NCBI GenBank assembly: GCA_937891465.1
Contig: CALAHF010000222.1
Span: forward strand, 1 to 34,773
DNA: 34,773 bases
Source of the DNA: an uncultured Verrucomicrobiales bacterium
Lineage (GTDB): Bacteria > Verrucomicrobiota > Verrucomicrobiia > Verrucomicrobiales > DEV007
Reading direction: 5' to 3'
This document shows, piece after piece, positions 1 to 34,773 of this stretch. The notes below the pieces were generated by a model. That model saw nothing but the letters and a program-made list of their open reading frames with translations. It did no database searches and was not told the origin of the DNA. Position 1 is the first letter of the stretch. Each line of letters starts with the position of its first letter. Both the position numbers and the translations under genes were made by a program.

Positions 1-105
1 TTTTAATGATTTTTATGAATTTAATTATTTTCAAAATTTAAGCGTTAAACCACAGCGCGTTTTTTGAGAGAGAGAGAAGTAGACACACACAAACAAACAG
101 TAACT

Positions 106-426
106 ATGAAGATTCCATTCTTTTTCATCGCCGTCCTGACCGCAGTCGCCGCGTTCGGATTTTCGGCTTCAGTTCAGGCGAATCCACCTGCAAAGCAGCA
201 GGTGATTGCACAAGCACCACAAGCACCACAGGCAGCGAATGAAGCAGCTGCAAAATGAAATCCAGACCGCGTTCCAACCAACATGGGCAATTACTGGGAT
301 GTAAAACAGTGGGATCGCGAAGGCGGAGCCAATTTCTGGCACGCAACAACCGAATCAAGAACTAAGAGCAGGACTAAAAACGCCAAAAAAGGCGGTCGCC
401 TTGTTAAAAAGGTCTTCAATCGCTAA
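106..426 (+). pseudogene. small secreted protein ORF with in-frame TGA at codon 51
   Basis: From the ATG at 106 the frame encodes 50 residues: a signal peptide (MKIPFFFIAVL..., likely cleaved after SVQA) and a short Gln/Ala/Pro stretch with a 9-bp tandem repeat giving QAPQAPQ. It stops at TGA 256-258. The same frame then stays open for another 55 codons to TAA 424-426 and reads like protein (MGNYWDVKQWDREGG..., then a Lys/Arg-rich tail). The gene may be a roughly 106-residue secreted protein interrupted by one nonsense mutation, or a functional 50-residue peptide followed by chance coding. An ATG at 255 overlapping the stop opens a 36-codon basic ORF (255-365) in another frame, which I consider less likely. 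No family is recognised. An upstream start at 64 is possible but would put charged residues before the signal peptide. Confidence 0.45.
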
Positions 427-454
427 TGCGAAGAATTTAGACATCTTCCCATTC

Positions 455-488
455 ACCATTGCGAGTGAGTGACCATTGCGAGTGAGTG
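455..488. repeat. two perfect tandem copies of a 17-bp repeat
   Basis: The 17-mer ACCATTGCGAGTGAGTG occurs at 455-471 and again at 472-488 without a gap. It directly precedes the poly-A arm of the terminator at 489-510. It lies between the small ORF and rpoA, and no coding role is visible. Confidence 0.85.
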
Positions 489-510
489 AAAAAATGCCGC
501 CGGCTTTTTT
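489..510 (+). terminator. rho-independent terminator (possibly bidirectional)
   Basis: Six A (489-494), a T, a short GC-rich hairpin GCCGCCGGC, and six T (505-510). The A and T runs can pair, so it could work in both directions. It separates the small ORF from rpoA, implying that rpoA has its own promoter downstream. Confidence 0.6.
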
Positions 511-609
511 GCGTCGACGCGGCTTCTGGCGAAAACGGGTTTACAAACCGTCAAAAACGATGATATTCCGCGCCCGAGCAAAAAAGAACCGCCGTAGGTC
601 CTCTGGAAC

Positions 610-632
610 CGGTTTTTTCTAGGAAAAAACCG
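610..632 (+). promoter_or_regulatory. leader hairpin just upstream of rpoA
   Basis: CGGTTTTTTC (610-619) pairs with GAAAAAACCG (623-632) around the 3-nt loop TAG, a 10-bp perfect stem ending 42 nt before the rpoA start. It is not followed by a T run, so it is not an ordinary terminator. It may be a leader structure, an mRNA-stability element or a protein-binding palindrome. Confidence 0.45.
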
Positions 633-674
633 AAAATGCTCACCAGAAGGGAAACCCGGCAACCCATAAAATAC

Positions 675-1757
675 ATGTCAGTAAAACTAGCCCCATTCGA
701 AGTTCCGAATCGTCTCGTCAAAGACGAAGATTCAGCGACCGAAACCTACGCCCAATTCACCGCCGAGCCATTTGAAGCGGGATACGGACACACTATTGGA
801 AACAGCCTCCGCCGAGTGCTGCTTTCATCACTTGAAGGTGCCTCCATCACATCCGTAAAAATTGCAGGCGCCCAGCACGAATTCACCAGCCTTCCAGGCG
901 TGGTTGAAGACGTCACCGAGATCGTTCTGAACCTCAAGCAGATCAAATTCAAGCACTTCGATGCGAAGGAGCCAGCAACGCTTTCTCTTACAGTTGATAA
1001 GGTCGGTCCTGTGACCGCTGGTGATATTGAAGAAATTTCTCAGTATCATGTCGTAAATCCAGATCACGTGATCTGCACGCTCGACAAAAAGACCAAGTTT
1101 TCCATCGACATGGAAGTGCGCGTTGGTCGTGGCTTTAACAAGTCCGACGAGAACAAGCACCCTGAAATGCCAATCGGCGTTATTCCGATCGATTCTATTT
1201 TCTCACCGGTTATTCGTGTGAAGTACGCAGTTGAGAACACTCGGGTTGGTCAGCGCACCGACTACGACAAGCTCAACATGGAAGTTTGGACCGATGGCCG
1301 CCTTGAGCCACATGACGCCCTTCTTCAGGCATCCGCTATTCTTCGTCACCACCTCGACGTATTCGTTAATTACGATGATGACGCAATCGAGATCGATGCA
1401 GCACCAGACGCACCAACCGAGGGCGATTCAGAACTCAAGAAGCTCCTCAACATGAGCGTCAACGAGATCGAACTCTCCGTTCGTGCTGCCAATTGCCTCA
1501 ACAATGCAAACATCACGTCCGTTGGACAGCTTGCGCTTAAATCTGAAGCAGAAATGCTTAAATACCGTAACTTCGGTAAGAAGTCGCTCAACGAGATCAA
1601 AGACAAGCTCCAGGAGCTTGGGCTTGGACTTGGCATGGCGCTTGATCCGAGCTTGCTTGAGCAATCATTCTCCGCTCCATTGCTCGGAGCTGACAAATCA
1701 TCCGAAGGCCCGGGCTTGGCATCGCTTATTGCGGCCAACCTTGGTAACAACGGTTAA
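675..1757 (+). CDS. rpoA: DNA-directed RNA polymerase subunit alpha
   Basis: RpoA, 360 aa from ATG 675. It forms the dimer that nucleates RNA polymerase assembly, and its C-terminal domain binds UP elements and activators. The N-terminal domain shows the conserved block GYGHTIGNSLRRVLLSS (about residues 35-51). The C-terminal domain has ELSVRAANCL and the helix-hairpin-helix-like KYRNFGKKSLNEI. An Ala/Ser/Leu-rich extension of about 40 residues follows it. ATG 636 is in frame but adds 13 residues outside the family start, so MSVKLAPFEVP is preferred; neither start has a clear Shine-Dalgarno sequence. rplQ follows after 30 nt. No rpsM, rpsK or rpsD lies in the 674 bp upstream, where these genes commonly sit. 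Confidence 0.97.
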   Translation: MSVKLAPFEVPNRLVKDEDSATETYAQFTAEPFEAGYGHTIGNSLRRVLLSSLEGASITSVKIAGAQHEFTSLPGVVEDVTEIVLNLKQIKFKHFDAKEPATLSLTVDKVGPVTAGDIEEISQYHVVNPDHVICTLDKKTKFSIDMEVRVGRGFNKSDENKHPEMPIGVIPIDSIFSPVIRVKYAVENTRVGQRTDYDKLNMEVWTDGRLEPHDALLQASAILRHHLDVFVNYDDDAIEIDAAPDAPTEGDSELKKLLNMSVNEIELSVRAANCLNNANITSVGQLALKSEAEMLKYRNFGKKSLNEIKDKLQELGLGLGMALDPSLLEQSFSAPLLGADKSSEGPGLASLIAANLGNNG

Positions 1758-1787
1758 TTGACCCATCCCACGAACTGATTTTCTGAA

Positions 1788-2225
1788 ATGAGACACGGAC
1801 GTAAAACTGTAAAACTCCAGCGGAAGAAAGCCCATCGCGAGGCGCTTATCCGCAATCTGGCCTGTAGCCTGATCGATCACTCACGAATCCGCACGACATT
1901 GGCGAAAGCCAAGGCGTTGCGTCCATTCGCTGAGAGACTTGTCACGCTTGGCAAAACCAATTCCCTTCACAGCCGCCGTCGCGCGATTTCACTTCTTGGC
2001 AGCAATCAGCTGGCCCAGCGTAGTGTTAAATCGCTCTTCGACAGCATCGCACCAGCATCTGCTGATCGTCAGGGAGGTTATTGCCGCATCATCAAACTTG
2101 GCCAGCGCAAAGCTGACTCCGCTCCGATGGCATTCATCGAGTGGGTCGACGTTGACGCAACCATTGGTGATGACGAAGACGAGGTCGAAGAGACCGCAGA
2201 AGCAGCCAAGACTGAAGAGTCCTAA
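1788..2225 (+). CDS. rplQ: 50S ribosomal protein bL17
   Basis: bL17, 145 aa, a component of the large ribosomal subunit near the exit tunnel. The family opening MRHGRKTVKLQRKKAHREAL is intact, followed by RIRTTLAKAKALRPFAERLVTLGK and GGYCRIIKLGQRKADSAPMA. The C-terminus carries an acidic tail (residues about 120-145) not essential to the fold. It lies 30 nt after rpoA and forms the usual rpoA-rplQ pair, ending at a strong terminator at 2257-2290. Confidence 0.97.
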   Translation: MRHGRKTVKLQRKKAHREALIRNLACSLIDHSRIRTTLAKAKALRPFAERLVTLGKTNSLHSRRRAISLLGSNQLAQRSVKSLFDSIAPASADRQGGYCRIIKLGQRKADSAPMAFIEWVDVDATIGDDEDEVEETAEAAKTEES

Positions 2226-2256
2226 ACTGATTCTCCAGATCTAAAATAATTCCGAA

Positions 2257-2290
2257 AACGCCGATTTGCGAAAGCAGGTCGGCGTTTTTT
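2257..2290 (+). terminator. rho-independent terminator after rplQ
   Basis: AACGCCGA (2257-2264) pairs with TCGGCGTT (2279-2286) around a 14-nt loop, and the T run extends to 2290. It closes the rpoA-rplQ unit. Confidence 0.9.
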
Positions 2291-2298
2291 CGTATTCA

Positions 2299-2395
2299 CG
2301 AAGCAACCCTATCCGTTCGACGAGCAGACCCTATTGGATCGAAACGGCTCCACGAATCAATAGGGTATGTTCATCGAACTGACCCTTTTGGTTCG
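2299..2395. repeat. dispersed palindromic element, locus 1 (two 43-bp units)
   Basis: Unit a is 2299-2341, unit b is 2353-2395, and the spacer is 11 bp (period 54). Unit b follows the palindromic plan: left arm CGAATCAATAGGGT, centre GTTC-ATC-GAAC, right arm ACCCTTTTGGTTCG. Unit a carries the inverted 7-mer ACCCTAT in its left arm. The right half of unit a and the left half of unit b are also complementary over about 27 bp, so the dimer could fold as one long hairpin. It sits 96 bp upstream of the next start codon. Confidence 0.85.
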
Positions 2396-2491
2396 TAGAA
2401 ATCGTAAAGCGTTAGATTTGAAAAAAACCCAATTCCCGAAAATTCCTCCCCAATTCTTTCAAATTCCCGTTAAATCGGATCGTTGATCGCC

Positions 2492-3436
2492 ATGAACCAT
2501 TCCGAATCCAAAGCACTGCGAAAAAATCTCGTCGATTGCCTCGGCGGCCCGTTTCCTGACCCGTGCGATTTGAATCCTCAGATTCGCGAAACGATTCAAA
2601 AAGACGGCTTCCGAATCGAGTCCGTCACTTACGAAGCTGAGCCGGGCGATGCGATTCCCGCCTATTTGTTGATTCCCGATTCTGTATCCGAAAACAATCC
2701 CGCGCCCGGCATCGCGGTTTTGCATCAGCACGCGGGGCAGTGGGATTTAGGAAAAAGCGAACCGGCCGGTCTCGCCGGCGATCCGATGCATCACACCGGA
2801 GAGGCCTTCGCAAAACTCGGTTACGTTGTTTTGTGTTCCGACGCGCTTTGTTTTGAGGACCGGCAGGATCCTGATCAGAAATTGGAAGGCGGAGATTTCG
2901 AGCGATTCGAATTTCTCCGATACGTTGTTGCCGGAAAATCGATGGCCTGGAAAAACGTGCTCGATATGCGCCGCTCGCTCGATTTTCTCGTGTCACGCCC
3001 CGAAGTCGATGTTGATCAGCTCGGTTGTTACGGTCATTCGATGGGCTCGACTCACACGTGGCTTGTCGGCCCGCATGAACCGCGCTTGAAAGCACTGGTG
3101 GGGAATTGTTGTCTGCCGACATATTCCGCGATTCACGAAGAAAAGCTGCTGCATTGCTTTCCTAATTTCATTCCCGGCTGGAAGCAATTTGGCGACACAC
3201 CGGAAATCGCCGCGCTCATCGCACCGCGAGCCTTGCATCTAAATTTCGGGGAACTCGACCACGGAAGTCCGATCGAACAGGCGCGGGCAGGAATTGAGCG
3301 AATCGAAAAAGCCTACGCCGATCATGGCGCAGCTGAGAATTTCACGCACTTCATTCAGCCTGATGTTGGCCACGTACTGTCCGACAAAATGTGGAAACAG
3401 ACGCGTGATTTTTTTGAGAAGCATCTTGGATTGTGA
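2492..3436 (+). CDS. dienelactone-hydrolase-like alpha/beta hydrolase
   Basis: A 314-aa cytoplasmic alpha/beta hydrolase with no signal peptide. The nucleophile elbow is GHSMGS (Ser about 183), the probable acid is Asp about 256 (FGELDHGSP) and the base is His about 294 (PDVGHVLS). The N-terminal part (IPAYLLIPDS..., HQHAGQWDLGKSEPAG) resembles the dienelactone hydrolase / acetyl-xylan-esterase-like group found in polysaccharide-degrading bacteria. The substrate cannot be named; a carbohydrate or xenobiotic ester is inferred. The ATG at 2492 is preferred over an in-frame TTG at 2483. It converges with the interrupted gene ending at 3456, with a hairpin at 3431-3461 covering both ends. Confidence 0.85.
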   Translation: MNHSESKALRKNLVDCLGGPFPDPCDLNPQIRETIQKDGFRIESVTYEAEPGDAIPAYLLIPDSVSENNPAPGIAVLHQHAGQWDLGKSEPAGLAGDPMHHTGEAFAKLGYVVLCSDALCFEDRQDPDQKLEGGDFERFEFLRYVVAGKSMAWKNVLDMRRSLDFLVSRPEVDVDQLGCYGHSMGSTHTWLVGPHEPRLKALVGNCCLPTYSAIHEEKLLHCFPNFIPGWKQFGDTPEIAALIAPRALHLNFGELDHGSPIEQARAGIERIEKAYADHGAAENFTHFIQPDVGHVLSDKMWKQTRDFFEKHLGL

Positions 3437-3461
3437 AACCGGGGGAGGCGACGGTTCACAA
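3431..3461. terminator. hairpin at convergent gene ends
   Basis: TTGTGAA (3431-3437) pairs with TTCACAA (3455-3461), extended by CCG/CGG after a one-base bulge, with a 10-nt loop. It spans both stop codons of the converging genes. No T run follows on either strand, so termination activity is only inferred from position. Confidence 0.4.
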
Positions 3462-4787
3462 TACGCGCGTATTCACAGCTGCCGTCGCTTTTCCGTAATC
3501 AACCTGGAGCCGCTTCACGTCGTCTCCGGTGAAGTGAAAAATGTCGCAATGTCGTCCCTGCAATTTGATGGTGAATTTTTTCGAGCCGCACGTGACTTCA
3601 GATTCACTGTTCGCGTCTTCGGCTTGCCACGGATTCATTGCGAGGACGATCCATTCGTTGTCGGAAACCTGGCGTAGTTTTAAGAGTGGGCGTTTTTCAT
3701 TCCATGACACATGAGCGGGTTCGTCATCGGTTGCGGGGAGGGCTTTGGCATTTTTTTCAGAAAGATCAGCGATGCGGCCGAGGCTGTCGGTGTAGATCGG
3801 AAGGTTGCCGTAAAGCGTTTTGCCTTTGGATTGCGGCTCCCAGCCCCAGAGGACATTGCCTTTTGCGCCGTAAAAATAGGGAACGACGGCCATCGCGTCG
3901 GCAATCTACGGTTTCAATTCCTGACCGGCCAGCGCCTTGTTTCCGTTGTGAAAACGCAGCCAGGAATACGCATAGACCGGCTTTTCGCCAAACTGACGGG
4001 TGCGTTTAAAATTCTCTCCTACGTTCGACGCCATGTAAAAGATCGAGCCTGGGTCATCATAAAAAACGTAAATGCTGGCGATGTAGAAATCGACGTGGGG
4101 ATCGATGAATTTCCAAAACGCGCCATCGAGCGCATGCGTTCCGTCGATCTGATTCGCATCTTTTCCGGCGATTCCCCAATAATCGCGGCGGAAGGGTTGA
4201 GGGCCGTAAAGACCGGTCGGCAGATCGGGCAGGGCTTCCTTTCCCCACTTGCACGGCAGCCAAAACCACTCCGCCCATTTGGCGAGATAGGCTTCTTGAA
4301 ATTCTTCGATCGTCGTCGCACCACTCGCTTTTTTTGTGGCGGGATCGGCGAAGGCTTTCTCGATGTCCTGCTCAAACGCGAATTCGATATCGTGAACGAA
4401 AATGCTCGTTTCGTCCGCGACGACGTTTGGTTTATTGGCAATCAGGCCAACATTTTACCGAAGGATCTCTTCAAAAATTTCGGGCATGTCCCACGGATTG
4501 GTTGCGACATGGCCATTGCGCTGCGGGTAGGTGCTGATGTTGCGTTTCTGTTTTCCAGGGTAATCGGAGAAATCGCCGAGTAAATTCACGGGATCAAATC
4601 CGTGTTTCAGCGCATCGACCTGATGAAGCTGTGCGCCATTCACATCCCAGAACGCGCGGAGGCCACCGTTCATTTTCACGTTTCGGATTGCATCCCAGCC
4701 TTCTGCTGTCGCGGGATCGGTTTGGGCAGTGGATACGACCGCGATCCCTGACAATAAGACGGTGAAAATGAGAGTGGGTATTTTCAT
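3456..4787 (-). pseudogene. secreted glycosidase-like protein interrupted by two in-frame stops
   Basis: Reading the minus strand from ATG 4787 gives a signal peptide (MKIPTLIFTVLLSGIAVVSTA) and one continuous frame of 443 codons to the stop at 3456-3458. It is broken only by TAA at 4455-4457 (codon 111) and TAG at 3906-3908 (codon 294). There is no frameshift: the residues between and after the stops are clearly protein (FWLPCKWGKEALPDLPTG, RRDYWGIAGKD, PVYAYSWLRFHNGNK, MAVVPYFYGAKGNVLWGWEP). The PVYAYSW...VVPYFYGAKGNVLWG pattern resembles the end of a TIM-barrel glycoside hydrolase, with loose similarity to GH56-type hyaluronidases. That family call is weak. Each stop is one substitution from a sense codon, so it is probably a recent pseudogene. 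It is divergent from the RraA-like gene. Confidence 0.8.
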
Positions 4788-4898
4788 ACAACTGATGAAT
4801 GGAGCGAATCGTCGTCGTGGTCAATTGCGGAATCCCGTTCGCTGTTTTTGAAGAAAATGCTGGGACGTCTTGCGAATGCATGATTTCATTTTGACCTA

Positions 4899-5552
4899 AT
4901 GAATGATTCCGATCCGATTGCAGTTATTGAAACACTTTATTCCGCTGTCGTTGCTGATGTCCTCGATTCCATGGGACATCGGAACCAGATCCTGAGTGCG
5001 GATATCCACGCGCTGACGCCTTCGGAAAAAGTCTGTGGCCGTATTTTCACCGCGAAATGCCAAACGATTTCTGAAACTCCCGACGAGCCCTACAAACTCG
5101 AAATGGAGGCGATCGATACGATGAAGAAAGGCGATGTGTTCGTCGTCGATGCGGGCTACGACCGGACTTGCGGGCTCTGGGGCGAATTGCTGACGACCGC
5201 GTGTATCGCAAAAGGCGTTCGCGGAATCGTGATGAGTGCCTGCAGTCGTGATTTATGGGCGTTGAATCAGCTGGATTTTCCCGTGTTCGGAATTGGCAAG
5301 CATCCTGGCGATAGCATGGGCCGCGCGGACATTTCTGTGATCGGTCAGCCGATCGAAATCGACGGCGTTGCTGCGAAGAATGGCGACTTCATTCTGGGAG
5401 ATTTGGATGGCGTGGTCATCATCCCACAGGAATGCGCTGATGAAGCTCTTCGGCTCGCGGCAGAAAAAGTAGCGGGCGAAAATGTAGTTCGCAATGAACT
5501 GGCTGCTGGAGCTTCTGTTTCGGCGGTTTTCAAAAAACACGGAATTTTGTAA
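4899..5552 (+). CDS. RraA-like / HMG aldolase family protein
   Basis: A 217-aa member of the RraA-like family, which includes 4-hydroxy-4-methyl-2-oxoglutarate / oxaloacetate-cleaving aldolases and the RNase E regulator RraA. The signature is visible: GELLTTACIAKGVRGIVM (about residues 95-112), then SRDLWAL with the Arg117-Asp118 pair used for substrate and metal binding in the aldolases, and GDFILGDLDGVVIIP. The retained Arg-Asp pair favours a lyase function over an RNase E inhibitor, but this is inference. The MlrC-like gene starts 4 nt after the stop, so the two are almost certainly co-transcribed. Confidence 0.85.
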   Translation: MNDSDPIAVIETLYSAVVADVLDSMGHRNQILSADIHALTPSEKVCGRIFTAKCQTISETPDEPYKLEMEAIDTMKKGDVFVVDAGYDRTCGLWGELLTTACIAKGVRGIVMSACSRDLWALNQLDFPVFGIGKHPGDSMGRADISVIGQPIEIDGVAAKNGDFILGDLDGVVIIPQECADEALRLAAEKVAGENVVRNELAAGASVSAVFKKHGIL

Positions 5553-5556
5553 GCTG

Positions 5557-7023
5557 ATGCCTAAAATTTTCATCGCCGGTTTGTTTCACGAAACGCACAC
5601 GTTTCTGGAGAAACTGACAGAGCTTTCCGATTTCGAAATCCGGAAGGGGGAACCGTTGCGCGAATGTCAGGGCGACAGTTCGCCAATGGGCGGTGCGTTG
5701 GAATTTTTCGCGAAACGCGATTACGAAATTGTTCCCGGCCCCGATTATCGAGCAGTTCCCAGCGGAACGGTGAAAACGGAAGTGATTGATCGATTCTGGG
5801 CTGAATTTTCAGAGTCGTGGAATCCGAACGTCGATGGGATTTTTCTGGTGCTTCACGGCGCGATGGTTTCGGAGGGAATTCTAGATGTGGAAGGCGAGAT
5901 CTTGCGACGGATTCGGGAGCTTCGTGGCGCTGCGGAGCTGCCGATTTACGGAGTTTACGACCTGCACGCGAATTTTTCCCAGGCAATGGCAAGCCATGCG
6001 GATTGTCTTGTCGGCTATCGGGAGAACCCGCATTCCGATGCGCGTGAAGCGTGCGTTCGTGCAGCGGCGTTGATGGATGATGAGTTTCAAACAGGTTCGC
6101 CGCGACCGGTGATGGCTTATCAAGGAACTGATTTGGTATGGGCTCCAACAGCAACGGGAACCGCTGATGATCCGATGTGTTCGTTGGAAGCGATGGCCAG
6201 GCAGATGGAAGTGGAAGCTGCCGATTCGATTCTCGCGATCAGTGTAAATGCCGGTTTTGCTTTTGCCGATACTCCGGATACGAGAGTGAGTTTTACCGCC
6301 GTGACTCGAGCACCCGATGACATGACCGCGTTGGACGCGTTGGCGGCACTCGCAAATGAACTCAATCCAGTTCCGGCGGTCGCGGACTTGCCGGTCGATA
6401 AAGTCATGTCTGAAATCGTCGCCAATCCGATCGAGGGCGTCACGATTCTCACTGAGCCGAGCGATAATATCGGAGCGGGGGCTCCGGGTGACACAACGGG
6501 ATTGCTGCGTGCGTTGATCAAATATGACGTCGAAAATTCGGCTATTTCGATCTACGATCCTGACGCGGTTTCAATGCTTAAAAATTGTGATATCGCCGAA
6601 AAAAGAACGCTCGGAATTGGTGGGAAGGGGAGTCAGTTTGATGAAGGGCCGGTTGAAATCGACGTCGAATTGATTTCTAAAAGTGACGGGCACTTTGAGC
6701 TCGTCGACAAAAATAGTCATCTCGCGTCGATGTCGGGAGACACTTTTGAAATGGGGCCGTGTGCCGTCGTGCGGCATTGCGGCATCACGATTTTGCTGAC
6801 AAGCGAACGGGTTCCGCCTTTTGATCTGGGGCAATGGACAAGCCAAGGGATCGATCCAGCGAAGCTCAGCGTGATCGTCGTGAAAGCCGCCGTCGCCCAT
6901 CGCCAAGGCTACGACCCGATGATGGCGCGGACGTTCGCTGTCGATACACCGGGGCCGTGTCGGAGTGATTTGTCTCAGTTCGAATTCGTGAACAGGCGGA
7001 TTACTTCAACGGCCGAATCTTAA
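5557..7023 (+). CDS. M81 family (MlrC/microcystinase C-like) metallopeptidase
   Basis: A 488-aa MlrC-like protein. The family acts as a zinc amidohydrolase / peptidase; microcystin linear-peptide cleavage is only the founding example. Visible landmarks are GLFHETHTF at the N-terminus, the ligand pair in VYDLHANFS (Asp135, His137) and a third candidate ligand in GYRENPHSDARE (His159). The C-terminal MlrC domain includes GPCAVVRHCGITILLTSERVPPFD. ATG 5557, 4 nt after the RraA-like stop, is the natural start; the open frame upstream from 5494 is overlap with that gene. Its 3' end overlaps the convergent DUF1080 gene by 23 bp. The substrate is probably a small amide or peptide metabolised together with the aldolase product; this is speculative. 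Confidence 0.88.
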   Translation: MPKIFIAGLFHETHTFLEKLTELSDFEIRKGEPLRECQGDSSPMGGALEFFAKRDYEIVPGPDYRAVPSGTVKTEVIDRFWAEFSESWNPNVDGIFLVLHGAMVSEGILDVEGEILRRIRELRGAAELPIYGVYDLHANFSQAMASHADCLVGYRENPHSDAREACVRAAALMDDEFQTGSPRPVMAYQGTDLVWAPTATGTADDPMCSLEAMARQMEVEAADSILAISVNAGFAFADTPDTRVSFTAVTRAPDDMTALDALAALANELNPVPAVADLPVDKVMSEIVANPIEGVTILTEPSDNIGAGAPGDTTGLLRALIKYDVENSAISIYDPDAVSMLKNCDIAEKRTLGIGGKGSQFDEGPVEIDVELISKSDGHFELVDKNSHLASMSGDTFEMGPCAVVRHCGITILLTSERVPPFDLGQWTSQGIDPAKLSVIVVKAAVAHRQGYDPMMARTFAVDTPGPCRSDLSQFEFVNRRITSTAES

Positions 7024-7684
7024 CATTCCGAAACCAGCACGGATCTTTGTGATCGGTCAGCAAAATGTGGCCGGTCACTTTTTCACCAAATCCGGGATAT
7101 TTTTTGAATTTCGTTTCCGGAACTTGAGTCATGATCGCATCGCTGCCGCAGTCGTATTCGAGAACCTTCGCGCCATTCAGCCAATGCTCGACGTGGTTTC
7201 CGTTCACGACGATTCGTGAGGTGTTCCATTTACCAAACGGCTTCATCGGCTTATCTGCAGCCGGTTTTGCAACCAAGTAAAAGGACGCCGTGCTGGAAAA
7301 TTCATCGTGAGCCGTGGCGTCATCCGTCATCTGGTATTCGTGGCCGACGGTGGCTTTTCGTTCTTCGGTGATGAAATATTTCACGCCGTTGTTGCCCTTT
7401 TCGAGGATTTTCCATTCCCACGCAAATTCGAAATTCTCGTAGGTTTTGATCGTCATAATGTCGCCGCCACGAACGCTGGCTTGTTTGTGAAGCGTTCCGT
7501 TTTCCACGACCCATCCAGCTTTCGGGAAGTCCTTCGTTTTATAACTGCGCCATCCGTCGACCGATTTCCCATCAAACAGGAGCTTCCAACCCTCAGCTCT
7601 CTCAGCATCAGTCAGCGTATTTGGTTCTGCCGCGACAATAAAATGTGTAGCGAGCGAGAGCAGTAGGAAAATGGTATTTTTCAT
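7001..7684 (-). CDS. secreted DUF1080 / 3-keto-disaccharide hydrolase domain protein
   Basis: A 227-aa secreted protein with signal peptide MKNTIFLLLSLATHFIVAA. It matches the DUF1080 family (3-keto-disaccharide hydrolase, a LamG-like beta-sandwich abundant in PVC bacteria and Bacteroidota): GWKLLFDGKSVDGWRSY, GWVVENGTLHK, GGDIMTIKTYENFEFAWEWKI, GNNGVKYFI and WNTSRIVVNGNHVEHWLNG are all characteristic. It is a single-domain protein likely acting in the periplasm on oxidised disaccharides. The last 23 bp overlap the convergent mlrC-like gene. Confidence 0.88.
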   Translation of the reverse strand: MKNTIFLLLSLATHFIVAAEPNTLTDAERAEGWKLLFDGKSVDGWRSYKTKDFPKAGWVVENGTLHKQASVRGGDIMTIKTYENFEFAWEWKILEKGNNGVKYFITEERKATVGHEYQMTDDATAHDEFSSTASFYLVAKPAADKPMKPFGKWNTSRIVVNGNHVEHWLNGAKVLEYDCGSDAIMTQVPETKFKKYPGFGEKVTGHILLTDHKDPCWFRNVKIRPLK

Positions 7685-7787
7685 GAATTACGGGAATTCA
7701 TGATCTTGAATCGGTCAATTCACGCCTTTCTGCAACGTCGTCCATTTTCCGGTGGCGAACTGAAAAAAACTTTGGTTAGATTCGGGC

Positions 7788-8069
7788 ATGGCTGACTCAA
7801 TCATCACCCTTGGCATTTTTGAATCCGATGACGGTCCTTGTTGGATCGTGGCGGAATCGTCCGTCGATGATCTCGCTGAATTAGAAGATCTCGGTGCAGA
7901 TGCGATCGAGGAAAACAATACTCTCGAGAGTTTTCCGTCCGAAGACGAAGATCAGGCGTTTAATTTCGCGATGTCCGCCGCAAAAGAACAAAAGAAGACA
8001 CTGTATCGATTTATCATCCTCGCGGATGATGACGAGATCGAGGAGATCGCTGATTTTAGCAACGCATAG
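7788..8069 (+). CDS. small acidic hypothetical protein
   Basis: A 93-aa, strongly acidic protein (many Asp/Glu) with no signal peptide or membrane segment. Mixed beta/alpha character is suggested by SIITLGIFESDDGPCWIVAES and TLYRFIILADDDEIEEIADF. No family is recognised. The codon pattern looks genuine and the ATG at 7788 is the first in-frame start. It ends in TAG, the only functional gene in the window to use that stop. Palindromic element 2 begins 9 bp after the stop. Confidence 0.7.
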   Translation: MADSIITLGIFESDDGPCWIVAESSVDDLAELEDLGADAIEENNTLESFPSEDEDQAFNFAMSAAKEQKKTLYRFIILADDDEIEEIADFSNA

Positions 8070-8077
8070 GGATTTTT

Positions 8078-8174
8078 GCTGCCTGACCGAATTGATTCAT
8101 CGATTTATCCCATTTGGTCGTTTTTTTTTCACGATCAAACCCTATCGAATCGTTAGACAGACCCTGTTGGGTCG
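8078..8174. repeat. dispersed palindromic element, locus 2 (two 43-bp units)
   Basis: Unit a (8078-8120) is degenerate but keeps TTCATCGA in the centre and a right arm near ATCCCATTTGGTCG. Unit b (8132-8174) keeps ACCCTGTTGGGTCG on the right and has the inverted 7-mer ACCCTAT in the left arm. The period is 54. The T-rich spacer (eight or more T at 8121-8129) could add terminator activity after the small upstream gene. It ends 15 bp before the pckG start. Confidence 0.75.
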
Positions 8175-8189
8175 TGGAATGTCTGCACC

Positions 8190-9971
8190 ATGTCGCATCC
8201 AAAATTGAACGAGTGGGTCGAAGAAATTCGAGAACTTTGCCAACCAGAAAATGTAGAATGGTCGGATGGATCGGAAGAAGAATGGGAACGCCTTACCCAA
8301 CTGATGGTTGATGGCGGAACGTTTACGCGATTGAATCCTGACAAGCGGCCGAATTCGTTTTTGGCGCTGTCGGACCCAAAGGATGTGGCCCGGGTTGAGG
8401 ATCGGACGTTTATCTGCTCGAAGCGGAAAGATGATGCCGGGCCTTCGAATAACTGGATGGCTCCTGCGGAAATGCACATGAAGATGAATGAGATGTTTGC
8501 GGGCTGCATGAAGGGCCGGACGATGTATGTCGTGCCGTTTTGCATGGGGCCGCTCGATTCGGACATGTCGATTATCGGTGTGGAGATAACGGACTCGCCG
8601 TACGTTGTCGTGAATATGAAAATCATGACACGGATGGGCACGGCAGTGCTCGATGCGCTCGGCGATAATGGTGAATTTGTGCCTTGTGTCCACACCGTCG
8701 GAATGCCGCTGGAAGAAGGTCAAGTTGATGTCCCATGGCCATGCAATGAGGAAAAATACATCGTTCATTTCCCCGATGAAAGTGAGATCTGGAGCTACGG
8801 CTCTGGATATGGTGGCAACGCTCTTTTGGGCAAGAAATGCCTCGCCCTACGGATCGCAAGCGTAAAAGCGCGCGACGAAGGCTGGATGGCTGAGCACATG
8901 CTGATCTCCGGTGTGGAAAATCCTGAAGGCGAAAAACGATACGTCGCCGGAGCTTTCCCAAGTGCCTGCGGAAAGACGAATTTTGCGATGTTGATCCCGC
9001 CTGAAAATTATGTAAAAGAAGGCTGGAAAGTAACCACCGTCGGCGATGATATTGCCTGGCTGCGCCCTGGTTCGACCGGTAAATTGCACGCGATCAACCC
9101 CGAGGCAGGGTATTTCGGCGTGGCTCCGGGAACGTCCTGGAAATCAAACCCAAACGCGATGGAATCGATGCGGGCCAATGCGATTTACACTAATGTCGCG
9201 CTTACCGAAGATGGCGATGTGTGGTGGGAGGAACTTACGGAGGAACCACCCGCAAACCTCACCGATTGGAAGGGAAAACCGTGGACACCGAATTCAGAAA
9301 CGCCTGCGGCCCACCCGAATTCACGGTTCACCGCTCCTGCTTCACAATGCCCCGCGATCGATCCTGAATGGGAAAATCCTGAGGGTGTTCCGATTGATGC
9401 AATTATTTTTGGCGGCCGTCGCGCAACGACCATGCCGCTGGTATTCCAGGCATTTAACTGGGTTCACGGCGTGTTTCTCGGGGCAAACCTCGGTTCAGAA
9501 ATGACAGCTGCAGCCGAAGGAGCCGTTGGAAAAATTCGTCATGACCCGTTCGCGATGTTGCCTTTCTGCGGATATAACATGGGTGACTACTTCTCACATT
9601 GGCTCTCGATGCGGAAGGAAATCAAAGAGCTTCCGCGGATTTTTCATGTGAACTGGTTTCGCAAAGATGCTGACGGGAAATTCATGTGGCCCGGATTTTC
9701 GGAAAACATGCGGGTATTGCACTGGATTTTTGATCGCGTGAGCGGACGAGGAAAAGGTCACGAATCGCAGCTTGGCTGGGTGCCTCACTACCGTGAGTTG
9801 AATTTTGAGGGGCTTGATTTTTCATTCGAAAAGTGGAAGAAACTCATGAACGTGAATGAAGACGAATTCCGTCAGGAATTGCTGTCCGAGGCGGAGCTTT
9901 ATCTCCAGTTGTATGACCACCTTCCCAAGGAGCTTATTTTCCAGCGGGAGCTATTGGCTGGACGGATTTGA
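8190..9971 (+). CDS. pckG: phosphoenolpyruvate carboxykinase (GTP)
   Basis: A 593-aa GTP-dependent PEPCK, which converts oxaloacetate and GTP to PEP, CO2 and GDP in gluconeogenesis. The nucleotide-binding P-loop and hyper-reactive cysteine are in [13 protein letters not shown] (Cys about 260). [22 protein letters not shown] and the Mn-binding/PEP-binding N-terminal half ([22 protein letters not shown]) are intact, and the length matches the family. Element 2 lies immediately upstream and icd follows 88 bp downstream. Confidence 0.97.
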
Positions 9972-9996
9972 GGCGGCCCAAATTAGGATTCGACGT

Positions 9997-10006
9997 TGAC
10001 CGGTCA
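9997..10006. promoter_or_regulatory. 10-bp perfect palindrome upstream of icd
   Basis: TGACCGGTCA is a perfect palindrome in the pckG-icd gap, 53 bp before the icd start, overlapping a TTGACC that could serve as a -35 element. No convincing -10 box follows at the right spacing. It is a weak candidate operator. Confidence 0.25.
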
Positions 10007-10059
10007 GGCATAACAGCCTACCGATTGCGCAAAATTTAACGTATTAACTACAGCAAAAC

Positions 10060-12285
10060 ATGTCTTCAAATCCAACCATCATATACACGAAAACCGATGA
10101 AGCGCCTATGTTGGCGACCTACTCGTTCCTGCCGATTGTTCAGGCATTTTCGAAGTCTTCAGGAGTAAATGTTGAGACGCGTGACATTTCGTTGGCCGCA
10201 CGGATCTTGTCAAACTTTGCGGATTTGTTGCCTGAAGGTCAGCAGGTCGCAGATGCCTTGTCTGAACTTGGTGATTTGGCAAAAACGCCAGAAGCGAACA
10301 TCATCAAACTCCCGAATATTTCGGCTTCGGTTCCTCAGCTGAAGGACGCGATTGCTGAGCTTCAAGGCCATGGATTTGCACTTCCTGATTATCCGGAAAA
10401 TCCTCAGACGGACGCAGAAAAAGACGCGCAGGCTCGTTATGATCGCGTCAAAGGTTCCGCAGTGAACCCGGTTTTGCGCGAGGGAAATTCCGATCGTCGC
10501 GCTCCGAAAGCGGTGAAGGAATACGCCAGAGCAAATCCTCATCGCATGGGTGCTTGGTCGGCCGATTCGAAAACGGATGTCGCCACAATGAGCGCTGATG
10601 ACTTTTGTTCGAACGAGAAGTCTGTCACAATCGATCAGGCAACCGTCGCGAAAATCGAGCAAGTTGCTGAAGATGGCACCGTTACCGTTTTAAAAGACTC
10701 GCTTCCGCTTTTGGCTGATGAAATCATCGACGGTACGGTCATGCGAAAAGCCGCGCTGGTGAAATTTCTCAAAGATCAAGTCGCCCGGGCGAAGGATGAA
10801 GGCATCCTCTTCTCGCTGCACATGAAAGCGACGATGATGAAAGTCAGCGACCCGATTATTTTTGGCCATGGCGTGAACGCTTACTTTTCGGATCTCATCG
10901 TAAAACACGCGGATGTGATCGAAGAACTCGGCGTCGATTTCAAAAACGGATTTGGCGATCTCATTTCGAAAATCGGTGCGCTTCCGGCTGACAAAAAAGC
11001 CGAGATCGAAGCCGACATTCAGTCTGCTTACGACAATGGCCCTGATTTGGCGATGGTGAATTCCGACAACGGAATCAGCAACTTGCACGTGCCTAGTGAT
11101 GTCATTATTGATGCTTCCATGCCTGCGATGATCCGAACATCCGGCCAAATGTGGGACAAAGACGGCAAGCAAAAAGACACCCTCGCGGTGATCCCTGACA
11201 GCTGCTACGCCGCGATTTATAGGGCAACGATCGATTTCTGCAAAAAGAACGGCGCGTTTGATCCAACCACCATGGGCACCGTGCCGAACGTTGGTTTGAT
11301 GGCGCAAAAGGCGGAAGAATACGGGTCGCACGACAAAACTTTTGAGATCGCCGCCGCTGGAAAAATCCGCGTTGTTGATGGGGAAGGAAAGACGCTAATC
11401 GAGCACGATGTGGCTGAAGGCGACATCTGGCGTGCGTGTCAGGCGAAGGACGCACCGATTCAAGATTGGGTGAAACTGGCTGTGAGCCGTGCTCGTGCGA
11501 CGGGAAATCCGGCTGTTTTCTGGCTCGACGAAGATCGTGCTCACGATGCGGAGATCATTAAAAAAGTCGGCGTTTACCTTGGGGATCACGATACCGAAGG
11601 CCTCGAATTTCACATCCTTTCTCCGGAAGAAGCGACTCACTTCACATTGGAGCGAATCAAAAAAGGCGAAGACACCATTTCTGTGACCGGAAACGTCTTG
11701 CGCGATTACCTCACCGATTTGTTTCCAATTCTGGAAGTGGGAACGAGTGCGAAAATGCTCTCAATTGTTCCCTTGATGAACGGCGGAGGCCTTTTTGAAA
11801 CAGGTGCTGGCGGATCTGCGCCAAAGCACGTTCAGCAGTTCACTGCCGAAAATCACCTGCGTTGGGATTCGCTCGGTGAGTTCCTCGCCTTGGCCGTTTC
11901 TTTCGAGCATTTGTCCGAAAAATACGACAAGCCAAAAGTGAAAATCCTCGGCGAGACGCTCGACGATGCGACCACCAAGTATTTGCTGAACGACAAATCG
12001 CCGTCGCGAAAAGTTGGCGAAGCGGATAACCGGACCACCCACTTCCACATCGCGATGTATTGGGCTGAGGCGCTTGCCGCTCAGGATTCCGATTCTGATT
12101 TGAAAGCCGAGTTTGCCCCAATCGCAGAGTCGCTTGCCGCGAAAGAAGATGAAATCGTCGCTGCGCTCAATGAAATTCAAGGCAACGCCGTTGATATCGG
12201 TGGTTACTTCCAGCCAAACGATGACAAAGCGAATGCTGCGATGCGTCCGATTGCAGCGTTGAATGCGATCATCGACGCCGTTTAA
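10060..12285 (+). CDS. icd: monomeric NADP-dependent isocitrate dehydrogenase
   Basis: A 741-aa monomeric-type isocitrate dehydrogenase, which oxidatively decarboxylates isocitrate to 2-oxoglutarate in the TCA cycle. The length and opening ([20 protein letters not shown]) are those of the monomeric class, unrelated in length to the 400-aa dimeric enzyme. Ser133, Asn136, Arg140 and Arg146 ([16 protein letters not shown]) match substrate-binding positions known from the Azotobacter enzyme. The block [20 protein letters not shown] is also typical. A 10-bp palindrome (9997-10006) lies upstream. Palindromic element 3 starts 6 bp after the stop. Confidence 0.97.
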
Positions 12286-12291
12286 TTTTTA

Positions 12292-12409
12292 CGAATCAAC
12301 AGGGCAACAAGCTGGCTTGCCAGTGGTCTGAGGATTCTCGCGAAGCGGAACCGAAAGACAGCCCTACGAATTAATAGGGTAGGTTCGACGAACAGACCCT
12401 GTTGATTTG
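12292..12409. repeat. dispersed palindromic element, locus 3 (half unit + structured insert + full unit)
   Basis: The left arm of a 43-bp unit (CGAATCAACAGGGC, 12292-12305) is followed by a structured segment (12301-12365) instead of the rest of the unit, then a complete unit at 12367-12409 (left arm CGAATTAATAGGGT, centre GTTC-GAC-GAAC, right arm ACCCTGTTGATTTG). It fills most of the icd to MFS gap and ends 105 bp before the MFS start. Confidence 0.85.
12301..12365. ncRNA. candidate three-stem structured element, copy A
   Basis: The closing stem AGGGC (12301-12305) / GCCCT (12361-12365) encloses hairpin P2 (CTGG-CTTG-CCAG) and hairpin P3 (TTC, bulged T, CGC-GAA-GCG, GAA). It aligns over 57 nt without gaps to the copy at 26334-26400, with compensatory changes in P1 and P3. 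Whether it acts as RNA or as DNA is not known, nor is its strand. Confidence 0.5.
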
Positions 12410-12514
12410 TTGTGGGTAATCGATATCCCGATTCATGACGAAATGTGGGATTGCGCTTTGAGAGGAAAGTGGTCAAGATTCGGGCTTCAACTTTTTTCCT
12501 GATTTTATCCTGTT

Positions 12515-13876
12515 ATGAATTCGACCGTTGTCCGCCTTTCTTTGATGATGTTTATCCAGTTTTTTGTCTGGGGAACTTGGTTTTCGACTATTAACCAAGC
12601 GCTGGCATCGAATCAGTTGGGTGATTTTATTGGAGGGACCTATGGAACGGTTCCGTTGGGGGCCATTTTTGCTCCGTTGTTTCTCGGTATCATTGCGGAT
12701 CGATTTTTTCCATCCCAACGAGTAATGGGGGTTCTTTTTCTGATCGGCGGCGTGCTGATGTATTTCGCTGGGAATGCAGCGGAAGCGGGCAATGGGCCGC
12801 TCATGGTGAATCTTTTCCTCGGCCACATGCTGTGCTACATGCCGACATTGGGACTTGGAAACACGATTGCTTTCACTCATTTGAATCGAATCGATTTTCC
12901 AAAAATTCGGGTCTGGGGAACGATCGGTTGGATTGCCGCAGGCCTTGCCGTTGGGTTTCTCGGTTGGAGTTCGAATTTGGATATCATGAAACTCGCCGCG
13001 GGGAGCTCGATTGTTCTCGGCGTTTTTGCTTTTTTTCTGCCTCACACGCCTGCACCTGCTAAAGGCCAGAGAATCGATCTTCGAGCGTTGTTGATGCTTG
13101 ATGCCTGGAAGCTGCTCAAAAAGCCTTCGTTCTTTGTGTTCATCGTTTGCTCCGGTTTAGTCTGCATTCCATTGGCCTATTACTTCGGCGCAACAGGCAA
13201 TTATCTGACGAATGCCGGATATGAGGAAGCGGCTTCGACAATGACGATTGGCCAGATGTCAGAGATCTTTTTTATGCTTCTGATTCCGTTTTTCTTCCGT
13301 CGACTTGGTGTGAAATGGATGATCTTGGTCGGGATGTTGGCGTGGGTTGCCCGTTATCTCTTGTTTGCTTATGGCGCTCCGGATCAAGTGGTTTGGATGC
13401 TGTTTCTCGGCATCGCACTTCACGGAATCTGCTACGATTTCTTTTTCGTCACTGGCTTCATGTATACCGATACAGTGGCTCCTAAGGAGGTGCGGAGTCA
13501 GGCGCAAAACATGCTCGTTTTCATTACTCAAGGCATCGGGATGTATATCGGATATGGCATCGTTTTCGGTCTTTCGATTTTCGGTTTGAAGATTTACGAC
13601 GGCAAGTTTGGTGACGTTGCTGGATACGGACCGTTGAATGATGCGATGGGGGCTGCTCGTGGCACAGGCGAAGAGCTGACGTATTTCCAGAAGATGGCGA
13701 AGATGTTCACCGTCGACATGCCTGAAAAAGTGGACGGAAATCTTGTCACTACCGCAATGGAGCAGTGGAAAACGTTCTGGTTTGTTCCAGCGATCATGGC
13801 GGGTGTCATCGCGGTTATTTTCTTCCTCACGTTCTGGGATAAAACGAAAGTGGGTAACGAAGACGACGACGCGTAA
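12515..13876 (+). CDS. MFS transporter, nucleoside:H+ symporter-like
   Basis: A 453-aa integral membrane protein with about 12 hydrophobic segments and an N-terminus (LSLMMFIQFFVWGTWFSTI) typical of the nucleoside:H+ symporter (NupG/XapB-like) branch of the major facilitator superfamily, which is common in PVC genomes. A short basic motif (ADRFFPSQRVMG) follows TM2, as expected for MFS motif A. The substrate could be a nucleoside or a sugar. An oxidoreductase gene begins 18 nt downstream, suggesting coupled uptake and oxidation. The C-terminus is acidic and cytoplasmic. Confidence 0.85.
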   Translation: MNSTVVRLSLMMFIQFFVWGTWFSTINQALASNQLGDFIGGTYGTVPLGAIFAPLFLGIIADRFFPSQRVMGVLFLIGGVLMYFAGNAAEAGNGPLMVNLFLGHMLCYMPTLGLGNTIAFTHLNRIDFPKIRVWGTIGWIAAGLAVGFLGWSSNLDIMKLAAGSSIVLGVFAFFLPHTPAPAKGQRIDLRALLMLDAWKLLKKPSFFVFIVCSGLVCIPLAYYFGATGNYLTNAGYEEAASTMTIGQMSEIFFMLLIPFFFRRLGVKWMILVGMLAWVARYLLFAYGAPDQVVWMLFLGIALHGICYDFFFVTGFMYTDTVAPKEVRSQAQNMLVFITQGIGMYIGYGIVFGLSIFGLKIYDGKFGDVAGYGPLNDAMGAARGTGEELTYFQKMAKMFTVDMPEKVDGNLVTTAMEQWKTFWFVPAIMAGVIAVIFFLTFWDKTKVGNEDDDA

Positions 13877-13894
13877 ATCGATTTTTAATTCGAC

Positions 13895-14971
13895 ATGGCG
13901 ACGTTAAAAATTGCAGGGGTCAATTTTGATCACTTCCACATGGGCGATCTGTTGCGGATGGTTCACGAGCATCCGAACGCGGAAATCGTTGGGATTTCCG
14001 ACGAGCAGCCGGAACGAATGTTGGAGGCTCAGTCAAATTTTGGGCTGACGGATGATCAGGTTTTTACGGATTACTCTGAGTGTCTCGAAACGACGAAACC
14101 CGATGTAGTGATCCTATGTCCGGCGGCGGCTAGACACGCTGAATGGACTGAAAAAGTCGCGCCGTTTGGCGTTCACATTTTGATGGAAAAGCCTTTCGCA
14201 GCGACACTGGCTGAAGCAGATCGGATGATCGCTGCAATGGCGAAAAGTGGAAAGGAATTGGCGATCAATTGGCCGCTGCGCTGGGTGGCTTCGCATGTGA
14301 AAACGCAGGAACTGATTAGCGGGGGCGCGATCGGTGACGTGCAGGAAGTTCACTTTTATGACGGAAATCGTGGGCCGCTTTGGCATGGCGCGGACAAGAT
14401 TGAGCATGAGCCGACGGATGCGGAAAAAGATGCGAGTTGGTTTTATAAAAAGGCTGAGGGAGGCGGTAGTTTGCAGGACTATCTGGGATACGGCACCACT
14501 TTGGGAACCTGGTTTCACGACGGAAAAAAACCGAGCGAGGTGATGGCGATGTGGAATTTGAATTCCAAAAATGATGGGCTCGAAGTGGATGAGCACAGCG
14601 TGACCGTGGCGCGATATCCCGGTGTGGGATTGTCGAAATTTGAAACCCGCTGGGGAACGTTTTCGGACCCATGGGTGACCCAACCGCAGCCGGTTTGCGG
14701 GTTTGTGATCAAAGGAACGGAGGGCACGATTGCGAGTCCCGATTATGCCTCGACCGTCAGGTTGCAGAATGTGGATCATCCGGAGGGCATCGAAATTGAG
14801 GTGCTGCCGCTCGAAGCTCCTTTCGCGAATCCCGTTCAATATTTTTTGGATTGTCTCGAAAGCGGCGCGCCGATTGAAGGCCCGCTAAGCATTGAAATGT
14901 CTCGAATTGGGCAGGAGATTGTTGATGCTGCGTTTCAAAGTGCGGAAGAGGACAGGGCGGTTCGGCTTTGA
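13895..14971 (+). CDS. Gfo/Idh/MocA family oxidoreductase
   Basis: A 358-aa NAD(P)-dependent oxidoreductase of the sugar / inositol dehydrogenase type. The N-terminal Rossmann domain carries IVGISDEQPERMLEAQ and the catalytic-lysine motif MEKPFAATLAEAD (about residues 95-107). The C-terminal alpha/beta domain starts near SGGAIGDVQEVHFYDG, and a WFYKKAEGGGSLQDYLGYG block replaces the usual GGG.LxDxGxH segment. It lies 18 nt after the MFS gene and is probably co-transcribed. It lacks a signal peptide, so it acts in the cytoplasm on imported substrate; the exact sugar is unknown. Confidence 0.88.
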   Translation: MATLKIAGVNFDHFHMGDLLRMVHEHPNAEIVGISDEQPERMLEAQSNFGLTDDQVFTDYSECLETTKPDVVILCPAAARHAEWTEKVAPFGVHILMEKPFAATLAEADRMIAAMAKSGKELAINWPLRWVASHVKTQELISGGAIGDVQEVHFYDGNRGPLWHGADKIEHEPTDAEKDASWFYKKAEGGGSLQDYLGYGTTLGTWFHDGKKPSEVMAMWNLNSKNDGLEVDEHSVTVARYPGVGLSKFETRWGTFSDPWVTQPQPVCGFVIKGTEGTIASPDYASTVRLQNVDHPEGIEIEVLPLEAPFANPVQYFLDCLESGAPIEGPLSIEMSRIGQEIVDAAFQSAEEDRAVRL

Positions 14972-14979
14972 CTTCCCCA

Positions 14980-15004
14980 ATTCCCGATTAGAATAGTCGG
15001 GAAT
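14980..15004. promoter_or_regulatory. inverted repeat at the start of the Rrf2-type gene
   Basis: ATTCCCGA (14980-14987) and TCGGGAAT (14997-15004) are perfect 8-bp inverted arms with a 9-bp centre, ending 4 bp before the GTG start. The CC-N13-GG spacing within it is the same as in IscR type 2 sites, though other positions differ. It is a plausible autoregulatory operator, or a hairpin masking the start. Confidence 0.45.
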
Positions 15005-15008
15005 ACTC

Positions 15009-15437
15009 GTGAAAATTTCTAAAAAAGCCGAATACGCGTTGCGAGCGATGGTAATCCTCGCTGATTCGCCACCGAACAAGCCCCACCAAATTCAGGATTT
15101 GGCGCAAAAAGGCTCGGTTCCGGTGAAATTTCTTGAGCAAATTTTGCTGATGCTGAAACGTTCCGGGCTTCTCAAAAGCAAGCGGGGTATTGGCGGTGGC
15201 TATCAGCTCAACCGCGAAGCGCGGACAATTTCGGTCGCGGAGGTGATCCAGGCAATCGATGGAACTTTGTGTTCGCTGGCTCCGAATGCGGCGGATTTAC
15301 CGGATTTTCGAGGGGCTAATGGGCTTCACGAAACATTGCAAAAAATCGACAGCACGGTGAATGAGCAACTTTGGGCCCAGTCGTTGGAGGACATTTTGGA
15401 GTCCGAGTCCGCCGCGGGTGCCGGTTTTATGATTTGA
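15009..15437 (+). CDS. Rrf2 family transcriptional regulator
   Basis: A 142-aa Rrf2-type winged-helix regulator starting at GTG 15009 (MKISKKAEYALRAMVILAD, the family opening). The wing and recognition region are VPVKFLEQILLMLKRSGLLKSKRGIGGGYQLNR. Only one cysteine is present (Cys about 88, in LCSLAPNA), whereas Fe-S-binding members such as IscR use three, so a cluster like theirs is unlikely. The family regulates Fe-S, cysteine or redox genes. No sulfur-metabolism gene is adjacent, so the target is unknown. It converges with the helicase gene, with only 5 bp between the stops. Confidence 0.9.
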   Translation: MKISKKAEYALRAMVILADSPPNKPHQIQDLAQKGSVPVKFLEQILLMLKRSGLLKSKRGIGGGYQLNREARTISVAEVIQAIDGTLCSLAPNAADLPDFRGANGLHETLQKIDSTVNEQLWAQSLEDILESESAAGAGFMI

Positions 15438-15442
15438 TCAAA

Positions 15443-18400
15443 TCACCCGACGGTGACAACCCGCTTCAATTTGGTGAACAGAAGCTGCGTCTCGATTTTC
15501 TCGGGCGGCAGATTAATCATTTTGGAAAGTACTTCACGATAGGTTTCGAGCTGTGGCCGATAGGTGTCGACTTTTGCGGCCAAGGCAGAGGCGCTTCCAT
15601 CGGAAATTTGATCGGTTTTGAAATCGAGAATGGTGGCTTTGTCGGATTCAATAACGACACGATCAAACGTTCCTGAGAGCCATTCTTCACCCAATAAAAT
15701 TTCAAATCGTCTTTCAAGCCAGCATGTTGCTTCGTCGGAAGGTTTGCTCAATGCCGTGCGGATTTCATCAACAGCGAGACAGGTTTCGACTTCTTTGAGC
15801 GCTTGTTTTTTCAGATGGTCGTCGTCAGCGGTAATGGCGGCAAATGTCGCAGTCAATTCGTCGGAACTGACAGCATCCAGCCATTCGATTTTTTCAAAAA
15901 AAGCGTGAACCAAAGTTCCGTAATTTCGCGCATCGCGACCTGATCGGCTGAACAATTGCGCTGCGGAAACTGTCCGCATTTCTGAACCACTCGGCGTGCG
16001 ACGGCGCGGACGTTTGCGATCGATATCCTTAATCTTAATCGATTGTTCGGTCTCCGAATCAGATCCGGTTGGAATTTCTTTTTGCCGATCCGTATACCAG
16101 TTCCAATTCGTGGTCGGGCCATCGTTTTCGTAAATCACATCGACCTCGAGGCCGCCGTGAAGCGTCTTCGATTCTGGTTCATCCGCCGACAAACAGCGGT
16201 CCAGTAAATAGATGAAATTCTTCGAAGTGGACTTTTTGTTGGGTGGCTCGGAAATCAAATAGTTCGCCTGACGAGCCCGAGTCAGAGCGACGTAAAATTT
16301 GCATAGGTTTTCATAGGCGGACCCGGCTTCACCCTCAGTCCGAAAGTCGCTGAGCACTTCATCAGCTTCAACAATCATCGTCGTGGGTAAGTCGTAAACC
16401 CATTCGACTTGCCGCTCCGCATTTCGTTTCACGCCGATGTTATTTCTAACCGAAGTCATTTTTGTGCCGCTCAAATCGGGAAGGATCACCGCATCAAAAG
16501 TGAGACCTTTCGATTTGTGAACCGTCATGATTTGCACCGCTCCTTTTGTATCGGTTTCGCGAATCGTAAATCGCTCGGCGTAGCTGATAAATTCATCGAT
16601 ATCACGGCTGCCGCTTTGATCGAAAATCCGCGCGGCGAGTGCCAGTTCCTCGGCACGATTTCGCGAGAACGTGCTCAGTTCGAGTCCTGATTTCTCCAGC
16701 TCATCGGCCCATGACCGCAGGCAGGCTTCAAAGCCTTGTTCGAAAATTTCGCGTAGAACACGATCCGCAACTTGGCCTCGGCCGAGTTCCTCGTTTTCAA
16801 AAACGTCAGCAAAAGGCGTCATGCCGAGGTGATGCCACGCGAAGGTATTTCCGGGATGACCGGCAAATTTCAGGAGGCTCAGCAACGCGAGTGTCAGGGG
16901 ATTATCCGTCGCGATGTGAATGTCCGCTTCGCTCATCACCGGAATATTCGATTCCGAATTTGCCCGAATGTAATCTACAAGCGCCTGACTCACCTTGTTG
17001 GTCTGAACTAAAATCGCGCACGAAATTCCGCGATTGATCGGATCAATCTCTTCGAGCAACGCTACCACCACGGCGAATTTGTCTTCCTGCTGAACCTTTT
17101 TTCCGTCGGTGTAAGGCTGCGGATTGATCCAACCGCAGTATCCGGGTAAATCGGAATTCGGAGGTGCCACAATATGCTCGCCCCATTTCCAGCGCTTCAT
17201 CGCCGCATCGGGAAACCCCATTTCATCAAAGTGTGAATTCTTCGTGAAAATTAAGTTGGCCGTGTCGATCACGTCATGCCCCGAGCGCCATGAAACATTG
17301 AGGTCACGCTTCAGAATATGCGCGCCCGGCTTGTCGCCACCGTATTTTTTGAAAATGTCCTCGAACAGCTTGGTGTCGCCGCCGCGCCACGAGTAAATAG
17401 CCTGTTTCACATCACCTACCTGAAACAAACTGCGCTCGCCTTCGGGATCCTGAACCGCTTCATCGACGAGGTTCTCGATGACATTCCACTGCATCACGTT
17501 GGTGTCCTGAAATTCATCGAGCAGCCAGTGATCGTATTGCGAATCAAGCCGGTAATCGATTCGCATCCGCGTGTCGTCGCCGGGAATTTGCGACAAAATT
17601 GGCGCGGGATGATCGTTTCCAAATTCATGGCCAGCGAGAATTAGCTCCATGTCCTGAAACGTCAGTTGGCCTCTCCGCCGTACGAGTTGGGCGTAGGCCG
17701 CTTCATAGCGCGAAAGGATTTCCCACATTCCGTGAGTCCGTTTCAGCTTGGTTTCCAGTTCAGCGCCGATCAGCTTTCGGGTGATGTCAGTCAAAGTTCG
17801 GCAGACTTCGCCTTTCAATTCGTATTTTTTCCCGCCAATTGGAAAGGCTGCGTCACCGCGTAGAATGCCGGGCCAGAATTTCAGCAGCGCCTTTAAAAAA
17901 TAATCGACCCTTGCTGGGAGGGGTGAACCCGCATTGTGAGCGGGAGCTTGCTCACGAAACTCATTCCAAAAATCCCACTGCTTTTCGGTGATCGCGTCGT
18001 CTTTTTCCAGCTGAGCAAAAAGTCGCGAAAAAAGCGCGTCCAGATTGTCCGTCACGCCAAACCAATCGGAGCCTTCCGGCCAGACGGCATCGACATTTCC
18101 CCACTTTTCGACTGAGGCGGCCTGCAAATAAACTTCGTGCTGATCTTCGACAAACTGATCGAGAACGCGGCGAATTTTTGATTCTTCTTTACCAAACGTT
18201 GCTTGTCGAAACGCTTCCAGAAATTCCTCTTGCGCGTCATTCACGCCATACGGCTGACGTTTGAAGACGTGCTGATAAACCTGCTGTCGGGCAATCGCCG
18301 CTAGGTGATCGTCAATGACTTCGAAATCTCCGGCGAGGCCAAATTCCGCAGGAAACGTTCGCAATATATTCGAGAAAAAACTGTCCAGTGTATTTAGGAA

Positions 18401-18742
18401 AAGTCGCGGCATCCGATCGATGAAAACGCGGAGCAATTCGCGATATTTCCCCTGGTCGAGCTTCGAAAGCACGGGATAAAGCGGGTCATCTTTCGCCGGA
18501 ATCAATTTCGCAGCTTCTTTCGGATCATCCGCCGCTTTCGCGAGCTTCGTCAAAATGGAATCAAAAAATTCCCCTGCGGCTTTGCGCGTAAACGTTACCG
18601 CAACAATCCGTTCCGGCCGAACTTCCTTTCCGGAAAGCAAATCTGCGCCCATCAGAGCGATGTAGCGATTGGTGAGCTGAAACGTTTTTCCCGACCCCGC
18701 TGAGGCCAAAATCATTTCGTTGGGAATTGGTGCGTTGCTCAC
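15443..18742 (-). CDS. AddA/RecB-like UvrD-family helicase with C-terminal nuclease
   Basis: A 1099-aa superfamily 1A helicase-nuclease. Motifs in order: Walker A ASAGSGKT (13-20), VAVTFTRKAA (48-57), DEFQDT (409-414), VGDVKQAIYSWRG (442-454), MTVHKSKGLTFDAV (739-752) and FYVALTRAR (816-824). A PD-(D/E)XK nuclease of the AddA/RecB type ends the protein: His946 (GTLVHAFFE), Asp1027, Asp1040 and Lys1042 (ILDFKTD) and the QLETY motif (1064-1068) are all present, so it should be catalytically active. It is predicted to process double-strand break ends with a partner (AddB-like), but no partner gene is adjacent on either side. Palindromic element 4 begins 62 bp upstream of its start. Confidence 0.92.
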   Translation of the reverse strand: MSNAPIPNEMILASAGSGKTFQLTNRYIALMGADLLSGKEVRPERIVAVTFTRKAAGEFFDSILTKLAKAADDPKEAAKLIPAKDDPLYPVLSKLDQGKYRELLRVFIDRMPRLFLNTLDSFFSNILRTFPAEFGLAGDFEVIDDHLAAIARQQVYQHVFKRQPYGVNDAQEEFLEAFRQATFGKEESKIRRVLDQFVEDQHEVYLQAASVEKWGNVDAVWPEGSDWFGVTDNLDALFSRLFAQLEKDDAITEKQWDFWNEFREQAPAHNAGSPLPARVDYFLKALLKFWPGILRGDAAFPIGGKKYELKGEVCRTLTDITRKLIGAELETKLKRTHGMWEILSRYEAAYAQLVRRRGQLTFQDMELILAGHEFGNDHPAPILSQIPGDDTRMRIDYRLDSQYDHWLLDEFQDTNVMQWNVIENLVDEAVQDPEGERSLFQVGDVKQAIYSWRGGDTKLFEDIFKKYGGDKPGAHILKRDLNVSWRSGHDVIDTANLIFTKNSHFDEMGFPDAAMKRWKWGEHIVAPPNSDLPGYCGWINPQPYTDGKKVQQEDKFAVVVALLEEIDPINRGISCAILVQTNKVSQALVDYIRANSESNIPVMSEADIHIATDNPLTLALLSLLKFAGHPGNTFAWHHLGMTPFADVFENEELGRGQVADRVLREIFEQGFEACLRSWADELEKSGLELSTFSRNRAEELALAARIFDQSGSRDIDEFISYAERFTIRETDTKGAVQIMTVHKSKGLTFDAVILPDLSGTKMTSVRNNIGVKRNAERQVEWVYDLPTTMIVEADEVLSDFRTEGEAGSAYENLCKFYVALTRARQANYLISEPPNKKSTSKNFIYLLDRCLSADEPESKTLHGGLEVDVIYENDGPTTNWNWYTDRQKEIPTGSDSETEQSIKIKDIDRKRPRRRTPSGSEMRTVSAAQLFSRSGRDARNYGTLVHAFFEKIEWLDAVSSDELTATFAAITADDDHLKKQALKEVETCLAVDEIRTALSKPSDEATCWLERRFEILLGEEWLSGTFDRVVIESDKATILDFKTDQISDGSASALAAKVDTYRPQLETYREVLSKMINLPPEKIETQLLFTKLKRVVTVG

Positions 18743-18804
18743 AAAATCAGATTGCGCTGGTTCGATAAAACTTCAATTCGGAATTTTCTCGAGACCTCAT
18801 TTTT

Positions 18805-18901
18805 CGAACCAACAGGGTACATTCATCGTAAAGACCCTGCACGTTCGTGGAGCCCTTTCGAACCAATAGGGTTGGTTCGTCGAACGCACCCTATTGGATC
18901 T
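18805..18901. repeat. dispersed palindromic element, locus 4 (two 43-bp units)
   Basis: Unit a 18805-18847, unit b 18859-18901, 11-bp spacer, period 54. Unit b is a near-perfect palindrome: CGAACCAATAGGGT, GTTC-GTC-GAAC, ACCCTATTGG. Relative to locus 6 it shows the covarying pair C:G to T:A (CAATAGGGT/ACCCTATTG versus CAACAGGGT/ACCCTGTTG). It lies between two minus-strand genes, upstream of the helicase gene. Confidence 0.88.
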
Positions 18902-18913
18902 AAAATCGTCTTT

Positions 18914-19936
18914 TCACTTTAGCACCTTGCAATCAGGATCGATTGTAACGGGAGCTCCTGTTTTGTCGATGGGGTGCGTGAACAGATATTTCCAAACGGA
19001 TTCGTGTGCGAATGTGCCGTCTTCGTTTTTGGCTGATGAACCACCCGGCGTGACCATACCGTGGGCTTTCTTATCGTTTCCGCCGACGTCTGCATCTGAA
19101 ACCAGACGTCGGGAATTCCCAAACGGTGCCGGAGTTTTATCGACGTTTACGATCGGGCCAAACTCGTTGAGGCCGAGCATTTGCCAGGAGCGGCAGTAAT
19201 GATTGCCAGACCATCCACCGTCGAGGACGTGGCTGAATCCGAAGAAGCGATTTGCTGGCGTCGCGGAAGGGAAGCCTTGCCATTTTTGGAATCGATCGCG
19301 GGGCCCGCAAAACATGACGACTCGGCCGACTTTCTGATGAACGGCGAAACGCGCGGAGGTCGTTGAGCCGTGTGAGCTGCCGGCCATGATGACGCTTTCC
19401 CAGATCAAATCCTTGCCGTCTTTGGTAACAAACTGGCCCCATTTTCCCTCGGGATTTTCTTTTTCGAGCCACTTCACAAACGTGAGCGCTTTGGCCTTCA
19501 TGCCGTCTGGTTTTGGAATGTCGACGAGCTTGCTGTGATCTTCGCCAGTTGCGGCTTCCAGCCGAACTTCGCCAAGACTGGAATCGTCGCTTCGCGCAGA
19601 ATCGGGGACGAGCCCGAACCATCTGTTGGCGTAATGAACCTGAATTCCGTGAAGGCCATAGCTCGATGTGCGATCGAATAAATTGCGATTGTGACCCATC
19701 AGCCAGATGACGAGCTTGCCTTCCGACTTAACGCGCGTGTCGACTGCTCCGTATTGCAGGTCAGCAGGCTTGCCTTTTTGGTCAGCAAAAACGTAGCCGA
19801 TTTCAGGGTGCTCTTTTGCCTCTGGATTGATTTCGCTGGCGCGAACGCTCAGCTTATAGCGGTCGCCTTTGTGATTCTGGCCGAGAGCCGGGAGTGCTGC
19901 GGCGATCGCGAGAAAGAGGAAGAAGTTTAATTTCAT
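18914..19936 (-). CDS. secreted alpha/beta-hydrolase-like protein
   Basis: A 340-aa secreted protein (signal peptide MKLNFFLFLAIAAALPALG). The core reads as an alpha/beta hydrolase with a Ser nucleophile elbow in VIMAGSSHGSTTSARF, preceded by a strand VIWLMGHN and followed by RVVMFCGPRD. His candidates lie near the C-terminus. It resembles the uncharacterised BPSS1187-type family seen in planctomycetes and verrucomicrobia, but I cannot confirm the family without a search. The substrate is unknown; it acts in the periplasm or outside the cell. The stop is 12 bp from palindromic element 4. Confidence 0.7.
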   Translation of the reverse strand: MKLNFFLFLAIAAALPALGQNHKGDRYKLSVRASEINPEAKEHPEIGYVFADQKGKPADLQYGAVDTRVKSEGKLVIWLMGHNRNLFDRTSSYGLHGIQVHYANRWFGLVPDSARSDDSSLGEVRLEAATGEDHSKLVDIPKPDGMKAKALTFVKWLEKENPEGKWGQFVTKDGKDLIWESVIMAGSSHGSTTSARFAVHQKVGRVVMFCGPRDRFQKWQGFPSATPANRFFGFSHVLDGGWSGNHYCRSWQMLGLNEFGPIVNVDKTPAPFGNSRRLVSDADVGGNDKKAHGMVTPGGSSAKNEDGTFAHESVWKYLFTHPIDKTGAPVTIDPDCKVLK

Positions 19937-20019
19937 GGTTAATCAAAGTTGAACGCGAACGGTGAGCTTTTCAATTGGTTGAGAACACTGATTAAGGTCT
20001 TTGCCTGTTTCAGACAGAC

Positions 20020-20052
20020 TTGACAAGGCGAGAACCAACTCAGTAGTCTCGC
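20020..20052 (+). promoter_or_regulatory. putative promoter with overlapping inverted repeat
   Basis: TTGACA (20020-20025) is a perfect -35 box. A weak -10 candidate, TAGTCT (20044-20049), follows at 18-bp spacing. Inverted arms GCGAGA (20028-20033) and TCTCGC (20047-20052) cover the spacer and the -10 region and could be an operator. It precedes the broken SDR gene by 16 bp. Confidence 0.35.
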
Positions 20053-20068
20053 ATGAACCAACTGGAGC

Positions 20069-20814
20069 ATGGAAAACAAAACAATCATTATCACAGGAGC
20101 CGCTGGAGAGATTGGCTTTGCCGCCGCTAAACGTTTCGCGAAAGCGGGTGCCAACGTCATGTTGGTCGACATTGATAAAAAAGCGCTGCAACAGCGAGCA
20201 GGCGAACTTGATTCTCCAAAGATTGCTTTTTTCGCCGTAGACGTTACAAAGGAAGGCGACGTTCAGGGGTACGTCGAAGCTACCAAATCGGCATTCGGAT
20301 CGATCGATTTATTTTTCAACAACACGGGAATCGAGGGCAAAGTGGCCCCGTTGAAGGCACTCGATATGGAGAGGACTTCGATCGAGTCATGAAAGTGAAT
20401 GTTTATGGAGTCGCGATGGGCATGAAGCACGTTTCGCCCGAAATCAATGACGGGGGAAGTATCGTAATCACCTCTTCCATCGCAGGGCTGCAGGGGATTC
20501 CTGGAATGACAGCCTATAACACTACCAAACACGCCGTAGTCGGGATTATGCGCACGGCAGCCCTGGAGCTAGCTGATCGCAAGGTGCGGGTAAATACGGT
20601 GCACCCCGGTGTCATTGAAAGCCGTTTGATGAGGAGTCTTGAAAGCGGAATGGGTGACCAATAGGCGGTTCATGACGGATTGGAGCAACAGGTTCCTCTC
20701 AAGCGTTATGGTCAAAAAGAGGAGGTGGCTGAAATGGTTTTCTTCCTTCTTAGCGACAATGCGGGTTATTGCAATGGTAGCACTTACGTCATGGACGGTG
20801 GGTTGTTGCTGTGA
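20069..20814 (+). pseudogene. short-chain dehydrogenase/reductase, frameshifted and with in-frame TAG
   Basis: A classical SDR (about 248 aa when restored) in pieces. The first frame (20069-20392) gives the NAD-binding motif TGAAGEIGFAAAKRFAKAG and NNTGIEG, then derails at about 20367-20374 (ATGGAGAGGACTTC). Either a 2-nt duplication or a 1-nt deletion restores the expected EDFDRVMKVNVYGVAMGMKH. The second frame (20389 onward) has the catalytic Ser (VITSSIAG) and Tyr-x-x-x-Lys (AYNTTK), then TAG at 20662-20664. The same frame continues to TGA 20812-20814 with the family C-terminus (VPLKRYGQKEEVAEMVFFLL, NGSTYVMDGG). Two independent lesions make this a pseudogene. The catalytic residues are still present, so decay is recent. 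Confidence 0.88.
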
Positions 20815-20843
20815 TCGGAAAAATAAAATGATATCCACCTATT

Positions 20844-21878
20844 TTGAATAAATTTCTTCTTGTGAAGCTGTCCCTCTCCGTGCTTGTGGCAGGCCTTGCC
20901 ATTTGCGGGCAGACATCATGCACTTGTGTGAATCAGCAGGCAGATGAAAAGATGCTGCTAGTCATGGGACAGGCTCAGATTGATTTGAAGCCACTCGCGT
21001 CATCTGAATCTTCAAATCTGACGATCGCTCAGCACCAATACCTCAATTTCTATGGAGTCCGAAAAGCAGGGGAGCATCAACTGGGTTCCTTTCCATCTGG
21101 CGATCTCATGCTTGCGGGGCAGTTTCTGGAGCCAGCCGAAAAAACAGAGAAAGGCACGGTCATTATGGTTCATGGCTACTTTGATCACGCCTACGCCACG
21201 GTAAATTTGATCAATTATTTGGTGGGTGAGGGGTATCATGTTGCGATTTTTGATCATGCCGGTCATGGGTTATCAGACGGGAAGAGAGTTTCTATCTCAG
21301 ACTTCGGTATCTATCGAAAAGGTTTTTCAGATTTTTTGGACGTGGTTTCTAAAGAGTATCCGCCTCCGTATGGTGTCGTGGCGCACAGCATGGGCTCGAC
21401 CGTTGTCATTGACCATCTGGATAAGAATGGGACTGCTCCGATTCGCCGACTCGTTTTCCTCGCCCCTCTCATCAAGGACACAAAATCCAGAGGGCTCCAC
21501 CTTTTAGGGGCGTCTGTTTCTCCTTTTGCGGACTATCTGATCCGTATTCCGGAAGAGAATTCTTCAAACAAGGATTACAGGAAATTTACAGTGAGAGATC
21601 CGTTGCAGTTTCAATGCGTCTCAACCCGCTGGGCAGTCGCGTTTAATCGATGGCGGAGGGCATTCGATGATTCGAATTCACGTGCAGAGCCCCCTTTAAT
21701 TATCTATGCGGGAAAAGATACCGTCGTTGATAATGACTTTGGTCGAGAATGGCTAAGTCGAGTGTTTCCCGACCGCGAGGAAGTTGAGATTGAAGGCGCA
21801 GGCCATCAATTGCTTAATGAAACGGATCCTATTCGCGAGCGGGTTTTGGACCTGATCAGTGGAGAGCTGAGCCGGTAA
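20844..21878 (+). CDS. lysophospholipase / monoacylglycerol lipase-like alpha/beta hydrolase
   Basis: A 344-aa protein starting at TTG 20844, or at GTG 20862, which would give a tighter signal sequence (MKLSLSVLVAGLAIC...). The N-terminus is hydrophobic with several cysteines (AICGQTSCTC); a lipoprotein is possible but the lipobox is not canonical. The hydrolase motifs are HGYFDHAYAT, DHAGHGLSDGKRV, nucleophile VAHSMGST, acid IYAGKDTVVD and base EGAGHQLLNE, matching the monoacylglycerol lipase / lysophospholipase group. It lies 29 bp after the broken SDR and converges with the large cytochrome gene (22-bp gap). Confidence 0.82.
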   Translation: MNKFLLVKLSLSVLVAGLAICGQTSCTCVNQQADEKMLLVMGQAQIDLKPLASSESSNLTIAQHQYLNFYGVRKAGEHQLGSFPSGDLMLAGQFLEPAEKTEKGTVIMVHGYFDHAYATVNLINYLVGEGYHVAIFDHAGHGLSDGKRVSISDFGIYRKGFSDFLDVVSKEYPPPYGVVAHSMGSTVVIDHLDKNGTAPIRRLVFLAPLIKDTKSRGLHLLGASVSPFADYLIRIPEENSSNKDYRKFTVRDPLQFQCVSTRWAVAFNRWRRAFDDSNSRAEPPLIIYAGKDTVVDNDFGREWLSRVFPDREEVEIEGAGHQLLNETDPIRERVLDLISGELSR

Positions 21879-21900
21879 CGGTCGGAAGCCAACCGGAGCC

Positions 21901-24900
21901 TTATTTCAGCGTCTGTAAATATCCGACGAGATCAACCAATCCCTGTTCGCCAACTACAGAGGCAAGACCGGGAGGCATCAGGCTGTCTTCCATTTGGGTC
22001 GATGATTTCACCTCCTTTTTCGGAACGCTTTGTTGAACGCCTCCGGGAAGCCTTATTTGAATTTCTTCATCGGTTTCACCCGTCATAAATCCAACCAATG
22101 ACGTGCCGTCATTTTTCTCGATTGTCACTCCGTGGAAACCGTGACTGATCCCCGCACTCGGATACAGAACTGACTGAAACATGGCTTCGCGGCTCAGTTT
22201 GTTGCCGATTTCGCTGAGGTCAGGGCCGAAGTTGACGCCTACGCCGCGTACCTGATGGCAGGTTGCACACGTCGCTTTGGTGAAATTTTCTGCGCCGGAT
22301 TTGGTGTCACTCTTCATGGCGATCAGCTCGGTGAGCGGTTTAAAATTATCTGCTCCCATGGCTTTCGGGAGCGGCAGGGTTTTGGCGGCTTCGTCGCGGA
22401 GGCGTTTGTCGGGACTGCGGGTAAACGCGAGTGCGGTAGCGGCTCTCAAGGAAGCGTCCAACTCACCAGACTTCGCGATCTTCAGCAGTTCATTACCGCC
22501 GTTCGATGACATCGCCATCGCGTCGACGAGGATTTTATCTGCGCCCACAGGGAGATCATCACGCTTCAGCAATCCACCGAGGAGCCCACTGACTGCGCGC
22601 TCGTTCGTTTTTCCGATCGCAGAAGCGATTGCGCTGACACGATTCAAATCGTCTGGACTCGTAAGAAGTTTCCGAACGTTTCCCTGATCGCGAAGCAACA
22701 TCCGAGCAGCGCTGACCGATTCCGGTGCTGTAGGATTGGCTGCGATGAAATCAGCGAGTTCGGAATCAAATCCTCGCAGGTTGAGTTTGTCTGCGAGAGA
22801 AATAAATTCTGCTTTGCCGCGCACAGGAGCGAGTAGATCTTCAAGACGTTCGGTGCCGCCTTCGATTTTTTCGATCTGTTCTTTCCCGATTTTTCCGGCA
22901 GCAACAAGCGCCAGTTCTGAATCTGCTTTTCGAAATACCGATTCGTAAGCGGCGGTTTGAGATTCTTTGGATTGAAAATCGAGACCTCGCAGAAAACTCG
23001 AATCCGAATCAGTTGAGGCCACAAGTGCATTGGCGATTGTTTCTGCCGAATTTGTTCCGCGCGAACGCCAGACAATGTCAGCATGCGGCTTTGTTTCGCC
23101 GAGCGCCGCCAATCGTGCATCCCAATGCAAATCCGCGCCAATACCAAGCGCTTCGAGATACCAGCGGTCTTCGCCGTCGTATTGCAGTGCGAGTGTGGCC
23201 CAGGTTTCGCTGGCTGCTTTGGAATCGTGAAAACGAAGAGCGACCGCAACTTCGCGGCGAACTTGTGGGTTTTTGTCTGCAGCAAGTTTCTTCAGAACGG
23301 CTTGAAACGCCTCAAGCCGGCCTTCGGGATGCACGCCGTAACACTCACGCCAGGCTCGGAGCCCTGTGATGCGCAGATCAGGATTCTCCTCCTCGAGGGC
23401 TCCTGCAAGGAGAGGGTTTTTGTGACCGAATAAACTCGTCGTGAACCAAATCAATCGAGCCTTGCCCACGGTGTCAGCGGCTTCATAAACCTCGATAAGA
23501 CGCTTGGTGGTGTGCTCATGGAATCCCTGAGTTGGGTCGGCAAATAGATTCCAAATGTGGAACCGCTCCGACATATTCGGCGTGGACACGAATCTCTCGT
23601 AGAGACTGACTGCCGTTTTTGAATTTTTCTCGTCGCCTTCGCTCGGAAGCTTTTTGTTCACGGTGTAGACTTTTTCGCCCCCCTTCGGGATCACCCGAAA
23701 AATTCGTCCCTTCGCGATATCGCCCATCGCATGGCCGCCCACGCCGGGATCATACCAGTCAGCAACAAACAGCGATCCGTCGGGAGCAACGCAAGCATCG
23801 CTAGGGCGAAACCAGCGATCATTCGTGCTGCTCAAAATGTTCAGCATCTCACCAGAGTATCCCGCTCCATCGTTTTTACGGGGATAGGCGCGAACCACGT
23901 TAGGACCAGCATCGCAATGAATCACCTGACCGTGAAAAATTTCTGGCAACAGATCGCCTTCGTAAACGCAGATGCCGGTAGGTGAACCCGCACCGGTTTG
24001 GAGGAAATTCGGGACGACGCCAGGATCATTGAGGTGCCAATGCTGTTCTGGAATCGTGCTTTCCAAGCCGGGGCGCGGATCGCGCCAGCCTGCGCCGGTG
24101 ATCTCGTCTTTGTAACCGTAGTTCCCGTACTCCATGACATAATTAATGCGCACGCCCTTGTTGCCGTCATCGTCGTTGTCGGACTGCCAGATCGTGCCGA
24201 AGGAATCGACGCAGACTTCCCAGTTGTTGCGGAAATTCCAGCCTAACATTTCGACATTTTTCCCATCGAGGTCGCAGCGAAAAACCATGCCTTCTTGAAA
24301 AGGGCGATTACCCTGGTTGGTACATTTTACGCCGTTGATATCAGTGATGATATTTCCCTCGGGATCGCACAGCTGCTTGCCCGCGTTACCGAAATTGAAA
24401 TATAACCGTCCGTCCGGGCCGAAGTGAAAGGCGTGAATCCCGTGGTCGTGCTGGGCTCCGCCGATTTTCGTGAACATCAATTCTTTGCTGCCTTCATCGG
24501 CTTTTCCGTCGCCATTGCGATCGTAAAGCGAAAAGACATCGTCGCCTGCGGAAATGATAACGCGATCTCCCAGCACACAAATCCCGTGGGCGGAATCCAC
24601 ATCGTTGCCCTGATAGAATATGGTCGATTTATCTGCTTTGGCGTCGCCGTCGGTGTCTTCGAGAATCATGATCTTATCGCCACCCTCACGCTTGCCCTGA
24701 TTCCGGCGATAGTTCACGACATCGCAAACCCAGACGCGACCGCGCGCATCGATATCGATCGAGCTGGGCGAGCCAATCATCGGTTCACTGGCAAAAAGTT
24801 GCGCTTCGAGCTCGGGATGAACTTCGAGTGCTGCGAGGGCATCTTCGGGTTCGCCACCACCTCCGCCGCCCGTGCTTTTTTTCGCGACGGCTGCGCCGGG

Positions 24901-26298
24901 ATTCTCGGTGTAGACCAGAAATTTCACGCTGGATTCAGCCGCGCCACCATTTTGGCTCGTTCCACCGTCGTCGAGCATTCCGCGTGCTTTAAATTCTGTC
25001 GCGCCCTTGGGAAGATCAAATGCGACAATTGAGGGCGCGTGCGTGCCGATTCCGTATTCGATTCTCACACCGTTCACTGCCATTTCCTGGCCGCCCGCGT
25101 TTTGATTTTTCCGAGTCCCGCCCCAGCCGTGCGTTTCAGACTTCCAATCCAGATCCGTGAGTTTCTTCTCCGAACCATCAGCCATGACAAATCGCGGCTC
25201 CGCCCAGTTTGCCCAATCGAAAGAGTAGCCACCGCAGTCGTCGGCCACGAGATAGATTTCCTTAGCGCCCTTTGGGAGTTTCACAGCGATGTCGGTCGAG
25301 TGCCCCTTTGTCTTTCCGTTTTCGACAGGCTTCGATTCAAAGAGCGGCTTCGCATTCGGGTTCGCCGCCGCTGTTTTTTTCGGCTTCGGCTTACGGTTCT
25401 GATCGCCCCCGTATTTTGCCGCGTTTTCTTCAAGAAATTCTGTCGAAGGCTTTTCCGTTTCGATACCGTTCTTCGGAATCTCCAAACCAGACATCCATGC
25501 GACGCCGTTCAGCACCGTCTTACGGAAGCTGTTTTCCTGCCAGTTCTTGTGATAATGCAGCCCGGTAAAACCAAAGCCACGGCCCTTCTTGTAATCTTCA
25601 CCGCGCTCATAAGCCCAGGCGACGTGTTGCGGTTCTCCGGCAGCGACTTTTTTCCGCACCGCTGGATTTCCTGAATGCGGTCCGTCCCCACGCTTCATAG
25701 TTTCTTCCGGCGCGATGGCTGACAGGATTGGCTCGACACCTCGCATTCCTTGCTGAAAACGCATGTGGAAATACCACTCGTCGTCGCTTTTGAACGGTTT
25801 CACCCCGTTCGCGACGGGGTGTTTTGAAAACGATTTGAACTCGGCCACCCAATGCGGATTCACCGACCAGTTTGCTTCGAAGTATCCCCCCGCCCAGTTC
25901 AACATGCCCTTTGCCGAAGGGCCGATGGGAACTTCAACTCCGTAGTGGAGGCATGATAACCCCGCTCCGGTTTTCATCACTTTATCGAATTCGGGAACGT
26001 GCTTGTTCACGACATGACCGCCACCGCCCGAACAGAAAAAGACGACGCCATCCGCATCTTTGAAAAACTCTTCTTCATTTTCCGGCCATGGAATCGCATG
26101 GCGCCCCTCGATCCTCGCGCCGGGGTATTGCGCTTTCAGCCAATCTTCGATGAGATGACACCCAGCCGAATACTCATGATTCATGAAGCCATGCGACGTC
26201 TTGTGCCCCACAAAACAGATCACCGTTTTTCCATCGCCGTTGATGTCGGCTTTTGCGACGGGAGCGATGAAATTGATGGCCGCAAAAAAGCACAACAT
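21901..26298 (-). CDS. ThuA-NPCBM-dehydrogenase-HEAT-cytochrome c multidomain secreted protein (PVC type)
   Basis: A 1465-aa exported protein from ATG 26298 (signal MLCFFAAINFIAPVAKA). TTG 26304 would add an Arg and is an alternative. Domains in order: ThuA-like (about 20-310; VGHKTSHGFMNHEY, FFCSGGGGHV, GFTGLHYHKNW); NPCBM-like sugar-binding sandwich (about 345-490; VADDCGGYSFDWANWAEPRF); a Gly-rich linker; a PVC-type membrane-bound-dehydrogenase beta-propeller (from about 505; IDIDARGRVWVCDVVNYRRN, VFSLYDRNGDGKADEG); alpha-helical HEAT-like repeats; and a C-terminal cytochrome c with CATCH (Cys1344, Cys1347, His1348) and a likely Met ligand in MEDSLMPPG. It probably oxidises a sugar derivative and passes electrons to its own heme. 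The open frame continues upstream to 26484 but that part is repeat element 5. Confidence 0.9.
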   Translation of the reverse strand: MLCFFAAINFIAPVAKADINGDGKTVICFVGHKTSHGFMNHEYSAGCHLIEDWLKAQYPGARIEGRHAIPWPENEEEFFKDADGVVFFCSGGGGHVVNKHVPEFDKVMKTGAGLSCLHYGVEVPIGPSAKGMLNWAGGYFEANWSVNPHWVAEFKSFSKHPVANGVKPFKSDDEWYFHMRFQQGMRGVEPILSAIAPEETMKRGDGPHSGNPAVRKKVAAGEPQHVAWAYERGEDYKKGRGFGFTGLHYHKNWQENSFRKTVLNGVAWMSGLEIPKNGIETEKPSTEFLEENAAKYGGDQNRKPKPKKTAAANPNAKPLFESKPVENGKTKGHSTDIAVKLPKGAKEIYLVADDCGGYSFDWANWAEPRFVMADGSEKKLTDLDWKSETHGWGGTRKNQNAGGQEMAVNGVRIEYGIGTHAPSIVAFDLPKGATEFKARGMLDDGGTSQNGGAAESSVKFLVYTENPGAAVAKKSTGGGGGGEPEDALAALEVHPELEAQLFASEPMIGSPSSIDIDARGRVWVCDVVNYRRNQGKREGGDKIMILEDTDGDAKADKSTIFYQGNDVDSAHGICVLGDRVIISAGDDVFSLYDRNGDGKADEGSKELMFTKIGGAQHDHGIHAFHFGPDGRLYFNFGNAGKQLCDPEGNIITDINGVKCTNQGNRPFQEGMVFRCDLDGKNVEMLGWNFRNNWEVCVDSFGTIWQSDNDDDGNKGVRINYVMEYGNYGYKDEITGAGWRDPRPGLESTIPEQHWHLNDPGVVPNFLQTGAGSPTGICVYEGDLLPEIFHGQVIHCDAGPNVVRAYPRKNDGAGYSGEMLNILSSTNDRWFRPSDACVAPDGSLFVADWYDPGVGGHAMGDIAKGRIFRVIPKGGEKVYTVNKKLPSEGDEKNSKTAVSLYERFVSTPNMSERFHIWNLFADPTQGFHEHTTKRLIEVYEAADTVGKARLIWFTTSLFGHKNPLLAGALEEENPDLRITGLRAWRECYGVHPEGRLEAFQAVLKKLAADKNPQVRREVAVALRFHDSKAASETWATLALQYDGEDRWYLEALGIGADLHWDARLAALGETKPHADIVWRSRGTNSAETIANALVASTDSDSSFLRGLDFQSKESQTAAYESVFRKADSELALVAAGKIGKEQIEKIEGGTERLEDLLAPVRGKAEFISLADKLNLRGFDSELADFIAANPTAPESVSAARMLLRDQGNVRKLLTSPDDLNRVSAIASAIGKTNERAVSGLLGGLLKRDDLPVGADKILVDAMAMSSNGGNELLKIAKSGELDASLRAATALAFTRSPDKRLRDEAAKTLPLPKAMGADNFKPLTELIAMKSDTKSGAENFTKATCATCHQVRGVGVNFGPDLSEIGNKLSREAMFQSVLYPSAGISHGFHGVTIEKNDGTSLVGFMTGETDEEIQIRLPGGVQQSVPKKEVKSSTQMEDSLMPPGLASVVGEQGLVDLVGYLQTLK

Positions 26299-26325
26299 AC
26301 GCAAAAATCGATCTAATGTGAAAAA

Positions 26326-26446
26326 CGATCGAACAGAGACAAAAGCTGGCTCGCCAGCGGTCTGAAGCTGCTCGGGAACCGGCAGCGCAAGATGTCTCTG
26401 ATACAAATAAACAGAGTTGGTTTGATGAACAGACATGGTTGGATCG
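26326..26446. repeat. dispersed palindromic element, locus 5 (half unit + structured insert + full unit)
   Basis: Same architecture as locus 3: left arm CGATCGAACAGAGA (26326-26339), structured segment to 26400, and a diverged full 43-bp unit at 26404-26446 with centre GTTT-GAT-GAAC. It lies 27 bp upstream of the cytochrome gene start and is read through by the spurious 5' extension of that frame. Confidence 0.8.
26334..26400. ncRNA. candidate three-stem structured element, copy B
   Basis: Closing stem CAGAGACA (26334-26341) / TGTCTCTG (26393-26400), hairpin P2 CTGG-CTCG-CCAG, and hairpin P3 GCTGC, bulged T, CGG-GAA-CCG, GCAGC. Relative to the copy at 12301-12365 the base pairs change in concert in P1 (G-C to A-T, C-G to A-T) and P3 (C-G to G-C, T-A to G-C), which is evidence for selected pairing. 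Confidence 0.5.
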
Positions 26447-26507
26447 TAAAATCTCATGGTCGGATTTTGCATGAAATCCGCCACCCTGACAAGCCGCTGG
26501 TTTGCGG

Positions 26508-29500
26508 TTATTTCTTTTTTGGAGTCGCTGGCTTCGGTGGAGCAGCTTTACCCGCTGTCAGAAAATTTAGTGGCTTCAAGACTCCGCGGGTGAATCGGAT
26601 TTCATCAACGGTCAGATCGTTGTTTGGTCCTCCAATTTGAAGTGTATCAGAGTTTCCTTCAATCACATCTGAATGCGCTAATTTGTTCGAAGCGACCTGA
26701 ACTCCATCGACATAAATGATAAGGTTTCCGACCCCTTCTGTCTCCGTTGTGGCCTGCCAAACTGCCGCGAAATGGTGAGGCTGCCCATCGTAAATATCGA
26801 GTCCTTTGGCCAGTGCCTGCTTGCCGGCTCTATCACCAAAACGGAAGATGGCAGAGCCTTTCGTTCCGCTTTCCCGAGCAAGGGCAAAAAACCATCCAAC
26901 CGCGTCGTCTCGTTTTGCGTTGGTGCGGCCCAGGATGGCTAATTTACTCTTTCCGGGATGAAACCATCCTTCGTAAGTGAATCCTTTTCCCTTTGTTAAT
27001 GCAAAGGTTGTGGGATCCGCGTCAGGGGCTTGGACCAGCATTTCGACACGATATGCACCGGTGTTTTTCTCCAGCGTCAGAGGCACGACTGCGGGCGCGA
27101 TTGGCTCTTCTCTTCGCGCCCGAGCATCGCCTCCCAGTTTTAAATCACCGATCGAATCTTCATAGAGTCGACCACTCTCCTCATCAAATTTCCAATAAGA
27201 AACTACTTTTGGAATTTCTATTATGACCGTGTTTTTCTGACCCAGTTGAAATGCAGTCAACCGCTCCTCGTCGGTCAACAATCGTCGCCAGATCGCAACT
27301 TCATCGAGATGAAATCGCGACTTCCCGGTTCCCATCGTAATAACGGCGTTAGCGGGGGATTTTCTTTTTTCAATTTTTTGTGGAAACGTGATGAACGGCT
27401 TTGCGGAGCCGTTTCTATATATCTGGGTTTTTTCAGTATCGTTCTGGATGATAAAATGATTCCACTTTTTATCCGGCGGGACATTAAAAGAGGCCGCCTT
27501 TCCGTTTGTAATGAATTGAATTTGACCGTTGTCGTAGCGAGCCACTGCGAAACCGGGAATTGACGCAATGTTTCCCGGGGTTTCGGAATTAACCTGTTTT
27601 TCATCGAGTAGAATCCAGAAGGCTAGGGTGTAATTATTGGTTTCTTCGAAAGGAATGGAATTCGAATTGAAGCCTTTTTGTTGGAAATGAACCGCGAATC
27701 CCACTTTTCCAGATTGGGAGATTTTGGTCCCGTTGACGGGCATGTTGCGACCATTCCCTGAAGCATCGCGAAGAATCTTTGATCCCGCAGGTTCGTCGAA
27801 CGGAGCATAAAAAATCATTCCGTCGCGATAGGAGGAAAGGGTTTTAAGAGGTCCCTCTGGGATCTCCGGTTCGGTTTGGGGCATCGCTTTAGGAGCCGGC
27901 GGTTCCGGTTTTGGTGCGGGAGGAGGCTCTGGCAATTTTCCACCTTTGTCTGCGAGCAGAAATTTGTTGGGGCTTTGCACGCCGGCGGTAAAACGCAACT
28001 CATCAAGCGTGCCTGTAAATTGCAATGGCTTGGCGTCATTTCGAAGTCCTCCAATCGCAAACAGATCGCTGGCTTTGCTATTGCGGACACTTTCGAGCGA
28101 AAGTTCCAAGGCTTTTTTATCAGTCTTGCCGTTGGCGCCTCCGCTTTGAATTCGGCCATCGATGTAAACTCTGATTTGTCCGGTTTCCCCAGCCACGAAA
28201 TTGCGGTTCCAAACGATGGCGAAATGATGGGGCTTGTCATCAAAGAAGTTCGTCGCGGGAATACTGAAGGAGCTCCCTGTTTTCTGAATGCCATCCGGCC
28301 AGTAGGAGAAATTTAAAATCTGCCCGTCTTGTTCTCGCGCTTCAAAACACCACCCCGCTCCGATATGACCGCGATTCCCTGCGATTACTTTTCGCGCTTT
28401 TAGGCCTGTGATTTCAGGAAGTTGAAACCAACCCTCGAATGTCCAGGAGCGATCGTGCCGGATCGAATATTGCTCGGATCTTGAAGGCTCCTCCCAAATT
28501 CCTCCGCTTGCGGCATTTTGATTCTTAATTTCAGTTTTCGGCACCTTATCGATGAGTGGTTCGCGCTGCTCCCCTGGGACTCGGTTCACGAACATCGTTT
28601 CTTCGCCGATTTCGCCATCAGCGCGATCGAAATTCCAATGGTTGATTGTTGCACCTTCGACAAATTGAGTGGGAATAAAGTCGGGTTCAGAAGTATCTGG
28701 TTCGTCATCAGGACTATCGGGTTGAATGCCGCCGTTAAGTTCTTCAGCGATCATCCCGGCCATACTAGTTGCCTGGCTATCAATGGTAATCGCAATTTCA
28801 CCAGCGGTCTCTTGTTTTGGAAGCCACCAGAAAAACCAGCCTGCTCCAATCATCGAAACAAACAGGAAAAAGGTGATCAGTATTATTGGCAGCGGGCTTT
28901 TTTTGACGACTGGCAGAGGATTCCGAGTCAGCGGAGGGCGCCCCTTGTGAGACGAAACGATGCGATTTTTTCGTTTGCTGAGCAAAGAAGGCGCATGAAC
29001 CGGCGTCTCCATGTCCCGCATCATTTGACCATCTGCCGCCTTTGCCATCTCGACCGCTTCGAGGTAGGAATCGACCACCGTTAAAAAGTAGGGCTTAATG
29101 GTTAGCCCTGACGTAACTAAATCCAGGCGGTAGGCCTCGATATCGAATTCGATGCGTCGAAAAACGAGTTCATTTGTTTCTGTATCGAAAATGACGTAGC
29201 GCGCTCGAATGTCCTCGGGATTTCGGGGCTCGCCAACGGAACCAACGTTGATAATGTAGCGCTGATCTGCATTGAGAACGCAATCGACGTCCTCCATTCG
29301 AGTGACCGATTTGTCCTCATTTTCGGCGAAAATTGCAGGGTCGTGCGTATGCCCCACAAAGGTGATTCTTTGCGTGCAGTATTGAAAGTTATCTCGCGCC
29401 TCCTCTTCACTATCGATGTAGTAAAAACGGCCAGGCTCTTCGATTTCGGCATGAACGAATAGCAATTCGCCATCCTCGATTACGAGCGCCATGTCTTTCA

Positions 29501-29795
29501 GGAAATCAATGGCATCGGGGGTTAATTGATCCCGCGTCCACTCGATGACGGCGCGGGCCTTGTCGTTAAAGATTTGGGGATCGATCACACCGGATGCCGC
29601 GGCATCATGGTTACCCATCACAAAATTCGTCGTCACTTCACGAATTCCGTCCAGCACTTTTTGCGGGCGCGGACCGTAGCCGACGATATCGCCGAGACAG
29701 ACCGGGACATCGACCTTGGAATCATACATGTCCGCGAGAACTGCATTCCAAGCCTGCCAATTTCCATGAATGTCTGAGAAAATTGCGTAGCGCAT
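26508..29795 (-). CDS. metallophosphoesterase - transmembrane - LamG repeat fusion
   Basis: A 1095-aa protein from ATG 29795 (MRYAIFSDIHGN); the frame extends to 29900 but upstream is repeat element 6. Residues 1-245 form a calcineurin-like phosphoesterase with all metal motifs: SDIHGN (7-12), CLGDIVGYG (33-41), GNHD (61-64), FVHA (113-116), GHTHD (148-152). A basic linker leads to one membrane span (about 303-325), then an acidic linker and three LamG/concanavalin-like modules (about 385-615, 655-860 and 870-1085). A Pro-rich linker (about 622-647) separates the first and second modules. The positive-inside rule puts the enzyme in the cytoplasm and the LamG modules outside. It may transmit an extracellular glycan signal to a phosphoesterase; this is inference. 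Confidence 0.9.
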   Translation of the reverse strand: MRYAIFSDIHGNWQAWNAVLADMYDSKVDVPVCLGDIVGYGPRPQKVLDGIREVTTNFVMGNHDAAASGVIDPQIFNDKARAVIEWTRDQLTPDAIDFLKDMALVIEDGELLFVHAEIEEPGRFYYIDSEEEARDNFQYCTQRITFVGHTHDPAIFAENEDKSVTRMEDVDCVLNADQRYIINVGSVGEPRNPEDIRARYVIFDTETNELVFRRIEFDIEAYRLDLVTSGLTIKPYFLTVVDSYLEAVEMAKAADGQMMRDMETPVHAPSLLSKRKNRIVSSHKGRPPLTRNPLPVVKKSPLPIILITFFLFVSMIGAGWFFWWLPKQETAGEIAITIDSQATSMAGMIAEELNGGIQPDSPDDEPDTSEPDFIPTQFVEGATINHWNFDRADGEIGEETMFVNRVPGEQREPLIDKVPKTEIKNQNAASGGIWEEPSRSEQYSIRHDRSWTFEGWFQLPEITGLKARKVIAGNRGHIGAGWCFEAREQDGQILNFSYWPDGIQKTGSSFSIPATNFFDDKPHHFAIVWNRNFVAGETGQIRVYIDGRIQSGGANGKTDKKALELSLESVRNSKASDLFAIGGLRNDAKPLQFTGTLDELRFTAGVQSPNKFLLADKGGKLPEPPPAPKPEPPAPKAMPQTEPEIPEGPLKTLSSYRDGMIFYAPFDEPAGSKILRDASGNGRNMPVNGTKISQSGKVGFAVHFQQKGFNSNSIPFEETNNYTLAFWILLDEKQVNSETPGNIASIPGFAVARYDNGQIQFITNGKAASFNVPPDKKWNHFIIQNDTEKTQIYRNGSAKPFITFPQKIEKRKSPANAVITMGTGKSRFHLDEVAIWRRLLTDEERLTAFQLGQKNTVIIEIPKVVSYWKFDEESGRLYEDSIGDLKLGGDARARREEPIAPAVVPLTLEKNTGAYRVEMLVQAPDADPTTFALTKGKGFTYEGWFHPGKSKLAILGRTNAKRDDAVGWFFALARESGTKGSAIFRFGDRAGKQALAKGLDIYDGQPHHFAAVWQATTETEGVGNLIIYVDGVQVASNKLAHSDVIEGNSDTLQIGGPNNDLTVDEIRFTRGVLKPLNFLTAGKAAPPKPATPKKK

Positions 29796-29838
29796 AAGGG
29801 AGCGCCAAAAAATAACACGGGATTGATTGGAATTGCAA

Positions 29839-29935
29839 CGACCGAACGGTAGCTGATTTACGATCCAACCCGATGGATTCGTTTTGACTTTTCGAACCAA
29901 CAGGGTCTGTTCGATGAACCAACCCTGTTGGTTCG
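29839..29935. repeat. dispersed palindromic element, locus 6 (two 43-bp units)
   Basis: Unit a (29839-29881) is degenerate; unit b (29893-29935) is the best palindrome in the window: arms CGAACCAACAGGGT and ACCCTGTTGGTTCG are perfectly complementary over 14 bp, with GTTC-GAT-GAAC at the centre. The period is 54. It occupies the divergent gap between the phosphoesterase fusion and thiH, 43 bp and 13 bp from the two start codons. Confidence 0.9.
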
Positions 29936-29948
29936 TGAAAACGTCTCG

Positions 29949-31091
29949 ATGACCTCCTTTGTTGAAAAGCTCCGCGAGATTGATGAAAACGGATGGCGCT
30001 CACCGCTGCTTCGTCGTTTTGAAAATCTCATCGCCCCTGCCGCCCCCGCTCAGATTGAATCTCTGGCGCAGGAATCGGCGGCACTTACGCGTCAATATTT
30101 TGGCCGGACGATGCGACTTTTCGCGCCAATTTACCTTTCGAACGAATGCGTGAACAATTGCGAATACTGCGGGTTCTCGCGCGATAATCCAATTTTCCGA
30201 GTCACGCTGACGGTGGAGCAGGTTGCGAAAGAAGTGCGGCATCTCGCGGCGGAAGGGTTCCGAAATATTTTACTGGTTGCCGGCGAACATCCGAAATTTG
30301 TTTCCTCCGGCTATTTGGAAAGATGCATTCGGGCGATTCGTGATGAAATCCCGACAATTGCGATTGAGGTCGGGCCGATGGAGGCGCCTGAATACCGCGA
30401 CATGGTCGATGCGGGCGCGGAAGGGCTCGTGGTTTATCAGGAAACGTATCACCGTGAGATTTACGCAAAACTGCACACGGCGGGACCAAAGAAAAACTTT
30501 GATTGGCGACTCGCCTGCCCGGATCGCGGTTACGAAGGTGGTTTTCGTCGCATCGGAATCGGAGCTTTACTGGGGTTGGCTGATTGGCGTTACGATGCGC
30601 TCCGTCTGGCTGCGCATTTGGAGTATTTGGAGAAGACATGCTGGAAATCGAGCTTCACGATCTCACTCCCCAGGATGCGTCCGGCGGCGGGTGAGTTCGA
30701 GCCGGAGTTCATGATTTCGGATGCAGAATTTGTTCAGGCAATTTGCGCGTTTCGTGTTTGTTTTCCACAACTCGGAATAGTGCTAAGCACTCGAGAGCCA
30801 CAGGCATTGCGTGACGCGATGTTTCCGCTGGGAATCACCACAATCAGCGCAGGAAGTCACACCGAGCCGGGCGGTTACACGGGCGAAGGACGCGATGATC
30901 TGCATCTCACGGTGAAAGGGCGTCGTGTTGAATTGGAGGAAGAAAAACCCGACTCAGAGTGCGAAAAACGGGATGCAACAGGGCAGTTCGATATTGCAGA
31001 CGAGCGCACGCCGCAAGAAATCGCCGCGAAGTTGGGCGAGCTGAATTTAGAACCGGTCTGGAAAGATTGGGACGCCTCAATTTTAAAGTAA
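29949..31091 (+). CDS. thiH: 2-iminoacetate synthase ThiH (radical SAM tyrosine lyase)
   Basis: A 380-aa radical SAM enzyme that cleaves tyrosine to dehydroglycine (2-iminoacetate) and p-cresol for the thiazole moiety of thiamine in anaerobic-type synthesis. The 4Fe-4S motif is CVNNCEYC (Cys67, Cys71, Cys74). GAEGLVVYQETYHREIY, YEGGFRRIGIGALLGL and ISAGSHTEPGGYT are ThiH-specific. The start is ATG 29949; a TTG at 29928 lies inside the palindromic element and is rejected. thiS follows after 7 nt. The C-terminal part around 30940-30980 is rich in Glu/Lys and variable. No thiG or TPP riboswitch is visible nearby. Confidence 0.95.
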   Translation: MTSFVEKLREIDENGWRSPLLRRFENLIAPAAPAQIESLAQESAALTRQYFGRTMRLFAPIYLSNECVNNCEYCGFSRDNPIFRVTLTVEQVAKEVRHLAAEGFRNILLVAGEHPKFVSSGYLERCIRAIRDEIPTIAIEVGPMEAPEYRDMVDAGAEGLVVYQETYHREIYAKLHTAGPKKNFDWRLACPDRGYEGGFRRIGIGALLGLADWRYDALRLAAHLEYLEKTCWKSSFTISLPRMRPAAGEFEPEFMISDAEFVQAICAFRVCFPQLGIVLSTREPQALRDAMFPLGITTISAGSHTEPGGYTGEGRDDLHLTVKGRRVELEEEKPDSECEKRDATGQFDIADERTPQEIAAKLGELNLEPVWKDWDASILK

Positions 31092-31098
31092 GCGAGTA

Positions 31099-31314
31099 AT
31101 GAAACTCACGATCAATGGAGCCGAGCGGGAATTTCCCAAAATCGAAGGTGACGAAGTGGCGCTTTCTGAGTTGCTGAAAACCCATCTCGAACTTGGCGAT
31201 TTGCCAGTGCTGGTTGAATTGAATAGCACGGCGCTTTTGAAAAAGGAGGTCGGCAAAGGTGTCGTTAAGGAAGGGGATGTGCTTGAGATAATCCGGATGG
31301 TTGCTGGTGGGTGA
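31099..31314 (+). CDS. thiS: sulfur carrier protein ThiS
   Basis: A 71-aa ubiquitin-like sulfur carrier ending in the required Gly-Gly (RMVAGG). It is adenylated and thiocarboxylated at that C-terminus and delivers sulfur to the thiazole synthase. The fold signature is MKLTINGAEREF, LLKTHLELGD and VLVELNSTALLKKE...VKEGDVLEIIRM. The start is 7 nt after thiH, so it is co-transcribed and works in the same pathway. Confidence 0.93.
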   Translation: MKLTINGAEREFPKIEGDEVALSELLKTHLELGDLPVLVELNSTALLKKEVGKGVVKEGDVLEIIRMVAGG

Positions 31315-31323
31315 ACCCCAGCA

Positions 31324-31344
31324 GCTTCGACTGCCAGGCGAAGC
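31324..31344 (+). terminator. hairpin after thiS
   Basis: GCTTCG (31324-31329) pairs with CGAAGC (31339-31344) around a 9-nt loop, 9 bp after the thiS stop. No T run follows. It may mark the end of the thi unit. Confidence 0.3.
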
Positions 31345-31386
31345 CACGCTTGACGGTTTGGCCTCGATTTAGAAGGGTTGAGGCTG

Positions 31387-31762
31387 ATGAATCGATCGGG
31401 GATAGTTTGTGGGCTCGTTTTTTTTGATCGGGGCGATGGTGATGATCGTTATGTCAGCCACTGTTTTTCAGCCGTTGTTTAGAACGGGGTTTGATCCGAT
31501 GCCTGAAAATATTTTTCCGAGAGGAAGGTATGTGGGCGAAAACGGATCTCGATATACTTTTCGGCAGCCTGACGACATTCGGGAAGCGGATGAATTGGCG
31601 CTGAAGGGCTCAATGGCGATGGTTGACGAAAAATACACGGTGGCAATTTCGAGCTATTTTCATTCAATGAAACGATTGCCGAATTGGGAGATGAATGAAA
31701 CGAGACGATCGGCCTACCGTCGACAATTTTGGAATGCGGTTCGAAGGTCGATCGGGTTTTGA
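31387..31762 (+). CDS. small single-pass membrane protein, possible T-tract frameshift
   Basis: As sequenced, an intact frame runs from GTG 31409 (117 aa: MGSFFLIGAMVMIVMSATVF..., one N-terminal membrane anchor, then a polar domain ending in RRSIGF). An ATG at 31387 lies in another frame and reads MNRSGIVCGLVFF up to a run of eight T (31418-31425). If the run had seven T the two frames would join into MNRSGIVCGLVFLIGAMVM..., a better signal anchor with a positively charged start. So the true gene may begin at 31387 with a slippage-prone or mutated T tract. The soluble part (PENIFPRGRYVGENGSRYTF) is not recognised. Confidence 0.55.
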
Positions 31763-31854
31763 TTTAAAGTGACACTCTCGAAAGTAACGAAAAATCTGCT
31801 TTCGGTTCGGATTTGTTGCGACGATGGCACCTGAGCTGCTTTCCACTCTATAAA

Positions 31855-33291
31855 ATGAACACTGCCCCTGAAACTTTCCGTCACACCAAGATCATCGCCA
31901 CTCTCGGGCCTGCCACGGACAGCGAGGAAATGCTGGAAAAGGTGATTCTCGGTGGTGTCGATTTAATCCGATTCAACATGGCGCATGCGACGCCTGAATG
32001 GTGTCATGAACGGATCACGCGAATTCGAAAAATTTCTGAAAAAGTGGGGCGTCATGTCGCAGTGATGATGGATGTGAAGGGGCCGGAAATTCGGACCGGA
32101 AATGTTGAGGCGCCCGTTGATCTGATTCCCGGTGAGACGTTTGAATTTTATATCGAGGGAGCGACGCCTCCGGAGGATGGAAGGGGAGTTGACGTTAATT
32201 ATCCTGATTTACCGCGAGATGTCGAAATCGGTAAACCCGTTCTCGTTGATAGCGGATTGATCCGGATGAAAGTGATTTCAAAGACCGACGAACGGATTGT
32301 CTGCGAAGTAGTTGTGGGTGGCGAAATGGGCTCGAAACGTCACATCAACCTCCCTGGAGTGAAAATCAATCTCCCGGCACTGACCGAAAAAGACGAGGTC
32401 GATTTAAAGGCCGGTGCGGAGTCCGAAATCGATTTTGTGGCACTGTCTTTTGTTCGGGAGGCATCCGATATCGTTGAACTTCGGAAATATCTTAAAAGTG
32501 TTGGCTCAGAAGCGCGAATTATTGCGAAAATTGAGGACCAAGCCGGGGTGAGAAACATGGAGGCCATCATTTGCGAGAGTGATGGAATCATGGTCGCGCG
32601 AGGAGATCTGGGGATTGAAATCGATTATCACAAACTGCCGATCGTGCAGCGAGAAATTGTGAACGCATGTCGGGTGGAGGGAAAGCCAGTCATCATCGCA
32701 ACCCACCTTTTGGAAAGCATGATTTCGTCGCCGGTGCCAACGCGCGCGGAAATTTCCGATGTTTCAAATGCGATCCGTGAACGGGCTGATGCAGTCATGC
32801 TTTCCGGTGAAACTACGACGGGAGATTATCCGATGGAAGCGATCACGGTTCTGAAAAATATCATTAAGACGATGGAGCCGACCGTTCCGTATTCGTTGAA
32901 CCAGGAGATCAAACTGCACGAACCAAAATCGAAGATGCTGCGTTCGGCGGCGGTGTTGGCCCAGGAATTGGGCGAAAATTCTGGGATTGTTGTGTTCACC
33001 CGATCAGGATTTCTTGCCTACGTTTTGGGGGCGATGCGGGCAAAGGGCGTTCCCATCTTTGCGTTTACGGACAAGCCCATCCAATTCCGGCAATTACTTT
33101 TCCCGTGGGGCGTGGAGCCGTTTTTTATGGAATTTGATGACGAAGTTCCCCATAAAACGATCAAGGCTGCCTTGGCTATTTTAAAAGAGAAGGGCTGGAG
33201 TAAGCCAAGCGCAACGCTAGTCGTGGTGACCAATGTTCTCGCCGGTGAAAAAGGAATCGTCGATTCGTTGCAGCTTCGGACGATCGAGTGA
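31855..33291 (+). CDS. pyk: pyruvate kinase
   Basis: A 478-aa pyruvate kinase (PEP + ADP to pyruvate + ATP), the last step of glycolysis. It has the catalytic Lys in IIAKIEDQAGV, the Mg/PEP region MVARGDLGIEI, and the ADP/PEP loop PTRAEISDVSNAI...DAVMLSGETTTGDYP. The B domain lies at about residues 75-175 and the C-terminal allosteric-type domain is present. The start is ATG 31855; a TTG-initiated extension to 31813 is unlike the family. Odd residues: RFNMAHAT replaces the usual R-x-NFSHG, and MDVKGPEIRTG replaces LDTKGPEIRTG. Convergent with the sulfatase (5-bp gap). It sits opposite in pathway direction to pckG in this window. Confidence 0.95.
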   Translation: MNTAPETFRHTKIIATLGPATDSEEMLEKVILGGVDLIRFNMAHATPEWCHERITRIRKISEKVGRHVAVMMDVKGPEIRTGNVEAPVDLIPGETFEFYIEGATPPEDGRGVDVNYPDLPRDVEIGKPVLVDSGLIRMKVISKTDERIVCEVVVGGEMGSKRHINLPGVKINLPALTEKDEVDLKAGAESEIDFVALSFVREASDIVELRKYLKSVGSEARIIAKIEDQAGVRNMEAIICESDGIMVARGDLGIEIDYHKLPIVQREIVNACRVEGKPVIIATHLLESMISSPVPTRAEISDVSNAIRERADAVMLSGETTTGDYPMEAITVLKNIIKTMEPTVPYSLNQEIKLHEPKSKMLRSAAVLAQELGENSGIVVFTRSGFLAYVLGAMRAKGVPIFAFTDKPIQFRQLLFPWGVEPFFMEFDDEVPHKTIKAALAILKEKGWSKPSATLVVVTNVLAGEKGIVDSLQLRTIE

Positions 33292-33296
33292 CCGGT

Positions 33297-34679
33297 TTAC
33301 TGTTTGCGTGCTGCATTGGTTTCCAAAATGCTAGCGGCATAGGCCTCCTTCATCTTGAGCATGCGCTCGACGACTTCGGGATTCTCCGCAGCGACGTTTT
33401 TGGTTTCACCGATGTCGCTTTTCAAATTCGCGAGAAACAGTTTTCGATCATCCTTGGTCAATTCAGTGACGCCTTCAGGCCGCACATTTTCTGATGTGTT
33501 ACCGAGCAGTTTCCAATCACCATCACGCACGACCCATTTCGCCTTTTCGGGATTTGCGCCGAGCTGCCAGTAGAATTGGCCATTATGCGGAGAAGCTGCA
33601 TTATCTAAAATGACGTCGGCAATTGATTTTCCGTCGAGATGATGTCCTTCGGGAATCTTTGCGCCGGTCATTTCCGCAAAGGTCGCAAACCAATCGCAAC
33701 CGGTCACCAATTGATCGCGAACCTCGCTTTTTGGAAATTTTGCCGGCCAGCTGACAACGGAGGGTATACGGATACCGCCTTCAAAAAGGGATGCCTTGTG
33801 CCCACGATAGGGCCCAGCCGAGCCGCCTCCGCCAAAGGTGCGCTCTTCGACCGAATGTCCGTGGTCACTTTGAAAAAGGACAATCGTGTTTTCGCGCAAC
33901 CCGAGTTTTTCCAAATGATCGAGGATGCTTCCGACCAATTCATCGGTCGTGGAAACAAAGGTCGCGTATTTATCACGGGGATGTTCGAGTTCTTTGTATT
34001 TCTCGCGCCACTTCGATGTTCCCTGAAGCGGGTAATGCGGCCAATTGATCGCCCAATAAATAAAGAAGGGATCGTCTGACTTCTCTTCGATAAACGATTT
34101 CATCTCGTCGACCATCAGATCGCCAAAATACTCGCCATCGCGCCAAATTTCTTTTCCATCGCGCCACAAATCATGCCGATTGGGTCCGTTCCAGTAGAAA
34201 AAGTGCGAGTAGTTATCAATGCAGCCGCCCATGTGACCGAAGGATGAATCAAATCCCTGCGCGTTTGGCATCGTTTCAGGCGTGTAGCCTAGGTGCCATT
34301 TCCCAACGTGACCTGTCCGGTAACCGTTCAATTTTAAAAGCTCAGCAATTGTGATTTCTGAGGCCGGCATCCCCGAACTCCCTTTCGCGGACGATACATT
34401 TGACGGAACGCCTGCTCGTGCTGGAAAACGGCCCGTTAACATTCCGGCCCGCGATGCCGAGCAAATCGCTGAGGGCGCTAGCATTTGGGTAAAACGAACC
34501 CCGGCATTGGCAAGTCGGTCGATATTCGGCGTTTCGATATCTTTAGAACCGTAACAAGCCGCATCGACCGAACCTTGGTCATCGGTATAAATGATGATGA
34601 CATTTGGCTTTTCAGCAGCAATTGCCGCGAGGCTGGCAAAAACCGCGATGAGCGCAAAAATCTTGGATAGTTTCCTCAT
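33297..34679 (-). CDS. secreted type I sulfatase
   Basis: A 460-aa arylsulfatase-family enzyme with a signal peptide (MRKLSKIFALIAVFASLAAIAA). The formylglycine motif is Cys-Ser-Ala-Ser-Arg (CSASRAGMLTGR, Cys73), the CxAxR variant. Metal ligands lie in YTDDQGS (Asp33, Asp34) and QSDHGHS, with GKWHLGY (Lys127, His129) completing the active site. It likely removes sulfate from algal or mucin polysaccharides in the periplasm. Activation needs a formylglycine-generating enzyme, not seen here. ATG 34679 is chosen; a GTG at 34721 lies in palindromic element 7. Confidence 0.93.
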   Translation of the reverse strand: MRKLSKIFALIAVFASLAAIAAEKPNVIIIYTDDQGSVDAACYGSKDIETPNIDRLANAGVRFTQMLAPSAICSASRAGMLTGRFPARAGVPSNVSSAKGSSGMPASEITIAELLKLNGYRTGHVGKWHLGYTPETMPNAQGFDSSFGHMGGCIDNYSHFFYWNGPNRHDLWRDGKEIWRDGEYFGDLMVDEMKSFIEEKSDDPFFIYWAINWPHYPLQGTSKWREKYKELEHPRDKYATFVSTTDELVGSILDHLEKLGLRENTIVLFQSDHGHSVEERTFGGGGSAGPYRGHKASLFEGGIRIPSVVSWPAKFPKSEVRDQLVTGCDWFATFAEMTGAKIPEGHHLDGKSIADVILDNAASPHNGQFYWQLGANPEKAKWVVRDGDWKLLGNTSENVRPEGVTELTKDDRKLFLANLKSDIGETKNVAAENPEVVERMLKMKEAYAASILETNAARKQ

Positions 34680-34720
34680 GGTTCGCAATCTGCCGATTTT
34701 TCGACAAATCCACAATCGCA

Positions 34721-34763
34721 CGAATCTACCCTGTTCATTTGCCGAACGAACCCTGTTGATTCT
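34721..34763. repeat. dispersed palindromic element, locus 7 (one unit, cut by window end)
   Basis: One 43-bp unit: the left arm CGAATCTACCCTGT carries the inverted 7-mer, the right arm is ACCCTGTTGATTCT. The window ends 10 bp after it, just before a second unit at 54-bp period would begin. It lies 41 bp upstream of the sulfatase start. Confidence 0.75.
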
Positions 34764-34773
34764 AATTGCCCTT

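Follow-up and report, generated by a model that had tools for sequence, protein, structure and literature searches.

A branched, covarying head on the arms of a palindromic repeat in a genus of uncultured Verrucomicrobiales

Short palindromic repeats are common in bacteria. The described systems closest to the element reported here are the REP, REPIN and BIME repeats with their RAYT (TnpA-REP) transposases, for which recognition of one folded strand is set out in PMC8266576, and compensatory changes in REPIN hairpins are among the observations given in PMC3116915. CGTC-tagged REPs are presented in PMC3733652 as palindromes without a known transposase, each built as one stem of 8-9 bp with a loop of 4-5, and the spread of these repeats, which lack a RAYT, is treated there as unsettled. 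The account in PMC3049150 describes the BOX elements of Streptococcus pneumoniae as modular, parasitic and apparently dormant, with an optional boxB that folds largely alone and varies in copy number, and that in PMC1525189 deals with insertion sequences that target REP palindromes.

Here we analyse a stretch of 34,773 nt (the window) from an uncultured Verrucomicrobiales bacterium (GCA_937891465.1, CALAHF010000222.1). It is contig G000:C222 of the source genome, G000, which comprises 5.97 Mb in 229 contigs; a sister species, G001, was the sole other genome of the same genus searched.

Two copies of the head and the repeat that carries them

The window holds two copies, A and B, of a branched head, each beside a 43-bp palindromic unit. 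Their features are listed below, where R1 is a covariance model built from an alignment (A2, see below) that includes copies A and B among its training sequences.

12292..12304, plus strand: left arm of copy A, CGAACCAACAGGG-type, which bears the head (read from the sequence)
12301..12365, plus strand: three-stem head of copy A (R1 match 12299-12367, 88 bits, E 1.4e-26; fold; covariation)
12301-12305/12361-12365, P1 of copy A; 12311-12315/12320-12324, P2; 12326-12329/12356-12359, P3a; within 12332-12352, P3b
12366..12410, no strand assigned: second arm, GTTCGACGAAC centre and right arm of copy A, forming the 43-bp palindromic unit (repeat families D1-D4)
26326..26338, plus strand: left arm of copy B (read from the sequence; 3 mismatches to the arm; L021)
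26334..26400, plus strand: three-stem head of copy B (R1 match 26333-26401, 87.2 bits, E 2.7e-26; fold)
26334-26340/26394-26400, P1 of copy B; 26345-26349/26354-26358, P2
26403..26447, no strand assigned: 43-bp unit of copy B (the orthologous place in G001, L147 1915-1959, has the unit without the head)

A gap-free alignment of 57 nt with 14 differences had been reported between the two copies, and it holds for 12309-12365 against 26343-26399, registers shifted by 1 to 4 giving 40 or more differences. The paired differences reported with it are likewise present in the letters: two double changes in the closing stem (G-C to A-T and C-G to A-T), two in P3 (C-G to G-C and T-A to G-C) and an A·C mismatch that becomes C-G. 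The invariance that the preliminary description ascribed to hairpin P2 and to a bulged T, however, does not survive comparison. P2 differs between copies A and B at 12318 (T/C, in the loop) and at 12324 (T/C, turning G·T into G-C), and across 89 copies it carries compensated changes, its third pair being U-A in 53 and G-C in 28; at the bulged position 23 of the 89 copies have T and 41 have C. Folded as single sequences, copy B is strong (z -3.62, with 0 of 200 shuffles as good) and copy A weak (z -1.60, 15 of 200). The head had also been said to replace most of a first 43-bp unit, which fits the anatomy of the copies, but the congener has a 43-bp unit without the extra arm and head; because such a unit stands there alone, 'added to a unit' is the better wording.

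The repeat that carries the head on one of its arms, CGAACCAACAGGGT-nnGTTCGnnGAACnn-ACCCTGTTGGTTCG, is palindromic and far more abundant than the head. A half-unit pattern (at most 3 mismatches, both strands) has 900 matches in G000 and 1298 in G001, tallies in which a palindrome may count twice, against 0 in both genomes for a control, and at most 14 in any of 72 other genomes of the family searched. Just upstream of 54 of the 59 G000 heads stands an arm with no more than 4 mismatches, as against 15 of 832 random windows; by the same limit a second arm follows 38 of the 59, and 36 have arms on both sides. Only 10 of the 30 G001 heads have such an arm upstream, and 12 of the 20 armless ones stand, as judged by eye, on AACTTC- or AACTCC-type necks. 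Heads also occur in tandem on one strand (L006, L016, L119, L124 and, with three, L128), their match starts 73-81 nt apart. The inverted ends expected of a MITE are supplied by the arms only together with the unit, and no clean target-site duplication was found among the 59 G000 copies, 38 of which have the second arm noted above.

Within the window the 43-bp repeat occurs at 2297-2400, 8126-8174, 12366-12410, 18800-18905, 26403-26447, 29889-29938 and 34716-34761, as single or tandem units, with a 22-nt spacing at two places. The inner ACAGGGT/ACCCTGT box can point in either direction within an arm. At six G000 3' junctions (L004, L028, L033, L035, L036 and L042) the second arm gives way to A-rich sequences such as CTAAAAAGGT, CTTAAAAGGT and ATAAAAAAGGT; these A-rich arms are alike enough to look like a sub-type, unlike random decay.

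Extent of the family and covariation of its fold

The heads form a dispersed family of about 60 copies in G000 and 30 in G001. A 23-nt pattern spanning P2 and its 3' flank (at most 3 mismatches) matched 43 times in G000, 22 on the plus and 21 on the minus strand, and its reversed control 0 times; alignment A2 holds 41 of these 43 copies, aligned with MAFFT without structure, both copies of the tandem locus L016 being omitted. A search of G000 with R1 gave 65 matches at E≤1 and 62 at E≤0.01, and a covariance-model search of G001 gave 30 at E≤0.01. From the 62 G000 rows (A3), three weak or odd ones (L115, L116 and L117) were dropped, leaving the 59 used throughout, and from 37 further rows (A4) seven belonging to genome G014 were dropped, leaving the 30 G001 heads; a joint alignment (A6) has 89 rows from both genomes, every row counted. 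The seven G014 matches were left out because they are palindromes, some of them in inverted pairs, that bear a GTAG tag or something close to it and whose likeness to the head lies mainly in P2 and the ten letters after it.

The G014 loci concerned (L083, L089, L093, L095, L097, L099 and L101) carry GTAG-tagged (one GCAG) REPs of GTAGGAAGCTCGCTTGCGAGCGATCTGGG type. Some of these stand as inverted pairs, and their hairpin and next ten letters resemble P2 and P3a of the head.

As far as searched, the head family is abundant in one genus only. Across 288 genomes of the order, 13 besides G000 and G001 match at E≤0.001 (12 of them once and one of them four times, with a best E of 5.5e-8); the search scored 17 candidates per genome, recovered 17 of the roughly 62 G000 copies and can let weak copies escape. 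An exact-pattern scan of genome contigs matched a single record, JABDJT010000317.1, the window's own genome possibly lying outside that scan. Copy B on its own reached only DdR1, at E 7.2, in Rfam, and a literature search, with most subscription journals outside its coverage, returned no description that we recognised as such heads.

The head adopts a predicted branched fold of about 60 nt, with a closing stem P1, a hairpin P2 and an irregular hairpin P3 (P3a and P3b). In A2, 85.9% of cells pair against 78.4% after shuffling, 12 of 22 pairs show double changes, and covariation is 0.213 against 0.114, all six slid structures staying at or below 0.101; RNAalifold predicts 16 pairs on this alignment, covering P1, P2, P3a and part of P3b. 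P2 looks over-conserved in the 41-copy comparison because the search pattern contained it. In A6, whose counts lean toward the R1 structure because the alignment was fitted to that model, 84.9% of cells are standard pairs against 70.5% shuffled, both partners change in 21 of 22 pairs, double-change cells number 248 against 91.9, and covariation is 0.364 against 0.157, with slid structures at most 0.119. None of 500 shuffles reached any of the five covariation measures in A2 or was as high on any measure in A6; the shuffles ignore the relatedness of the copies, so these counts are not probabilities.

Stem variation without compensation is thus not the rule: with 84.9% of cells paired, 69 of the 89 copies keep at least 4 of 5 P1 pairs, 4 of 5 P2 pairs and 3 of 4 P3a pairs, and 20 do not. 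By helix, the paired cells amount to 87.9% (P1), 95.5% (P2), 96.0% (P3a) and 70.8% (P3b), the last being looser, with several registers and bulges in single-copy folds. The conserved three-stem fold of the preliminary description is, judged from sequence, well supported, as the genome-wide copies, for which a covariance model was built, keep their stems through compensated changes.

P1 is the helix freest in sequence, and may differ wholly between copies yet still pair (CAGGGC/GCCCTG, CAGAGAC/GTCTCTG, CAGGGTC/GACCCTG, AACTTCAG/CTGAAGTT, AACTCC/GGAGTT and others). A copy's own P1 strands pair better than swapped ones, at a mean of -9.59 against -7.55 kcal/mol for the 59 G000 copies and -11.02 against -7.75 kcal/mol for the 30 G001 copies, and in neither genome did any of 2000 permutations go as low. 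Because many copies share a neck, just 4 of the 59 G000 copies and 6 of the 30 G001 copies find their single best partner in their own strand.

Mutation alone should yield G·T and A·C about equally often. With the slipped-register pair 40-60 left out, the non-Watson-Crick cells comprise 124 G·T and 39 A·C; that pair alone has 53 A·C and 0 G·T, and counting it shrinks the wobble excess to 124 against 92, while leaving out the G·U-rich pair 32-69 together with 40-60 gives 86 against 39. Pairs 3-76 and 43-58 show the opposite trend, A·C over G·T, and p values for the excess are inexact, the copies being related. From the surplus of G·T over A·C, folding probably takes place in the strand as written, and a cruciform acting alike on both strands is not favoured.

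G·U-rich pairing on one strand, as in the first pair of P3a (G-C 39, G-U 38, A-U 7), also speaks for a reading in which the head is a structured RNA (a small ribozyme, a 3'-UTR stabiliser or an RNA with a role in processing or regulation) whose action depends on its being transcribed, the repeats having served only for its spread. Unpaired letters are conserved round the junction and the P3 internal loop in A2, which points the same way, and the fold would likewise persist if inserted heads came under selection for an RNA function. Against this, Rfam 15 gave 0 matches at gathering score in the window and 0 in 20 head loci, and further evidence comes from the placement of the heads.

Two known builds, the hammerhead core motif and the kink-turn, were compared with the head and rejected. 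Copy A has, by eye, a hammerhead-like CUGAGGA...GAAA, which copy B and most A2 rows lack, and G-C pairs cross this region in single-copy folds; the GA/GNA of the internal loop stands, again by eye, without the three-base bulge of a kink-turn.

Placement, sister-species sites and a possible mode of spread

On rough gene calls from a home-made hexamer scorer trained on the window, by which distances are approximate, called genes contain 2 of 59 G000 heads and 3 of 30 G001 heads; 22 of the 59 start within 40 nt after the end of a gene on the same strand, against 5 that have a gene start at most 40 nt away on that side, a distribution that speaks for the structured-RNA reading. The orientation of the neighbours gives a different picture: both lie on the head's strand in 23 cases and both on the opposite strand in 11 in G000 (p 0.058), with 4 against 8 in G001 and 27 against 19 for the genomes combined (p 0.30). 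The lack of a steady transcription bias tells against an obligate cis-acting RNA and favours an element that works at the DNA level, other RNA readings remaining compatible. Head sites also differ between the two species where they could be compared, and we regard the structured-RNA explanation as unlikely, if still worth keeping in view.

As a measure of orientation relative to replication, oriented GC skew at the heads is null in G000 (34 of 57 loci negative, p 0.64) and negative in G001 (18 of 24 loci, p 0.001).

Six G000 head sites were sought in G001, and four were readable; at the site of copy A and at C226:23214 the G001 matches stop at, or start from, contig ends. All four readable sites have the unit without the head in G001, three clearly and one in a weak alignment. 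At the site of copy B, the orthologous gene lies at the start of G001:C209, and just beyond it comes a 43-bp unit alignable with the right-hand portion of copy B, the left arm and head being absent. The C227 region of G000 is syntenic with G001:C480: at C227:25144, where the flanks align on both sides, a single G001 unit stands in place of the two units and head of G000, and at C227:19011, with the right flank aligned well and the left weakly, G001 has a unit and no head. For C226:17918, G001 contig C393 shows no head but has a unit-like match some 110 bases beyond the conserved flank, in an alignment that is poor past the gene. A scan with model R2 at E≤1 found no head in L147, L213, L214 or L215. 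In the reverse direction, no G000 head stands where G001 has one at L132, the two sharing a gene on one side only. Between 60 G000 and 25 G001 head loci there is one common neighbour gene (77-86% identity, L002/L132), with the heads at different places, in a comparison limited by G001 loci that reach only about 800 bases either side. It drew on the full tblastn table and on those of the 193 blastn matches that were listed; weaker matches, of 26-51% identity, were taken for gene-family likeness.

The G001 units without a head therefore make arm plus head an insertion or deletion module. Aligned sequence at three sites shows it to be a presence/absence module on resident palindromes, and the fourth site is probably of the same kind. 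The empty sites fit gain or loss alike, as precise loss between direct arms would look identical.

We think it rather probable that the head belongs to a small, non-autonomous, REP/BOX-like mobile module that is recognised as a folded single strand and settles on resident palindromes. Such a module, of about 75-80 nt, would consist of one arm of the resident repeat and the branched head with P1, P2 and the irregular P3. An enzyme supplied in trans (HUH/Y1-type, tyrosine-recombinase or similar) would recognise the folded single strand and place the module at the arm of an existing palindromic unit; by an alternative route, replication or recombination at palindromes would copy the module between arms, and the repeated arms could also let arm plus head multiply in tandem or drop out. 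We infer movement by recognition of the folded strand; the module may act as RNA or as single-stranded DNA, and neither is favoured. The G000 copies are diverged, with a mean identity of 0.73, a median of 0.90 to the best partner and a highest value of 0.97, so that the proposed mobility need not be a present one. Points against the module's mobility are that the Y1_Tnp search described below tied no enzyme to the head and that no clean target-site duplication was found.

Heads could instead have no dedicated mobility, being copied between arms by ordinary recombination, slippage or gene conversion, with the fold kept by template switching or hairpin correction in replication. Template switching within a hairpin can itself create compensatory changes, and heads do stand at arms, which are direct repeats, and also follow one another in tandem. 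However, covariation extends to each of P1, P2 and P3 as parts of a single branched shape, the unpaired letters of the junction and internal loop are conserved, and 20 of the 30 G001 heads have no upstream arm within 4 mismatches, and we hold this explanation to be quite improbable. Very doubtful, too, is a bolder version of the mobile module, in which the head itself would be the catalytic or recognised core of a minimal, geneless mobile element: a three-way-junction RNA or single-stranded DNA of about 60 nt that transposes onto resident palindromes, uses any helix as its neck, and does so through a non-RAYT class of enzyme or RNA self-processing of tandem copies.

Recombination sites of the attC type also act as one folded strand, and the neighbour of the G001 unit orthologous to copy B is a gene for an integron integrase of 444 aa (TIGR02249, 341 bits against a cut-off of 265), so that the head might be the branched terminal structure of an attC-like site in an integron-like system. 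The core boxes of attC sites are RYYYAAC/GTTRRRY, with cleavage by IntI. No such boxes were seen in the head by eye, the G001 unit stands at the 3' end of the integrase gene, not the expected cassette side, and the heads are scattered over many contigs; we consider this reading extremely improbable. The integrase gene, at L147 2001-3335 (minus strand) and also in L216 (G001:C209), has an attC-looking stretch, by eye, on its far side.

Comparison with REP, REPIN and BOX elements

A Y1_Tnp search of G000, G001 and G014 turned up a single G000 match at E≤0.01, in an IS200-like gene interrupted by an internal stop; of the two Y1 matches in G001 one falls under the curated cut-off, and the flanks of both carry GTAG palindromes of other sequence. 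No head scored at E≤5 in the nine Y1 loci, and this search of genomes that are 95.6% (G000) and 89% (G001) complete found no cognate RAYT flanked by the head. Two RAYT-like G001 genes, L140 1312-2154 (minus strand) and L142 610-1128 (plus strand), each stand between GTAG palindromes of their own type.

In this one system a resident repeat and the head added to it can both be seen, covariation makes the fold legible, and a sister species supplies empty sites. With these together, it can be asked what copies a branched single strand onto a palindrome, and a covariance model is now available for a family without an Rfam 15 match.

Like REP, REPIN and BIME repeats, the heads are short, dispersed, mostly intergenic palindromes, and the P2 core GGGCTTGCCC of some G001 heads resembles the palindrome GGGGGCTTGCCCCC given in PMC3116915. 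Unlike them, they form a three-way junction on a variable neck. No GTAG precedes P2 in the 41 A2 rows or in the G001 rows listed, where CGACA, ACAAA, GGCAA and TCAGA are usual, and there is no inverted REP pair making one hairpin, P2 and P3 differing in sequence. Because the GTAG tag and the association with a RAYT were both looked for and not found, we do not file the heads as REPs; with tag and transposase absent, membership of the RAYT/REP system is rejected. Many G001 heads have GACGTC on their 3' side, as in CGTC-tagged REPs, but GATAGCC and GATGTC are the commoner forms in G000, and the heads are branched. Like the insertion sequences that target REP palindromes, the head is a second element settled in a resident palindromic repeat, whereas those sequences encode a transposase and a head of about 60 nt is too short to do so. 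BOX offers a likeness of build, not of kinship: there are units without a head, and heads that are single, double or triple. Compared by description, not by sequence, the heads differ from BOX in that no ends like boxA or boxC were recognised, and in that the head module adds an arm to a unit that is also very numerous alone. By analogy, then, the module would work like REP/REPIN and BOX elements.
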